Source: an uncultured Thermoproteales archaeon
GTDB lineage: Archaea; Thermoproteota; Thermoprotei; Thermoproteales; Thermoproteaceae
Length of the DNA: 64,000 nucleotides
Assembly (NCBI GenBank): GCA_938027595.1
Contig: CALJAK010000001.1
Coordinates: 62,001-126,000 of the forward strand
Direction: 5' to 3'
Shown: positions 1 through 64,000 of the stretch, in pieces
How the letters are laid out: each line of letters starts with the position of its first letter
Numbering within the stretch: the first letter of the stretch is position 1
Position numbers and translations under genes: made by a program
Notes under the pieces: generated by a model
The model's input: only the letters and a program-made list of their open reading frames with translations
Told to the model about the DNA's origin: nothing
Database searches by the model: none

Positions 1-501
1 CAACTGGGTGGTCACCGAGATAACTACACCGTGGAGCTCGACAGACTAGAGCCGTTGGTGGCTGCGCCTCACAGCGTCGACAACGTGAAGACTGTGACTG
101 AAGTAGAGGGAGTCGAGGTGGACCAAGTGTTCATTGGCTCTTGTACAAACGGCCGGTTGAGCGACATGGAGATAGCTGCCAAGATCTTGAAGAGGGGGAG
201 AGTTAGGGCTAGGTGTATAGCCATACCGGCGAGTTACGACGTGTTTAGAAAAGCCCTCAAACTCGGTTACATAGACGTGTTGACTGAAGCTGGTTGTGTA
301 GTGACGTACGGCACATGCGGCCCCTGCCTAGGTGGTCACTTCGGTCTGGCGGGGCCTGGAGAGACTGTGTTGACTACGTCAAACCGGAATTTTAGAGGGA
401 GAGTGGGCCACCCAGAGGCTAAAGTGTATCTAGCCAACCCAGCCACCGCGGCGGCTACGGCTCTGGCTGGGAAAATCACGGACCCCAGACTTGTGATGTA
501 A
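1..501 (+). CDS. leuC: 3-isopropylmalate dehydratase large subunit, C-terminal part (cut by window edge)
   Basis: The reading frame is open from base 1, so only the C-terminal ~166 residues are present. LeuC with LeuD isomerises 2-isopropylmalate to 3-isopropylmalate in leucine synthesis; in lysine-making archaea the same type of enzyme can serve homoaconitate. Visible aconitase-family signatures are the [4Fe-4S] Cys segments IGSCTNGR and [12 protein letters not shown], and the motif [10 protein letters not shown] near the C-terminus. Neighbouring leu genes lie 55 kb away at 56-59 kb, so the pathway is scattered. A homoaconitase role cannot be excluded from this fragment. Confidence 0.93.
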
Positions 502-540
502 ATTCCTTTAAGGAGATAGGTGACCGCTTCACCCCTTGCT

Positions 541-557
541 GAAAAATTTATATAGCC
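541..557 (+). promoter_or_regulatory. TATA-box promoter of the S3 gene
   Basis: An A-rich stretch followed by TTTATATAG is centred about 26 nt upstream of the GTG start at 574. This is the classic crenarchaeal TATA/BRE arrangement for a leaderless transcript. No Shine-Dalgarno sequence precedes the GTG. Confidence 0.7.
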
Positions 558-573
558 CAAGTGACGAGGTTTC

Positions 574-1212
574 GTGTCGCAGAGGAGGCTGCCGATATAC
601 AAGAAAATCGTTGAGGAAAACATGAAGAAGTGGGTAATTAGAGAATTTCTAGAGTACAAACTGAGCAAATACGGCTATATAGATTCAGAAATCTTAAAGA
701 CCCCCCTGGGCACGCGCATTGTCATATACGCGGAGAGACCCTCTAGAATTATCGGTAGGAAGGGGGCAATTGTGAAGGAGGTGAGTCAAATACTCACCAC
801 GAAGTTGGGAGTGGAGAACCCACAGATAGACGTGATTGACGTCTCCAAGATAGAAGCGCCGGAGATGTTCCCCAAAGTGGTGGCTTATCGCATCGCCAAT
901 GCCATGGCTAAGGGAGTGCGATTCCGGCGGGTGATGTTCGTGGCGGTGAGGCAACTAGCCGAGGCGGGGGCTAAGGGTTTTGAAATTGTAGTCAGTGGCA
1001 AGTTGGCGACGGAGAGGGCGAAGTTTGAAAAATTGACAGTGGGCAAGTTGTACAAGAATGGACACGACGCCAAGAACAGAGTTAGGCGCGCGGTGACGCA
1101 TGTGTTACTCAAGCCGGGCATATACGGCGTAGAGATCAGAATCACCCCTGGCACGCTCCAGTATTCAGACGAGTTTAAAGTGAAGCCACCCCTCAAGACG
1201 GAGTCCGCTTGA
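574..1212 (+). CDS. rps3: 30S ribosomal protein S3 (uS3)
   Basis: Small-subunit protein at the mRNA entry channel. The 212-residue product begins MSQRRLPIYKK, has a KH domain with the GXXG-type loop IIGRKGA near residues 50-56, and a C-terminal S3 domain with GVEIRITPG. The length fits archaeal S3. GTG 574 is chosen because a TATA box lies ~26 nt upstream. In most prokaryotes S3 follows L22 on the same strand. Here L22 is on the opposite strand with an RNase H gene between, so the usual S10-type cluster is broken up. The RNase H gene overlaps the S3 stop codon by 4 nt. Confidence 0.97.
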   Translation: MSQRRLPIYKKIVEENMKKWVIREFLEYKLSKYGYIDSEILKTPLGTRIVIYAERPSRIIGRKGAIVKEVSQILTTKLGVENPQIDVIDVSKIEAPEMFPKVVAYRIANAMAKGVRFRRVMFVAVRQLAEAGAKGFEIVVSGKLATERAKFEKLTVGKLYKNGHDAKNRVRRAVTHVLLKPGIYGVEIRITPGTLQYSDEFKVKPPLKTESA

Positions 1213-1595
1213 CTTGTCTAGAGATATATTTCGACGGTTCTTGCAGAAGCGGCGTCGGTTCTTTTGGATACGCCATATATAGAAGCGGGGTGGAGATCCA
1301 CGGCGGTGGGGGACCTCTGGAGCAGTGTACAAACAACACGGCTGAATACACAGCTTTAATAAGAGCGTTGGAGAAAGCGCTAGAGCTGGGGGTAGATTGT
1401 GTACATGTCTATGGCGATAGTCAATTAGTGGTTAGGCAAATGTCTGGACTCTACAGAGTTAAAGCTCCCCACCTAAAGCCACTACACGAGCGAGCTTTAG
1501 AACTCGCTAGAAAATTTAGCCAATTCAAAATCCAGTGGGTGCCGCGGGGGGAGAACAGAGTGGCGGATCGCTACAGTAGGCTACCTCTTGACTAG
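1209..1595 (+). CDS. rnhA: RNase HI family protein
   Basis: Predicted ribonuclease HI, which cleaves RNA in RNA-DNA hybrids. The 128-residue protein is a single RNase H fold. Catalytic acidic residues are visible at D9 (YFDGSC), E46 (NTAEY), D70 (YGDSQ) and D120 (VADRY). It lacks the basic protrusion of E. coli RNase HI, as usual for archaeal type 1 enzymes. The TTG start at 1209 overlaps the S3 stop codon, implying translational coupling. Its 3' end overlaps the convergent L22 gene by 15 nt. Confidence 0.88.
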
Positions 1596-2132
1596 GTTGA
1601 GTTTGTAACTCTTTGGCGTCACTCCGTTGGGCAACTCCACTGCCACCGCTTCTATGTTGACTGTCTCTTCTACGAAGGGAGTAGCTCTGCCGAAGGCTCT
1701 CGGCATGTAATTCCAAATTTTTATCCCCTTGTGCGCCGCCGCGTGTACAATTACCAAACGCTCTACGTCTAAACCTCTAAACCTGGCGTTGTTTTCTAAA
1801 TTTTCCAACAGTTGGAGATAGCGCTTGGCTACCTTGACTGGCCACCTAGCCGCCGGCCACCCCCGCCAGGGAGTGGCGTGGTGTGCTTGTTTCTTCTTGA
1901 AAGTCTTCATTGGGATGGGTTTTTTCAACTTCACCACGTCCTCTAGCCACTTCTGCGCTTGTCTCAAAGTCATGCCTTTGATAAATCTAGCCACCTCCAC
2001 GCTCTTTTTCCAAGACATCCTCTGCTCTGGCCAGTAGGCTTTTGCAATTTGTTCCTCGGTGATTTTCACTCCGTACTTCCTAAACGTCAACTCCACCACC
2101 TCGCCGTCGCTTAGGGAGTAGTTCCACCTCAC
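1581..2132 (-). CDS. rpl22: 50S ribosomal protein L22 (uL22)
   Basis: Large-subunit protein lining the exit tunnel. The product from GTG 2132 is 183 residues, begins with RWNYSL after the initiator, and carries the L22 features [12 protein letters not shown] and [20 protein letters not shown]. The frame is open 18 codons further up to 2186, but a TATA box (AAGTATTTAACTA on this strand, about 2150-2162) sits ~26 nt before GTG 2132, so the shorter leaderless form is preferred. It is convergent with S3/RNase H and divergent from the prenyltransferase gene. Confidence 0.95.
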
Positions 2133-2191
2133 GGCTTGGCGATGTGAATTAGTTAAATACTTTTCTTTAAAAAACAGAAAAAACACACCAC
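2133..2191. promoter_or_regulatory. Divergent promoter region between L22 and the prenyltransferase gene
   Basis: This 59-nt gap holds two adjacent A/T-rich boxes. One is on the minus strand at about 2150-2162, facing L22. The other, CTTTAAAAAAC at about 2164-2174, faces the plus-strand gene starting at 2192. Each is near 26 nt from its start codon. Confidence 0.6.
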
Positions 2192-3019
2192 GTGTCTCTA
2201 TGGCGACTCATTAGGGGAGAACATGGAGTATTGGCTGCGGTAGCCTCCACGGCGTCGTACGTAATCGCCGGCGGCGGCGATTTGACCACCGCCGCCGTCT
2301 TGGCCACATCTACATTTCTAGCGGAGGCTGGACTCTTCGCGCACAACGATTTGTCGAACCTGGAGGAAGACCGCGTGAACAGACCAAACGCCCCCCTAGT
2401 CAAGGGCCTGGTGAGTTTAGACACTGCTAGGGCCGTGGCTTACGGCTCGCTGGCCTTCGGCGGCGTTTTGTCCATGTGGCTGGGCTCGGCGCCTTTCGCC
2501 ATATACCTAACGGCAGTTGTAGTAGGCATGGCGTACAACGCCAGACTGAAGAAAACGCCGCTTTTGGGTAACTTAGCCGTGGCGTTTCTTACTTCCATGA
2601 CTTACTTGTACGGCATGGCCGCCGCGGGGTCGGTGTCCGCAGTGCTTATATTACTCTTCACGTCTTCACTCGTGGCAAACGTCGGACGTGAAATAGTTAA
2701 AACCGCTATAGATCACCAAGGCGATTTGAAAGCTGGCGTGAGGACAGTGGCTGTGGTTCTAGGCCCCCAAACCGCGGCGAGACTTGGGGCGTGCGTCACC
2801 GCCGCTTCGGCGGCTCCCGGGTTGGCGCTGGTTTTCGCCTCCCACAGCGCCGGTTTGTACTTCCTAACCGCGGCGGCTGCAATAACCTCGGTCGTTTTGA
2901 TTTATCTGTCTCTAGCCGCCGCCGGCGGCAAGTGGGAGATGTTCAGAAGCGGCACGTTGTTAGCCTTCGGCATAACGCTAGTGGCTTTGGCGGCTGAGGC
3001 GGTATGGCGATTGTGTTGA
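2192..3019 (+). CDS. UbiA-family prenyltransferase (probable geranylgeranylglycerol-phosphate geranylgeranyltransferase)
   Basis: Integral-membrane enzyme that joins a prenyl chain to an acceptor. The 275-residue protein is almost wholly hydrophobic with about eight or nine helices. It has the two aspartate-rich UbiA motifs: [14 protein letters not shown] (residues 52-65) and DHQGD (from about residue 175). In archaea lacking other UbiA proteins this family makes digeranylgeranylglyceryl phosphate, the second ether bond of membrane lipids; a menaquinone or heme role is the alternative. GTG 2192 is supported by a TATA-like box ~25 nt upstream. The gene overlaps the HAD phosphatase gene by 16 nt. 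Confidence 0.85.
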
Positions 3020-3675
3020 TAGACCTCGACGGCACGTTGATACCGCACTCGGTGTGGACGCCAGTGTTTCTAGAGATCAGTAGCTACATAGCTAGAGAAG
3101 CTGGCGTTTCTGCGGCGGAGGTGTGGAGGCGGGTGAGAGATAGAAGTCTACAACTCATGAAAGTGTTTGACTTGAGGGGGTTTGACTGGCAGTGGTTGTT
3201 CGGCGAGGTGGCGGCAGAGCTCAAAGCCGGCGAGCCGCCGGCGGTGAGAGAAGTGTTGGCGAGACACCTCCACAACTTCAAAACTAACGACGGTGCGTAT
3301 GAAGCGCTGGCGGCTTTGAGAGACGCCGGGTTTAGAGTAGAAATCGCTACAAACGGCTACGTTTGTTACCAAATGCCAGTCATCAAAAGCCTCGGGTTGG
3401 ATAAGTACATAAATGGTGTTAGGACGTCAGACGCCGTCGGTTGCCCCAAGACGTGTCCCCAGTACTTCAGCGGAGCTGCGGTAATGGTGGGCGACCACCC
3501 AGTGTTCGATATATACTTCCCGAAGAAGTTTGGCTTAGCCGCAGTTCTCTACGGCAGTTGGCAGAGCCGCCGTGGGCTCAGCTGGATTGAGTTAGATGTG
3601 GAGCCAGACGCCGAGACTAACACATTGTTGGAAGTGCCGGCCTTAGTCAATTCACTTCTTAGGCCAACACCATAA
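3004..3675 (+). CDS. HAD-superfamily phosphatase
   Basis: A 223-residue haloacid-dehalogenase-type phosphohydrolase. Motif I is LIDLDGTL (nucleophile D7, acid/base D9). Motif II is IATNG near residue 115. A conserved-type Lys is in GCPKTCPQ, and motif IV is VMVGDHPVFD. A helical cap lies between motifs I and II. The substrate is not evident. It overlaps the prenyltransferase gene by 16 nt, so the two are co-translated, and a lipid-phosphate substrate is possible but unproven. Confidence 0.85.
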   Translation: MAIVLIDLDGTLIPHSVWTPVFLEISSYIAREAGVSAAEVWRRVRDRSLQLMKVFDLRGFDWQWLFGEVAAELKAGEPPAVREVLARHLHNFKTNDGAYEALAALRDAGFRVEIATNGYVCYQMPVIKSLGLDKYINGVRTSDAVGCPKTCPQYFSGAAVMVGDHPVFDIYFPKKFGLAAVLYGSWQSRRGLSWIELDVEPDAETNTLLEVPALVNSLLRPTP

Positions 3676-4098
3676 CCCCCGCCCCCCCCTGGACAAACCC
3701 CCTCTTACGCAACATAACACTATTTAAATTCTTGCCATAGTACCGCCGCACTTCTGCAAAAGTAAGACATCCATCTTCTCTCTTCTGAGCCTCCGTCACC
3801 ACCGACTCCCACCCACCTACCCCCACCTCGCTACACATCTGCCGCACGACTTCTCTAACCACTCTCTCCACCACCCGGTGGACTCTCCTCTCGAAATCCC
3901 CAACCACTCGGCTAGAGTTTCTCTAACGGCGGCCCCCTCGCCGGAGGTTGAGAGCACCTCATACACAATTTCGCGAATTTTTAGTCTGCAGGTCTGCTCC
4001 AACAATTTGACAATGACTTCGTCAAAGGGCGCGTCGGGGCGGGGGAGAAAGCGACGCAGCCGCTCCACTAGAGAGGGGTCTCTAATCTCTATATACAT
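3659..4098 (-). pseudogene. Hypothetical protein gene with an apparent -1 frameshift
   Basis: I do not recognise the family. Two overlapping minus-strand frames make one sensible protein of ~145 residues. The first part runs from MYIEIRDPS (ATG 4098) to TLAEWLG, and the second resumes as DFERRVHRVVERVV and ends near GGAGVMVLA. The switch lies at a run of four G residues on the coding strand (plus-strand C run at about 3898-3901); one extra G restores the frame. Past the switch the first frame reads SRGESTGWWREW and ends at 3817. The region is helical and basic, a possible nucleic-acid or antitoxin-like protein. Alternatives are a sequencing error, programmed slippage or a true pseudogene. Confidence 0.55.
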
Positions 4099-4127
4099 GT
4101 AGAAATATATTAACAAAATAAAAAAAC

Positions 4128-4952
4128 CTACTCTTTTGCCATTCTCTTAGCTAATGTGTATATGACTGGAGCTAGCAATATACCTACGGCTATCGCCACG
4201 CCCCACGCCAAGTTCTGCACTACGTGTGCTGTTTGGGGAAACTCCGCAAATATAGCGCCGAGGCCTATCGTGAGGAAGATTAGGTACAACATGAATTTGG
4301 CGTACGGCGCAGCTCCAGCGAACTCTGGGTGATCTTCCACAATGTTACGGACGATTGTGTGGCCGATGAAAATCCCAGCGCCGATGATGACAGTGCCCAA
4401 AATCAATGGATACACCAACGGCCCGGTGAAGAGCATGAGGTCTAACGCTATTGAAACTATCAAAGCCACCAAACCTATCAATAGCAAATTTTTCAACATT
4501 TCTCCAATTTCTGTAAATTGCTTGGGGAACAGACCTGTCAACAATTTGCCAATGTAGTCAGTCAAAAGCGCCACGAGGATAATGCCGACTGTGAGTAGGA
4601 TAATGCCACCCACAAGTCTCGGTATGTACCTAGCCACTTCTGAAATCAAAACCCCAGCCTCGCCCCCAATTCTGAGGTACCCAATGGCGATTACAATACC
4701 CACAGCTAACACAAAAGCAGTAGTCAACATACCGATTAAGCTAGACAAATCTATCCCGGCGGCTCTAAACGCCTTGCCCACGTCAGTTTTGTCAAAAGCT
4801 CTCTCAAGCCCAGTCCTCTCCACCAACCTATTAACTGCGCTGCCTAAGATACTCCCCACGCCATACGCCAAGAGGATTATCAATATGGCGGCCAAAGCTT
4901 GAATTCCATACTCTATAAACGTTGTAACTAACGCGCCCCAATCCACTTGCAT
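4128..4952 (-). CDS. Polytopic membrane protein with conserved TM-helix repeats (mechanosensitive-channel-related)
   Basis: A 274-residue membrane protein with about seven to eight predicted helices. The segment LLAYGVGSILGSAVNRLVER, followed by LERAFDKT, matches the conserved TM-helix repeat found next to small-conductance mechanosensitive channels. A second weaker repeat begins near residue 100 (LLTDYIGKLLTGLF). No MscS beta domain is present, so channel function is inference. Start: ATG 4952 (MQVDWG) is preferred over ATG 4964 because the box GTTTATTAT on the coding strand is ~26 nt upstream. It stands alone between convergent and divergent neighbours. Confidence 0.7.
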   Translation of the reverse strand: MQVDWGALVTTFIEYGIQALAAILIILLAYGVGSILGSAVNRLVERTGLERAFDKTDVGKAFRAAGIDLSSLIGMLTTAFVLAVGIVIAIGYLRIGGEAGVLISEVARYIPRLVGGIILLTVGIILVALLTDYIGKLLTGLFPKQFTEIGEMLKNLLLIGLVALIVSIALDLMLFTGPLVYPLILGTVIIGAGIFIGHTIVRNIVEDHPEFAGAAPYAKFMLYLIFLTIGLGAIFAEFPQTAHVVQNLAWGVAIAVGILLAPVIYTLAKRMAKE

Positions 4953-5165
4953 AAAAACGCACATTTTAACTACATAATAAACTTTTCGTCATTTCACCAT
5001 CGCTATACATTAAAATATATAGAATGTACACTCCATCGCGGTTTGGTGCATGTTATATGTTTACGTGAACAATATACAATGTATATGCTGTAGGTTACGC
5101 AAAACATTTATTTTAAATAGGAAAAAGAGCTCGTGCGTAGTAGGAGGAGAAATAGAAAACCGATT
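4953..5165. other. Intergenic region with a promoter for the secreted-protein island
   Basis: About 210 nt of A/T-rich DNA without a convincing gene. Near 5106-5118 the sequence ATTTATTTTAAATAG is a good TATA candidate for the next gene. A purine-rich TAGGAGGAG stretch follows at 5141-5149 and could be a ribosome-binding site for a leadered transcript, which is uncommon in this window. Confidence 0.5.
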
Positions 5166-5170
5166 GTGCG

Positions 5171-5710
5171 GTGGTTGTGTTGGCAGTCGCGGCGTTAACG
5201 CTAGCGACGCTGACGTTCACAAATGTCACGTATTGGTTGATAAACGCCACGCTGCCCCCGGCGATGAAGTACGCCGGTGGCGACGTCAATGTGGCTGGTG
5301 GTAGATACGTAAAGGTGAGTTATTACTTTGACCAAGAAAAGGGATATAACATCACTAGAATTTCTGTGGTGGGCTTCACCGGCGACCCAGTCAACTACAC
5401 AGATGTGATTAGAGTTTGTAACAGGCAAGACTTCCCCATAACTGCGAAGTTGCAGTATAAAGGCGTAGTCTCTGGTAACTATCACTCCTACGTACATTCG
5501 TTCTATGTATATTGGAATGGGACCAATAGCGGTGTTGGAGTCATTGGCGGCACTACCTACTCCCAATCGGACCCAGTAACTATACCCGCCGGGGGTTGTA
5601 GAACTGCGGCAGTGTACATACTCATAAAGCCTGACTTGCCGGAAGCCGCTAGAGACGGCAGAACTGTATTAGCCACATATCAAGTAGACATAGCGATGTC
5701 ACCAACGTAA
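5171..5710 (+). CDS. TasA-like small secreted protein (candidate pilus subunit); start possibly frameshifted
   Basis: A 179-residue secreted protein with a hydrophobic N-terminus (residues 1-16), then TFTNVTYWLINATLPP and a beta-rich body. The core (VCNRQDF, LQYKGVV, FYVYW, PVTIPAGGCR, ATYQVDI) aligns block by block with the protein at 16889-17506. This fold pattern recalls TasA/camelysin-type subunits, which include the archaeal bundling pilin AbpA of Pyrobaculum; that assignment is inference. From GTG 5171 the signal peptide lacks a basic residue. GTG 5166 reads M-R-W in another frame, and one extra base near 5175 would join it to give M-R-W-x-V-L-A-V, matching the start of the 8424 protein. 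Several N-x-S/T sequons suggest N-glycosylation. Confidence 0.65.
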   Translation: MVVLAVAALTLATLTFTNVTYWLINATLPPAMKYAGGDVNVAGGRYVKVSYYFDQEKGYNITRISVVGFTGDPVNYTDVIRVCNRQDFPITAKLQYKGVVSGNYHSYVHSFYVYWNGTNSGVGVIGGTTYSQSDPVTIPAGGCRTAAVYILIKPDLPEAARDGRTVLATYQVDIAMSPT

Positions 5711-5747
5711 TACATTTTTTATGTTTTTCACATCTTCCCAAACTAGC

Positions 5748-6977
5748 ATGAGAGAGAAGTTTAGTAGATTTGCATTACTCTTTTTCCCAACGCTAGTGTT
5801 TCTAATTGCTCTTTTATCTCCCAGCGGGGAGCACATCTTCGTCTCGGGCCCCTTGGGCGAAGTGCGCCTGGGCGAGTTGCCGCGTTATGTTGCATATGCG
5901 GAGGGGATGCTTTATCTCTACAGCTCCCCGTACGACGTTTGGATTTATCCAAGGGCTTTGGAGCTGCGTCTCTTTTACCCCACTCAAGTGTATATATCTT
6001 CCACCTGCGGTGCAGCTGGCGGCGTAGTTGGGGGGAGTGTCGGTAGTTATCGCATCGATTTGACCATCCCGCAGGGTTTCGAGGGGGTTTGTCTAATTAA
6101 TTTCACATCACCCCAAGGTTGGAGCGAAGTCGTGACACTTAGGGTCAAGGCGGTTGATTGGTACCCCGGCATTTATGAGCGGGTTGTAGTGACGTTGAGA
6201 GGCGTGGGGTGGCAGTTCGTGCAAGTGGGGACAGACGGCTGGCTGTACATATGGGAGAGACCAATGTCAACTATTCCGCTCTCTGGCTGTGTGGTTGTGT
6301 ACAACAAATCCGTCTTGATCCCGGAGGTGCTGCAGTATAGAGTTCTAGAAGCCCACGTGAGGCCAACGTTCCACACGCCCGGCGGCGGAAGCCAGCGTTA
6401 TGGAGTCTTCCTATATCTAAACGGCGACGGCGTGTTGTATATATATCCGGCGAAATGTCCGGTGGTGGAGACGCCGCTTTCGCATGCACCGCCTCCGCTG
6501 AGAGTTAGACTGGGCGTCCTCAAGCCAGAGTTTGGGGGTCCGGTTTTCGACGCCGCTAGAGTGAGGAACAGTACGATTTACACCACGGCGTTGAGAATTG
6601 TGAACTACAGCTTGGCTGAGGGCACTTTGTACAAATTACATCTATATACCTACTCTACTCCAGTAGGTATGTGGGGAGCGGCGATGAGGTACTGGTTCGC
6701 TCCCAACGTGCTTTTGACTACTGAAGTGTCTCTATTTGCGCCTCTAGAATACTGGGAGTTAGAGAGAGTGGGGGATTTTTGGTTGTATAATGCTACTGAT
6801 GGTCACTATTGGGTTTACAGCGTCGTCAAGCCTCGCTATACGTGCATGCCGCCCTGCGGCATTCCCACAGGTTGGACAGAGCCGTTGTATGTAGTTGTAG
6901 ATCCCGCTAGACAGTGGAGGGGGTGGCCGCAAGTGGTGGATGTGAGGAGAGAAGTACTACAGCCGTGGGGGTCATGA
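5748..6977 (+). CDS. Secreted or surface-anchored beta-rich protein
   Basis: Family not recognised. The 409-residue product starts MREKFSRFALLFFPTLVFLI, a basic tip plus a hydrophobic segment fitting a signal peptide or N-terminal anchor. The rest is aromatic-rich and beta-rich with many Tyr/Trp, a few N-x-S/T sequons and two Cys pairs, typical of thermophile cell-surface proteins. No C-terminal membrane helix is seen. ATG 5748 is preferred over ATG 5721 because the signal peptide begins there. Its stop overlaps the next start (ATGA), so it is co-translated with the small membrane protein at 6974. Confidence 0.65.
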   Translation: MREKFSRFALLFFPTLVFLIALLSPSGEHIFVSGPLGEVRLGELPRYVAYAEGMLYLYSSPYDVWIYPRALELRLFYPTQVYISSTCGAAGGVVGGSVGSYRIDLTIPQGFEGVCLINFTSPQGWSEVVTLRVKAVDWYPGIYERVVVTLRGVGWQFVQVGTDGWLYIWERPMSTIPLSGCVVVYNKSVLIPEVLQYRVLEAHVRPTFHTPGGGSQRYGVFLYLNGDGVLYIYPAKCPVVETPLSHAPPPLRVRLGVLKPEFGGPVFDAARVRNSTIYTTALRIVNYSLAEGTLYKLHLYTYSTPVGMWGAAMRYWFAPNVLLTTEVSLFAPLEYWELERVGDFWLYNATDGHYWVYSVVKPRYTCMPPCGIPTGWTEPLYVVVDPARQWRGWPQVVDVRREVLQPWGS

Positions 6978-7369
6978 ATTGGGTAGCGCTGTTGGTGGGG
7001 GTTGCGGTTGGGTTGGCTGTGGCTTTCGGTAGAGTTTACACAGAGTTGCTATACGCCAGAGAGCGGGGTCTGCCCCCCAGCGTCTTGTTTAGACACAGAG
7101 ACGTCCTCACGCCGTTTTTAGTGTTGGCGGGGGCTGCTAACATATATGCTTTGTGGATTATAGTGGCTCACGGTGGTGTGTTTAAAACTTCTGCAGTGTT
7201 GGGGTTGTTTATGCTGGTCGCGGCTCAAGTGTTGCAGTTGCATACGGCGATTAGACCTGGCGTTCGAGATTTAGAGTTGGCGTTGGCGTCTTGCGTGCCG
7301 TACGTTTACTTATTCGCGCTGTATTTAATTGCGTTAGTTACAGACTCGCACACTCTTTGGTTGTTCTAG
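6974..7369 (+). CDS. Small four-helix membrane protein, surface island
   Basis: A 131-residue hydrophobic protein with about four predicted transmembrane helices (residues roughly 3-20, 45-65, 72-90 and 105-125). Family not recognised. ATG 6974 is chosen because it forms an ATGA overlap with the preceding gene; the longer in-frame extension to 6914 only covers coding sequence of the upstream gene. Tight coupling to the secreted protein before it and the membrane protein after it suggests one membrane/secretion unit. Confidence 0.65.
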   Translation: MNWVALLVGVAVGLAVAFGRVYTELLYARERGLPPSVLFRHRDVLTPFLVLAGAANIYALWIIVAHGGVFKTSAVLGLFMLVAAQVLQLHTAIRPGVRDLELALASCVPYVYLFALYLIALVTDSHTLWLF

Positions 7370-7371
7370 CC

Positions 7372-7734
7372 GTGCAGCCCACGGAGATTTTCCTAGTGGC
7401 CGCCGCCAGCGGGGCAATAACGGCGCTGGCGCCCTCGATTTACTTGATCTACCGCAACAAGCCGATTACGCCTGTCACCATTGCCGGCGCGTTGAACTCC
7501 TTTGTGTCGGGGTTTGTGTTTGCGTTATTGGCGTTACAATGGGGGTTTTTCTACCTCCGCTTCACTTACCTACTAGCGTTAGCTCTGTTGGTCGCTTCGC
7601 TTGCATATAACTACTGGGGTATGTATAGAGACAGGTGGCAATTCTACCTCTTTGCAGTAGCTACATGGATTTACATAGTTGTGGTGGCTCTCTTGACGAG
7701 AGTGCTTGGTCTTGGTGACCCCTTCTTGATATGA
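7372..7734 (+). CDS. Small four-helix membrane protein, surface island
   Basis: A 120-residue membrane protein with four predicted helices (about residues 5-22, 36-56, 58-78 and 92-112), family not recognised. GTG 7372 follows the previous stop by 2 nt and is preferred to upstream TTG codons that would overlap the preceding gene. It resembles its upstream neighbour in size and topology, but I see no clear sequence identity. A paired role as membrane subunits of one complex is inference. Confidence 0.6.
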   Translation: MQPTEIFLVAAASGAITALAPSIYLIYRNKPITPVTIAGALNSFVSGFVFALLALQWGFFYLRFTYLLALALLVASLAYNYWGMYRDRWQFYLFAVATWIYIVVVALLTRVLGLGDPFLI

Positions 7735-7770
7735 CGACGTAAAACATAAAACTAACTACACGATTGCGTT

Positions 7771-8427
7771 GTGAATTTCACAATTACGTTATTGCTATTG
7801 CCGTTGTCCATGTGGACTTTTACATATGCAGTACCGCCCAACGCCACGGCTGTAATAAATGCCTCTCTGCCGCCCATTTGCAACGCCACTGGCGTGTATA
7901 CAGTGAGCGGTCCAGCCGCGTTTACAATCGCGTGTGTAAACCCATCCCCTAAACCGCATGTCGTGAGAGGTGGGTTAGAGATAAAGCCAATGGAGCCAAA
8001 GCCGCCCCAACTCACACCGCCCGAACCGCCGCTCTTCGAGTTAGCTATAGGCGTAACAGCCGCCGCTGGACTCAGTCACGTTCTTTCCAATCGCCGGGAG
8101 TTGTTACTAGCGCCGGCGGTTTGGCTTTTTAGAGTGAAAACTGCCAAAGCAGAAAGCCCCGAGAGGAAGAAGATACTACAGTTTGTGGAGAAGATGGGCG
8201 CTGCTACGTTGGCGCAGATAGCTAAAGCCGTTGGCAAAAGCTGGGGGTCCACTCAGTGGCACGTCTACGTGCTAGAGCGAGAGGGCAAGTTGAAGTCTGT
8301 AAAGATAGGCTCATTCACGTATTACTACACAAACCCTCAAGTGGCGGCGGAGGTGATACTGTCGTCGATAGACCCTCAGACACTCTCTCCAGAAGATAGA
8401 GAAAAATTGGAATTCATGGCATCGTGA
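7771..8427 (+). CDS. Membrane-tethered winged-helix protein with extracytoplasmic N-terminus
   Basis: A 218-residue protein with an unusual architecture. Residues 1-20 form a signal-like segment, followed by a short exported region holding NATAVINASLPP. A proline-rich stretch (PKPPQLTPPEPP) leads to a hydrophobic segment (about 90-120), then a C-terminal winged helix (about 128-190) with AQIAKAVGKSWGSTQWHVYV and a YYYTN wing. The winged helix resembles the soluble protein at 36586 (GAAQWHLYVLEREG). The likely topology puts the DNA-binding domain inside and the small domain outside, as in membrane-bound regulators of archaeal surface structures. A TATA-like AAAACATAAAAC lies ~26 nt before GTG 7771. 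The stop overlaps the next start (GTGA). Confidence 0.7.
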   Translation: MNFTITLLLLPLSMWTFTYAVPPNATAVINASLPPICNATGVYTVSGPAAFTIACVNPSPKPHVVRGGLEIKPMEPKPPQLTPPEPPLFELAIGVTAAAGLSHVLSNRRELLLAPAVWLFRVKTAKAESPERKKILQFVEKMGAATLAQIAKAVGKSWGSTQWHVYVLEREGKLKSVKIGSFTYYYTNPQVAAEVILSSIDPQTLSPEDREKLEFMAS

Positions 8428-10637
8428 GGCGTTGGTTAATTATCCTAATCGTTGTCGCCGCGGCGTTGGCTTCCTTCACGTTCAAAAACACTGCATATAC
8501 AGCCGTCAACGCCAGTCTGTCCCCAGTCTCTAAAGACTTCAACGCCTCGATCAGCCCGCTGGCATTTGGATATTTCCAATTTGCAGATGCATACAACGTC
8601 ACGTATTACCGCATGAAATTCATGCCGGGATGGACAGAAGTGTACACAATAGGCAAATTCAGACCAACTGGAGCCGGCTGGGCGGGACGGCTGGAGGTTG
8701 TCGCTGGAAACCGCGGCGGCACTTACGCCATAAGACTCGGGGACGTTGTGCAAATTACCGGGCAGCAAAACTCCGGCCCAGCGGTGAGTCTCCCAGCTCT
8801 GCTAGTTTGGCAAACTACCACTACACAACGCTATAGTATTCTAGCCAGAGCTCTATTCACACAAAGCGGAGTCACAGTCACCCAGTTGGTAAACTTCACA
8901 GCAGAGCCAATGCAGAAAAAAGCAGAGTGGACTTTCCACTGCCATACACAGACACACACAGACGACTTCCAACGCTGCACCACTGCCAATATAAACTTCG
9001 GTTGGGATAATGCTTACGCTCCCGCTGGCGTGACGTACAACACTTGGACGCGGGGGAATGCTAGCGTGGCGTTAGATAACGCCACTCGGCGCAGTGGTAC
9101 ACATTCACTACGTCTACAAGCAGACGGCACTTCTACAATTACATACGGCGTAGCTGCTTTAAGATGGGACCTCGGTGGGTTGGGTGTCACTACAGATTTA
9201 GAGATACAGGTATACAACCAATTAGTGTACGGCGATAAGTCAGTTGACGAAATTACCTACATACAATTCGAAGTAGAAACACCAACTGGAATTGTGTATC
9301 TATACTACGTAAGACTAACCAGCGATTGGGGGACTGGCCCAAGAACTACAGAAGTTTGGGACGTGTTCAACGGACAACGTGTGTGTACTAGCCTAAGCCC
9401 AACCGGATGCGGTTCGTCAGTGCCAACTGGACATCAAATACGTGTGTTGGGTCACGCTAGCGGCGATACTTTCTCCGCCTTCTTTCCCACGGGTTTCAAC
9501 TTGAAACGTGACGTAGGTATCGATGGCGTAGTTAGACGGATGGCTTTTGTAGTTGTAGACGGCAAGAACGCCGACGGTGCTGCCAAGTCTTGGTTTGACG
9601 ATCTCACTATGACGTGGCATAAGTGTCAACTACCTAGCCATATAGTTAGCTATACGGCTGGACAGCCGAACACCGGCGTTTATATCGCGTGGAGTACTCC
9701 ACTTGGTTCTCCGGCGTTAGTTACGCAAGTCGACGCCCGCGGTGGCGGCTCTGTCGCTACTGATTACGGCTACGCAATTGCGCAGTATAGACTACCCACG
9801 CCAATCCCGGCGGCTGGGACGCAGATCTCGGTACTGAGCAGATACGAGAGAGATAGCGCAGACGCACCAAACAACGTCTTTTTCATATCCATAGGCGTTG
9901 ACACAGACGGAAACGGCGTTGTGGACCGCGAGTATATATACTACAGAAACGACGGCACGCCGTTTGTGTTAGTCAGTTCGTTCATAAACCCCGGCCAAGT
10001 CATATGCCTAACTACATCTACATGTCAAAACACTATGCAGTATTTCTTCAAACATGTGGGCACAGCTGCCAGCGGCAATGACTACCAGTGGTCTATTTCG
10101 CTGGGTGAAACTCCAGGCGCCATAATCGGCGTGGCGTTCGGGGCAGTAGACGCCAGCGGTTCCGCGTCTGGCCTCGCAAACGACTTCTGGGTGTTTTGGG
10201 ACGATCTCGCCGTACAATACAGTGCGTGTCCTCGGCCGGCTGGTTGGCATGCCGGCGGCTACGTCTGGCAGTCTTACAACTATCTGCTGGTCACTGGAGG
10301 CGTGGCGTATGTGCCGTTGGTGGCTGGTGGGTTGACGTATGTGGCTAACTTCACCGGCAGTGGGAGATATGTGGTGGTGGGTTCTGGGTTGGGCGACATC
10401 TTCGGCGTGTATTGGAGCGGCGCTGGCGCTGGCTGTGTCTTTAGCCCGCCGCAAGCTGGAGCTAGATACGTAGAATTGAGACCACTAGCGGCGTTGGGAG
10501 ACATCATTGTGAGAGACGCATTTGGTGGCATGTTGTGGAGAGCCGGCTGCCAAACCACCGGCATACCCGCATACATAGCGTTTAAAGCGAATCCAGGCGA
10601 AGTGTTGAGAGTGTACTCATTAGAAGTTTGGGGCTAG
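8424..10637 (+). CDS. Large secreted beta-rich surface protein
   Basis: A 737-residue protein with a clear signal peptide (MRRW then hydrophobic residues 5-16), followed by TFKNTAYTAVNASLSP, which aligns with fixed spacing to the same region of the 5171 protein. The body looks like two concanavalin/lectin-like beta sandwiches. Each ends in a similar aspartate-containing strand: SWFDDLTMTW near residue 395 and VFWDDLAVQY near residue 595. A smaller C-terminal beta domain ends RVYSLEVWG. Many N-x-S/T sequons suggest glycosylation. No catalytic motif or C-terminal anchor is seen. GTG 8424 overlaps the stop of the membrane winged-helix gene, so regulator and surface protein are translated together. 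Confidence 0.7.
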   Translation: MRRWLIILIVVAAALASFTFKNTAYTAVNASLSPVSKDFNASISPLAFGYFQFADAYNVTYYRMKFMPGWTEVYTIGKFRPTGAGWAGRLEVVAGNRGGTYAIRLGDVVQITGQQNSGPAVSLPALLVWQTTTTQRYSILARALFTQSGVTVTQLVNFTAEPMQKKAEWTFHCHTQTHTDDFQRCTTANINFGWDNAYAPAGVTYNTWTRGNASVALDNATRRSGTHSLRLQADGTSTITYGVAALRWDLGGLGVTTDLEIQVYNQLVYGDKSVDEITYIQFEVETPTGIVYLYYVRLTSDWGTGPRTTEVWDVFNGQRVCTSLSPTGCGSSVPTGHQIRVLGHASGDTFSAFFPTGFNLKRDVGIDGVVRRMAFVVVDGKNADGAAKSWFDDLTMTWHKCQLPSHIVSYTAGQPNTGVYIAWSTPLGSPALVTQVDARGGGSVATDYGYAIAQYRLPTPIPAAGTQISVLSRYERDSADAPNNVFFISIGVDTDGNGVVDREYIYYRNDGTPFVLVSSFINPGQVICLTTSTCQNTMQYFFKHVGTAASGNDYQWSISLGETPGAIIGVAFGAVDASGSASGLANDFWVFWDDLAVQYSACPRPAGWHAGGYVWQSYNYLLVTGGVAYVPLVAGGLTYVANFTGSGRYVVVGSGLGDIFGVYWSGAGAGCVFSPPQAGARYVELRPLAALGDIIVRDAFGGMLWRAGCQTTGIPAYIAFKANPGEVLRVYSLEVWG

Positions 10638-10702
10638 TTCCGCGCGCGTTCCGCACGTACGTTCCGTAGTTGGTCTATATCTCTACGGATGTTCTCTATG
10701 TC

Positions 10703-11512
10703 ATGAAGTGGCTCATAGTGCTGACGGCGCTGGCGGCGGTTGCGTTAGCTAACGCTGCTGCTGTAGATTTCCACTTGTGGCTGAAGTGTAAAGCTATTGA
10801 GTTATATATCAACGTCACTGGAGTCAATTACACACTGCCTCAATGTGCGCTGTTGTTGAACTACACACTGCCTCCCGGCGTGCCGATGATCGGCGTGGGG
10901 GAATTGAAAAAGTTGAATGTATCCGACCCGCGGGAGGTTTTTGTACAACTTAGAGAAATTAGACTCGCAGCGCTTAGGAATTTGACGAGTCACGTGAACA
11001 GAGCAGTTTTGAGAGAGTATCACAAAATAAACGCGTCTAGAGGGCTTGAGGAAGCTGTTAACAACACGGAGAGGGGTATTAAAACTCTCGTGAAAGTAGA
11101 GCGGCTTTTGGAAAAAGTCAACGCTTCCGAACACGCGAAAGCAGTGAGACAAGGCGTTGTGTGGCTCAACCGCACTATAGAAATGTTGAAACTAAACGAG
11201 ACTAAATGGTTTGAAGTGAGGAATGAGACAGATGTGGAGAGAGTTATTGCAGATATTGAAAAAACTATGGAACACATACGGCGTTTGTTAGACCACTTTG
11301 AGAAGATTAAGATTGCACAACTCCATCAATTAATCTCGGCGAAATACAAAGCGTTAAACGCCACTAGAGAAATTTTGAGAGATTTAAAGAACGTAGAGCC
11401 GCAGTGGTGGAGAGAGATAAGAGACGCCGTCGTAAGAGGCGACGTAGAGAAGATAAGAGAAATAGCTAGGAAAGCGAGAGGAAACAGAGGGGAACCCCCT
11501 GGAAAGAAATAA
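10703..11512 (+). CDS. Secreted alpha-helical, sequon-rich protein
   Basis: A 269-residue protein with a signal peptide (MKWLIVLTALAAVALANA), then a short segment with INVTGVNYTLPQ and LNYTLPPGVP, followed by a long charged helical region likely to form coiled coils (about residues 75-250). About a dozen N-x-S/T sequons are spread through it. The TLPP element is like the one after the signal peptides of the 5171, 7771 and 8424 products. ATG 10703 is preferred over ATG 10670 because the box CTATATCT is ~26 nt upstream and the signal peptide begins here. It may be a stalk or periplasmic spacer; function is unknown. Confidence 0.65.
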   Translation: MKWLIVLTALAAVALANAAAVDFHLWLKCKAIELYINVTGVNYTLPQCALLLNYTLPPGVPMIGVGELKKLNVSDPREVFVQLREIRLAALRNLTSHVNRAVLREYHKINASRGLEEAVNNTERGIKTLVKVERLLEKVNASEHAKAVRQGVVWLNRTIEMLKLNETKWFEVRNETDVERVIADIEKTMEHIRRLLDHFEKIKIAQLHQLISAKYKALNATREILRDLKNVEPQWWREIRDAVVRGDVEKIREIARKARGNRGEPPGKK

Positions 11513-11527
11513 TTTTTTCCCGATTTT

Positions 11528-12085
11528 TTATTTCAATTGTGCGTAGATGATGTCTTGTGGCGTGTCTATATCTATGAGAATACCGGCGTCGTCTACTTCT
11601 ACGTAAGTTGTGGGAATTTTGTTAAACAACGCCCTCATCCCCACGTCGTTTTGTAACTGGAGTAACGCTTGTGGATAGACGTCTCTAGCTACGGCCACTG
11701 GATTCCCGCGGACGCCTCTATAAGTCGGCACAACAACGCCGGTTTCGCACGCGTTGCATATTTTCCTCACTGTCTCTGGCTTGACGAGAGGCATGTCTCC
11801 CAACATGAATACCAACCGTCTCGAGTTAATTAACGTAATTATGGCGGCTTTTACGCTTGTGGAAATGCCCCACTTCCACCAGGGGTTGTATATGGCGGGT
11901 ACTCCTGCCGTTTTCGCCACTTCATCGCTGTTGTGTCCCACGACTATGTAAACTCGACCTACGGCTTTTTCGGCAATTTCCACAACCCATTTAACTACGG
12001 GTTTGTTTCGGAAATTCGCCATCAGTTTCCCGGGGAATCTAGTGGCCGCCCCGGCGGCTAACACAACGGCGGTGCAATCTTCCAT
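11528..12085 (-). CDS. mocA: MobA/MocA-like nucleotidyltransferase (probable molybdopterin cytidylyltransferase)
   Basis: A 185-residue protein with the NTP-transferase signature LAAGAATRFPGKL (residues 9-21), the metal-binding motif MLGDMPLV, and NPVAVARD. It overlaps by 28 nt the 3' end of a molybdenum hydroxylase large-subunit gene. In such operons MocA-type enzymes add CMP to molybdopterin to form the cytosine-dinucleotide cofactor that these hydroxylases use. A separate MobA-like protein is at 61664, so the two probably divide the MCD and MGD branches. The split is inferred from context. Confidence 0.82.
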   Translation of the reverse strand: MEDCTAVVLAAGAATRFPGKLMANFRNKPVVKWVVEIAEKAVGRVYIVVGHNSDEVAKTAGVPAIYNPWWKWGISTSVKAAIITLINSRRLVFMLGDMPLVKPETVRKICNACETGVVVPTYRGVRGNPVAVARDVYPQALLQLQNDVGMRALFNKIPTTYVEVDDAGILIDIDTPQDIIYAQLK

Positions 12086-14232
12086 ATCGCGTTGTATATT
12101 TCTTCTGGAGTTATGGGAGTTTTACAAAATCTCGCTCTAGACGTTTTCCTTACCGCGTCCTCAACGGCGTTGACTACCGCGGGGGGCGCAGCGATTGCGG
12201 CTATTTCGCCCACTCCCTTTGTGCCAGTGGGGTGTTTCGATGGGTGAAATTCCTCTGCGAAATGTACTTCGAAAACCGGCGCTTCGACAGCCGTGGGGAG
12301 TGGGTAGAGAGCTAAATTCTGCGTGATTAAATTACCGGCGTTGTCGTATATTGCTTCTTCGTAGAGAGCTTGGCTTATTCCCTGCAGCGCCCCCCCGTGT
12401 ATCTGTCCCGCTGCTAAAAGCGGGTTTACCACTACGCCTACGTCGTCATAAGACTTATAGATCAAAGGCTTTACGAACCCTGTTTCCGGATCTATTTCCA
12501 CTACGGCGATATGTACGCCGAAGGGGAACGTGGCTTCTGCGCGGTACGTTACTTCTACAATCGGTTGAATTCTCTTTTTGTACATGTGCTTAACTACATC
12601 TCTCAACTCAACGCTTTTGCCGCCGCAGTGGAAAACGCCCTCTTTGTATTCGGGTTGACATTTCAACACCTCGGCGGCGGCTTCCGCAAGCTTACTCTTC
12701 ATTTGTCTAACTGCTAAAATCGCCGCAGAGCCCCCTGCGGTGATGGAACGGCTGCCCATAGTGCCTACGCCGTCTGGGACGTGGGCTGTGTCCCCCCACA
12801 CTACTCTCACTCTCTCCATAGGTATTTCCAACTCTTCAGCCACAATTTGCGCCAAGGCGGTGGCGAGGCCTTGGCCGTGCGGCGCGAGAGCTGTGTAGAC
12901 AGTAACGCTGCCATCTCTCTCGACTCTCATAATCACCGTCTCGTGGCCGAAAGTAGTGATTTCCACATACGTAGAGAAACCAACGCCGATCATGCGTTTG
13001 TTTTTCTCCCACTCTTCCTCAGCCCATTTCTTCAACTTGAAATAACCCAATTTCTCCAACGCTTTTTCAAACGTCGCAATGTAATTACCCGTGTCGTATG
13101 TAATGCCGAACGGATTCGTGTGGGGGAGTTGTTTAATTAAGTTTTTCTTTCTCACTTCTACGGGGTCTAGCCCCAATTCGTCCGCAACTCTATCCATAAT
13201 CCGCTCTATGAAGAAAGTCGCTTCTGGCCTTCCGGCGCCTCTGTAAGCGCCCAGCGGAGTTTTGTTAGTCAAGACTGCCACGGCTCTAACGCGCGCGTAT
13301 TTAACGTCGTAAGGCCCCGTCAACATTCGCGCGGCTGTGTCCACAAGCCCCTCCCCCCAGTAATACGCCCCGGCGTCTGCGTATATCACGCCTTCGATTG
13401 TTTCAACCCTCCCGTCTTTGCTAACGCCGACTTTGTATTCTAAATCCATCGCCCTCCCGTGCGTAGTCGTTTTGAAATCCTCAGACCTCGTGGCTGTCCA
13501 CTTCACTGCAGTTGTTAATCTATAAGCAGCGGCTGCTACGTAAATCTCCTCTGGGTAGACCAACACTTTAGAACCGAACGCCCCCCCGACGTACGGTTGT
13601 ATAACTCTCACAGAAGAGAGAGGCAAATTCAGCGCGGACGCCACTTCTTTCTTCACGTCGAATGGCACTTGAGTAGAAGTCCAAATAGTCAACATATTCC
13701 CGTCGTATACGGCCACCACTCCCCGCGGCTCCATAGCCGAGGGGATTACTCTCCGCACGCTGAGCCGCCCCTCTATCACAACCGCTCCCCTCAAAGCGGC
13801 GTCTCCCCCCTCGTAAGTCTTGTCGTAGACTACATTCGTCCCGAGGCTTTCGTCCACTAGAGGAGCTCCGGGCTTCATAGCTTCGTACATATCCAACACG
13901 GGGGGTAGAGGTTCGTATTCTACCACTGCTTTCTCCAACGCGTCTTGTAACAAATACCTGTCCCGAGCTAAAACCATCGCCACGGCTTCCCCCTGATATC
14001 TCACTTTGCCCCCCAGAGCAAACGGAGGTTCTGAACTAAAGACAGCCACTACGCCCTTCGCAACAACGACGTCTGTTAAATCTACTTTAATCACACGGGC
14101 GTGGGGATACGGCGATCTGACGAAACCGGCGTACAACACGCCCGGCGGTTCTATGTCGTCGACGTATGTAGCTCTGCCCCTCAGAATTACGTCGTCTTCT
14201 ACCCGCGGCGTGGGTTTGCCTACGTATTTCAT
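12058..14232 (-). CDS. Aldehyde oxidoreductase / xanthine dehydrogenase family, molybdenum-binding large subunit
   Basis: A 724-residue molybdopterin-binding subunit starting MKYVGKPTPRVEDDVI. Family features include GGAFGSK, the active-site loop GAYRGAGRPEA and the C-terminal motif GTKGVGEIAAIAAPPA with the catalytic Glu in GVGE. The loop AYRGAGR is not the AYRCSFR loop of true aerobic CO dehydrogenase, so an aldehyde/glyceraldehyde or similar substrate is more likely. ATG 14232 overlaps the small-subunit stop (ATGA). The frame extends to 14271 but only inside the small-subunit gene. Operon order is FAD, 2Fe-2S, Mo, MocA. Confidence 0.9.
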   Translation of the reverse strand: MKYVGKPTPRVEDDVILRGRATYVDDIEPPGVLYAGFVRSPYPHARVIKVDLTDVVVAKGVVAVFSSEPPFALGGKVRYQGEAVAMVLARDRYLLQDALEKAVVEYEPLPPVLDMYEAMKPGAPLVDESLGTNVVYDKTYEGGDAALRGAVVIEGRLSVRRVIPSAMEPRGVVAVYDGNMLTIWTSTQVPFDVKKEVASALNLPLSSVRVIQPYVGGAFGSKVLVYPEEIYVAAAAYRLTTAVKWTATRSEDFKTTTHGRAMDLEYKVGVSKDGRVETIEGVIYADAGAYYWGEGLVDTAARMLTGPYDVKYARVRAVAVLTNKTPLGAYRGAGRPEATFFIERIMDRVADELGLDPVEVRKKNLIKQLPHTNPFGITYDTGNYIATFEKALEKLGYFKLKKWAEEEWEKNKRMIGVGFSTYVEITTFGHETVIMRVERDGSVTVYTALAPHGQGLATALAQIVAEELEIPMERVRVVWGDTAHVPDGVGTMGSRSITAGGSAAILAVRQMKSKLAEAAAEVLKCQPEYKEGVFHCGGKSVELRDVVKHMYKKRIQPIVEVTYRAEATFPFGVHIAVVEIDPETGFVKPLIYKSYDDVGVVVNPLLAAGQIHGGALQGISQALYEEAIYDNAGNLITQNLALYPLPTAVEAPVFEVHFAEEFHPSKHPTGTKGVGEIAAIAAPPAVVNAVEDAVRKTSRARFCKTPITPEEIYNAIWKIAPPLC

Positions 14233-14645
14233 ATCGCTTCGATTATGTTCTGATAACCGGTGCATCTGCACAAAACTCCGGACAATCCCTCTACTATTTC
14301 TTCCCTCGTCTTAGCGGTTTTTTTGAGGTAATACGCAATTGTCAACATGGCTGAGGTACAGTAACCACATTGAGAAGCGTGGTGTTTTTTAAAAGAAACT
14401 CTGAGGCTTTCCATTTCGTTGTGTTCTACCGTCATTATCTCAGCGCCGTCTGTTTGAACTGCCAACAAGTTACAACTCTTGACAGGCCTCCCGTTTAACA
14501 ACACTGTACACACGCCGCATGTAGCTGTGTCGCACCCCACTTTTACTGATTTGTACCCCAAATCTCTCAAGAGGTGTACTAACAACTTCCTCGGCTCTAC
14601 TTCTACTTCGTGTAATACTCCGTTGATTTTTAGAGAGATTTTCAT
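14229..14645 (-). CDS. Molybdenum hydroxylase [2Fe-2S] small subunit
   Basis: A 138-residue iron-sulfur subunit. The N-terminal plant-type ferredoxin cluster is visible as GCDTATCGVCTVLLNG plus SCNL. The C-terminal helical domain cluster is visible as SQCGYCTSAM and GVLCRCTGYQ. It passes electrons from the molybdenum centre to FAD. It overlaps the FAD-subunit stop and the large-subunit start by 4 nt each, so all three subunits are translationally coupled. Confidence 0.95.
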   Translation of the reverse strand: MKISLKINGVLHEVEVEPRKLLVHLLRDLGYKSVKVGCDTATCGVCTVLLNGRPVKSCNLLAVQTDGAEIMTVEHNEMESLRVSFKKHHASQCGYCTSAMLTIAYYLKKTAKTREEIVEGLSGVLCRCTGYQNIIEAI

Positions 14646-15448
14646 AACTTCTCCAACGCTCGCCTCACTGCCACGGCGATTAACGCTTTTCGGTATTGTG
14701 CAGAAGTTCTGAAGTCGTGCGGCGGCGCGGCTTCTTTCTTCGCAGTTTCGGCCGCTTCTATAAACACGTCTCTGTTTAGCGGCGCCCCCTGGAGTATTGC
14801 CTCAACTTTCTTAAGCCTGACGGGCATTTCGGCTGCTCCAGACGCAGCGATCCTTACGTAATCGAAGTGATTGTCTTTAACCCACGCCGCTGCGGCCACT
14901 GAAGCTATGGGAAAATCGCCGCGTCGTAGCGAAAATTTTACGTAACTAAATTTCGGAGGACAGCGTAGTTTTACACTCGTTATAATCTCGCCGCGGTTTA
15001 ACGAAGTAACGTAGGGACCTCTGTAGAGTTGATCGATTTCTATCTCCCTCCAGCCAGCCGCCGTTTTGACTACAGCTCCCCCCGCCAACATCGCCGTGGG
15101 CCAATCGCCTCGGGGATCTGCGTACGCGAGAGAACCACCCACCGTGCCCATTGATCTAATTTGCACATCACCGATGTTACGAGCCGTTTGGCTCAACAAC
15201 CCGCAGGGCGATTCTTCGAGTTCGTAATGTCTAACTAAAGCGCCTATCTCCACTTCCTCTCCGTATTTTACATAACGGAAGGGCAGTTTGTTTATGTCTA
15301 CCACTACAGTGGGCGACACTACGCGGAGTTTCAACAAGGGGATAAGCGATTGTCCCCCGGCTAGCGCCACAGCCCCCTCGTTGGATAATGCGTCGATGGC
15401 TTCTTCTAACGTGTTGGGTTTTACATAATTAAATTCTGGCGGATACAT
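14642..15448 (-). CDS. Molybdenum hydroxylase FAD-binding medium subunit
   Basis: A 268-residue flavoprotein subunit. It has the FAD-binding loops ALAGGQSLIPLLKLR and RSMGTVGGSLAYADPRGDWP, typical of the CutB/CoxM family. The start MYPPEFNYVKP at ATG 15448 is preferred over the open frame to 15478. A TTTTTAAAG box on the coding strand is ~25 nt upstream, and the longer form would overlap tyrA. It begins the operon running to mocA. Confidence 0.92.
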   Translation of the reverse strand: MYPPEFNYVKPNTLEEAIDALSNEGAVALAGGQSLIPLLKLRVVSPTVVVDINKLPFRYVKYGEEVEIGALVRHYELEESPCGLLSQTARNIGDVQIRSMGTVGGSLAYADPRGDWPTAMLAGGAVVKTAAGWREIEIDQLYRGPYVTSLNRGEIITSVKLRCPPKFSYVKFSLRRGDFPIASVAAAAWVKDNHFDYVRIAASGAAEMPVRLKKVEAILQGAPLNRDVFIEAAETAKKEAAPPHDFRTSAQYRKALIAVAVRRALEKL

Positions 15449-15468
15449 GCCACTCGCTTCCTCTCTCT

Positions 15469-16206
15469 TTAAAAACAACTCAGCGCTTTGTAGAAATTCT
15501 TGTAAGCCTCCTCTGCGTTTATCAATTGTCTAGGGATGTCTCGTCTCTTCAACGCTTGTACGAATTCGTCCAACGGCGCTTTCTCTGCGTATTTAACCGC
15601 CGAGGGATTTCTCAAGAGAGAGAAAGCGTAAGTAGCTAAGTATTTGAAGGAAGTGCCTCCGTATTTAAACGCGTCTTCTCCCAGCTCTTCATAGACGCGC
15701 GCTAGAGCGAGCCCCACGGCGTGGCTCAACGCAATTGTGCGCGATACGTAATAGTCGTGTTTTTCCACATCCCCCCACTCTACCACGGCGCCTAGCTCTT
15801 TCCAAAATTGGAAAGCCTCCAAACCCCCCCGCCTCCCCGGTATTTCCATCACTAACACTCTCTGCCCCCTCAGAGTGGGAGCGCCCGGGCCGAACATGGG
15901 GTGCACGGTGGCTACTCTAGCGTCTTGTGGATATTGTCTATAAACCTCCACCAACCCCTCTTTAAACGTCGAGATGTCCATAACCAACTTCCCCCCCGTA
16001 AACTCTGCGATTTGTTGTAACACTCCTTTAGTATTCCAGAAAGAAACAGCGACTATGACTACTTCAGACCAATTGAGCAAATCCACAACGTTGTCTACTT
16101 CCGATTTTGTTTTATCTATGTCGTACACTAACGTCTGGTGAAGCGTAGAGATCTCCCGCTTCAGCCAAAGACCCATGGCGCCCCCGCCAATTATGCCCAC
16201 TCTCAT
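15469..16206 (-). CDS. tyrA: Prephenate dehydrogenase
   Basis: Converts prephenate to 4-hydroxyphenylpyruvate for tyrosine. The 245-residue protein starts MRVGIIGGGAMGLWL, the Rossmann GXGXXG motif, and contains VATVHPMFGPGAP, the family's substrate-binding HPM segment. No chorismate mutase or ACT domain is attached. ATG 16206 is chosen because the NAD-binding motif begins there and TTATACATATT lies just upstream. It sits between the molybdenum hydroxylase operon and the aromatic cluster that begins with DAHP synthase at 18.5 kb. Confidence 0.88.
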   Translation of the reverse strand: MRVGIIGGGAMGLWLKREISTLHQTLVYDIDKTKSEVDNVVDLLNWSEVVIVAVSFWNTKGVLQQIAEFTGGKLVMDISTFKEGLVEVYRQYPQDARVATVHPMFGPGAPTLRGQRVLVMEIPGRRGGLEAFQFWKELGAVVEWGDVEKHDYYVSRTIALSHAVGLALARVYEELGEDAFKYGGTSFKYLATYAFSLLRNPSAVKYAEKAPLDEFVQALKRRDIPRQLINAEEAYKNFYKALSCF

Positions 16207-16306
16207 AAAAATGCAATATGTATAACAAAAAAACATTGACTAAGCTCGTAACGTCGAGAACTCCTCTACTCCTCACAACTGTTATTGTGAATTACGTCGT
16301 CAACTA

Positions 16307-16453
16307 ATGCGACTTCACGCTCAGCTATCTGCGGCGTTTGACACTAAAACTACTGCGAAGTCGTTGACGCAGATCAGACGGAAGCTGGCGTTACTCCAAG
16401 CGGCTTCACATCGTTGTGATTGGGAGCGTCCAGCGGAGTTAATAAAAACTTAA
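16307..16453 (+). other. Possible small ORF or gene remnant (48 codons)
   Basis: The ORF begins MRLHAQLSAAFDTK and continues as a basic, helix-like sequence with QIRRKLALLQAASHRCDWER before TAA. In the same frame the sequence is also open upstream to about 16250. The composition is protein-like and DNA-binding-like, but there is no promoter at the expected distance and no family is recognised. It may be the end of a decayed gene. Confidence 0.25.
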
Positions 16454-16743
16454 TGTTGAGAATAAATCATCCAAGGGGTATGTTACAAACTCAAGCAAAG
16501 GGTGGGAAGGCAGCCCGCTCGGAAAATACGTCGAGTGATTAAATGTAAATGAAAATGCAAATCGCTATCTGGGGCCCGTGGCTTCTTGGATGTTGGAGCA
16601 AAGTATGAAGAAGTTGTCTTTCGCCCCTCCCGCTGCATATTGCGAAAGCTAGACGGCCGTTAGCAGAGGTCTTCAGAGTGTGTAAAGAGTTCTGTAGACA
16701 CAACTACGACAATAATCGAAAGAGAGGGGCTATAGAGTACTAC

Positions 16744-16821
16744 TTAACCACGGGCTTTCGCAATCTGTGTGAGTTGTTGTTTGGCGTTGCTCCACGTTTT
16801 GTCGGGATTCGAGTGAGTCTC
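16744..16821 (-). pseudogene. Remnant of a DAHP-synthase 3' end
   Basis: On the minus strand 25 codons plus stop read ETHSNPDKTWSNAKQQLTQI-AKARG. The intact enzyme at 17515 reads ETHPNPDKAWSDAKQQLTFQ and then QLEELISKAREL. The fragment keeps frame, has an internal deletion after QLT, and ends at its own TAA. It is preceded directly by a stop codon, so it cannot make a protein. Nucleotide identity over 53 nt is about 92 percent, with four differences, all transitions. Confidence 0.75.
16769..16821 (+). repeat. Direct repeat, copy 1 (partner at 17582-17634)
   Basis: 53 nt beginning GTGAGTTGTTGTTTGGCG match 17582-17634 in the same orientation with only four transitions. The two copies lie 68 nt upstream and 76 nt downstream of the TasA-like gene at 16889-17506. 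Copy 2 lies inside the DAHP synthase coding region. Confidence 0.85.
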
Positions 16822-16888
16822 TTATCGCGCTCTACCCACTTACGGTCGACGCTACGTTAGATTAATATTATTACACTTTGGATATTTT

Positions 16889-17506
16889 ATGGCTGAGCCT
16901 CAAGTAGTGCCGAAATTCAGGTCAGGCGATGAACTAGATGTGAGTAAAGAGTTGGATGTGAACCTAGAAGAAATGCAAGTAGAGCGCGAAGAGAGTGAGG
17001 AGGATAAAAGACGGAATAGGAGAGTGCTAGTGATAAACAGCATTTTAGCAATTGTGGCGCCGGCTTTAATTCTCTCAGCTACCGCAACTGTCCCAACGCT
17101 CGGCGGCGCGGCTGGCGCAATTTTACCAAGTTTCTCTAGCTTTTTCGCTACACAATTTGGAGATGGGTTTGAAAAATTTTCCATCCCCGCCGTCCCCGGC
17201 GAGATTGTAAATTATGTAGGAGTTTCTAACGTTTGTAACAATGGAGATGGGGAGATGGTTGCCATCTTGAGTTTTAAAGGCGTGGTTAACCACACTCAAT
17301 TTACTCAACACGTGAGGACTTTCTATGTGTATTGGGTAGATGGCCCTGGCGTTGGTTTTGTAAATGGGACGATTGTAGCTACTCAAGCGCCTGTGGTTAT
17401 TCCACCTAATCAATGTAGAGCTATCGGAGTGCGCGTAGTGGTAGATGGGAATGTAGTCGTAAACCAACTTTTAGCTAGTTATAGAATAGACATAGAAACT
17501 GGGTGA
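16889..17506 (+). CDS. TasA-like single-span surface protein (candidate pilus subunit)
   Basis: A 205-residue protein with an acidic, charged N-terminal tail of about 45 residues (many E/D/R), one hydrophobic segment (about 47-65) and a beta-rich exported domain. Blocks VCNNGDG, LSFKGVV, HVRTFYVYW, PVVIPPNQCR and ASYRIDIETG align in order with the protein at 5171, showing common ancestry. The long charged region before the membrane segment is unusual for a signal peptide. TATA-like ATTAATATTATTAC lies ~25 nt before ATG 16889. It is convergent with DAHP synthase (8-nt gap) and flanked by 53-nt direct repeats. Pilus or biofilm-fibre function is inference. Confidence 0.65.
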   Translation: MAEPQVVPKFRSGDELDVSKELDVNLEEMQVEREESEEDKRRNRRVLVINSILAIVAPALILSATATVPTLGGAAGAILPSFSSFFATQFGDGFEKFSIPAVPGEIVNYVGVSNVCNNGDGEMVAILSFKGVVNHTQFTQHVRTFYVYWVDGPGVGFVNGTIVATQAPVVIPPNQCRAIGVRVVVDGNVVVNQLLASYRIDIETG

Positions 17507-17514
17507 CTTGCGGG

Positions 17515-18495
17515 TTATTGATGGGCAGTTAATTTAGCTAACTCTCTAGCTTTCGATATCAATTCTTCTAGTTGTTGAAACGTGAGTTGTTGTTTGGCGT
17601 CGCTCCACGCTTTGTCGGGATTTGGGTGAGTCTCTACTATCAACCCGTCTGCGCCCGCCGCTACTATCGCCAACGCCAGCGGCACTACGTACCGCCTGTC
17701 GCCAGCGGGGTGGCTGGGGTCTCCCAACACTGGCAAGTGTGTGTGTTGTTTTGCATATACAATTGCGCCGACGTCTAACGTGAAGCGTAGCGTTTTGTCG
17801 AAAGTTCTTATGCCCCTCTCTATTAACACTATGTCTCCGTTGCCGTGGAGCGCTACGTACTCTGCCGCTAGTAACCACTCCTCTACGGTGTTGGCGAAAC
17901 CTCTCTTCAACAACACGGGCTTGTTTGCCCTGCCGACTTTCTTCAACAGTGTGAAGTTCTGCATGTTCCTCGCGCCTATTTGTATAGCGTCTGCGTATTT
18001 AACTACCGTGGGGAGGTCCTCTGGGTCCATCAACTCGGTAGTCACCGGCAGCCCCACGGCGTCGCCGACTTTCCTCAACAACTGAAGACCTCTCTCGCCC
18101 AATCCCTGGAACGTGTAGGGGCTAGTCCTCGGTTTGAATGCACCGCCTCTCAGAGCGTCGCCGCCGGCTTTCTTGACTGCTTGCGCAGCCGCCATTATTT
18201 GCTCCTCCGTCTCTACTGCGCAGGGTCCGGCTATTATGTAAAGCCCCCGCCCCACTTCACTCTCGGCTATCTTCACTAGCGTAGTGTTGGGTTTCCACTG
18301 CCGAGATACTAATTGATACTCAGTCTTGAGTTCTATCACTGCTCTGACTGGCGTCTTCGCTTCTGTCTTGACCCCCGGCGGGGTGGCCACAATGTGGTGA
18401 CCCCAAAGTTCGACGTACCAAGCTGGCACCCCGGCGTTTTCTAACTCTTCTCTTAGTTGTTTTCCGCGGTCTCTCCCATCGACTATATACAACAT
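17515..18495 (-). CDS. aroG: 3-deoxy-7-phosphoheptulonate (DAHP) synthase, type I-beta
   Basis: Joins phosphoenolpyruvate and erythrose 4-phosphate as the first step of the shikimate pathway. The 326-residue protein has an N-terminal ferredoxin-like domain (about residues 1-65), as in Thermotoga-type enzymes where it binds Tyr/Phe for feedback. The TIM barrel contains IIAGPCAVE, GGAFKPRTSPYTFQG, VLLKRGF, LIERGIRTF and PVLGDPSHPAG. The promoter (ATTTAAATAG on the coding strand, about 18509-18520) lies inside or just beyond the 3' end of tyrS. A fragment of its 3' end is duplicated at 16744-16821. Confidence 0.95.
   Translation of the reverse strand: MLYIVDGRDRGKQLREELENAGVPAWYVELWGHHIVATPPGVKTEAKTPVRAVIELKTEYQLVSRQWKPNTTLVKIAESEVGRGLYIIAGPCAVETEEQIMAAAQAVKKAGGDALRGGAFKPRTSPYTFQGLGERGLQLLRKVGDAVGLPVTTELMDPEDLPTVVKYADAIQIGARNMQNFTLLKKVGRANKPVLLKRGFANTVEEWLLAAEYVALHGNGDIVLIERGIRTFDKTLRFTLDVGAIVYAKQHTHLPVLGDPSHPAGDRRYVVPLALAIVAAGADGLIVETHPNPDKAWSDAKQQLTFQQLEELISKARELAKLTAHQ
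17582..17634 (+). repeat. Direct repeat, copy 2, inside the DAHP synthase gene
   Basis: Partner of 16769-16821, same orientation, four transition differences. It encodes, on the minus strand, the VETHPNPDKAWSDAKQQLT region near the C-terminus of DAHP synthase. Confidence 0.85.
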
Positions 18496-18511
18496 GCCCC
18501 CTCTACATTCT

Positions 18512-19459
18512 CTATTTAAATTTTGTAAGCATCTCCACTAACCCCCTGACTACCGCCTCTTTGAGAGCTTGCGGAGTTACAACGCCCCGTCTGTAGTCCT
18601 CCGCCAGTTGAGTGGAGTTCTCGTACCGCCTGCCGCCTATTTCCAACGGTTGGTGGTATGGGATTAAGAGGTGTGCCGCTATTTCGTACACTGGGTTGAA
18701 TCTAACCTCGCCGGGGGGGCAGAACGCTGCCCATATCTTCTTGGCGATTTCCTCTTCGCTGTCTGTGATGAATATAGCGCTCTGCGGTTTCGACTTACTC
18801 ATTTTGTATATGGCGTATATCTCGTCCATCTCTCTGTGACTCCCCTCCATCCTACCGGCGCCGGAGAGAGAGGTAATTATGGGTGTGTGTATAGCGATGG
18901 GTTTCTTGTAGCCCAACCTCTCCGCTACGTCTCTAGCGAGCATGTGCGCTCTCCTCTGGTCCATGCCGCCGACGGCTACGTCCACATTTAGGTAGAATAT
19001 GTCCGCCACTTGCAGCACGGGGTACAGTAGTTTGGAGAAATCCACTTCTACCTCCTCAGCTCTCCTACCCATGACGGGCGTGGCGCGTTTGACTCTCGCC
19101 AGGGAGGTCTCTTTGGCTATCTTGAGCGCTAGTTGCCAGTATTGGGGGTCTCTCGTCACCTCCTCGCTGTATATGTACTTAAAGGGAGCTATTTTGTTCA
19201 AGACGGTAGTTATCTCTTCGCCGTGTTTTCTCAACTCCTCTATCGACCCCTTGTCATTTATCCAAGCGTGCCAAGTGGCCACCAACACCACTACGTCGAA
19301 GCCAGCTTCTCTCAACTCAGCTAGTTTGTACCCCCACACGAGCCACCCCACGTGGATTGGCCACAGTGGTTCAAACCCCAGATATGCGCGGCCGCCTCCG
19401 AGCCGCTCTAACTCGTCTAACGTGACTACCTCCACTACGTTTCTCAATAATCGCTCCAT
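18512..19459 (-). CDS. tyrS: Tyrosyl-tRNA synthetase
   Basis: Class I synthetase charging tRNA-Tyr. The 315-residue archaeal-type protein has the HIGH-equivalent PIHVGW near residues 34-39, the tyrosine-pocket motif VGGMDQRRAHMLARD, and the KMSKS loop in IYKMSKSK. The family's short C-terminal anticodon-binding region follows. It is divergent from the transketolase operon across a 35-nt gap and upstream of DAHP synthase on the same strand, placing tyrosine use next to tyrosine synthesis. Confidence 0.93.
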   Translation of the reverse strand: MERLLRNVVEVVTLDELERLGGGRAYLGFEPLWPIHVGWLVWGYKLAELREAGFDVVVLVATWHAWINDKGSIEELRKHGEEITTVLNKIAPFKYIYSEEVTRDPQYWQLALKIAKETSLARVKRATPVMGRRAEEVEVDFSKLLYPVLQVADIFYLNVDVAVGGMDQRRAHMLARDVAERLGYKKPIAIHTPIITSLSGAGRMEGSHREMDEIYAIYKMSKSKPQSAIFITDSEEEIAKKIWAAFCPPGEVRFNPVYEIAAHLLIPYHQPLEIGGRRYENSTQLAEDYRRGVVTPQALKEAVVRGLVEMLTKFK

Positions 19460-19494
19460 AGCTAGATAAAATATATTAAATATGTGTTTTTTCT
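19460..19494. promoter_or_regulatory. Short shared promoter between tyrS and the transketolase operon
   Basis: A 35-nt gap separates two divergent start codons (ATG 19459 and GTG 19495). It contains one A/T-rich block, AAAATATATTAAATATG, at about 19468-19484. With so little room, TATA recognition for both directions must use this one block. Confidence 0.6.
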
Positions 19495-20316
19495 GTGTCT
19501 CATGTCAGAGGGGTATCTGTCGAGAGGGGGGTTTCCCTAGAGACGTTAATTTGTAAAGCTAGGAAGTACATAGTGTTGATGGCTGCCTACGACCCCGGCA
19601 TACATCTCGGTTCCTCTCTCTCTGTGGTGGAGACAGTGGTGGCTCTCTACGGAAGCGGCAGGTTGAAGTTCAACATGGCCAACGGCGTGGATCGCAATTA
19701 TTTCGTCCTCTCCAAGGGGCACGCAATTCACGCAGTGTACGCAGTGGCCGCCGCCATGGGTTACCTCACTATAGACGAACTGCGGGAGACTGGCAGTTTG
19801 GGGAGCCGGCTTCAGAACCACCCCGAGGTGGACACTCCTTTCGTAGACGTGCCGAACTCCGGCAGTCTGGGGCAGGGCGTCTCGGTGGCTGTGGGTCTGG
19901 CGCTGGGGCTTAGGCTGAGGGGGAGGGCTAGCAGGGTTTACCTAGTGGTGGGCGACGGCGAGCTTGACGAGGGGCAGACTTGGGAGTCTCTCGCCGTGGC
20001 GGCGCACTACGGCTTGACTAACTTAGTCACAATTGTAGATGTGAACAACGTCCAGCTAGACGGCCGTAGTGACGAAGTGTTGCGCAAGGGGGACGTGGCT
20101 GGGAGATTCAGAGCGCTCGGTTTCCACGTGTTGGAGGTCGACGGGCATGACGTTGTGGAGATCTTGAATGCGCTGAGGGAGGCTGAAGAGAGCGCCAAGC
20201 CCGCGGTAGTGTTGGCATACACTGTGAGAGGCCGCGGCGTGTCGGCGGTGGAGAACACCGCCCGGCAGAGAATTTCTAGAGACGAAGCGTTGAAATACGC
20301 CGGGGACGTATGTTAG
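19495..20316 (+). CDS. Transketolase, N-terminal (TPP-binding) subunit
   Basis: First half of a split transketolase (273 residues). It carries the thiamine-diphosphate motif VVGDGELDEGQTWE...VDVNN and the substrate-pocket segments HLGSSLS and LSKGHAIHA. With the next gene it makes erythrose 4-phosphate, the DAHP synthase substrate, in an organism likely to lack the oxidative pentose phosphate route. GTG 19495 is used because the open frame begins there; an out-of-frame ATG is at 19502. It overlaps the C-terminal subunit gene by 7 nt. Confidence 0.92.
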   Translation: MSHVRGVSVERGVSLETLICKARKYIVLMAAYDPGIHLGSSLSVVETVVALYGSGRLKFNMANGVDRNYFVLSKGHAIHAVYAVAAAMGYLTIDELRETGSLGSRLQNHPEVDTPFVDVPNSGSLGQGVSVAVGLALGLRLRGRASRVYLVVGDGELDEGQTWESLAVAAHYGLTNLVTIVDVNNVQLDGRSDEVLRKGDVAGRFRALGFHVLEVDGHDVVEILNALREAEESAKPAVVLAYTVRGRGVSAVENTARQRISRDEALKYAGDVC

Positions 20317-21254
20317 ACTTGGAGATTCTAACGCCGCGGGAAGCGTTGGGCAGAGCGCTGGCGGACCTGGGCGACATGCGTGAAGACGTGGTGGTGATTG
20401 TGGCGGACACTGGGGAGACTACTAGAGCTAAACTATTCGCCGAGAGACATCCAACCCGCTTCTTCAACGTGGGTATCGCGGAGCAAGCCATGGTGGGGGT
20501 AGCTGCCGGCCTCGCCATGGTTGGCTTCACTCCCTTTGCTTTGACTTTCGCTAGTTTTATGACGAGAGCTTGGGAGCAAGCTAGAAACACAGTGGACAGA
20601 CTAGCTCTACCAGTGCGGTTAGTGGGGACTCACGCGGGTTTTGCAGACGCTTACGACGGCCCCTCGCACCAAATGTTAGAAGACTTGGCTCTATTCAGGG
20701 TGTTGTACAACTTCACAGTGTTGGCGCCTGCGGATTCGTGCGAAGTGTACAAGGCGACTACAGCCTCTGCGTTGGTGAGGGGGCCAGTGTACATGAGAGT
20801 GGGGCGCGATTTCCACATCCCAACTACGTGTCACATGTACGACAAGTTCGAAGTGGGTAAGGCGTATGTGGCTTTGGAGGGGAGTGACGTGGCTATATTC
20901 ACTACGGGCGTGGTGCTTCCGTTCGCCGTGGAGGCTGCCCGTCTGTTGAGAGACAGAGATATCTCAGCCGCTGTGGTGCACTTCCCCACAGTGAAGCCGC
21001 TGGATTTTTCGCAAGTGGAGAAATTCGCCGCTGCAACCGGCGCAGTGTTGACTGTGGAGGAACATTCGACACACGGCGGTTTTGGGTCGGCGGTGGCTGA
21101 ATATTTAGCTCAAGTCAAACCCACCAAAATGGCCATAATGGGACTCAAGTCGTACGGCAGAACTGCCAAGAGTCCCATGGAGCTCTATCAATACTTCGGG
21201 CTGACGGCTGAAAACATATCGGCGCGGGCGGAGGAGTTAGTGAGGTTGCGATGA
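20310..21254 (+). CDS. Transketolase, C-terminal subunit
   Basis: Second half of the split transketolase (314 residues). It has the pyrimidine-binding domain with the TPP-activating Glu in [18 protein letters not shown], and a C-terminal domain with [15 protein letters not shown]. It overlaps the N-terminal subunit and AroB (ATGA), showing coupling of erythrose-4-phosphate supply to the shikimate pathway. Confidence 0.93.
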
Positions 21255-22255
21255 GGTTTTTCTACCGCCACAGCCGCGGCGTGACGGAGGTAGTGGTGGG
21301 CGCAGGGTTGGAGTACGACGTGGAGAACGCCGTGTTGTTAATTGAGGAGGGCCTCCGCCCCCCCATCGCTGGTGTCCCCACCATGACGCTGAGTGGTGGG
21401 GAGGAGGTGAAGAGTTTGGAGTCTTTGGTTGAGGTGTATCAATTCTTGGCGAAGGCTGGCGTGGATAGATCCAGCACGATAGTGGCAGTTGGCGGCGGTG
21501 CGCTTTTGGATCTCGCCACTTTCGCCGCCGGTACGTACATGAGGGGCGTGGGGTTAGTCAACGTGCCCACTACTCTCCTCGCCATGGTGGACGCTGGGCT
21601 GGGGGGAAAGGGGGCGGTGGACTGGGGGCCCGTGAAGAATTTAGTGGGTGTCTTCTACCAACCCAAAGCCGTGTTGTGTGATTTGTCTTGGCTGGGGACT
21701 CTGCCCGACAGAGTTTTCCGCTCCGCGTTGGCTGAGGTGGTTAAGTACGGCGTTTCGCTGGATTTTGATTTCTACAAGTGGCTTTGGGAAAACCGCAATT
21801 CTATAATCGCTAGAGACGTGAAGACTGTGGGTGAGTTGGTGTTTCGCTCTCTAAAAACTAAAGCGGCGGTGGTGGAGGTGGACGAGTTCGAGGAGAGGGG
21901 CATTCGGCAAGTGTTGAACGTGGGTCACACAGTGGGTCACGCCGTGGAGCGACTGGCGGGTGTGTTACACGGCGAGGCGGTGTCGGTGGGCATAGTGGCT
22001 GAGTTGCAGCTCTCGAGAGAATTGGGGTACTTAAGCGAGAGGGAGGTGGAGGAGGTGTCTGCCCTCCTGCGGTTTTTTGGCCTCCCCACGGCGGTGGGGG
22101 GGAAGCTGGAGGAAGCCGCGGCGTTGGTTAAATTCGACAAGAAGAAGAGGGGGAGTCACATCTACATGCCTGTGGTAGTTAAGTTGGGCAAGTGGATTTT
22201 GGAGAGAGTGTCCATGGACGACGTGGTTAGAGCGCTTGGGTATGTTTTGCATTAG
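21251..22255 (+). CDS. aroB: 3-dehydroquinate synthase
   Basis: Converts DAHP to 3-dehydroquinate using NAD and a divalent metal. The 334-residue protein has the NAD-binding loop [19 protein letters not shown], the substrate segment [20 protein letters not shown], and the metal-binding helix [16 protein letters not shown] 21251 overlaps the transketolase stop. It is the class I AroB enzyme, not the alternative archaeal AroB'. The next gene, aroA, overlaps its 3' end. Confidence 0.95.
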
Positions 22256-23450
22256 CCGCGGTAGGCTGGAGGGTAAGTTTAGAGCACCCCCGTCGAAACC
22301 CATGTCGCAGCGGTATCTCCTGGCGGCGGCGTTGGCTGAGGGACTCACTGAAGTGAGGGGAGTGGAGTGGAGTGACGACTTTGTGGCGATGTTTAGGTCA
22401 GTGCAGCCGCTCGCCAGAGTTACCGCTTTGGGTGATTCGGTTTTTGTAGAGAGGAGAGAACCCGACGTGTATAGAGCGTTTAACGTGTTGGAGAGTGGCT
22501 TCACTCTGCGTACGTCGGTGGCGGTTTACGCCGGCGTGCCGGGCGTAACGGCTATTTACTTCGGCGGCACCTTGAGGGGGAGGCCGGTAGATGACTTAGT
22601 GGGGGTGTTGAGGAGAGTGACGGAGGTGGAGAAATTGCCCGGCGCCATTTTGATAATTGGGAGGAGACTGCCGCGGTTGGAGGTAGAGATTAGAGCAGAC
22701 GTCTCTTCGCAATACATCTCTGGACTCATGTACCTAGCCACCTTAGCCGAGGGGGGCGGGGTAGTGAAGCCAGTGGGGGAGAGGAAGTCTTGGAGTTACG
22801 TGGAGGCCACGGCCGCTGTGTTGGAGAAATTCGGCGCTGGGGTGAAGATGAGCGACGTGGTGGAGGTGCGGGGGTCTCTGCGCAGTCCCGGAGTTTTGAC
22901 AACTCCAGCTGACTACAGTCTGGCGGCTTTTCTACTGGCGACCGGCGCCGTGACTGGCGGTTGGGTGGAGGTGACTGGCCCCCCGGGGGATTTGGACAGG
23001 GGGGTTGTGGACATATTTAGAGAAATGGGGGCTCGCGTTGAGGTGTCTCCACATGCCGTGTTTGTGAGTGGGGGGTTTTACAGAGGCGTCGAGGTAGATC
23101 TCGGGTTCAACCCCGACTTGGTGATGCCTGTGGCTCTCGCGGCGGCTTTCGTGGAAGACGTCACTGTGGTGAGGGGAGTGGAGCACTTGCGCTACAAAGA
23201 GAGCAACAGGGTGGAGACTGTTCTCGACGTCTTGAGGCGGCTTGGCGTCTGGGCTGAGTACAGAAACGGTGCTCTGCGGATCAGGGGGCCCCCTACGGCT
23301 AGAGACGTCTACTTCTCTACCCACGGCGACCATAGGATTGGCCTCATGGCTATGGCGGCGGCGAGAGCAGTGGGTGGCTGCGTTGACGACATCTCGCCGG
23401 TGGCTAAGTCGTGGCCAACTTTTATATTGTACATGTCTCAACCGCCGTGA
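22242..23450 (+). CDS. aroA: 5-enolpyruvylshikimate-3-phosphate synthase
   Basis: Adds enolpyruvate from PEP to shikimate 3-phosphate. The 402-residue protein has the two-domain inside-out barrel with [50 protein letters not shown] and [15 protein letters not shown]. It is slightly shorter than bacterial enzymes. ATG 22242 is preferred over TTG 22236. It overlaps aroB by 14 nt and the epimerase gene by 4 nt. Confidence 0.95.
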
Positions 23451-24388
23451 GGGTGGTGGTCACCGGGGGGGCCGGTTTCATTGGTAGTCACTTAGTAGAC
23501 CGCCTAGTGGAGGCTGGCTTTGACGTGGTGGTGGTGGACAACTTCTCCAGTGGCCGGCGGGAGTTCGTCAACGACTCTGCAGAGTTACACGTGAGAGATA
23601 TCAAGGAGAGAGACTGGGGGGTGGGGGTTCGGGGGGACGTGGTGTTTCACCTAGCCGCCAACCCCGAGGTTAGGTTATCCACCACCGAGCCCGCGGTGCA
23701 TTTCGAAGAGAACGTGGTGGCTACTTTCAACGTGTTGGAGTGGGCGCGGCAGACTGGCGTGAGGACTGTAGTGTTTGCCTCCTCCTCTACTGTCTACGGC
23801 GATGCGCAAGTGATGCCGACGCCGGAGGACGAGCCCTATGCCCCCATTTCTATCTATGGCGCTGCCAAAGCCGCCGGCGAGGTTATGTGCGGCACTTACG
23901 CCAGGCTTTACGGCGTTAGGTGTCTAGTGTTGCGGTATGCCAACGTTGTGGGGCCCAGATTGCGCCACGGCGTTATATACGACTTCATAATGAAGTTGAA
24001 GAGAGACCCACACGTGTTGGAAGTGTTGGGCGACGGCACGCAGCGAAAGAGTTATCTCTATGTCAAAGACGCCGTGGACGCCACGTTGGCGGCTTGGGAG
24101 AAATTTGAAGAGACGGGGTCCACACACCTCGTCTTAAACGTGGGGAATCTTGACTCTATAAAAGTCCTCGAGATTGCTAACATTGTCTCGAGTGTTTTGG
24201 GACTCAAGCCGGAGATTAAGCTGGCTCTAGCCACTAGAGACGGGAGGGGGTGGCTGGGGGACGTGAAGTACATGACTCTCTCCGTGGCGAAACTTGTGGA
24301 TTTCGCCGGCTGGAAGCCAACCATGTCTAGCGCCGAGGCTGTCAGAAAAGCCGCAGAAGACTTGGCGAGAGAGCTGTGGACACCCTAG
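23447..24388 (+). CDS. NAD-dependent nucleotide-sugar epimerase/dehydratase (GalE-like)
   Basis: A 313-residue extended short-chain dehydrogenase. It has the Rossmann motif VVVTGGAGFIGSHL at the N-terminus, SSTVYG with the catalytic Ser/Thr, and YxxxK in SIYGAAKAAGE. It probably acts on a UDP- or dTDP-sugar such as UDP-glucose, feeding glycosylation. GTG 23447 overlaps the aroA stop (GTGA), so it is co-translated with shikimate genes although its function is unrelated. Exact substrate unknown. Confidence 0.9.
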   Translation: MRVVVTGGAGFIGSHLVDRLVEAGFDVVVVDNFSSGRREFVNDSAELHVRDIKERDWGVGVRGDVVFHLAANPEVRLSTTEPAVHFEENVVATFNVLEWARQTGVRTVVFASSSTVYGDAQVMPTPEDEPYAPISIYGAAKAAGEVMCGTYARLYGVRCLVLRYANVVGPRLRHGVIYDFIMKLKRDPHVLEVLGDGTQRKSYLYVKDAVDATLAAWEKFEETGSTHLVLNVGNLDSIKVLEIANIVSSVLGLKPEIKLALATRDGRGWLGDVKYMTLSVAKLVDFAGWKPTMSSAEAVRKAAEDLARELWTP

Positions 24389-24402
24389 TGGCTGGGGTTC
24401 TC

Positions 24403-25419
24403 CTAGTGGCTGTGGTTTTGTACACTCTGTTTAGATATAAGTGCAACTCTCCTACCTAAGTGGAGCCACTCGGGGGTTTCCTCTACCAACTTGGGCACCT
24501 CGTCGAAGTTGTGCGTTGTGTATATCGGCTTCACGACTCCGGCGGCGACTAGTTGGAGCACCTCCTCTAAGTCTCTCCTGCCGCCCTGGATCACTGGCAG
24601 TATTTCTATCTCTTTCAGTATGAGTAACCCCAGCGGCACGGCAGCCGGCTTGGGGTCTATGTTTCCAATTAGAGCCACTTTCCCACCCCAGTTTAGAGAT
24701 CTGACTGTCTGTTCCAACGTCGGCCCGCCCACAGCCTCCACAGCCCCGTCCGCACCGCCGAGTTTTTTCACCTCTCCGGCGAATTCCCTCTCTGTCACTA
24801 CGTAGTCCGCGAATTTAGCTACATGTTCAGCTTTGGCGGCGCTGGTGATTGCAATGACTTTGGCGCCTGTGGCTTTCGCAATCTGTACGGCGTGTATCCC
24901 AACGCCTCCGCCGGCGCCGGTGACTAAGATCTGTCTAGCTGGCGAGATCTTCCTAACTCCCCTGAACACTGTGGAGAGGACACAAGCGGCGAACGACGCC
25001 GCCTCTAGCGACACGTTGTTGGGCACTTTGACGAGAGATTTGGAGTCTGCGGATATGTACTCCGCGAATGCCCCCGGGAGGTCTTCTCCATACACTTTCC
25101 TACTGGGGCAGAGGTACTCTCTGCCGGATTTGCAATAGTCGCACTGGCCGCAATACTCGTACATCATGCCGGCGACTCTGTCGCCCGGCTTTAAGTCAAC
25201 CACGCCAGCCCCCACCTCCTCCACTACCCCGGCGAATTCATGACCCGGCACTACCGGCAGTTTGACTCTCGGCGAGAAGCCGCGCCAAGTTAGATAGTCT
25301 CTGTAACAAACGCCAGCCGCCGCTATGCGCACAATTACTCTACCGGCGGCGGCGTTTGGCTTCTCTGTCTCTATAGAGACAATGGGGTCCCCAAAACCGC
25401 GGAGCATGAATGCGCGCAT
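24403..25419 (-). CDS. Zinc-containing alcohol dehydrogenase / MDR-family reductase
   Basis: A 338-residue medium-chain dehydrogenase. Catalytic zinc ligands are in AAGVCYRDYLTWRG and VVPGHEFAGVVEEVG, a four-Cys structural zinc lobe is in CGQCDYCKSGREYLC, and the NAD(P) fold is in VTGAGGGVGIHAVQ. It probably oxidises or reduces an alcohol, aldehyde or enoyl compound. Some related crenarchaeal enzymes are acryloyl-CoA reductases, which cannot be told apart here. It follows the PhoH-KH gene by 1 nt on the same strand and is convergent with the epimerase. Confidence 0.88.
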   Translation of the reverse strand: MRAFMLRGFGDPIVSIETEKPNAAAGRVIVRIAAAGVCYRDYLTWRGFSPRVKLPVVPGHEFAGVVEEVGAGVVDLKPGDRVAGMMYEYCGQCDYCKSGREYLCPSRKVYGEDLPGAFAEYISADSKSLVKVPNNVSLEAASFAACVLSTVFRGVRKISPARQILVTGAGGGVGIHAVQIAKATGAKVIAITSAAKAEHVAKFADYVVTEREFAGEVKKLGGADGAVEAVGGPTLEQTVRSLNWGGKVALIGNIDPKPAAVPLGLLILKEIEILPVIQGGRRDLEEVLQLVAAGVVKPIYTTHNFDEVPKLVEETPEWLHLGRRVALISKQSVQNHSH

Positions 25420-25420
25420 G

Positions 25421-26527
25421 TTACTCCACCTCCATGGCTTTCACTCCTATGTCTAACAATCTCTTGAATATCCTATCCATCAGCCTTATGTAAACACCTC
25501 TGGGTCCTATAAACGTACCGAACTCATTCTTCTTGACGTATACCGCTAGCTCAGACCCGGCGAAGTCCGCGTCGGTGATGTGTTTAGTAATCCAACTGAC
25601 TGGATGCATTGTCCTAACCCACTGTTTGAAGTCTAGAGTGGCTTCCAACACCCGTAGCCGCGCCCCAACCTCGCTCTCGATGTTTCTAATCCTCTCGCCG
25701 CCGCGGCCCACCAACCGCCCCAACTGCCCCTCTTTCACAATCAACAATGCGTCTGGCGCCCCCTCGCTCTTCACGCCTAGAGCTTCTTTGTCAGTCTTGA
25801 ACTCTACTGCAGAAATCACGTCGGCGTCTGGAGCGTACACTCTCGCAGTTTCGTAAATATGACTCTCCACCTCGGTGAGTTGCCTCTTCCGCATGCGTAA
25901 TTCTAACGCTAGCTTTATCCCCCGCCTAGCGCCGGGTCTCACTATGTCTTTCACTCCCAAGTCCACCACTTCTGCCTTCTCTTCACCCATCAACGCCTCT
26001 CTGAGCAGAGTAGCGCCGTCTCTCCCGCTGGTTTTTTGAAATATTGGGTCTCCAGCCACTATCAACCTACTCCCCCGCCCCAGCCTCAGCAGCACTTCCG
26101 CGGCGCTTTCGGGTTTCACGTTTTGCGCGTCGTCGAGGAAAATCACTACGTTGTCAAACGTCCTGCCCCTGAGGTAAGACACGTCAGTGACGGTGACTTT
26201 CTCTTCTCTCAACATCTTCTCCACCTGCGCCTTGTCCACATATGGACTTAGTATGTCCTCTAGGTAGGTAGAGGCGATTTTGTAGTACATTTCTCCAAGT
26301 CGCTCTGGCGTTACCACCTCGCCCACCGCCACGTCCACCACCGGCCTGGCGATAATCAACCTCTTGGCTTTCCCAGTCTCCACTGCCCAGATGCCGTAGG
26401 CTATGCTCAACAACGACTTGCCGGTGCCCGTGGGGCCGAAGAGACCCACCAACTCCACCTCTGGGTCTTTCAACACGTTGACTGCTCGCTCTTGTCCCAG
26501 TGTCATTGGTTTTATTTTGTCTAACAC
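25421..26527 (-). CDS. PhoH-like ATPase with C-terminal KH domain
   Basis: A 368-residue RNA-linked P-loop ATPase. Walker A is GLFGPTGTGKSLLS (about residues 28-41), and the Walker B-like site is VIFLDDAQNVKPE. A PhoH domain runs to about 200. After a linker, a KH-type RNA-binding motif VGRGGERIRNIESEVGARLRV begins near 270, and a second GPRGVYIRLMDRIFKRL segment follows. The fusion points to a role in RNA metabolism or quality control. GTG 26527 lies ~22 nt from a shared TATA box used also by the divergent NUDIX gene. It is cotranscribed with the alcohol dehydrogenase. Confidence 0.88.
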   Translation of the reverse strand: MLDKIKPMTLGQERAVNVLKDPEVELVGLFGPTGTGKSLLSIAYGIWAVETGKAKRLIIARPVVDVAVGEVVTPERLGEMYYKIASTYLEDILSPYVDKAQVEKMLREEKVTVTDVSYLRGRTFDNVVIFLDDAQNVKPESAAEVLLRLGRGSRLIVAGDPIFQKTSGRDGATLLREALMGEEKAEVVDLGVKDIVRPGARRGIKLALELRMRKRQLTEVESHIYETARVYAPDADVISAVEFKTDKEALGVKSEGAPDALLIVKEGQLGRLVGRGGERIRNIESEVGARLRVLEATLDFKQWVRTMHPVSWITKHITDADFAGSELAVYVKKNEFGTFIGPRGVYIRLMDRIFKRLLDIGVKAMEVE

Positions 26528-26571
26528 AGCGCCAGTGGCGTGAGTTTATATATATGTTGTCTCTCTTAGAT
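26528..26571. promoter_or_regulatory. Mirror-symmetric shared promoter, PhoH-KH / NUDIX
   Basis: The 44-nt gap has a single near-palindromic box, GTTTATATATATG, at about 26544-26556. Its middle is 22-23 nt from both GTG start codons. One TATA box apparently serves two leaderless genes. Confidence 0.65.
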
Positions 26572-26973
26572 GTGGATAAGCCAACCGTGGCGGTGGCGGC
26601 GGTGGCCACCTCCGGCCGTAGTGTGTTATTAGTGAAGAGAAAGTATCCCCCCAACGCCGGTAAGTGGAGCTTGCCGGGTGGTTATTTAGAGTTGGGCGAG
26701 AGGTTGGTCGATGGCGTTTTGAGAGAGCTTAGGGAAGAGACTGGCGTGGGGGGCGTGGTGGAGAGGTTCATGACGCCAGTGGAGTACATAGAGAGTGATG
26801 GAGATGGAGTTAGGTATCACTTTGTGATTTTAGTTTACCTAGTGCGTATCACTGGCGGAAATCTGCGAGCTTCAGACGACGCGGACGAAGTTGCTCTAGT
26901 GCCGATTGAGAAAGCGTTTGAGATGGACTTGACGGAAACTACGAGAGAAGTACTGCGGCAAGTCGGTTTGTGA
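26572..26973 (+). CDS. NUDIX hydrolase
   Basis: Hydrolyses a nucleoside diphosphate linked to another group, for example ADP-ribose. The 133-residue protein has the NUDIX box G(x5)E(x7)REUxEExGU as GYLELGERLVDGVLRELREE plus TGV. An ADP-ribose pyrophosphatase-like role is typical of this archaeal type. The frame extends upstream, including ATG 26554, but GTG 26572 is placed as expected for a leaderless message from the TATA box at 26544-26556. It is followed by aroE with a 1-nt gap and probably shares its transcript. Confidence 0.88.
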   Translation: MDKPTVAVAAVATSGRSVLLVKRKYPPNAGKWSLPGGYLELGERLVDGVLRELREETGVGGVVERFMTPVEYIESDGDGVRYHFVILVYLVRITGGNLRASDDADEVALVPIEKAFEMDLTETTREVLRQVGL

Positions 26974-26974
26974 T

Positions 26975-27769
26975 ATGTACTTCGCCGTCGTTGGGTCAAA
27001 GGTGAGGGGGAAGTCAGCCAGCCCCGCCATGCACATGGCTTCTTTTAGACGCTTGGGAATTGAGGCTGAGTACTGGGCTCTAGACGTGCCTAGAGATGGC
27101 TTGAGTTGTTTCGTCCAATTAGCTCGGTTCAATTTGCAGGGTTTCAACGTCACCATGCCCCACAAGGAGGAGATGTTGAAATTTCTAGACGCGGCGTCTC
27201 CCGAAGTTAGAGCAGTGGGCGCCGTCAACACTGTAAAAATAGAGAGAAATCTCCTAGTGGGTTACAACACAGACGCCACTGCCGTATACCGCCTCGCCGG
27301 GAGTCACATGAAGGGGGCGAGAGTGTTGATAATTGGAGCCGGCGGCGCCGCTAGAGCGGCGCTCTTTGCGGTAGTGAAGGCAGAAGCTGGCGAGATATAT
27401 CTCATGAATAGATCGCGAGAGAGAGCCGAGGCGCTGGCGGCGGAGTTCGGCGGGAGGTTCGGCCGCAGTATTGAAGTGGTGAACTGGGGCCATCCGCCGG
27501 AGGTGGACGTAGCTATAAACGCCACTCCCGTACATGACCAAACTCTGGCGGCGCCCCGCTCGCTGTTGGTGGACTTCGTCTACATCCCCACCCCCCGTAC
27601 TAAAATGGTGGAGGCGGCTGAGAGAGCCGGCGTGAAGGCGATAGACGGAGTGGAGTTGTTGGTAGAGCAGGGGGCGCAGGCTGAGGAGATTTGGCTGGGG
27701 GTAGAGCCGGACAGGTCTGTCATGAGGCGGACTGTTCTGAAGTTTCTGGGGTATGAACACCTTCGGTAG
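26975..27769 (+). CDS. aroE: Shikimate dehydrogenase
   Basis: Reduces 3-dehydroshikimate with NADPH. The 264-residue protein has the shikimate-binding residues KSASPAMH, the catalytic Lys in [11 protein letters not shown], the NADP loop [14 protein letters not shown] with NRSRERA after it, and the C-terminal [11 protein letters not shown]. It is cotranscribed with the NUDIX gene and overlaps aroC by 17 nt. No 3-dehydroquinate dehydratase (aroD) is fused to it or seen elsewhere in the window. Confidence 0.95.
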
Positions 27770-28847
27770 AGAGTTTAGAATTACCACATTCGGCGAGTCT
27801 CACGGCAGAGCAATCGGCGTTGTGATAGACGGACTGCCAGCCGGCTTGCCCATATCGCCGGAGGACGTAAAGAGAGAGTTAGAGAGGCGGATGTTTTGCC
27901 ACATACCCGCCTTGAACCCCCGCTGCGAGCCCGAGGAGTTCGAAATCTTGTCTGGCGTGAAGGACGGCTACACTCAAGGAACGCCGTTGGCGATTGTTAT
28001 TTGGAACAAGAGAGTGATCTCCAGCTACTACGACGAGTTGTGGCTGAAGCCCAGGCCGGGACATGCAGATTTGGCGTATTACATTAAGTACGGAGTTCAC
28101 TACGACCACAGAGGTGGCGGTAGAGCGTCTGGCAGAACCACAGCCGCCATAGTGGCGGCGGGGGCGGTGGCGAAGAAACTACTGGCGCACTTCGGCATAG
28201 AGGTGGCTGGCCACATAACAGAACTGGGCGGCGTGGAGATAGGCAGTGAGTACACCTTTGAGGAGGTGAAGAAGTGTTGGGAGAAGCCACTGCCAGTGGT
28301 GGACGACGTGGCGATGGAGAAAATGCTCGAGAAAATTAGAGAAGCTGTGGTGGCGGGGGACAGTCTGGGCGGCGGCGTGGAGATCCACGCCGTGGGTGTG
28401 CCCCCCGGCCTCGGCGAGCCGCACTTTGGCAAAATCAAGGCGGAGCTCGCCGCAGCTGCGTTGTCTATCCCAAGCGCCGTGGCTTTCGACTGGGGGTGGG
28501 GCAGGTCGCTGGCGAAGATGAGGGGGAGCGAAGCTAACGACGCTATTGTATTACGTGAAGGAAGACTTGCGTTGGAGACTAACAAAATCGGCGGATCTCT
28601 CGGGGGGATTACTCTGGGAGAGCCTCTCTACTTCCGAGTGTGGTTCAAACCGACGCCGTCGGTGAGGAAACCCCAGCGTACTGTCGACTTGGGCAATATG
28701 AAGCCCACAGTGTTAGAGTTCAGGGGTAGATACGACGTGTCTACCGTACCTAAAGCTCTAGTGGCTTTAGAAGCGATGACTGCAGTGGTGTTGGCTGACC
28801 ACCTGGCGCGGGCTGGGTTGGTGAGGAGAGACAAACCGCTATCTTGA
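27753..28847 (+). CDS. aroC: Chorismate synthase
   Basis: Last common step to chorismate; uses reduced FMN. The 364-residue protein starts [20 protein letters not shown] and has the signatures [14 protein letters not shown] and [13 protein letters not shown], then the Arg/Asp-containing [14 protein letters not shown]. It overlaps aroE at its start and the convergent CBS-domain gene by 9 nt at its end. Confidence 0.96.
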
Positions 28848-29243
28848 GAAATACTCCACGATGTCTCGTAGCGTCGGTACGTTGAATAATATGTCGCGGA
28901 GAGCCACAACGCCGTATAGCTCTCCCCCTTTGACTACTACAACTCGCCTAATGTTGTTCTCTTTCATAACCATAAGCGCCTCCGCCACATGCGCCTCGGC
29001 GTCTACGGTGGCTATGAGTTTATTCATGACTTGCGACGCGGTTGTGTTTGGATCTACGCCCAGCACGTAAGCCCGCAGCACGTCTCTCTCGCCCACGATG
29101 CCCACCGGCTTCGTGGGGTTGGCTGGGTCTACCACAATTACAGACCCCACGCCTTTCTTTACCATGATTTCCGCCACTTCACGCAGTGGCGTATTTGGCG
29201 TGCATGTAACGACATCTCTCCTGGCAACACTCGCCACTTTCAT
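28839..29243 (-). CDS. Two-CBS-domain protein
   Basis: A 134-residue protein made only of a CBS pair: domain 1 about residues 5-60 ([20 protein letters not shown]) and domain 2 about 70-130 ([20 protein letters not shown]). Such modules bind adenosine nucleotides and sense energy state, but the partner is unknown. The gene overlaps the upstream HTH frame by 65 nt and the convergent aroC by 9 nt. Confidence 0.9.
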
Positions 29244-29568
29244 AGTGATTGGAATGTGTGTGTTTGTATTTGTTATTAACGTTTGTTACTAACTCGGCGT
29301 AGGTGGTTGTAACTTTCGCCGCCGCTCTCTTCACCAATCGCGACGCCGCAGCTTTAGACACACCTAACGCCTTGGCCACTGCGTACATTCGCATTTTTGA
29401 GAAGAGCATAAGTGCGTTGTTCTCTTTTTCTGTTAGAAATATTTTTCTCGAATCTACTGAGTAGTGGGGGTGTCCGAATTTTCTCAATATCTTTCTAGCT
29501 GCGTAATTGTCGTATGTATATACATATATATATCCCTTGGAGTAAGTCACTTTTAATACATAAGTCAC
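29179..29568 (-). CDS. Helix-turn-helix DNA-binding protein
   Basis: A ~129-residue protein with an N-terminal basic, beta-rich part containing DNYAARKILRKFGHPHY and a helix-turn-helix (about residues 65-95) with VAKALGVSKAAASRLVKRAA. Family not recognised more precisely. GTG 29568 follows the stop of the Cys-rich miniprotein by 2 nt; ATG 29601 is an alternative start. The C-terminal ~20 codons overlap the CBS gene in another frame and carry several Cys, so the true end is as read but odd. Transcription with the neighbouring miniprotein is likely. Confidence 0.6.
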   Translation of the reverse strand: MTYVLKVTYSKGYIYVYTYDNYAARKILRKFGHPHYSVDSRKIFLTEKENNALMLFSKMRMYAVAKALGVSKAAASRLVKRAAAKVTTTYAELVTNVNNKYKHTHSNHYESGECCQERCRYMHAKYATA

Positions 29569-29570
29569 TC

Positions 29571-29732
29571 TTAGCAAGTGATTACACAGTTTGTTGAACA
29601 TAAGTTATACTCGCCCCCATCCCACTTGAGGAGGTGGCAAATTCTCTCGGCAATTCTCATACCGACGTAGTGACATCCCCCTTCTGTAGGTATAGATACA
29701 CATGGCTTGTGTCTAGAAACCAAAATTTTCAT
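29571..29732 (-). CDS. Small Cys-rich protein (53 residues)
   Basis: Family not recognised. The product starts MKILVSRHKPCVSI and has six Cys at residues 11, 20, 32, 45, 49 and 53, suggesting a metal site or disulfides. The gene is supported by a TATA box (CTTAAAAATTC on the coding strand, about 29751-29761) placed ~26 nt upstream of ATG 29732. It is directly followed by the HTH gene. It could be a zinc-binding partner of that regulator. Confidence 0.55.
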   Translation of the reverse strand: MKILVSRHKPCVSIPTEGGCHYVGMRIAERICHLLKWDGGEYNLCSTNCVITC

Positions 29733-29817
29733 GTTTTTCACTTGCGTGTGAATTTTTAAGTATTGGTGAAACAATGTTTACCTAAACGTTTTTCGCAAAA
29801 TGCTGTAGGTAATATAC

Positions 29818-30393
29818 ATGTCCGGTCTACTTTGGGCGACAGCTCTCGTGGGGGTTGGAGCTGGGGTTTATTTAGGTTGGAGAGCTGCTAGGGGGAGGGA
29901 TTTGTTCGACGCGTTTTTCGCCGTGGGGCTCATAATTTTGGGAGTGTTAGCCGCGTTGTTAGCTGCGTTTGGATACGGAGCGTTAGAGCTGCCCGCGGCT
30001 CCCGTATTGGGGGCGTTTGTCCCCCTATTTACGTCTCTCGCCGTGTTTTAGGTAGTTTTTCCGAAATTCTGGAGATACTACGCGGTTTTTGTAATTGTGG
30101 GAATTGTGGCGGTGGCTGTAGTTAGACAAGCAGTGATGGCGTTTCACCCAGTGGCTGGACTTTTGTTATTGATTCTGCCCACATACGCTGTGGTTAAGAA
30201 GATAACTCCCCCGCTGTTTGTCCTAGTGTCTATAGGGGCGTTGTTAATCGGCGTTGGGGGAGTTGCTCTAGCAACAATCGCCGCGGGGAGGCCTCTACTG
30301 CCGCCGGAGTTAGTGTTGTCCATACTACCCGCCGTACTGCTGGGCACGGCTGTATTTCTAGCTGGCGGCGCTCTACTCGGCCGGAAGAAATGA
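29818..30393 (+). pseudogene. Membrane protein gene interrupted by an in-frame amber codon
   Basis: One frame runs from ATG 29818 to 30393 except for TAG at 30049-30051. Before it are 77 residues with about three hydrophobic segments, ending PLFTSLAVF. After it the same frame continues VVFPKFWRYYAVFVIVGIVA and on to GGALLGRKK. Uninterrupted it would be a ~191-residue protein with six helices. A restart at GTG 30097 is possible, giving two half proteins. It overlaps the next (also damaged) gene by 4 nt, so the pair formed an operon. Family not recognised. Confidence 0.6.
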
Positions 30394-31734
30394 ATAAAGG
30401 AGAGAAGAGTCTTTTCCTAGCGGCATTTTTAACTATAGCTTTTTTCGCAACGCTTTCTGGACCCCTGGCGGAGGCGTTGCCAATTAAGAAGGCGCTTCTC
30501 GCGTGGGGACCCGCCGAGGAGGAGTTTGAGGATTTTGAAGCTCGCGCTATAATGGCTTACCACGTAGCTGCCGTGGTAGTCACGTCTGCGTTGGCGTATT
30601 TGGCATTGAGGTATGTAGATATGGACAGTGGATTGAAGCCTCTGGCGGCTAAGTTAACTACAGCCGGTTGGGTTGTCTCAATACCGTCTGGAGTAGTCTT
30701 TTCCTACTTTTGGAGAAGTCCAGTTGTGCACACTCTCTGGATTATGGGTTTGACTCTAATGTTCACAGCGGCGTTAGTCATACTATACGCCATGTCGCCG
30801 TTTAGGATATCTTGGAGAGAGAACACTTTGGAGAGAGCTACTTTTTTCATAACTGGCGTGTGTCTAGTGGCTTCTATTATAGCAGGCGGCGTATATGCTT
30901 CTCACTTCGGTTTTGATAAAGATACAAAACCGATATTGTTAGAACACCACTCTACGAAAGAATACAGAGGGTTGGGCCCCGCCGCCACTCCGCTTCAGTT
31001 AGTGGCTAGCGGTCACGCCCACGGCGCAATTGCGTTGTGGGGAGCCGCGTTGATGCTCATAGGCTTCAAATGGGTCGGCGCTCGTGGGAGGATGTACAAA
31101 TGGGCTTTAATTCTTGCGCTCGTGGGGTCTGTAATTACATTAGTTGGAGTGTCGGTAGTAGCTCCGCTTAGGCCTATCGCGCACCAAATAATCTTCTTCG
31201 GAATAGGCCCCCTCCATGTCTCTCTCTTCTTCCTCTGGCTTTACTTATTGAAAAAATTGAAGAGCGTGGGTTGGAGAGACCCTGTGACGTTCGGGCTTTT
31301 CTTTAATTCCACTGCTCACAGTGGCTCTAGTGACTTCCACAGGTCCGTTAGTAGCTATGCAGTTGAAAGACGTAGTGAGAGTCATGTGGCCCATAGAAGA
31401 CGAAATTACTTACAACATAGCCCACTGGCATATGTTAGCTTTGTTATTCGCCGCAGCTACTTTCCTACTATATACAGATGACATTAAAGACCGCGCTCGC
31501 TCCGCCGTTTGGTTTATAGTCATCGGCGTTGTTTTAGCGCTAATTGGCGCTTTCGTTTACCAACTATCGCCTATGTTCGTGGGCGTTAAGAAAGGCACTT
31601 CTCTAGAGCTTTTGCCAACGCTCATAGAGAAATCTAGCGGAATAAAGAAAATAGCTCTATTGCCAATCGACGCCGGATTGGCGTTAGCTTTTATAGGACT
31701 GATTATAACGGGGTATTACCTTTTGAAAAAATAA
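30390..31734 (+). pseudogene. Polytopic membrane protein gene with an apparent frameshift, His-rich helices
   Basis: Frame 1 runs from ATG 30390 to RDPVTFG near 31290. The protein then continues in another frame as FSLIPLLTVALVTSTG to LLKK at 31734. Removing one base in the GGG/TTTT stretch at 31293-31300 joins them into ~447 residues with about 11-12 helices. Past the shift, frame 1 gives non-membrane junk rich in Ser/Arg/His. Histidines in or near helices (AYHVAA, VVHTLW, ASGHAHGAIALWG, AHQIIFF, PLHVSL, IAHWHML) recall heme-binding membrane proteins, but I cannot name the family. Confidence 0.6.
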
Positions 31735-31746
31735 CGTTTTTTAAGA

Positions 31747-31763
31747 GAGAAAAATTTTTATAG
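31747..31763 (+). promoter_or_regulatory. rRNA operon promoter
   Basis: The stretch GAAAAATTTTTATAGTC has a BRE-like A run and a TATA element. The predicted transcription start is near 31784, about 160 nt before the mature 16S 5' end. It is the only strong A/T box in front of the G/C-rich rRNA leader. Confidence 0.7.
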
Positions 31764-31893
31764 TCATAAATCCAAAGGTATTGCACATCTCTGTGAAGCC
31801 GGGCAAAAGCCCGGCGGACTTAATCTTCATGTTCCCCGGACGTCCCCCCCTGTATGTCCAGGCCGGGGCGCCGGGGAGAAAACCCCCACGCCA

Positions 31894-31905
31894 GGGGAGA
31901 AGTCC
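31894..31905 (+). other. 16S processing stem, 5' strand (bulge-helix-bulge)
   Basis: GGGGAGAAGTCC here is the exact reverse complement of GGACTTCTCCCC at 33463-33474. Next to it GGAC (31906-31909) can pair with GTCC (33456-33459), with AGA bulged on one strand and AAA on the other. This fits the bulge-helix-bulge cut by archaeal splicing endonuclease to release pre-16S. Confidence 0.75.
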
Positions 31906-31944
31906 GGACAAACCCACCCCCCGGCGGCCTTGCGGCCGCCAGAA

Positions 31945-33440
<1,496 letters not shown>

Positions 33441-33462
33441 TACCCGGGGGTGGGAGTCCAGA

Positions 33463-33474
33463 GGACTTCTCCCC
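33463..33474 (+). other. 16S processing stem, 3' strand
   Basis: GGACTTCTCCCC pairs perfectly with 31894-31905. It lies about 23 nt after the mature 16S 3' end in the short 16S-23S spacer, which has no tRNA gene. Confidence 0.75.
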
Positions 33475-33489
33475 AAGCTCCGCTATCCG

Positions 33490-33500
33490 CCGCTCCACAC
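33490..33500 (+). other. 23S processing stem, 5' strand
   Basis: CCGCTCCACAC pairs perfectly with GTGTGGAGCGG at 36516-36526, enclosing the whole 23S gene. This is the expected archaeal pre-23S processing stem. Confidence 0.75.
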
Positions 33501-33502
33501 GG

Positions 33503-36515
<3,013 letters not shown>

Positions 36516-36526
36516 GTGTGGAGCGG
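36516..36526 (+). other. 23S processing stem, 3' strand
   Basis: GTGTGGAGCGG, reverse complement of 33490-33500. It marks the 3' limit of 23S. Confidence 0.75.
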
Positions 36527-36555
36527 TGGGCGAATGGGCTAGCGGCGTGGGGGTT

Positions 36556-36585
36556 GTGTTTTTATTTTTGTGTTTTGTTGTAGTT
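36556..36585 (+). terminator. T-rich tract after 23S: likely rRNA terminator and promoter of the next gene
   Basis: TGTGTTTTTATTTTTGTGTT and further T runs follow the G/C-rich rRNA end, as expected for an archaeal oligo-T terminator. The same tract contains TTTTTATTTTTG at about 26 nt before GTG 36586, so it probably also gives the TATA element of the winged-helix gene. Confidence 0.55.
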
Positions 36586-36978
36586 GTGTCGGGGAAGGTT
36601 AGGAGGCGTATATTGGATTATTTGAGGGAGCGTGGTAGCGCTCCTGTTTATCAAATTGCTAGAGATTTGGGTATTTCCTACGGCGCGGCGCAGTGGCATC
36701 TCTACGTGTTGGAGCGGGAGGGGGAGGTCTTTACAGTGTTGGAGGGTAGGAGGCGTGTGGTTATGTTGCGTAATTCTCTAGATGCTTATCTCTACAGTCT
36801 TGACATGACTGGCTTTTTTAAAGAATTGTGGCAATTTTTGCGGTCGTTGGGTGTGGAGGGCTCTAGTAGGTTTGTAGATGTGGTGAAGAAGTTGGAGAGT
36901 GTGCATGAGGAGATAGCTTTGGCGATTTTGACTATTGTCAAGAATTTGTATTACGTTAGGAGTGGTGAAAAGAGTTAA
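36586..36978 (+). CDS. Winged-helix transcription regulator
   Basis: A 130-residue protein. Residues 3-60 form a winged helix (RRRILDYLRERGSAPVYQIA then GISYGAAQWHLYVLEREG) with a VLEGRRRVVML wing, and a helical C-terminal half follows that may dimerise. It is clearly related to the cytoplasmic domain of the membrane protein at 7771. GTG 36586 fits the T-rich TATA element upstream; the longer frame to 36445 reads into 23S rRNA and is rejected. It precedes the ferritin-VIT1 gene, so metal-linked regulation is possible. Confidence 0.75.
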   Translation: MSGKVRRRILDYLRERGSAPVYQIARDLGISYGAAQWHLYVLEREGEVFTVLEGRRRVVMLRNSLDAYLYSLDMTGFFKELWQFLRSLGVEGSSRFVDVVKKLESVHEEIALAILTIVKNLYYVRSGEKS

Positions 36979-37000
36979 ATATAGAAATGGAAATAGTTTC

Positions 37001-37891
37001 GTGGTAGAAGTTAGTTCGGAATTTGTAAATGTGGCGAAGTTGAGTGCGTTGGATGAGTTTAGAGATTACTTGGTTTATTCCACGTTGGCGCGTGTAGAGT
37101 GGCATAGAGAGAGGCGTGAAGTTTTGCACAAGTTGGCGACGCAAGAATTTAGCCACTTCCAGTTCTGGAGTAAATTTGTAAATGTGAAACCGTCTGTTTG
37201 GTTTTGGTTTTATGCCTATCTCTTGGCGTTTCTCAGGTTGTTTATGGGTGTGACTTTCGTAGTGAAGTTGTTGGAGAGGGGGGAGGAGAAAACTATCGAG
37301 AGGTACAAAACGCTGGAGAGATTTCTCCAGGGGGAGGAGTTGGAGCAACTGCGTGGCATTGTGGCTGACGAGGAGAGTCACGAGTCGACTCTAGTGGCTG
37401 AGCTGGACGAGACTCTGGTGAAGTACATGAGTGCGTTAGTTCTGGGGCTTGCCGACGCCATTGTGGAAATCACCGCGGCGCATGCGGGGGCTTTGGGTTC
37501 CACAAATAGCACAATTGTGGCGGGTGTAGTGGGTCTCATTGTGGGCATTGGCGCGTCTATCTCTATGGCGTCGGCTTCGTTTCTCCAGACCAAGCACGAA
37601 GTGGGTAAATCTCCAACCATAGCGGCGTTAGTTACTGGCGTTGGGTACATGGCTGCGGTGGCGTTGATGTCGCTTCCATACTTCATAACTCACGAGATAT
37701 ACCTAGCTTTCGCCGCTTCTATAACTGTGGCTATATTCCTGGCGTTTGTGTTGACTTTCCAAGCGTCTGTCTACGCCGGTAGAGACTTCAAGTTTGAGTT
37801 TCTACAGACTACGGCTCTTCTGCTGGGCACCGCGGCGCTTACTTACCTAGTGGGCAAGTGGCTCGGAGCGGTCTTCGGCATTGAGCTATAG
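37001..37891 (+). CDS. Ferritin-like / VIT1 (CCC1) fusion protein, putative iron or manganese transporter
   Basis: A 296-residue protein. The N-terminal ferritin-like part (about 10-140) has carboxylates and His in ARVEWHRERREV, QEFSHFQFW and ADEESHES, fitting a di-iron or metal-sensing site. It is followed by a VIT1-type membrane domain with GLADAIVEITAAHAGALG, SMASASFLQTK and three further helices. Such erythrin-vacuolar-iron-transport proteins move Fe/Mn across the membrane. GTG 37001 is preferred because GTTAAATATA lies ~25 nt upstream; the open frame to 36935 overlaps the regulator gene. Confidence 0.82.
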   Translation: MVEVSSEFVNVAKLSALDEFRDYLVYSTLARVEWHRERREVLHKLATQEFSHFQFWSKFVNVKPSVWFWFYAYLLAFLRLFMGVTFVVKLLERGEEKTIERYKTLERFLQGEELEQLRGIVADEESHESTLVAELDETLVKYMSALVLGLADAIVEITAAHAGALGSTNSTIVAGVVGLIVGIGASISMASASFLQTKHEVGKSPTIAALVTGVGYMAAVALMSLPYFITHEIYLAFAASITVAIFLAFVLTFQASVYAGRDFKFEFLQTTALLLGTAALTYLVGKWLGAVFGIEL

Positions 37892-37917
37892 ATATAAACT
37901 CGGTCTATTGTGATGTT

Positions 37918-39363
37918 GTGTTTTCAGATTTACGAGAGTTTCTAGAGGCGTTGGAAGATAGGGGAGAGTTGGCTCGGGTGAAGAGATCTCTCTCTCCCGA
38001 GTTGGAGATTCCGGAAGTCTTGAGGCAAGTGATGTACCGCCGGGGGCCGGCGGTTTTGTTTGAGTCTGTGCGGGGTTTCCCAAAGTGGAGAGTCGCCGGC
38101 AATCTCTTTGGCTCTATGGGTAGGATAAAGTTGGCGCTCGGCGTGGATGAGTTGGAGAGTGTCGGCCGGCGTTTTCTCGAGCCGCTGTCGGCTCCCCCGC
38201 CCATGTCGCTTGTGGAGAAAGTCAAGTCGGCTGTGGAGCTTTTTGAATTTGGCAAATTTTCGCCTAAGTTAGTCCGTGGGGGGCCAGTGAGGGAGGTGGT
38301 GGAGGAGGCGGATTTGTTGTCTATCCCAGCTTTCAAGAGTTGGCCCAAAGACGGCGGTCGTTACATAACTTACGGACTCTTCATCACTAGAGCTGTAAAC
38401 GGCGTGACTAACATTGGCGTCTACCGCATCCAGATACTCAACAAGACCGAGGCTGTCGTCCACGCGCAGATTCACAAGAGGGCAGCCGACCTCTTCTCTC
38501 AGAAGCCAGGTTGCGTAGACGCAGCGATCGCCATCGGCGGCGACCCCGCGCTGCTGTTGGCTGGCATGATGCCCAGCCCCTATCCGCTGGATGAGTATCT
38601 CTTCGCCGGCGTTTTGAGGGGGAGCGGCGTAGAGGTCACCAAAGGCGTGGCTACGGAGCTTTACATACCCGCCGCGGCTGAGGCGGTGGTGGAGGGTTGT
38701 GTAGAAGTGGGTGACTTGAGGCGGGAGGGGCCCTTTGGCGATCACTATGGCGTGTATGACGGCGGTGGTTTGTATCCAGTGTTCAAAGCCAAGTTGGTGG
38801 CGAGGCGGGAGGACCCCATATACTACGGCACAGTAGTTGGGAAGCCGCCTTTGGAAGACGCCTACATGGGCAAGGCGGTGGAGCGCATATTTCTGCCGAT
38901 ACTACAGTTCTTGATACCAGAGGTGGTGGATATAAACTTGCCGGAGTATGGACTCTTCCAGGGGGTCGCCATTGTGTCTATACGGAAGCGTTTTCCGGGG
39001 CAGGGGAAGAAAGTGATGGCGGCTCTGTGGGGTCTCGGCCACATGATGTCACTCACTAAAGTAGTCATTGTGGTGGATCACGACGTGAATGTACACGACT
39101 TGAATCAAGTGATTTTTGCCATTGCTCAGAGAGTGGATCCACAACGCGATGTGGTTGTAGTGCCGGGGGCACACGTGGATGTTTTAGACACCGGCTCCCC
39201 CACGCCGGGCTACGGGTCGAAGTTGGGTATCGACGCCACGAGAAAACTGCCGGAGGAGTACGGCGGTAGGCGGTGGCCGGAGGAGGTGGAGCCCGACGTA
39301 GAAATCGCCGCTGGGGTCAGAGACGTGGTGGAGCAAGTGTTGAATGTGGCGTCTAGAGCTTAG
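37918..39363 (+). CDS. UbiD-family decarboxylase
   Basis: A 481-residue member of the UbiD family, which uses prenylated FMN. Family features include HAQIHKRAADLF, AIGGDPALLLAGMMP, and the acid/base segment DLRREGPFGDHYGVYDGGG. In Aeropyrum a UbiD homologue decarboxylates trans-anhydromevalonate phosphate in the archaeal mevalonate pathway; this role or an aromatic-acid/menaquinone role are both possible. The box AGATATAAACTC is centred ~26 nt before GTG 37918. It overlaps the next gene by 20 nt. Confidence 0.87.
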   Translation: MFSDLREFLEALEDRGELARVKRSLSPELEIPEVLRQVMYRRGPAVLFESVRGFPKWRVAGNLFGSMGRIKLALGVDELESVGRRFLEPLSAPPPMSLVEKVKSAVELFEFGKFSPKLVRGGPVREVVEEADLLSIPAFKSWPKDGGRYITYGLFITRAVNGVTNIGVYRIQILNKTEAVVHAQIHKRAADLFSQKPGCVDAAIAIGGDPALLLAGMMPSPYPLDEYLFAGVLRGSGVEVTKGVATELYIPAAAEAVVEGCVEVGDLRREGPFGDHYGVYDGGGLYPVFKAKLVARREDPIYYGTVVGKPPLEDAYMGKAVERIFLPILQFLIPEVVDINLPEYGLFQGVAIVSIRKRFPGQGKKVMAALWGLGHMMSLTKVVIVVDHDVNVHDLNQVIFAIAQRVDPQRDVVVVPGAHVDVLDTGSPTPGYGSKLGIDATRKLPEEYGGRRWPEEVEPDVEIAAGVRDVVEQVLNVASRA

Positions 39364-39976
39364 GGGGGGAAAGTTGGAGAGAGTTACGGAGCCGGCGTTG
39401 AGGCTTTCCCCCCGCCAGATAGCTGTAAAAGTGAGGGCGTTTCTCGTCGATGACTTTTCCCAGTGGAGTGTCTCCAGGGGGGGCGTCTCTCTCTCTAGGT
39501 GGGCTTTCGGCGTTGTTGTAACTGGCGGCGAGGTGGGGCGTTACGTGGTGGCTCACGCCGAGAACGCCGCCGCTGAGTATGTAGCTTCAGATAGATACGT
39601 CTACGTCGACGTGCCTGACTCCTCGGCGCTTGAGGTAGTGCACGTGGCTTACGTCTTGGAGGCTCTAGACAAGCTGCCGAGGTTTCGGCCAGTGGAAGTG
39701 TTGGGAGACGACCCCAGGCGGATTGTGGTAGGGGAGTTGGCAGAGGTGGGGGTCTCCAAGTGGAAAATCGCGCTGGGGGGCGCGGTGGTTAAGTCGGGAC
39801 GTGCGGTGGCTGTGTCTAGACTAGTGGAGGCGGCTGGGAGCTGCGTCGTGAGGTTTGTAGACCTACCCAGCGTGTGGGCTCTCAGGAGGGGTTTGAGACT
39901 TGGCGTGAGGCTAGGTCTGCCAAAGGTGGGGCTTGGGGAGATGTCTCTCGATAAGTGGGCTGTGGTGGAGGTGTAG
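39344..39976 (+). CDS. Hypothetical protein, possibly a reduced GroES-like dehydrogenase domain
   Basis: A 210-residue protein, not firmly recognised. The order ELRGGKLERV, RQIAVKVRAFLVDDFSQW, FGVVVTGGEVGRYVVAHAEN and AAEYVASDRYVYVDVPDSSA recalls the N-terminal GroES-like fold of medium-chain dehydrogenases. The zinc-ligand Cys/His and the Rossmann motif are absent. Function unknown. ATG 39344 lies within the ubiD 3' end, so translation is coupled. The next gene (lysS) starts 28 nt after its stop with its own TATA box. Confidence 0.6.
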   Translation: MWRLELRGGKLERVTEPALRLSPRQIAVKVRAFLVDDFSQWSVSRGGVSLSRWAFGVVVTGGEVGRYVVAHAENAAAEYVASDRYVYVDVPDSSALEVVHVAYVLEALDKLPRFRPVEVLGDDPRRIVVGELAEVGVSKWKIALGGAVVKSGRAVAVSRLVEAAGSCVVRFVDLPSVWALRRGLRLGVRLGLPKVGLGEMSLDKWAVVEV

Positions 39977-40004
39977 TTTTTAAACTGTGTATTTGGGGTG
40001 TGCA

Positions 40005-41438
40005 ATGGCTGAGTCCGTCGAGCGGTGGCGTAATGTAGTCAACTCAGTGAGAGCTAGAGGCGTGGAGCCCTATCCACATAGATTTTACGTAACTCACAGC
40101 GTTAGGCAGTTGGGTGAACTGCGGCGACGCGCTTTGCTAGACCCCTGGTTGGGTATGGTGGTTAAGACCGCCGGCAGAGTTACAGACGTGAGGCGTCACC
40201 CCAACGTGGTTTTTCTAGACTTATACGAAGACTTCGCCCGTTTTCAAGTCATGGTGGACCCGGCGGACCCAGTGGTGGCGCACGTCTGGCGTGGCGATTT
40301 CGTCGGCGTGGAGGGCCCCCTTGTCAAGACTCAGAGGGGCGACTACGCGGTTAGAGCCACGGCGTTGACGCTGTTGGCTAAGGCAACTCAGCCGCTGCCC
40401 GAGTGGGGCGTGGTGGATAGAGAATCGCCGTTTTACATGAGGTACCGGTCTGTGGCTATGGTGCTAGACCCCCAGTTGAAGTGGCGGGTTTACGCCAGGG
40501 CTAGGTTGATACAAGCTTTGAGAGAAGCCATGTGGCGCCGTGGTTTTGTGGAGATTCCGACGCCAGTTTTGCAACCGATATATGGCGGAGCCGCCGCGAG
40601 ACCCTTCACCACGAGAGTGTGGGCCATAGAGGAGGAGTGGTACCTCCGCATCTCTACTGAGTTGTACCTCAAGCGGTACATAATCGCCGGCTTTTCGAAA
40701 GTGTTTGAGATAGGTCCGCAATTCCGCAATGAGGACATAGACGCTCTGCACAACCCGGAGTTTTGGTCTATGGAGGCTTACCAGACTTACGCCGATTATA
40801 ACGACATGATGCGCCTCACGGAGGAAGTTATTTACGAGGCGGTCACTTCGGTGTTGGGCAGCCCCGTGGTGCGGTATAGGGGGGTAGACATAGACCTCAC
40901 ACCGCCGTGGCGTAGGATATCGCTGTATGACGCCATGCGTAAATACGCCGAGTTGGACCCAGACAGTCTGTCAGACAGTCAGATAAGAGAGTTGCTACGC
41001 AAGCTGGGCGTGGAGTTGAAAACGTACAACAGGGGGGTCGCTTTAGTTAAATTATTTGAAAAAACTGTAGAGAAGAAGTTACTGGAGCCCACTTTCGTGT
41101 TTGACTATCCCGAGGAATCTACGCCGTTGTGTAAACCACACAGAGAAAAAACTGGCTTTGTGGAGAGATTCGAGGCTTTCCTCGGCGGCCACGAGGTGGC
41201 TAACGCCTACACTGAGCTCAACGACCCAGTTAGACAATACGAGTTCTTCAAGCGGGAGGAGGAGTTATACCACAGGGAGGAGGCCCACCCGCTGGATTGG
41301 GACTTCGTAGAAGAGCTCTCTTTCGGGATGCCGCCCACGGGCGGCGTGGGGATCGGCGTGGATAGACTAGCCATGGTGGTGACAAACGCCGAGTCTATAA
41401 AAGACGTCATCCCCTACCCCATCGTGAAGAGGGGATAA
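40005..41438 (+). CDS. lysS: Lysyl-tRNA synthetase, class II
   Basis: A 477-residue class II synthetase. An N-terminal OB-fold anticodon-binding domain (about 50-140) is followed by the catalytic core with motif 2 (KVFEIGPQFRNEDID) and motif 3 (GGVGIGVDRLAMVV). Most euryarchaea use class I LysRS, whereas crenarchaea such as this have class II. ATG 40005 (MAESVERW) is preferred over ATG 39987 because GTTTTTAAACTG is ~25 nt upstream. The 3' end overlaps the convergent glycosyltransferase gene by 32 nt. Confidence 0.94.
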   Translation: MAESVERWRNVVNSVRARGVEPYPHRFYVTHSVRQLGELRRRALLDPWLGMVVKTAGRVTDVRRHPNVVFLDLYEDFARFQVMVDPADPVVAHVWRGDFVGVEGPLVKTQRGDYAVRATALTLLAKATQPLPEWGVVDRESPFYMRYRSVAMVLDPQLKWRVYARARLIQALREAMWRRGFVEIPTPVLQPIYGGAAARPFTTRVWAIEEEWYLRISTELYLKRYIIAGFSKVFEIGPQFRNEDIDALHNPEFWSMEAYQTYADYNDMMRLTEEVIYEAVTSVLGSPVVRYRGVDIDLTPPWRRISLYDAMRKYAELDPDSLSDSQIRELLRKLGVELKTYNRGVALVKLFEKTVEKKLLEPTFVFDYPEESTPLCKPHREKTGFVERFEAFLGGHEVANAYTELNDPVRQYEFFKREEELYHREEAHPLDWDFVEELSFGMPPTGGVGIGVDRLAMVVTNAESIKDVIPYPIVKRG

Positions 41439-42903
41439 CTATCGCGAGGTAGGTGTATGTAGATATGACCAAGAGAGACAGTGAGTTTATGAAAAGTGGC
41501 AAGTTTTGTAAATACACTGCGGCTGTGGTCAAGAGAGACAAGACAGCCACTATAGTCAACTCATACAGCCCCCTCCCCCCCAACGCCGCTAGCCCCTTGG
41601 GAGTTACGTGCCACTTGATCCCCCGCCTGAGGAAACCCAGTAGGGCGTATACAGTCAGGAGTGGGCTTAGAGTCAGCAACACGGCGGTGGATTTCGCCAA
41701 CTTTCCCCCCACCTCTAGAAATCTATAGCCGTCCAACTTGGCGATTCTATATATGTAGAAAGTCTGCACCACTGCGCTAGCCGCCAGCGCCAGTTGGAGT
41801 ATCAGTATGTAAAACGGCGGTAGCAGCACCCCCATGAACCCCAACGCCAAGCCCGTGACTATTGTGGCGAAGGTGGTGAGGACAGCCAGGGGGTGCGTCG
41901 CTATGTTTAGCAAAATACTCAATTTGTGCACTGTAGACATGGGGGTTTTCAACAATTTTATTAAATATGTGGAGAGTACATGCGCCGAGTTGTAAGTCCA
42001 CCGCGTGTATTGTTTCCTAAAGGAATACCAACCGGCCGGCACCTCCACTAACACTGGGGGGCCCTGTACATACGTCACGCGGCCACCGTGCAAATACGCC
42101 TTTGCAGAAATGTCGTAGTCGTCTGCTGTACAATTACAGAACCCGCCAATTTCCTGGAGGAATTGTTTTCTCACAACGATCCCAGACCCCAGGGCGAATA
42201 TGGGGTGTTTAGACAAGTGGCGACCCACGATAGAGACGTGGTAAATTAAATATCGATAGAGAAAGAGTTGTAGATTGGCAATTGGAGTCTTTACAGTGGC
42301 GTATCCGTCCCACCCCAAAAAGACAATTTCTCTATCCCCAACCACACTTGCGCGAGTACAGAGATCCCGCGGGGGGACACTGTCTACGTCTAGAAATATC
42401 AACACCTCTCCACGGGCGTGTTGCACAGCCCAATTCATCGCCACCCCCCTGTAGCCAATTGGGTTTGTCCTCCTCAACACTCTCACGTTGGGGACCCCCA
42501 GCGACTCTATTGCGTCTCTAATTTCTCTATAGAGTTGAGGTGGGTCGTCAGACACTATTAAAATCTCGGCGTTGCAATTCAGAGACTTAATCCGCCTGAC
42601 TATATCCACAACAGTTTCCACCTTCTCGTTCTTTATGGGAATTATAATTGTCGTGGGGCGGTTGTGTAGAGTTGGCGAATTGTGTGAAGGTAGAGTCGCC
42701 ACTCTCGCGTAGTATATATAATGCGCCACAAGCACAATCGCTAGGATTAACAACATGGCGTATAGAGACAAAAAGACGTCTTGAAGCCACCGGGGCACCG
42801 GCGGCGCGTTAGAGATTAACACTGGCCCCTGTAGAGTTTTGTTGATAGCATTCAGAGTTTTGTTAATTCCCGCAGTGACATTTAAAAAAGTGACGTTAAC
42901 CAT
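41407..42903 (-). CDS. Membrane glycosyltransferase, family 2 (processive type)
   Basis: A 498-residue protein. The N-terminus has several N-x-T sequons and one helix (about 47-65), followed by a GT-A domain with the nucleotide-sugar Asp pair (SDDPP, FLDVDSVPPRD), the acceptor acid in DDYD, and QYTRW, the QxxRW signature of cellulose-synthase/hyaluronan-like enzymes. Five or six C-terminal helices form the likely export channel. It probably makes and exports a polysaccharide or glycolipid. It is monocistronic and convergent with lysS. Confidence 0.87.
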   Translation of the reverse strand: MVNVTFLNVTAGINKTLNAINKTLQGPVLISNAPPVPRWLQDVFLSLYAMLLILAIVLVAHYIYYARVATLPSHNSPTLHNRPTTIIIPIKNEKVETVVDIVRRIKSLNCNAEILIVSDDPPQLYREIRDAIESLGVPNVRVLRRTNPIGYRGVAMNWAVQHARGEVLIFLDVDSVPPRDLCTRASVVGDREIVFLGWDGYATVKTPIANLQLFLYRYLIYHVSIVGRHLSKHPIFALGSGIVVRKQFLQEIGGFCNCTADDYDISAKAYLHGGRVTYVQGPPVLVEVPAGWYSFRKQYTRWTYNSAHVLSTYLIKLLKTPMSTVHKLSILLNIATHPLAVLTTFATIVTGLALGFMGVLLPPFYILILQLALAASAVVQTFYIYRIAKLDGYRFLEVGGKLAKSTAVLLTLSPLLTVYALLGFLRRGIKWHVTPKGLAALGGRGLYELTIVAVLSLLTTAAVYLQNLPLFINSLSLLVISTYTYLAIVIPSSRWGRG

Positions 42904-43012
42904 AGTGTGGATAATGTCGAAATATATATATTGGCACTACCCAACCCCAGAGTTGTAAAACAATATCCAGAACATACGGAACATCATTAATATACGGAGC
43001 CACTGTTAATAC
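42904..43012. promoter_or_regulatory. Divergent region between glycosyltransferase and thyX
   Basis: 109 nt holding several A/T boxes. CATTAATATAC at about 42984-42994 is ~26 nt before ATG 43013 and is the best thyX TATA box. AATATATATATTGG near 42920-42933 faces the glycosyltransferase start at 42903. Confidence 0.5.
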
Positions 43013-43792
43013 ATGAAGCCACACGTGGTTACTTCTGAATCTAATGACGCCGACAATTATTGTATGCGTAATTTCGCAGATCGGCCACACGTGGTTATTT
43101 CCGAGTCCCCCATCGTCAAGCTCCTGCTGCACTGGGGGTCTGAGGAGCAGATATCTAAACTCACTGACGTGTTATATAGAGGGGTTGAGGGGGATGTGTC
43201 TGGGGATGTATCCATGAAGAGAATCACGGCTTTTTTCAAAAGGGGTCACTGGTCTGTGTTCGAGTTCATGGGGGCTCAGTTTTTGGTGGAGTGTTCCCGG
43301 GCGTGTCACACGCAGTTTATTAGACACAGATTGGCGTCTTACTGGGCTGAATCGCAGAGGTATGTAGATTACTCAAAGAGAGAGATTAGGTTCATAACGC
43401 CTAGGGGCTTCCCCCGTGAAGTGTTGGAGGAGGCTTATAAACAATATCTAAAGCTGAGGGAGAGTTATAAGCCGGAGTACGCCCGGCTGGCTCTGCCCAA
43501 CGCCGCCGCCGTGAGGTTTGTTGTGCAAATGAACGCCAGAGAGTTAATGTTCAATTTCATACCGCTTAGATGTTCATTATCTGCTCAAGCTGAAATTAGA
43601 CATGTGTGTTGGCAGATGTATGCAAAAGCGTGGAAAATATGGCCTACATTGTCCAAATTAGTGTGGGAGGAGCTGCCGTCGTTGCATAGAGACTTCTGCA
43701 CGAAAGTGCCGAAAGGCGAGGACTGCCGCCTCTACGCCATCAAAGACGCAGAGGAGACACACGGCCCCCTGCCGGAGAAGCCTTGGTTATGA
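43013..43792 (+). CDS. thyX: FAD-dependent thymidylate synthase
   Basis: Makes dTMP from dUMP using FAD and methylenetetrahydrofolate or an archaeal C1 carrier. The 259-residue protein has the ThyX motif FIRHRLASYWAESQRY (RHRx7S) and the downstream segment IPLRCSLSAQAEIRHV. The N-terminus is odd: KPHVVTSES at residues 2-10 recurs as RPHVVISES 22 codons later, so the first ~22 residues look like an added duplication. The next gene overlaps the stop (ATGA). Confidence 0.94.
   Translation: MKPHVVTSESNDADNYCMRNFADRPHVVISESPIVKLLLHWGSEEQISKLTDVLYRGVEGDVSGDVSMKRITAFFKRGHWSVFEFMGAQFLVECSRACHTQFIRHRLASYWAESQRYVDYSKREIRFITPRGFPREVLEEAYKQYLKLRESYKPEYARLALPNAAAVRFVVQMNARELMFNFIPLRCSLSAQAEIRHVCWQMYAKAWKIWPTLSKLVWEELPSLHRDFCTKVPKGEDCRLYAIKDAEETHGPLPEKPWL
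43018..43041 (+). repeat. In-frame direct repeat at the start of thyX (second copy 43084-43107)
   Basis: 24 nt starting GCCACACGTGGTTA match 43084-43107 with three differences. The copies are 66 nt apart, a multiple of three. Confidence 0.8.
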
Positions 43793-44631
43793 GAGTTTTG
43801 ATCAGGGGTCTTGAGGCCGGTTCTGCGTATCTCGCCTATCTGTTGAGAGAGAGTGGAGTGGAGGTGGATCTCCAAACTGCCAATCCGACTAACCCTCTGT
43901 TGGACATACCGCCTTTCGACCCCTTGTTTACTTTAGACTTCGTTAGAGACGTGTTGGCGGTGAGGCTAGTGGACGCCCCCTCTGGCAGATACGACGCCGT
44001 GGTTGACTCATGTGATGTGTGGTTTGGAGAAGTGGTGAAGGCGTTGGGGGGGAGTGAAGTGGTGTACGTAGTGGGAGACGGTTGGCTCTCTACATCGCTC
44101 TCTCTCTACCGCGGTCTCCCAGCGCCGGACGTGGATGTGGATGTGCCTGTGGAGAAGAGCGGCGATTTTGTGGAGATTTCTGTAAAGTACAGACCGTATG
44201 TGGGTGGCGATTTTTCGCTGTGTGGAAGTTTCAGAGACGCACTGGGGGGATGTCTATACAGTCCCATGAGAGTCTTGGAGCGCATATACACAGCCGCAGA
44301 TGTCTACGCAGCGTTGATGGGCCGCAAGCCGGTGGGTAGAGCTATAAGACTGGAGTACGCCGTGGGTAGAGACAGAGCGTACGTGGCCATCGGTTGTAGA
44401 CCCGAGGGGAAGTTATCTAGGATAAACCTCGGCGATGTGCAAGTTTGGGCGTACAGTGGTGGTTACTTCTTCATACAGTGCAGACCGGATCACCTCCCCT
44501 GGGTGTTTTCGATGTATAACTTAATCCGCGCTACTGACTTGGCGCCGTTGTACGATTTCGACCATAGGGGGAGGGGTCCCCTCAACGTGGCGTATTCTCC
44601 CCACCTCTTCAGAGCCGCTAGACGCGACTAG
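43789..44631 (+). CDS. Hypothetical protein with N-terminal Rossmann-like segment
   Basis: A 280-residue protein, family not recognised. It begins [22 protein letters not shown], followed by an acidic strand GVEVDLQT, resembling the start of a flavin- or NAD-binding fold although the glycine spacing is atypical. It contains Cys pairs but no obvious catalytic motif. ATG 43789 overlaps the thyX stop, so the two are coupled and a flavin-linked partner role is possible. Its 3' end overlaps the convergent Pop5 gene by 14 nt. Confidence 0.6.
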
Positions 44632-44911
44632 CGGTTAGACGCGGTGTGCGTATGGAGGCGGCGATGGATTTCGCTCTTTTGGCGGTGCCGGCGACTTTGA
44701 CCGTGCGGCAGTTTTCCATCAACGCCACCACGGCTCTCGCGACTCTCACCACATCTCTAGCTACTCCCACCACTAACACGTCGTCGTATATAGCTACAAA
44801 ACGCGGCGTGTGCACCATGGCGCGGAGACCAGCCAACATGTACCACTGCAGCATCTGGAGGTAGCAGTCTGGGGGGTTTTGAGACCTAATTATTAGATAT
44901 CTATACTTCAT
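44618..44911 (-). CDS. rnp2: Ribonuclease P protein component 2 (Pop5-like)
   Basis: A 97-residue basic protein starting [11 protein letters not shown], with [20 protein letters not shown] and the conserved-type [10 protein letters not shown] helix. It is short and divergent, so the assignment rests largely on gene order: L15e, COG1325 RNA-binding protein, Rpp30, Pop5 is a classic archaeal series. Pop5 pairs with Rpp30 on the catalytic domain of RNase P RNA, which suits Thermoproteales whose P RNA lacks the specificity domain. It overlaps the Rpp30-like gene by 11 nt. Confidence 0.75.
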
Positions 44912-45428
44912 TGACTAACTCCACCAACGTGGCGAGATAGTTTCTCATCGACGCTTCCCAACTCTCGTCGCCTGTGAGTTCCACTAACAAAGCCGCTATG
45001 TCCAACGGCGATTTTACGTCTTCTACGGCCTCCACTGGTGTCGAGATGACTGTGGCTTCTGGCTCTAGAATCTCCAGCCAAGTGGCTAACAGCGGCAAGT
45101 CTCTGAGGAGGGGTTTTATGGGGAGCTCTACGTACTTGCCGAGTTTCAGAGCCGCCCTGGCTTGAGCTCTCGTGATGGGGACTCTTGGATTTACTCTAAT
45201 GAGCTGCACCTCTCTATGTAGATATTTGTTGAATTTCTCCCTCCCCCCAGCCTCCCCCCACCGCACGTCTACACCTCTGACAAACGCCGCTAGCAACTCG
45301 GTGGCGGCCTCACTGCGCATCAACGCCGCCCGCACCCCCACTTCCCACAGAGCTTTCTCAACGTTGGGTGTAACCACTGCCAAGTCCCACTCTACGAAAC
45401 CCCGCTTAACAGAGATTATCTTCGACAC
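44901..45428 (-). CDS. rnp3: Ribonuclease P protein component 3 (Rpp30-like, reduced)
   Basis: A 175-residue protein in the Rpp30 position between the COG1325 protein and Pop5. Pieces such as [45 protein letters not shown] and [12 protein letters not shown] fit a shortened Rpp30 TIM barrel, which is usually above 200 residues. Sequence conservation is low, so context carries the call. GTG 45428 overlaps the upstream gene by 23 nt, and all three genes appear to be one operon. Confidence 0.68.
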
Positions 45429-45753
45429 GGACCTTGAGCCTCACCACGTCGTCGTGATTTGTCACTCTAGCAATGGCTCTAACTAATTGTTGTTTATCTA
45501 GACGTATGTAGTAAACGCCGTCTTCAGCTGGTTTGAGGTCTGCGCCGGAGAGTGACGCGCAGAGTTTCTCTAAAACGCTGTCGCAATTCTCCACTAGCGA
45601 GGTTAATAGATAAATCTCGTTGCCATAGTGCCCCCTCTGCATCTCCACCACTATGGGAATCTCGCCGAAGAAATTCCTCAAGACTTCTATCACTGTGTCT
45701 AGACTCTCCGTACTGTGAACTATCGTAGAAATTTTCACATAACGACACTTCAC
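45406..45753 (-). CDS. RNA-binding protein of the COG1325 (predicted exosome-associated) family
   Basis: A 115-residue protein starting [20 protein letters not shown], the hallmark N-terminus of this archaeal family, with later [15 protein letters not shown] and [13 protein letters not shown]. It is encoded next to L15e and RNase P proteins in many archaea, suggesting a role in RNA processing. GTG 45753 is mirror-placed relative to the L15e ATG across a 46-nt gap. Confidence 0.85.
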
Positions 45754-45799
45754 GGGTAGTCATAAACCAAAGTTTAAAAATAGTTAATAGAAGTGAGCC
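45754..45799. promoter_or_regulatory. Mirror-symmetric shared promoter, COG1325 operon / L15e
   Basis: The 46-nt gap has one box, AGTTTAAAAATAG, whose palindromic TTTAAA core (about 45771-45776) is ~23-25 nt from both start codons. It can serve the RNase P-protein operon to the left and L15e to the right. Confidence 0.65.
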
Positions 45800-46363
45800 A
45801 TGGCTCCGTCTGCTTATGGCTACATGGCTATGTGGCATAGGAAAATCGGCCGCGCCATTCGTGAACAAGTAATGAGACGTAGGTTGATACAGTGGAGGAA
45901 AGCACCTTCGATAGTTAGAGTAGAGAGACCGAGCCGGCTTGAGAAAGCAAGGAAGTTGGGATACAAAGCCAAACAAGGCGTCGTAGTGGTTAGAGTGAGG
46001 TTGATCAGAGGTCTCTTCAACAGGAGGCGGCCGGAGTCGGGCCGGCGCCCCAAGAGGATGGGTGTCTACGGGATATCTGCATGGAAGTCGTGGAGACAAG
46101 TGGCCGAAGAGAGAGCCGCCAGGAGGTTTCCAAACATGGAGGTGTTGAATAGCTATTGGGTCGCAGACGATGGGATCTATAGATATTTCGAAGTGATTTT
46201 AGTAGATTGCAACATCCGCAAGCTGGATTATCCAGACATCTGCGGAGTAGAAGTGAAGAGGAGGAGACTGCTGCGGAGGTTAAAAGAAAAACAGAAGAAA
46301 GTAATTGAATACTTGAAAAAAGTGGGCCCGCCGGGATTTGAACCCGGGACCACCCGCGCGTGA
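45800..46363 (+). CDS. rpl15e: 50S ribosomal protein L15e (eL15)
   Basis: A 187-residue archaeal/eukaryotic ribosomal protein with [55 protein letters not shown] and [19 protein letters not shown]. The last 13 residues (GPPGFEPG and on) are encoded by the strand opposite the 3' half of a tRNA-Val gene, because no stop occurs before the tRNA; the TGA at 46361-46363 lies in the anticodon loop. ATG 45800 has a TATA box ~25 nt upstream. Confidence 0.95.
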
Positions 46364-46394
46364 GGCGGGCATCATACCGCTAGACTACGGGCCC
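46323..46394 (-). tRNA. tRNA-Val (anticodon CAC)
   Basis: 72 nt folding as a full cloverleaf: acceptor GGGCCCG/CGGGCCC, D arm around AGCGGTAT, anticodon stem CCCGC/GCGGG with loop CTCACGC, T arm CCGGG-TTCAAAT-CCCGG, and discriminator A. The anticodon CAC is at 46362-46360. No intron, and CCA is not encoded. On this strand AATTTTAAAATA (about 46413-46425) is centred ~26 nt before the mature 5' end, so transcription may start at or very near nucleotide 1. The gene overlaps L15e by 41 nt in antisense. Confidence 0.93.
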
Positions 46395-46423
46395 TAGATG
46401 TAAATACAGAGGTATTTTAAAAT

Positions 46424-46798
46424 TTACTGAATTGGTGTCTGTACCTCTACCTCCACTTCCGGAGGCGTCTGTCGCGTGTCTACCTTTAGATAAACCTCTC
46501 TCGTGGGCATGCCCAGATTCTTCCCCTCTCTCAACGCCCAGAAGAGTATTTTTGCGTATGCGTTGTCTACTTTGTCTGCGGTTCCCACGAATTTCGCCAC
46601 TGCCAACTTAGCTGGCGGCAGTACCTTATCGCCATTTGGGTCTGGGGTGAAGATTTCCACAATCATTTCGTTGCCATCTCTCCCGTGGAATATCAACACT
46701 GCGTTTTGCCGCAGTTCACTCGAAATCGCGTTTCTATTTGGAATTTTCTTAATTACGCTAAATCCCCTCAATTCTGGAACTTCTCTAATTTCAACCAT
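46424..46798 (-). CDS. GyrI-like / effector-binding domain protein
   Basis: A 124-residue protein starting [13 protein letters not shown]. The C-terminal half, [20 protein letters not shown] then [10 protein letters not shown] and [11 protein letters not shown], fits the GyrI-like small-molecule-binding fold that typically ends in 'PTREVYL...TEVQxPI'. It has no DNA-binding domain and probably binds a small hydrophobic or amphipathic ligand. It shares a TATA box with the divergent nucS gene. Confidence 0.65.
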
Positions 46799-46843
46799 GC
46801 CGCGTGTTTGTTGGATATATTAAAGGTTTTGGTATTGTTAGAC
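46799..46843. promoter_or_regulatory. Mirror-symmetric shared promoter, GyrI-like / nucS
   Basis: A 45-nt gap with one box, GGATATATTAAAGG, at about 46813-46826, lying 22-25 nt from both the ATG at 46798 and the GTG at 46844. The rest of the gap has no second TATA candidate. Confidence 0.65.
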
Positions 46844-47530
46844 GTGCGCAGACCCATTGACGCTGTGGAGGCCGCTAAATTAATAAACAGCAGCAAGAAA
46901 ACCGGCGTTGTGGTAATTGTGGGTGTCTGCGAAGTGACATACGTAGGTAGAGCTTCGGCGAGGTTGAAGAAAGGCAGTAGACTAGTGATAATCAAGAGAG
47001 ACGGCACGTTGTTAGTTCACGAAGCTGAGAAAGCCCAGCCAAAGATTTGGAACCCCCCAGGTAGCTCCACGGCGGCGTTTGTGGAGAGGGGAACTCTAGT
47101 GGTGAAGAGTGTTAGAAACAAACCATTCGAGACTGTCAGGATATCTTTCGAGACTGTGGACTTCGTCGACACGTTTGAAATAGGCGCCACGGAACTGGAG
47201 TTAGTCGGCAGCGAGAGAGACTTCGTGAAGAAACTGGCAGAGTCGCCCTGGTTGATAGAAGAGGGGATGGAAGTTCTGGGGGTTGAGGTACCCACAGACG
47301 TGGGGCACGTGGATATATTGGCGAGAGACGGCAGGGGGAGACACGTCGTCATAGAGATAAAACGCGACGTGGCTACGCACGACGCAGTGTTTCAACTAGC
47401 TAGATACGTGGAGTCATTCAGACGGAGGGGGATAGAGGTTAGAGGCATCTTGGTAGCTTCAGACATCACATCCACCGCATATGACTACCTCAAGAGATAC
47501 GGCTTGGAATTTTTCAAAATGAGACGGTAA
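46844..47530 (+). CDS. nucS: Mismatch-specific endonuclease NucS/EndoMS
   Basis: A 228-residue restriction-fold endonuclease acting on mismatched or branched DNA, often with PCNA. N-terminal dimerisation domain (to about residue 110), then the nuclease domain with [20 protein letters not shown] and R, the D/ExK catalytic motif, and [13 protein letters not shown]. The frame extends upstream to 46685 over the divergent gene. GTG 46844 is selected because it is ~25 nt from the shared TATA box and gives the usual NucS length. The protein ends FFKMRR with no obvious PIP box. Confidence 0.9.
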
Positions 47531-47589
47531 TATCAAGATATTACATAAAAATTTCCGAGCCACATTTATATATACACATGTTTACATGT

Positions 47590-47820
47590 GTGTATAGAGT
47601 GTTAAGAAACAAACAGGGCGACAGAATTTTAATAACAGGCAAGGAAAGCGATTTGGAATTGTTGAAAGACGGTTGGTCTATAGTGTTTGAATCGCCATAT
47701 TGGGACGTGGCTTTTGCACACGCTATGGAGATCGCAGAAGATGAAGTAATAGAGTGGTACTATGAAGAGCAGACGAGAAGACGTCGAAAACGATATTTCT
47801 CTACCTATTCACTCTTCTGA
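47590..47820 (+). CDS. Small hypothetical protein, paralogue of the 61404 product
   Basis: A 76-residue protein; family not recognised. From GTG 47590 it reads YRVLRNKQGDRILITG, then DGWSIVFESPYWDVAFAHAM and EIAEDEVIEWYYEEQ. It matches the 61-residue protein at 61404 along its whole length (pattern Y-x-V, RIL-T, GW-I, W--A---A--IA, EW--EE). GTG 47590 is preferred to ATG 47578 because TTTATATATAC lies ~24 nt upstream and because the start then aligns with the paralogue. The C-terminal tail is basic (TRRRRKRYF). Confidence 0.65.
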   Translation: MYRVLRNKQGDRILITGKESDLELLKDGWSIVFESPYWDVAFAHAMEIAEDEVIEWYYEEQTRRRRKRYFSTYSLF

Positions 47821-47853
47821 GGTTTAAGTTTATCTAGAGCTCGTTCGGTAGTT

Positions 47854-47905
47854 GTGTGATGAGGGCTGGGTTGACGATTGGTGATTGCTTAGGAGCCAAC
47901 TGACT
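47854..47905 (+). ncRNA. C/D-box guide sRNA candidate
   Basis: A ~50-nt element with box C GTGATGA (47856-47862), a weak D' (TTGA, 47871-47874), a degenerate C' GTGATTG (47881-47887), a 12-nt guide CTTAGGAGCCAA, and box D CTGA (47900-47903). The spacing is that of archaeal C/D RNAs directing 2'-O-methylation. TTTAAGTTTAT (about 47823-47833) is centred ~26 nt before box C, giving its own promoter. The 3' part overlaps the end of sufC in antisense. I found no perfect rRNA target for the guides by eye. Confidence 0.65.
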
Positions 47906-48635
47906 CTAGGAAACTCTGGTAGCCCACCTCCTCGATTTTCTTTATTATCTCCCCGCTGCCCTCCAGTACGACTCTGCCGTCCACCATTACGTATACTCTC
48001 GTGGGTTTCAAGAATTGTAGAACTCTGGCGTAGTGTGTAGATATCAACACTCCACTTCCGGAAGACGCCAATTTGGTGATTGCTCTCCCCACAGCCGCAA
48101 TGCCGTCGATGTCGAGACCGCTGTCTGGCTCGTCGAAGATGGCGATTTTGGGTTCTATTAGTAGAGCTTGTAGCACTTCAGCTCTCTTGAACTCGCCGCC
48201 GCTGAAACCCACCCCGACGCCTCTGGAGAAGACTTCTGGCTTGAGCCCCAGCTCTGTGGCTATTTTCTGCGCCTGCGTCAAGACTTGGGGGTTTGGGTCA
48301 GTTAGTTTCTTTCCTCTCTTCACGTTAGACATGACTTGCAGTAGGAAGGTGAATCTAACCTCCGGCACGGATATGGGGTTTTGGAAACCCACAAATATGC
48401 CTCTGCCGAACCTCTCTTCTGGAGTTAGAGTTTTGATGGATTCGCCGTCTAGCAAAATGTCGCCTTCTATAATTTCGTACTTTGGATTTCCGGCGATTGT
48501 TTGGAAAAGCGTGGATTTCCCACTGCCGTTTGGCCCCATCAACACCACCACCTCGCCGGTGGATACTGAAATGTTCACTCCCCTCAAAATCTCTCTCCCC
48601 CCCACAGCCACTCTCAAATTCTTCACTTCGAGCAT
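47889..48635 (-). CDS. sufC: Fe-S cluster assembly ATPase SufC
   Basis: ABC-type ATPase of the SUF iron-sulfur scaffold. The 248-residue protein has Walker A GPNGSGKST, Q-loop VGFQNP, signature GFSGGEFKRAEVLQ, Walker B IAIFDEPDSGLD and the H-loop STHYARVL. It is divergent from sufB across 63 nt. No SufD is present here, as in many archaea where SufB alone pairs with SufC. Confidence 0.96.
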   Translation of the reverse strand: MLEVKNLRVAVGGREILRGVNISVSTGEVVVLMGPNGSGKSTLFQTIAGNPKYEIIEGDILLDGESIKTLTPEERFGRGIFVGFQNPISVPEVRFTFLLQVMSNVKRGKKLTDPNPQVLTQAQKIATELGLKPEVFSRGVGVGFSGGEFKRAEVLQALLIEPKIAIFDEPDSGLDIDGIAAVGRAITKLASSGSGVLISTHYARVLQFLKPTRVYVMVDGRVVLEGSGEIIKKIEEVGYQSFLESVGS

Positions 48636-48698
48636 GACAAGTCTCGAGTGGCATTATAAAAGCCTTAAAGAGATATATTTCCACATCGCAATGTTGAC

Positions 48699-50120
48699 AT
48701 GGACGTTGAGAGTTTACACACAACAATTAGCCATGTGGAGTCTATAGAAGAAGTCTTGGGGTACGAGAAGAAGTTTAATTACCAAGTGGAGCTCCGGGGC
48801 AAGATCACTAGAGACATGGTGGAGGAGGTTAGCAAACTCAAGGGGGAGCCAGACTGGATGCGTAGGTTGAGATTGAGGATGTTAGAGCTTTTCGAAAAAA
48901 TGCCCACGCCCAAGTGGGTCAGGGCAGTGAGAGAGATCGATTTGGAAGCTCTAGTCCACTACGCCAAGCCGCAGACGCAAGTTGTGTCTAGTTGGGACGA
49001 GGTGCCGAAAGAAATCAGGCAGTATTACGAGAAGTTGGGGTTGCCGGAGATAGAGGCGAAGGCGTTGTTGGGTCTGGGGGCGCAGTTCGATAGCGAAATT
49101 ATATACTTCAATTTGAAGAAGAAACTGCAGGAGAGGGGCGTCGTGATGTTGCCTATGGAGGAGGCGGTGAAGAAGTACCCAGAGTTGGTGCAGAAGTATT
49201 TCATGAGGGTGTTTCCCCCTGAGCATAAATTCGCAGCGCTGCACGGCGCTCTGTGGTCGGGCGGCGTGTTCATCTACGTGCCGCCCGGCGTTAGGATAGA
49301 GCAGCCGCTAGAGACGTTTTTCTTCATTGGCCAATCTATGGAGTCGCAAATGGAGCACTCCATAGTAGTGGCCGACAGAGGTGCATACGTCCACTGGATC
49401 GAGGGTTGCTCGGCGCCGCGGTTGCTTAAGTACTCGTTCCACAACGGCATGGTTGAGGGGTATGCACACGAAGACGCCACTTTGAAGATAACTACAGTGC
49501 AGAATTGGTCTAGAGACGTGGTTAACTTCAACAACAAGAGAGCTATTGCGGAAGCTCGGGCTAGAGTAAACTGGGTGGAGGGCTCCATAGGGAGCAAAAC
49601 TACGTACACCTTCCCCTCCACTGTACTGCTGGGCGAGGGGGCGGCTACAGAAATCGTGGGAATCACTGCGGCTAAGGGTCCCTACTGGAAGGAAAACGGG
49701 GCGAAAGTCTGGCACCTAGCGCCGAAGACTAACAGTAGGGTAGTGAATAAGAGCATCTCAGCCGAGGGCGGCGTGGTGGTGTATAGGGGAGTAATCCACG
49801 TGCAGAGGGGGGCCAAACGCGCCAAGTCTCACGTGCAGTGCGACTCGCTCGTGTTAGACAAAGACTCTGCCACTTTGACCATACCGCATGATCAAGTGTT
49901 TGAAAAAACCGCCGTCGTGACGCACGAAGCCACAGCTTCCACAATATCTGAAGAGAAACTGACGTACCTCCGCACGCGCGGTCTGTCGGAAGCAGATGCG
50001 AAAGCTGCGGTGGTTTTGGGATTTGTAAGCGACATATTGAAAGATCTGCCGTTTGAATACGCAGTGGTTCTGGGCAGAGTGATTGAGTTGGAGTTTGGCA
50101 GATTGTCTAAAGTAGGGTAA
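48699..50120 (+). CDS. sufB: Fe-S cluster assembly scaffold SufB
   Basis: A 473-residue SufB. It has the long N-terminal helical region, then the beta-helix with VFIYVPPGVRIEQPLETFFF, HWIEGCSAP (with the conserved Cys), the later SHVQCDSLVLD Cys, and HEATASTISEEKLTYLRTRG. It receives sulfur and builds [4Fe-4S] clusters with SufC. GAGATATATTT lies ~26 nt before ATG 48699. It serves the many Fe-S proteins in this window (LeuCD, hydroxylase, ferredoxin domains). Confidence 0.95.
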   Translation: MDVESLHTTISHVESIEEVLGYEKKFNYQVELRGKITRDMVEEVSKLKGEPDWMRRLRLRMLELFEKMPTPKWVRAVREIDLEALVHYAKPQTQVVSSWDEVPKEIRQYYEKLGLPEIEAKALLGLGAQFDSEIIYFNLKKKLQERGVVMLPMEEAVKKYPELVQKYFMRVFPPEHKFAALHGALWSGGVFIYVPPGVRIEQPLETFFFIGQSMESQMEHSIVVADRGAYVHWIEGCSAPRLLKYSFHNGMVEGYAHEDATLKITTVQNWSRDVVNFNNKRAIAEARARVNWVEGSIGSKTTYTFPSTVLLGEGAATEIVGITAAKGPYWKENGAKVWHLAPKTNSRVVNKSISAEGGVVVYRGVIHVQRGAKRAKSHVQCDSLVLDKDSATLTIPHDQVFEKTAVVTHEATASTISEEKLTYLRTRGLSEADAKAAVVLGFVSDILKDLPFEYAVVLGRVIELEFGRLSKVG

Positions 50121-50147
50121 TTTTTAAAGTGGGAAAAACGCAAAGTT

Positions 50148-50735
50148 ATGGAGTCTTGCATTTTGGAGAAGTTCTCCACATGTCAACCCGGGGGCGACGT
50201 GGGAAGAGTTATGGCTATCGCCTTGGATATCATGAAGTCGCTAGAGGCATCGCCGTATGACATAATCGGCGTCGTTGTGGCTTTTGGGGTAGATGCAGAT
50301 TTGGCTAAGAGAAAACTCGGCGTGGAGATTTGGGGACATGTGAAGAAACCCGTGGCTACTTTTCTAGACAGATACGGCGGGAGGTTTGGACGTGTAGAGG
50401 TGGAGAGGAAACTTCTCGAGTTGTATAGAGCGTCAGCCTCCGACTGTCTCTGTCCAGTGGGCCCCATCGCGCCGGTGGGAGGGGGGTACGTGGTGCAGAG
50501 ACCCTCTGGCATATATCTCTGTGGAGATGGCTGTAGAGAACTATCGCCGGAGCCCATAGCGCTTTATGAACATCCACGTGGCTGCATGTTGTACAACCCA
50601 CCGTTGGTTCTGGCGGAGCAACCGCTGGCTTCTGTGGCAAATGTCTTGAAGCAACTCAAAATCTCCGAGCCGGAGTTAGTGGCGCGGTATCTATTGCCGG
50701 GTCTCTGTAGAGACCTCTGGGGGGTGTATCTTTAA
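50148..50735 (+). CDS. Hypothetical Cys-containing protein coupled to an ATP-grasp ligase
   Basis: A 195-residue protein, not recognised. It has an N-terminal alpha/beta region (ALDIMKSLEA, IIGVVVAFGVDADLAKRKLG) and a Cys-rich middle (SDCLCPVGP, YLCGDGCREL), suggesting a metal or Fe-S site, followed by a helical end. TTTTTAAAG lies ~25 nt before ATG 50148. Its stop overlaps the start of the RimK-like gene by 1 nt (TAATG), so the two act together; it might handle the ligase substrate or product. Confidence 0.6.
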   Translation: MESCILEKFSTCQPGGDVGRVMAIALDIMKSLEASPYDIIGVVVAFGVDADLAKRKLGVEIWGHVKKPVATFLDRYGGRFGRVEVERKLLELYRASASDCLCPVGPIAPVGGGYVVQRPSGIYLCGDGCRELSPEPIALYEHPRGCMLYNPPLVLAEQPLASVANVLKQLKISEPELVARYLLPGLCRDLWGVYL

Positions 50736-51628
50736 TGATTGGGATAATTAGACCTTACGAAGTGGAGTTCAACCCGGGCGACGTGACTGACTTAGAGAAC
50801 GCCATTGAGAAAAGGGGCTACACACCCCTTAGGATATATGTAGACATGGTGGAAATACGGATGGGGTCTGGGATCGCAGTGCGACACGCCGTGGGGAGGA
50901 GTCAGCCAGTGGAAGTGTCGCTAGAGGGGGCGTTGCTTAGGCATTTGGGCATATTTAGAGATTTCGAACAACTCCTCCATCGAGTTTGGGTTGTGAAAGC
51001 GATGGAGGAGTCCGGTATATACGTCATGAATCCAGTTATGTCTTGGTTAGTGGCTGGCGACAAGACTGGCGCTCTGTTGAGGTTAACCAAGGCGGGGCTG
51101 CCGGTGCCGCCGACGTCAGTTAGTGAAAACATGTTTCTGGGGTACAGAGCGGTGGGTGAGTGGGGGAGGGTTGTGGTGAAGCAAACGCGTGGTGCCATGG
51201 GATACGGCGTGTTTCTAGTTGACAACCCAGACGTGGCTTTCCACATATTCTCCACGTTGATGAATCTAAACAAACCGATATATGTCCAGAAGTATTTGGA
51301 GAAAAACGGCGGCGACTACAGAGTCGTAGTAGTGGGCGGCCGAGCCATCGGCGCTGAGTTTAGACGTGGAGATGGGTGGAAGACTAACGTGGCGCAGGGC
51401 GCCAAGCCGGAGGCTGCGAAACTAACTACAGAGTTAGAAGAACTCGCCGTGAGAGCTGTGCAAGTCTTGGGTTTAGACTACGGTGGGGTAGACATCGCCG
51501 AGACTAACGAGGGTTATTACATACTTGAGGTAAATCCCACGATGAGTTGGCAAGGTTTCAAAATGGCTACTGGGATAAACCCAGCCGATTACATAGTTGA
51601 TTATTTGTTAGAGAAAATCAAGAGATAG
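50735..51628 (+). CDS. RimK/LysX-like ATP-grasp ligase
   Basis: A 297-residue ATP-grasp enzyme that forms an amide bond between a carboxylate and an amine via acyl phosphate. It shows VVVKQTRGAMGYGVFLV (ATP-binding loop), IYVQKYLEKNGGDYRVVVVG, GGVDIAETNEGYYILEVNPT (Mg/ATP site) and the C-terminal ADYIVDYLLEKI. The family includes LysX/ArgX of the LysW amino-group-carrier pathway, RimK, and MptN/CofF ligases. Its neighbours argF and homocitrate synthase make a LysX/ArgX role attractive but unproven. It ends overlapping argF by 28 nt on opposite strands. Confidence 0.8.
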   Translation: MIGIIRPYEVEFNPGDVTDLENAIEKRGYTPLRIYVDMVEIRMGSGIAVRHAVGRSQPVEVSLEGALLRHLGIFRDFEQLLHRVWVVKAMEESGIYVMNPVMSWLVAGDKTGALLRLTKAGLPVPPTSVSENMFLGYRAVGEWGRVVVKQTRGAMGYGVFLVDNPDVAFHIFSTLMNLNKPIYVQKYLEKNGGDYRVVVVGGRAIGAEFRRGDGWKTNVAQGAKPEAAKLTTELEELAVRAVQVLGLDYGGVDIAETNEGYYILEVNPTMSWQGFKMATGINPADYIVDYLLEKIKR

Positions 51629-52530
51629 GAATAAACGGCTTTAGCTGTGTGCATTCTATTCTCTGCTTGATCCCAAACGGCGGATTGCACTCCGTCGATG
51701 ACTTCGTCAGTCACCTCCTCCCCCCTCCGCGCCGGTAGGCAGTGTAGGAAAATAGCTTGTTTACCAGCTATCTCCATCACGTGGCGATTTACTTGATAAG
51801 GTTTCAAAAGTCTCCGCCTCTCTTCTGCCTCTTTCTCGAAACCCATGGAGATCCAGACGTCTGTATAAACACCGTCGACACCCCCCACGTCGTTTATGGA
51901 GTCACTGTAGTACACATTGCCGCCGGTTCTAACTAAATCTTCACGGAGTTCGTCTACCAGCCTGTAGTTCCACAGTTGTTTTGGACCAATTAGCCTGACT
52001 TCCCACCCCAACTTCGCGCCGATTAATGTCAAGCTAGTAGCCACGTTGTTTGCCACGTCGCCTAGGAAAGCGATTTTCAAACCGCGTAATTTCCCGAGTC
52101 TCTCCCACAGAGTGAGAGCGTCCGCCAGCGCTTGTAGGGGGTGGTGTTTGTCTGAGAGAGCGTTTATCACAGGTATCGAACTGTATCTAGCCATTTCTTC
52201 TAGAGTCTCATGTCTATAGACGCGCGCCGCCACCGCCGAGGCGTAGCGAGACACAGTCTTCACAGTGTCGTGTATAGTCTCCCCCCGGCCGATCTGCAAC
52301 TCAGCCGGCGTTGTGTACACTGGATGCATGCCCAACTGCACCGCGGCTGAGGTTAGAGACAGTCTAGTCCTGGTGCTCGGCTTCTCGAAATACAACACCA
52401 CCACTCTGCCCGGGAGTAGTGGTGTGTAGATTTCTCCCACCCTATGGCGAATTTTGAATTCTCTAGATATGTGGAGTAGTTGTTCAATCTCGTAATGTGA
52501 AAACTCCAGTAGCGTCAATAAATGTTTCAC
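51601..52530 (-). CDS. argF: Ornithine carbamoyltransferase
   Basis: Makes citrulline from ornithine and carbamoyl phosphate. The 309-residue protein has the carbamoyl-phosphate loop FEKPSTRTRLSL, the HPLQALADALTL motif, and the ornithine-binding FLHCLPARRGEEVTDEVID. The HCLP signature separates it from aspartate transcarbamoylase. It follows the homocitrate synthase gene on the same strand with a 16-nt gap, giving a small Lys/Arg unit. Confidence 0.94.
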   Translation of the reverse strand: MKHLLTLLEFSHYEIEQLLHISREFKIRHRVGEIYTPLLPGRVVVLYFEKPSTRTRLSLTSAAVQLGMHPVYTTPAELQIGRGETIHDTVKTVSRYASAVAARVYRHETLEEMARYSSIPVINALSDKHHPLQALADALTLWERLGKLRGLKIAFLGDVANNVATSLTLIGAKLGWEVRLIGPKQLWNYRLVDELREDLVRTGGNVYYSDSINDVGGVDGVYTDVWISMGFEKEAEERRRLLKPYQVNRHVMEIAGKQAIFLHCLPARRGEEVTDEVIDGVQSAVWDQAENRMHTAKAVYSYLLIFSNK

Positions 52531-52546
52531 ATGTAGATTTAGAGAG

Positions 52547-53959
52547 TTATTTATATTGTGTGGGCATTTCTTTCAACACCAAGCTGGTCAGAGTAGAAGC
52601 CACCCCCCTCACTTCTCTAATGTTCTCAATGACGTTGTTTAATTCTTCAGTGTTTTGCGCCACGACTTTAATTACAATGTCGTATTCTCCCGTAATTTCA
52701 GACACAGAAACCACGTTCCTCAACGCAGCCACTCGCCTAGCTACTGAAGTGGTGTAGACGTTGTTATCTACTTTCACCCACACGTACGCCTCTATGTGTC
52801 TATTCACTTTCGGTTTGAATGCAGTTTTAGTCACTCTCTCCAGGATGTCTAGCAAGTCTTCATCTCTGAGTCTCCTCGCGACCGTTTTCTTCACTTCCTC
52901 CACAACTTTATCCAAGACTTGAGGTGGAATTGTAATCCCCATGTGTTCTAACCTATGCATTATTGCCTTCCTACCACTGTATTTATCAAGTGAGAAATCA
53001 CGCGACCTACCCACCACCTCCGGCGGGATTGGTTCATAAGTTTCCGGGTTCGCAATCACGCCAGCTTGATGCACGCCGGCTTTGTGTGTGAAGGCGTTTT
53101 CCCCAACTACTGGGAAAGTGGGCATGAGAGGAATCCCACTAGCTGTCTCCACTAAGGCAGTTATCTTTGGCAATTCTCTCAAATTCACTAACTCCACCCC
53201 GTAGTGGTAGTAATAAGCCGCTACGAATACTTGAAGCGGCGTTATGCCCGCCCTCTCCCCCAAGCCGTTTACAGTGGTGTGCACTACATCAGCCCCACTC
53301 TCCACCGCGGCGAGGCTGTTAGCTACAGCCATGCCGAAGTCGTTGTGTGCATGTATGTCTAACCCCACGGTGGGCACGGCGTTTTTGATTTTACTAAATA
53401 CTTCTCTAACTCGCTTCGGCGTAAATATACCCACAGTGTCGGCAATGCTGACTCTATCGGCACCAGCTTGGTGGGCGGTTTTCACCACTTGTATTAAGTA
53501 AGTCAAGTCTGCTCTAGAGGCGTCCTCCGCGGTGAACCTCACCGCCACTCCGTGGGAGCGGGCTAGAGAAACCATCTCTCCAATTATCTGCAGCGCCTCC
53601 TCTCTACTCTTCCTATGTTTGTGTTTCAAATGCACGTCGCTGACGCCGTAGAATATAGCCACTCTATCTGGCTCTAGAGAAGCCGCGGTTTCTATGTCTT
53701 GCCGCGTTGATCTAGAGTGCGCAATTATGTGACTCTCTATCTCTCCCCCCCTCTTCATAGACACTATTTTCTTAATGGCTGACTTTATGTCTGGAGCTAC
53801 GGTGGGGTCCCCCACTTCGATCATTCCAACTCCCAAGTCTGACAAAGCCTTGGCGATCCTAACGCGCCACTCTTCTGAAAATATAACGCCGGGAGTTTGC
53901 TCTCCCTCTCTCAACGTTGAGTCTAGTATCGTAATTTCCCCGCCTGTTCCATAGTGCAC
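52547..53959 (-). CDS. Homocitrate synthase with C-terminal RAM/Lrp-type ligand domain
   Basis: A 470-residue enzyme condensing 2-oxoglutarate and acetyl-CoA for lysine synthesis. The DRE-TIM barrel shows LDSTLREGEQTPGV near the N-terminus, [17 protein letters not shown] and GENAFTHKAGVHQAG. The C-terminal ~75 residues (HIEAYVWVKVDNN to LVLKEMP) form an Lrp/AsnC effector domain, as in crenarchaeal homocitrate synthases, probably for lysine feedback. 2-isopropylmalate synthase is the alternative, but a separate LeuA lies at 56743. GTG 53959 shares a palindromic TATA with the divergent PAPS-reductase-like gene. Confidence 0.87.
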   Translation of the reverse strand: MHYGTGGEITILDSTLREGEQTPGVIFSEEWRVRIAKALSDLGVGMIEVGDPTVAPDIKSAIKKIVSMKRGGEIESHIIAHSRSTRQDIETAASLEPDRVAIFYGVSDVHLKHKHRKSREEALQIIGEMVSLARSHGVAVRFTAEDASRADLTYLIQVVKTAHQAGADRVSIADTVGIFTPKRVREVFSKIKNAVPTVGLDIHAHNDFGMAVANSLAAVESGADVVHTTVNGLGERAGITPLQVFVAAYYYHYGVELVNLRELPKITALVETASGIPLMPTFPVVGENAFTHKAGVHQAGVIANPETYEPIPPEVVGRSRDFSLDKYSGRKAIMHRLEHMGITIPPQVLDKVVEEVKKTVARRLRDEDLLDILERVTKTAFKPKVNRHIEAYVWVKVDNNVYTTSVARRVAALRNVVSVSEITGEYDIVIKVVAQNTEELNNVIENIREVRGVASTLTSLVLKEMPTQYK

Positions 53960-53995
53960 ACTACATCCTCTTTATAAATCTTGTATATTTTGACT
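53960..53995. promoter_or_regulatory. Mirror-symmetric shared promoter, homocitrate synthase / PAPS-reductase-like gene
   Basis: A 36-nt gap with the perfect palindrome TTTATAAA at about 53971-53978, 18-19 nt from both GTG starts. A second weaker TATATTTT lies at 53986-53993. Confidence 0.6.
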
Positions 53996-55759
53996 GTGTC
54001 ACTCTACTGGTGTGTAGATTTGAACCTCCCGGCGCTGGAGCCCGTGGTGGAGAAGTGCGGCAATTACATAGAGGTAAAGATAACTCAACCACGAGACCCC
54101 CGCCCGGCCTTCGCTGTGGACGTGGAGGTCACCAGAGCCGCCGTGGTGAACGAGTTCGGCGACGGGCGGTTGGCTGAGTTGTTGATCCCAAGCGACGAGG
54201 TTGTGTTGTTGAACAAAATACCTGGATATGCAGACCAAGCAGACGAGGTGGTGGTCAGAGGCAGAGTGGTGGGGCATAGGTTTTACGATCTGACGGAGAG
54301 GCGGTGGCGCTTTAGGCCGCTGTACGAAGGCGTGGCCACTATGTTGGAGAAGCGACTTGGCTACTGGGCTGTGGTGGACATGGCGGAGTTGCCGCCCGGC
54401 TACGACATACATAGCGAGAGAGTAGTGGAGGGCTCTCTCCCCAGCGATAGATATAGACATGTGGCTCTCTCCACTACAGACGGAAAAATTCATGGAGTGG
54501 GCAAATTGTTCAGGGGAGGTAGACTACACGTGGTGAAGTCTTGGCGAGCTAAGCGCCCGCTGCCACTGGGCAAGCCCTCTAGTTTGAGAGACGCCGCGCT
54601 TTTGAATGGGGAATATTTAGAGAGAAAGAGTAGAGAAGCCATAGACTTCATTAGAAGTTTGGAGAAATACGGCAAGCCCATTGTGGTTTCTTACTCCGGC
54701 GGCAAAGACAGTTTGGTGGCGCTGGACCTCACGGCTAGAGCCGGCGTAGAGTTCTACATATATTTCAACGACACGGGGTTGGAGCCAACGGAGACTTACC
54801 AAAACGTGGCGAAAGTGGCTGAGGCTTACGGAGCTGAGCTCATAGTAGGCAGCGCCGGGGAGAGGTTCTGGAGTGCAGTGGAGAAGTTCGGACTACCCGC
54901 CAGAGACTACAGGTGGTGTTGTAAAGTGATTAAGTTAGCTCCAACCACAAAAGCGCTTAGGGAGAGATTTCCAAACGGCTACGTCAGCGTTGTGGGTCAG
55001 AGGGGGGTCGAGTCTTTTCTCAGGGCGAGACTTCCGCGAGTGTCTCAAAGCAAGTGGGTAGCTGGCTCTCTAGTGGCTGCCCCACTGCAAGACTGGACTG
55101 CGCTGGAGGTGTGGCTCTATATATATTTACACAACCTCCCCTACAACCCGGCGTATGAAAAGGGCTTCGACCGCTTGGGTTGCGTAATTTGCCCAGCTAA
55201 CGAAATGGCTGAGTTAGACTCAGTGAGGTTACACTATCCAGAAACCCACCGGCGGCTAGAGGAAGTGGCTGTTAAGCAAGTCAGTGGGGAAGTCTGGAGA
55301 CTCGGCCTCTGGCGGTGGCGGTCGGGGACCCCCGGAGACGTGGCTAGGTGGCTGAAGAGAGAGTGGCGGGGGGAAACGCCAGTGAGAGTGACTAAATACG
55401 GCGGTCGCTTAGTGATTGAGCTAAACACAGAGCCAAACTTAGAGACTTTGAGAGAATTACTTAAAATGATTGGCGAAGTGAGGGGAGATACAGTGGTTGG
55501 TGGGAGGGGGGCCGTGAGAGTGTATAGAGAGGGCGCCGCGTGGGTTGTAGAGTCTAGAGACGAGAAGTTAGCCAAAGACGCCGCTGGGCTTTTAGTCAGA
55601 TCTGCGGTTTGTGGAGATTGCGACCTCTGCGTGTATTGGTGCCCCACGGGGGCACTGCGGAGAGTTGGTCCGGGGAGGAGTTTTTCTGTCGACTCCAAAT
55701 GCGTCGGTTGTTTGCTCTGCAGTTCTGCATGTCCCGCAGTTCAATACCTCGTGAAATGA
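53996..55759 (+). CDS. PAPS-reductase-family protein with C-terminal 2[4Fe-4S] ferredoxin domain
   Basis: A 587-residue multidomain protein. The N-terminal ~230 residues are unassigned. The PP-loop ATPase/sulfotransfer domain has VVSYSGGKDSLVALDL, WCCKVIK, VVGQRGVES and GCVICPANEMAEL, followed by a small linker domain and two Fe-S motifs, CGDCDLCVYWCP and CVGCLLCSSACP. Archaeal proteins of this type are annotated as phosphoadenosine phosphosulfate reductase, but the fused ferredoxin suggests a redox or sulfur-transfer role that may differ. GTG 53996 is favoured by the TATA placement. It overlaps the archaemetzincin gene (ATGA). Confidence 0.82.
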   Translation: MSLYWCVDLNLPALEPVVEKCGNYIEVKITQPRDPRPAFAVDVEVTRAAVVNEFGDGRLAELLIPSDEVVLLNKIPGYADQADEVVVRGRVVGHRFYDLTERRWRFRPLYEGVATMLEKRLGYWAVVDMAELPPGYDIHSERVVEGSLPSDRYRHVALSTTDGKIHGVGKLFRGGRLHVVKSWRAKRPLPLGKPSSLRDAALLNGEYLERKSREAIDFIRSLEKYGKPIVVSYSGGKDSLVALDLTARAGVEFYIYFNDTGLEPTETYQNVAKVAEAYGAELIVGSAGERFWSAVEKFGLPARDYRWCCKVIKLAPTTKALRERFPNGYVSVVGQRGVESFLRARLPRVSQSKWVAGSLVAAPLQDWTALEVWLYIYLHNLPYNPAYEKGFDRLGCVICPANEMAELDSVRLHYPETHRRLEEVAVKQVSGEVWRLGLWRWRSGTPGDVARWLKREWRGETPVRVTKYGGRLVIELNTEPNLETLRELLKMIGEVRGDTVVGGRGAVRVYREGAAWVVESRDEKLAKDAAGLLVRSAVCGDCDLCVYWCPTGALRRVGPGRSFSVDSKCVGCLLCSSACPAVQYLVK

Positions 55760-56220
55760 AGCCTAGACTAGTGGTGTACATACCGCCGGCGATGCAGCCG
55801 GTGGACGTCCCAGAGTTTGAAGTAGAGTGGCGGAGTCACAAAATAGACGTGAGACTCTTTCTAAACGACACGGGGGGACAGTGTAGGGCGGACGAGGTAG
55901 TGAGAAGACTAGCCGGTGGGGGCCCGCCCTCGGTGTACGTGTTGGATTGCGACGGTTACTACCCTGGTCTGAATTTTGTGTTTGGATTGGCGATACCCGC
56001 GCTTAGAACCGCCGTAGTTTTCACAGAGAGACTCCGCGGCGTCAAGTTCGGCGAGCGGTTGGCGAAGGAAATCACACACGAGGGGGGACATCTCTACGGA
56101 CTCGGCCACTGTAGAGACCCCACGTGCGTCATGTATTTCAGCAACACTATACACGACACAGATAGGAAGAGAGTCACCTTCTGCCATCGGTGTAAGTCAC
56201 TTCTTCAGAAAGTTAAGTAA
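55756..56220 (+). CDS. amzA: Archaemetzincin, zinc metalloprotease
   Basis: A 154-residue metzincin-like protease. The zinc site and family signature are visible as THEGGHLYGLGHCRDPTCVM, then FCHRC. The motif HExxHxxGxxHCxxxxCVM with the later CxxC is diagnostic of archaemetzincins, which bind a second zinc. The longer frame from 55609 is inside the upstream gene; ATG 55756 overlaps its stop and starts MKPRLVVYIPP. The 3' end overlaps leuD (convergent) by 24 nt. Confidence 0.92.
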   Translation: MKPRLVVYIPPAMQPVDVPEFEVEWRSHKIDVRLFLNDTGGQCRADEVVRRLAGGGPPSVYVLDCDGYYPGLNFVFGLAIPALRTAVVFTERLRGVKFGERLAKEITHEGGHLYGLGHCRDPTCVMYFSNTIHDTDRKRVTFCHRCKSLLQKVK

Positions 56221-56673
56221 CCCACCTGCCTTCAGTATCTCCAGCGGCAAACCCGTGAGGGGTTTCCCCACAATCTCCTCTCCAGTATCCAAGTTAGTCA
56301 CCACGCCCCTCTCCAAGTCTAGCTCTAGGGTGTCTCCTTCTCTCACCTTACTCCCGACGCTGGCTTGTAACACCGGCAGCCCCACGTTTATGGCGTTTCT
56401 GAAGAAAATTCTTGCGAAGCTTTCAGCTACTACCGCCACCACCCCCGCTCCCTTCAGCGCTATGGCTGCTTGCTCTCTCGAAGACCCCATGCCGAAAGCC
56501 CGTCCGGCCACCAACACGGCGCCTCCTGCTTTCTTGTGGAAGTGGGGGTCTATGGGCTCCATGGCGTGTTGACCAAGTATTTTGGGGTCTGTATAGACTA
56601 AATACTTGGCTGGTATTATCACGTCTGTGTCTATTTTGTCTCCGTAGACTATGGCTCTCCCCCTGAGGCGCAT
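56197..56673 (-). CDS. leuD: 3-isopropylmalate dehydratase small subunit
   Basis: A 158-residue swivel domain partner of LeuC. It has [34 protein letters not shown] and [13 protein letters not shown], all LeuD/aconitase domain 4 signatures. The short archaeal form may also serve homoaconitase. AGTATATATAGCC on the coding strand (about 56688-56700) is ~24 nt upstream of ATG 56673. It is divergent from leuA; leuC is at the far left of the window. Confidence 0.95.
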
Positions 56674-56742
56674 GTGGAGTTAATTGCGAGGCTATATATA
56701 CTTCTCATGAAAAAATTTATATATGTGATTTTCATGCCACAT

Positions 56743-57866
56743 ATGGCTTCGGGGCTCGTACGGTAAGGATATTCGACACCACTTTGAGAGACGGCGAGCA
56801 AACCCCCGGCGTTGCTCTTTCTCCCAAAGAAAAACTACAGATTGCTCTAGCTCTAGACGAGGCCGGCGTCGATATGATTGAAGCTGGTTTTGCAGCTGTC
56901 TCTAGAGACGAAACTACAGCAATTAGAGAGATAGCTAGAGAAGTTGCCGTGGCGGAGGTGGCGAGTTTGGCTAGGTTGACTAAGTCCGACATAGACGTGG
57001 CGATCTCCACGGGGGTGGATATAGTCCACGTCTTTATAGCTACTTCAGACATACATATGAAGTACAAATTGGGTATGACGCGTGAGCAAGTGTTGAAGAG
57101 AGTGCAAGAGATGGTTTCCTACGCCAAATCCCACGGTGTGAAAATCCTATTCAGCGCCGAAGACGCCACTAGGAGCGATTTAGATTTCTTGGTGGAGGTA
57201 TACAAAACAGCCGTAGACGCCGGCGCTGACGAAATAAACATACCCGACACCGTGGGTGTGATGACGCCTAGCAGAATGGCTTTCTTAGTGGAATACGTCA
57301 AGAGGAATATAAATGTGCCTATACACGTCCACTGTCACGACGACTTTGGCATGGCTGTGGCTAACACTATCTCGGCGATAGAGGCAGGGGCAGACGTGGC
57401 GCAAGTGGTAGTGAATAACTTTGGCGAGAGAGCTGGAAACGCAGCGCTGGAGGAGGTGGTGGCCGCAGTCCACTTCTTGCTGCGGTATAGAGTGAACGTG
57501 AAGATAAATAAACTGTACGAACTGTCGCAACTCGTGTCGAAGATGTTTGGCATACCCATACCCCCCAACAAAGCCATCGTGGGGGACAACGCCTTCAGTC
57601 ACGAAGCTGGTATACATGTGCATGGAGTTTTGAACAACCCATTTACTTACGAACCCATGAGGCCGGAGGATGTGGGCAACAGGAGGCGGATTGTGTTGGG
57701 TAAACACTCCGGCCGTCACTCCATTGAGTGGGCGTTGAAAAACCTGGGGGTGGAGCCGAGTGAGGATTTGATAATGTACATATTAGAGAAAGTGAAGGAG
57801 TACTCCATAAAGAAGATTAAAATTGACGAGGTTGTCTTGAGGGAGATCGTGAAGTCCCATGCGTAA
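56743..57866 (+). CDS. leuA: 2-isopropylmalate synthase-like enzyme, with apparent frameshift near the start
   Basis: DRE-TIM enzyme of ~373 residues without a regulatory domain, catalytic core [33 protein letters not shown] and [15 protein letters not shown]. It lies directly upstream of leuB (8-nt overlap), so it is assigned to leucine synthesis; citramalate or homocitrate synthase are alternatives. The frame containing the essential FDTTLRDG strand has no ATG or GTG start. A perfect TATA (AAAAATTTATATATG) places the transcript start at ATG 56743, which reads MASGLVR then TAA. Re-reading the last base of CGG at 56761-56763, or one added base there, gives [18 protein letters not shown]. Confidence 0.8.
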
Positions 57867-58824
57867 GCTGTTGGTCATCCCCGGCGACGGAATTGGTCCG
57901 GAGGTGGTAGAAGCGGCAATGTATGTAATTAAAGCGTTCGGCTCCGAGTTGGAGATAAAAGTCGCCGAGGCTGGAGATGTGGCTCTCAATAAGTACGGCA
58001 CGGCGATGCCTCCCGAGACTTTGAGATTGGCGGATTTGGCAGATGTGATTTTCAAGGGGCCCATTGGGGAGTCGGCGTTTGACGTAACGTCGTTAATTAG
58101 ATCTAGATATGTACTATACGCCAACATTAGGCCAGTGAAAAACTTACCCTCAGTGCCCGCCGTGAGGTCTATAGATTGTGTTTTTGTGAGAGAAAACGTA
58201 GAAGATGTCTACATAGGGGCTGAGTACAGAGTGGGAGATGTAGCTATCGCGTTGAAAATCGCTACGGAAAAAGGCACGAGGCGCGTGGCTAGAGTGGCTA
58301 GGAAATACGCAGAAGAACGGAAGCGGAAAGTGACGATTGTGCACAAAGCCAACGTCCTTCGTGTAGTAGATGGGTTTTTCAGAGATGTAGCCATGGAGGA
58401 GTTAAAGGGGCTGGAGGTAGACCAGATGTACGTAGACGCGGCGGCTATGGAACTTGTGAGAAATCCAACTCGCTTCGACGTTGTGTTAACTCCTAACCAA
58501 TACGGCGATATATTGACAGACTTAGCGGCGCAAGTAGCCGGCGGGTTGGGTCTCGCCCCCAGTGGCAACATAGGCGATGACAAAGCGATGTTTGAACCAG
58601 TTCACGGAGCTGCTTTTGACATTGCGGGTAAAGGCATAGCGAATCCCATAGCTGCTATACTATCCGCAGCTATGATGTTCGAGTGGATGGGTATGAAAAA
58701 CGCAGCAGAGTCGATAAGGAGAGCGGTAGAGAGAGCGATAGAAGCTGGCGTAAAGACTCCAGATATTGGAGGTCACCACAACACTAGAGAAGTCGGTAAA
58801 TACATTGCATCTCTCATATCGTAA
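57859..58824 (+). CDS. leuB: 3-isopropylmalate dehydrogenase (or homoisocitrate dehydrogenase)
   Basis: A 321-residue beta-decarboxylating dehydrogenase. It has [18 protein letters not shown], the Arg-rich site [45 protein letters not shown] and [17 protein letters not shown]. The gene overlaps leuA by 8 nt, favouring 3-isopropylmalate. The loop after GPIG ([19 protein letters not shown]) may accept homoisocitrate, so dual use in lysine synthesis is possible. Confidence 0.9.
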
Positions 58825-58863
58825 TACGCAAGAAAATTTATATAGGGTTCAGAGTAGCTATGC

Positions 58864-60090
58864 ATGGAGAGTCAATTCTTAGAAAATACGTTAAATGTGA
58901 TAAAGAGGGGGGTAGAACTCGGCGGATTTCCAGAGGAGTTCTACAAAATAATTTCTAGACCAAAGCGCATATTACAAGTATCTATCCCAGTGAAGATAGG
59001 CGGTGTTTTGGAAGTGTTAGAGGGCTACCGCGTTCAACACAACGACGCTTTGGGTCCCTTCAAAGGCGGCATTCGGTTCCATCCGGAAGTCACTCTAGCC
59101 GACGACGTAGCTCTAGCTACGTTGATGACTCTCAAAAATAGCCTCGCGGGCATTCCATATGGCGGAGCTAAAGGCGCTGTGAGAGTAGACCCCAAAAAAC
59201 TCACGCAGAAAGAACTTGAGCAATTGTCTAGAGAGTACGCGAGAGCCATAGCGCCGTTGATAGGCGAGGTAATAGACATACCTGCGCCAGATGTGAACAC
59301 AAATCCGCAGATAATGGCGTGGATGGTTGACGAATACTCAAAAATTAGGGGGTATAACGTGCCTGCGGTATTTACGGCAAAACCGCCGGAGCTCTGGGGC
59401 AACATCGTGAGGGAATACTCCACGGGCTTCGGCGTGGCTATTGTGGCTAGAGAATTCGCCAGGAAAATATGGGGCGGTGTGGAGAATAAAACTGTGGCGA
59501 TACATGGAGCTGGAAATACTGGAGCTTGGGCTGCCTATTGGCTTGAACAAATGGGCGCCAAGATTGTAGCCGTCTCCAGCACGAAGGGGTCGATATACGA
59601 CGAAAAAGGCATATCTAGCAAAGAAATTTTAACTTACTACCGCGAGAAGAAATTCACAAGAGAAACAATCCCAGATCCAGACGTGCCGCTTTACGCCGAT
59701 GTAGACATCTTAATACCGGCTTCTATCGAAAACGTAATACGTAAAGACAACGCGAATAGAGTAAAGGCTAAGTTAATTGTAGAAGGGGCAAACGGGCCGG
59801 TTACTTTAGACGCAGAACGCGAGTTGTATAAGAAAGGCACGTTGATAGTGCCAGATATATTAGCCAACGCAGGCGGCGTGATAATGTCTTACCTAGAGTG
59901 GGTTGAGAATCTACAATGGTACATATGGGACGAGGAGGAAACAAGAAAGAGGTTAGAACAAATAATGGTAAACAACGCCGCGAGGATATATCAAAATTGG
60001 CAAAAACAACAAAACACGTTGAGAGATGTTGCGGTAATTACGGCGTTGGAGAGAATATACAAAGCAATGAAGATCAGGGGGTGGATTTAA
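58864..60090 (+). CDS. gdhA: NAD(P)-dependent glutamate dehydrogenase
   Basis: Interconverts glutamate with 2-oxoglutarate and ammonia. The 408-residue protein has [13 protein letters not shown], the catalytic Lys region [33 protein letters not shown], the nucleotide loop [11 protein letters not shown] and VEGANGPVT. The C-terminus [17 protein letters not shown] and MKIRGWI closely resembles Pyrobaculum GDH as I recall it. AAATTTATATAGG is ~26 nt before ATG 58864. The dinucleotide loop here reads GAGNTG rather than the usual GMGNVG-like form. Confidence 0.95.
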
Positions 60091-61131
60091 CTACGGAGTT
60101 CCAACTATTCCGGCTAGTTTTGGATAAGGTCTAGCTTCCCACACAGCCCGCAGTCCACAGAGGTATCTAGTCAATCGCTCTACGCCTATTCCAAAACCTG
60201 CAGTCTGCAGGGGGTACAACTCTCTTAACATTTGTAGATACCACTGGTAGTTCGTTGGGTCTTCTCCACTTTCTCTCATTCTCTGTATTACTTTCTCCGG
60301 TTCGTATTCCCTCTCCGCTCCGCTTATGGCTTCGCCGAATCCCTCTGGATACAACATGTCGAAGTCGAGAAGTACCCCCGGCCTTTGTGGATCTTCTCTG
60401 TCGTAGAACCCTCTCGAGCCTTTTGGATATTCATATATAAACACGGGCGCGTCGTGGTATGCGGAAATTATTTTTTCACATTCCCACGTCAATTCTCCGT
60501 TTGTTGGATTTCTACACCCCAAATCGTGAGCTAACTTAACGACTTCTCTATGGCTGTACCTATAGAACGGTTTCTTGAATTCCCACAAATTTCTATCTAG
60601 TTTTTCAAGCTCTTTCCCATAGAGGTCTCTTATGTATTTCACTACGTATGTAGTAAGTCTTTCAGCTACATCCATGGCATCTCGGTAAGTCCCCTTGTAG
60701 ATCTCAACGTCCACTTGGTAAAACTCGACTAAGTGTCTGCCTGTATATATACTCTCCGGAGGCTCTAGACGAAGATTGGGGCTAACAAAGTATATTTTGC
60801 CCAACGCAGCAGCCATGTATTGTTTGTATAATATTGCAGAAGACATAACTTTGTATGGCGCTCCGTAGAAGTCTATCTGCGCTTGTTTGGCGCCCCTAAT
60901 GCCGGGGTCTGTCACTGGACCGACAATGGGGGAGAGGACTTCTACAAACCCTTGAGAATCTAGAAATTCTCTAATTGCACGTAGAGCTGCGGCTTGGATC
61001 TTAAACACAAGTTTATACTTCTCTCTAGTAGCCCATCGCCACGAATAACGGAGCCACTCTTCTACTGTTTTCCGATAGCCATTGTTTGACACAAGTTTTT
61101 CGAATTCTGCAACAGCTGGATGGAACTTCAT
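60091..61131 (-). CDS. Archaeal asparagine synthetase related to AsnRS (no anticodon-binding domain)
   Basis: A 346-residue protein that is only the class II catalytic core of an Asp/AsnRS. It starts at MKFHPAVAEFEKLV, lacks the N-terminal OB fold, and has SPIVGPVTDPGIRGAKQ, YFVSPNLRLEPPES (motif 2 region), HLVEFYQVDVEIY and GFGIGVERLTRYLCG (motif 3). In Pyrococcus such proteins make asparagine from aspartate and ammonia. It lies tail to tail with GDH (adjacent stop codons), another ammonia-assimilating enzyme, which supports that reading over a tRNA-charging role. Confidence 0.82.
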   Translation of the reverse strand: MKFHPAVAEFEKLVSNNGYRKTVEEWLRYSWRWATREKYKLVFKIQAAALRAIREFLDSQGFVEVLSPIVGPVTDPGIRGAKQAQIDFYGAPYKVMSSAILYKQYMAAALGKIYFVSPNLRLEPPESIYTGRHLVEFYQVDVEIYKGTYRDAMDVAERLTTYVVKYIRDLYGKELEKLDRNLWEFKKPFYRYSHREVVKLAHDLGCRNPTNGELTWECEKIISAYHDAPVFIYEYPKGSRGFYDREDPQRPGVLLDFDMLYPEGFGEAISGAEREYEPEKVIQRMRESGEDPTNYQWYLQMLRELYPLQTAGFGIGVERLTRYLCGLRAVWEARPYPKLAGIVGTP

Positions 61132-61403
61132 ATAAAAGCTAATCGGTGTGTTGTTTAAAATTTCGTTGGAAAAAATCTATAGCAAGCCGGGGTTGTTGTA
61201 TACAATATTCAATTGACGACGTAGATGTATTAATTTTTCAACAGCACACGGCGTTAACTTTTGACGTTTCTCTTTGTTCTCCGGAGCGAACGTTATAAAA
61301 ACATCTACTTATTGTCTAAACAGCGATTCTGTTGTGAGTAAGAACAAATCTCTTCAGACGCCTCAATGTGTTTTGACGTTTGAACGTGTCGACCCCCGTT
61401 GTG
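61132..61403. other. Intergenic region with an orphan plus-strand promoter
   Basis: About 270 nt. The asparagine-synthetase promoter is at the left (TTTTAAAC region near 61150). A strong CGTTATAAAAAC at 61291-61302 points rightward, but no plus-strand gene follows before the convergent small gene ends at 61404. The predicted transcript would begin near 61322 and contain the hairpin AACAG-CGATT-CTGTT. The 11-mer TTTTGACGTTT occurs twice (about 61259 and 61371). A small RNA is possible. Confidence 0.4.
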
Positions 61404-61589
61404 TTAATTTATTTCCTCTTCCAAAAACCACTCGAGGATGAAATCGAGTTTGTCGGCTATGTACACGGCTCTTCTATAAGCTTTTTCCCACGTCGCATGT
61501 CGAGATAGAATTAGCCATCCCCCCTCTCTTATAGTTCGCCGTGTTACCAATATCCTTTTCTCTGCGGGGTTTAGATACACTTTGTACAT
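61404..61589 (-). CDS. Small hypothetical protein, paralogue of the 47590 product
   Basis: A 61-residue protein, not recognised as a known family. It starts MYKVYLNPAEKRILVTRR and continues EGGWLILSRHATWEKAYRRA to EWFLEEEIN. It shares the residue pattern of the 76-residue protein at 47590 over its full length. GTTTTAAAGAC on the coding strand (about 61609-61620) is ~26 nt upstream of ATG 61589, supporting a leaderless real gene. The short length and conserved Trp/acidic end suggest a small one-domain protein. Confidence 0.65.
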   Translation of the reverse strand: MYKVYLNPAEKRILVTRRTIREGGWLILSRHATWEKAYRRAVYIADKLDFILEWFLEEEIN

Positions 61590-61663
61590 GCATGTATAGG
61601 TGCATGTCTTTAAAACATATTCATTGAAGTACTTATATAATCAATCTAAGTACACAAAAACTT

Positions 61664-62455
61664 TTAGTTTACTTTCCTGATTTCGACAAATCTATACAAC
61701 AAATCAGCTACAGTCTTGAAGTTGGGTATATCTCTAGATATGTCTTTAGCTACGTGGGCAGCCACTGAGAAAAGCCCCACTTCTAAATAACGCAGAAATT
61801 CGCGTTTTAGAATTTCGACATCGCCGTTTGTCAACCACATCTTCAACGGGGGTTCCTCCCAGACCAACTTTACATCGTCGACGAAAACTTCATCTATGTG
61901 TACAGTGGAATTTTCTAAATCTTGCGGTTTGTTTACATTAAGCAACCACAGGGGATCTACGCCGTGTTTCACAATTGAGAGAAATGTAGTTTCACCCAAT
62001 CTGAACATATCGTCAATACGGTTTCTCTTGTATTTTGCCAAAAAGTTTAGAATTTCGACACTCCGCCGCCCGTCTATTTTGAAAATTGTAGACTCCACCC
62101 GTCCGTTTGGATAAACCCAAACAGAGAAAGTGGTATCTATCTCGAGTAGTTTTTCAAAAATTACAGGTTTGGCGTAAGGAACGTCGCATGGAGTAAACAC
62201 AACTACGTCTCGAATTCGAGCTACGGCGGAGTCTACTGCGGCTAGAGGTCCGGAAAAACGGGGACTGTCTTCCAACACTTCTCTCCCCTTATATAAATGA
62301 GCGTTGCGACCAGCAGCGATGTAGATAGAGTCTGTTACTTTAGACAAAGCGTCTATTACCCAATCGATCAATGGCTTCCCCCTCCATTGGTATGTACATT
62401 TGTCTTGTCCAAATCTCCTAGAGAGACCTCCAGCTAGAACTACAGAAAAAACCAC
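61664..62455 (-). CDS. mobA: MobA-like molybdenum cofactor guanylyltransferase with C-terminal extension
   Basis: A 263-residue protein. Residues 1-190 are a MobA-type nucleotidyltransferase with VVLAGGLSRRFGQDKCTYQW, SGPLAAVDSAVA and VVFTPCDVPYAKP. The last ~70 residues (from about 195, KLVWEEPPLKMW to FVEIRKVN) form a helical extension not present in typical MobA. It would attach GMP to molybdopterin for MGD enzymes, complementing MocA at 11528. The start is GTG 62455, 2 nt after the htpX stop on the same strand. Confidence 0.83.
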   Translation of the reverse strand: MVFSVVLAGGLSRRFGQDKCTYQWRGKPLIDWVIDALSKVTDSIYIAAGRNAHLYKGREVLEDSPRFSGPLAAVDSAVARIRDVVVFTPCDVPYAKPVIFEKLLEIDTTFSVWVYPNGRVESTIFKIDGRRSVEILNFLAKYKRNRIDDMFRLGETTFLSIVKHGVDPLWLLNVNKPQDLENSTVHIDEVFVDDVKLVWEEPPLKMWLTNGDVEILKREFLRYLEVGLFSVAAHVAKDISRDIPNFKTVADLLYRFVEIRKVN

Positions 62456-62456
62456 G

Positions 62457-63485
62457 TTAGAATTTGTCTAGAAATTGCAGCCTCTTTGGAATTGGTGGAT
62501 GCGTCGCGAGAATTTCCTCAAGGGGGGAATATTTGGCGTTTTTTATCTGCTCTACCTCACTTCTAGTGATTGTCACAAATGGATTAGCCACGGCGTTCGT
62601 GAGTGCGTATATAAAGAGCGTGCGGAATTTGTCTGTAGACACCGCTTCTCTGACTTCAGGGGCGCTGCGGTAGTACTTGTGTATTTTAGCTAGAGCGAAT
62701 TGCATTGCGTCTCTGCCGGCGGCAGCGGCGCCCGCAGTGTCTGCGTAATACTCCCTAAGGCGGCTGAATGCCAAAACTAAAAGTTGGATCACGAAAGAGA
62801 TCAACACAGCAGCGACGCCAATCGCCAGAAGCACCGGCCCCCCTCCCCCCCTGTTGCTCGAGCTGTGCATAGCCATGTGAACCGTCAACACGCCCATGTA
62901 GTACACCACTGAGGGGAGGATCCCGAAGAGGAGCATTAGTAAATTATCTCTATGCATGTGGTGACCGATTTCGTGTCCAATGACAGCCTCAAGTTCGCGT
63001 CTGTCGGCGAGGGACATCATTCCGTTAGTCACAGCCACGTATCTGCCAGCTAGGAAATTGCCATAGGCGAATGCGTTGGGGGGGCCGTTGACTACAACGG
63101 CCTTTAGCTTAAGCGACGTGCCGAGTCTCGCAGCGATTTGGTTTACCAACTCTTGAAGTCTTGGGTCGGGCCGGGCGCCGTACATGGCGTTGATCATGTA
63201 GGGCGACGCCAAGTACATCAAGAGGTTGGCTATCACCACAAACGCTATCAATCCGGTAAAGAAAGACAGTCCGTAAGACAAACCAACAACCGTGATTATT
63301 AGATATATCACTGTGGCTGTGGTTAAGATTATCAAAATCGCCGTGAGCGCCATAGCGCCATATAGCGTAAAACGACCAGCGACTGCGCCGGCGACTTTTG
63401 GCGCTATGGTTGAAGCTAAGATGAACATTGCTATGTAACCCACTATGTATAATCCAAATGCTATGGGGTCAAACATCGGCAACAT
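62457..63485 (-). CDS. htpX: Membrane zinc metalloprotease HtpX (M48 family)
   Basis: A 342-residue protein with four to five membrane helices and the M48 zinc site AVIGHEIGHHMHRDNLL. A downstream Glu ligand is in LREYYADTAGAAAAGRDAM. It probably degrades damaged membrane proteins. The start is ATG 63485 or the in-frame ATG 63476; a GTTTTTAAATT box on the coding strand (about 63501-63512) is compatible with either. It is followed on the same strand by mobA with a 1-nt gap. Confidence 0.92.
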   Translation of the reverse strand: MLPMFDPIAFGLYIVGYIAMFILASTIAPKVAGAVAGRFTLYGAMALTAILIILTTATVIYLIITVVGLSYGLSFFTGLIAFVVIANLLMYLASPYMINAMYGARPDPRLQELVNQIAARLGTSLKLKAVVVNGPPNAFAYGNFLAGRYVAVTNGMMSLADRRELEAVIGHEIGHHMHRDNLLMLLFGILPSVVYYMGVLTVHMAMHSSSNRGGGGPVLLAIGVAAVLISFVIQLLVLAFSRLREYYADTAGAAAAGRDAMQFALAKIHKYYRSAPEVREAVSTDKFRTLFIYALTNAVANPFVTITRSEVEQIKNAKYSPLEEILATHPPIPKRLQFLDKF

Positions 63486-63596
63486 ACCAGCCTCTTGATT
63501 TCAATTTAAAAACTTTCCGCCGGTACGTGAATTCGTCACGTTTCAGATACGGGGACTCTCTTCACAGTTTTTAAACTTTCAAAACATTAAAAAGTT

Positions 63597-63893
63597 ATGT
63601 GTGTAGACGAAGCCACCGCGGAGAAGGTGGCGAAAAGAAAAGCGTTGGGGCGGCTTGGGGCCCTACGGAAGTCTATCCCCACGTTTAGAGTGAAGATAGG
63701 CGACGACTGGTTGTTTGGATTTGTAAAAACCAAGTACAGGTGGGGAAATTTAGTCGTGGCGGTGAAGTTTACTTACGTAGACTGTAAGGGAGTTGCGTTG
63801 GAAAAAATCCCGCCAGAGGTAGAGGAGAAAGTGGGAGAGTTGGCTAGAAACATCGCAGTTTTGTTTGGTAGAGAACTGTCTAAAAATGGATAA
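63597..63893 (+). CDS. Hypothetical protein upstream of moeA
   Basis: A 98-residue protein, not recognised. It has a helical, basic N-terminus (ATAEKVAKRKALGRLGALRK), a central beta region (TFRVKIGDDWLFGFVKTKYR), and a C-terminal helix. AGTTTTTAAACTTTC (about 63567-63578) is centred ~25 nt before ATG 63597, so it is a leaderless first gene. It overlaps the moeA-like gene by 8 nt, which suggests a link to molybdenum cofactor metabolism. Confidence 0.6.
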   Translation: MCVDEATAEKVAKRKALGRLGALRKSIPTFRVKIGDDWLFGFVKTKYRWGNLVVAVKFTYVDCKGVALEKIPPEVEEKVGELARNIAVLFGRELSKNG

Positions 63894-64000
63894 GAGAGTT
63901 ATTTTCCACGATCTCGTCTCTCTAGATGCGGCTAGGGAAATTTTGTTGAAGCTAGCCCACCCCCTGGGCGAGGAGGAGGTGGACATTGCCGAGGCGTACG
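63886..64000 (+). CDS. moeA: Molybdopterin biosynthesis protein MoeA, N-terminal part (cut by window edge)
   Basis: Only the first 38 codons are present: MDKRVIFHDLVSLDAAREIL, then LAHPLGEEEVDIAEAY. The order 'F-DLVS---A---L----P---EEV---EA' is the typical MoeA N-terminus, which inserts molybdenum into molybdopterin. ATG 63886 overlaps the upstream stop. MobA on the opposite strand nearby supports the call. Confidence 0.7.
   Translation, partial: MDKRVIFHDLVSLDAAREILLKLAHPLGEEEVDIAEAY

Follow-up and report, generated by a model that had tools for sequence, protein, structure and literature searches.

A likely donor strand shared by the bundling-pilus pilin AbpA and a large secreted protein encoded in the same archaeal operon

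Within the 64-kb stretch of DNA analysed here (the window), which comes from a hyperthermophilic archaeon, an island of genes encodes a pilin, several membrane proteins and a large secreted protein. We use the names abpA, E and F for ORFs 5171, 7771 and 8424, respectively. The features discussed below, with the evidence for each, are:

5171..5710 (+): abpA, bundling-pilus pilin, orthologue of AbpA; the true start is probably upstream (phmmer, AF2, Foldseek)
5204..5269 (+): putative donor-strand segment of AbpA, ORF residues A12-K33, ATLTFTNVTYWLINATLPPAMK (strand profile and predicted strand)
5721..6977 (+): gene B, island protein with an N-terminal hydrophobic segment (position conserved in 12 relatives)
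6974..7369 (+): gene C, small hydrophobic membrane protein (conserved operon member; membrane nature from sequence)
7372..7734 (+): gene D, small hydrophobic membrane protein, start set by orthologue comparison (conserved operon member; membrane nature from sequence)
7771..8427 (+): gene E, membrane protein with a winged-helix domain, probably a regulator; its INASLPP is not the shared strand (HTH_24 match, island conservation)
8424..10637 (+): gene F, large secreted adhesin-like protein with an AbpA-type donor strand (strand profile, operon conservation, hhalign)
8469..8534 (+): putative donor-strand segment of F, A16-K37, ASFTFKNTAYTAVNASLSPVSK (strand profiles)
16889..17506 (+): H-like gene; its product combines an AbpA-like domain, which lacks the donor strand, with a charged N-terminus and a single membrane segment; candidate membrane anchor (acceptor only)

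The order abpA-B-C-D-E-F is kept in 12 relatives from two genera, among them Pyrobaculum sp. WP30 and P. oguniense, with a few copies incomplete or interrupted, and F lies about 2.7 kb from abpA. Gene B gave no match to a Pfam family. In four loci B or F is broken by frame breaks (L063 7228-8534, L066 6594-7822, L070 7611-9844 and L151 8476-10560), which may reflect sequencing error, decay or phase variation. Moreover, a contig filed under a Candidatus Calditenuaceae MAG (L092 / L159, G240:C141) has an F gene that begins like the one at the Pyrobaculum-type locus L072, and this contig is probably misbinned.

ORF 5171 encodes the orthologue of AbpA, the pilin that builds the archaeal bundling pili of Pyrobaculum by donor-strand complementation. 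A phmmer search of PDB chains matched it to 7UEG with an E-value of 5.7e-51 over residues 2-177, that is, with full-length homology, and the 7UEG chain matches exactly the protein encoded at a locus (L067) which carries the same operon including F and H. The mature product was modelled by AF2 with a pLDDT of 86, and the top Foldseek match of this model was again 7UEG (TM 0.76). In the model, mature residues 4-15 (FTNVTYWLINAT) form a single strand which is followed by a low-confidence linker, so that the segment singled out by the first-pass annotation falls on the separate N-terminal strand. The bundling pilus of P. calidifontis, with AbpA as its pilin, was reportedly described by Wang et al. 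in 2022. Formation of donor-strand filaments and bundles by AbpA is established for the P. calidifontis orthologue only. Donor-strand complementation in bundling pili has been stated in two publications (PMC9715654, PMC9674648).

The signal peptide of AbpA is apparently split across two frames at 5133-5175: just 5' of the GTG at 5171, codons in another frame match the charged N-terminus of the orthologues. This suggests a one-base frame break at the 5' end of abpA, either an assembly error or a real mutation; the other relatives of abpA are intact. A second AbpA paralogue is encoded in the same genome about 10 kb upstream of the window (G000:C1:51153-51683) and carries a variant strand, NITYWDVYAIKPQ. 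Furthermore, several Thermoproteales genomes encode AbpA-like proteins of about 130 aa (L160-L165; HMM E-values of 1e-7 to 4e-11) without a signal peptide and without a donor strand.

The first-pass annotation had proposed that four secreted proteins, the products of ORFs 5171, 8424, 7771 and 10703, share a motif N-A-[S/T]-L-P-P soon after the signal peptide, and the underlying peptides (INATLPP, VNASLSP, INASLPP and LNYTLPP) are all found in the sequence. We assessed enrichment of the motif by profile searches of whole genomes and of a local set of 468 ORFs. The gapless similarity of the 5171 and 8424 segments turned out to be far above chance in searches with strand profiles, including leave-one-out searches. 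In a set of 2228 ORFs, a profile of AbpA N-termini alone recovered ten F orthologues with 38.9 to 11.9 bits, the best unrelated ORF scoring 5.3, and missed the F protein of ORF 8424 itself. With a combined AbpA and F profile in leave-one-out mode, all F proteins (12/12) were recovered, ORF 8424 among them with 24.4 bits (E 2e-6), and the best unrelated ORF, 7771, reached 8.0 bits. A 26-residue profile searched against 19 whole genomes of the family detected AbpA and F only, at 38.6 bits or more (next match 15.1 bits). Across 398 genomes of the phylum, the further matches were mostly AbpA-like and large F-like proteins of one other family; the matches also include the Calditenuaceae MAG contig. 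Alignment of F with AbpA by hhalign gave 97.5% through the N-terminus. Alternation of conservation between the two faces of the strand had a p-value of 0.05 in F and of 0.39 in AbpA; since it is not significant in AbpA, we left it out of the support for the strand reading.

For the other two ORFs, the likeness to this motif is due to chance, and the wording N-A-[S/T]-L-P-P is confined to one family of AbpA and F proteins. ORF 7771 scored 3.0 bits with the AbpA profile, and its 8.0 bits with the combined profile, although unsurpassed by any test-set ORF other than AbpA and F, correspond to an E-value of 0.28. In its 12 orthologues the motif reads YASLPP, TAHLPP, HADLPP, TVQLPH and similar, with no conservation of the N. 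ORF 10703 gave no match at all with the AbpA profile in the 2228-ORF set, nearly all Pyrobaculum-type genomes carry its orthologues at loci outside the islands, and among four N-termini of its family that were read, LNYTLPP is found only in the copy in the window. Enrichment after signal peptides and conservation in orthologues thus hold for 5171 and 8424, but not for 7771 and 10703. A docking strand common to all four proteins, for which the literal peptides had been the argument, can practically be dismissed: a strand in 7771 and 10703 is contradicted by both the orthologue comparison and the profile scores. The mixed filament of four proteins falls with it, as 7771 is a membrane winged-helix protein and 10703 is no island gene. 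Gene E (7771-8427), whose product is a pilus-operon membrane protein that combines a short ectodomain with a winged helix on the cytoplasmic side, is a candidate one-component surface sensor of pilus expression; the second family described below likewise has a related regulator beside abpA.

F is a protein of 737 aa in which a signal peptide is followed by the AbpA-type strand; as read from the sequence, it has no other membrane segment. When the strand was removed, Pyrobaculum-type F aligned to AbpA with an hhalign probability of 1%, within the range of column shuffles (one of 20 reached 3%). The possibility that F is an AbpA with an insertion was rejected for the Pyrobaculum family, where nothing alike is seen beyond the strand; three divergent F relatives give a weak hint of such likeness (hhalign 65%). 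The first-pass description of these proteins as having different folds accordingly applies to AbpA and the rest of F, whereas the N-terminal strand is common to both. AF2 modelled F with a pLDDT of 55 and an unplaced N-terminus, and Foldseek with this model returned low-TM beta-jelly-roll enzymes only, which can be read as "beta-rich" at most.

By hhalign (100%, E 3e-40), the ectodomain of F is homologous to giant proteins encoded at other loci of the same genomes. These giant paralogues have, as judged by eye, a type IV pilin-like N-terminus (MRGLSTVASF...) and lack the AbpA strand. Three of them adjoin pilin and pilus-assembly genes, and one such type IV pilus locus (L068) includes a T2SSE and two T2SSF genes according to Pfam. 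A type IV pilin N-terminus was not found in F, which has a signal peptide and the AbpA-type strand instead. From these comparisons, one ectodomain appears to be mounted on two filament machines via two different N-terminal elements. The recurrence of the ectodomain on type IV pilins with another N-terminus is the best independent argument that the N-terminus of F is a docking element.

The heads of F and of the giant paralogues have a history of their own. Over the 140 residues after the docking part, F proteins and paralogues fall into two clades with 100/100 support. By contrast, the last 140 residues group by genome, with five label changes, and a one-clade tree is rejected for them (AU p 4e-89). 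Within a genome, F and its paralogue are 80-95% identical over the last 125 residues, and DNA tracts of 310-980 bp with 84-94% identity join the two genes. A fifth pair spans two related genomes, with F in G031 and the paralogue in G030, and shares a 1.2-kb tract of 96% identity that extends beyond the stop codon into a gene H remnant; at least in that case, the transfer went from an abp island to the type IV locus. Homogenisation of the heads within genomes by gene conversion is therefore demonstrable. The giant type IV-pilin-like paralogues with heads homogenised to the F of their own genome are located at L068, L073, L077, L078 and L079.

In a second, class-level family, the locus consists of an E-related regulator followed by abpA, a B-like gene and an F-like gene. 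The AbpA strand of this family reads N-I-T-E-W, without N-A-T, and the F strand of several members reads N-V-T-E-W, N-L-T-E-W or N-I-S-E-W; in two members it is weakly conserved. Over 15 strand columns, F is 48 and 51% identical to the AbpA of its own family and 32 and 40% identical to that of the other family, while F proteins are 30% identical across families; these values are family means over related sequences, for which we claim no formal significance. In this comparison, the F strand tracks the AbpA of its own family, its presumed partner.

Taken together, we consider it likely, judging from sequence comparisons, that the shared N-terminal strand serves as donor strand in the archaeal bundling pilus, with F most likely docking as a starter or tip protein. 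The first-pass idea of a donor strand thus survives for 5171, which is the AbpA pilin, and for 8424, which has the same strand on an otherwise unrelated ectodomain, and was given up for 7771 and 10703. Other functions of the segment have to be weighed against docking. It directly follows the signal peptide in two proteins of one operon, and might therefore be a secretion or processing signal, read by a signal peptidase or sorting enzyme of its own, and not a docking strand. This explanation is improbable, as conservation reaches the P-P-x-x-K, over 20 residues beyond the probable cleavage site, and the stretch in AbpA is a strand of the pilin. Moreover, the type IV-mounted paralogues of F are secreted as well and do not carry the segment, and a processing signal would not specially be expected to track the AbpA strand family by family. 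N-glycosylation, with N-A-[S/T] as a sequon common to surface proteins and N-V-T as a second one in the AbpA strand, was also among the suggested shared functions. It is disfavoured by the second family, in which N-A-T/S is gone from both proteins while the strand is kept, so that docking fits better; furthermore, the first Asn of the F strand is invariant even where no sequon follows it. We thus regard glycosylation as a very unlikely reason for the shared motif, although it may be a secondary feature of the strand.

Alternatively, F could be an ordinary secreted adhesin which received its N-terminus from abpA by gene conversion and does not dock at all. Gene conversion between paralogues does occur in these genomes, as the heads show, the two genes are close neighbours, and exchange of 5' gene ends between them could account for the likeness of their strands. 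However, none of the 12-13 F orthologues has lost the strand, and the second family retains it as well; its identity between F and AbpA of one genome is 46-63%, which argues against recent copying. An adhesin with a copied but idle N-terminus is therefore doubtful at best, and we favour docking of F through its strand.

A candidate for the opposite end of the filament is encoded directly after F in nine Pyrobaculum-type genomes. This gene, H, specifies a protein of about 170 aa with a charged N-terminus, one membrane segment (as read from the sequence) and an AbpA-like domain, which hhalign aligned to the AbpA core with 90.5% (E 1.3e-6; best of 30 shuffles 3.4%). The donor-strand profile found no match in H. 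The H-like product of 16889-17506 matches the AbpA core with 99.1% (E 1e-18) and the H profile with an E-value of 1.7e-10, and the strand profile detected no donor strand in it either. A gene H adjoining F was not found in the second genus or in the second family. These features would fit a role of H as an acceptor-only anchor for the AbpA strand.

In the assembly that we propose, the signal peptide would be removed and the N-terminal strand of AbpA would complete the beta-sandwich of a neighbouring AbpA, as known for the P. calidifontis pilus. The strand of F would insert into the groove of the first AbpA, which would place F at one filament end as a starter or tip protein. Strand exchange would then link further AbpA subunits into a chain, at whose end H in the membrane would take up the one AbpA strand left free. 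The same strand at the start of AbpA and F suggests that F caps the pilus. Since F has no membrane segment besides its signal peptide and H has one, F would be distal and H proximal, giving a donor-only tip (F), an AbpA rod and an acceptor-only base (H). We infer docking, terminal position and an adhesive role for F, and anchoring for H. The picture as a whole, a polar F-AbpA-H pilus with its strands pointing cellward and a head that was swapped onto type IV pili and homogenised by gene conversion, is offered tentatively and is somewhat more likely to need revision than to stand in full.

An operon that encodes both a putative end protein with the strand and a membrane protein lacking it offers named candidates for the two ends of archaeal donor-strand filaments such as threads and bundling pili, and with them a handle on how these filaments are oriented and anchored. 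If the proposed arrangement is true, one head would be presented by two unrelated pilus machines through exchange of a short docking element, and would clearly exemplify the modular display of adhesins. Homogenisation of the heads would then suggest a shared ligand, perhaps self-recognition, in archaeal biofilms; near-identical heads in each species are expected if the head mediates species-specific cell-cell recognition.

The closest known system is the bundling pilus of P. calidifontis, to whose pilin ORF 5171 is orthologous. In the literature examined, a scope outside which the original 2022 AbpA paper lies, we found no description of F or H as end proteins. Like type IV minor pilins with adhesive heads, the F ectodomain is found on giant pilin-like proteins at type IV loci of the same genomes; unlike them, F itself carries the AbpA strand rather than a type IV pilin N-terminus. 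Chaperone-usher pili with FimH-type tip adhesins are likewise donor-strand chains with an adhesin at one end, as proposed here for F. The tip adhesin of these pili is acceptor-only, whereas F would be donor-only, so that the polarity would be opposite; furthermore, no chaperone or usher genes were seen in the abp island.

Two other donor-strand systems offer nearer parallels for an end protein. In Bacillus subtilis, TapA is an accessory protein encoded in the operon of the pilin TasA, has a pilin-like N-terminal strand and donates the first strand (PMC9674648, PMC10151520); TapA is not conserved even within Bacillus (PMC10151520). Similarly, F has the N-terminal strand type of the rod pilin and is encoded together with it, but with 737 aa it has a large ectodomain, and the parallel to TapA is one of layout. 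In the Sulfolobus acidocaldarius thread, the co-transcribed Saci_0405 has a donor strand without an acceptor site and was proposed to cap one end (PMC9715654). Saci_0405 has a pilin fold, whereas F has no detectable one, apart from the weak hint in its divergent relatives. As precedents for donor-only end proteins, both TapA and Saci_0405 support the assignment of F as an end protein of the AbpA pilus.
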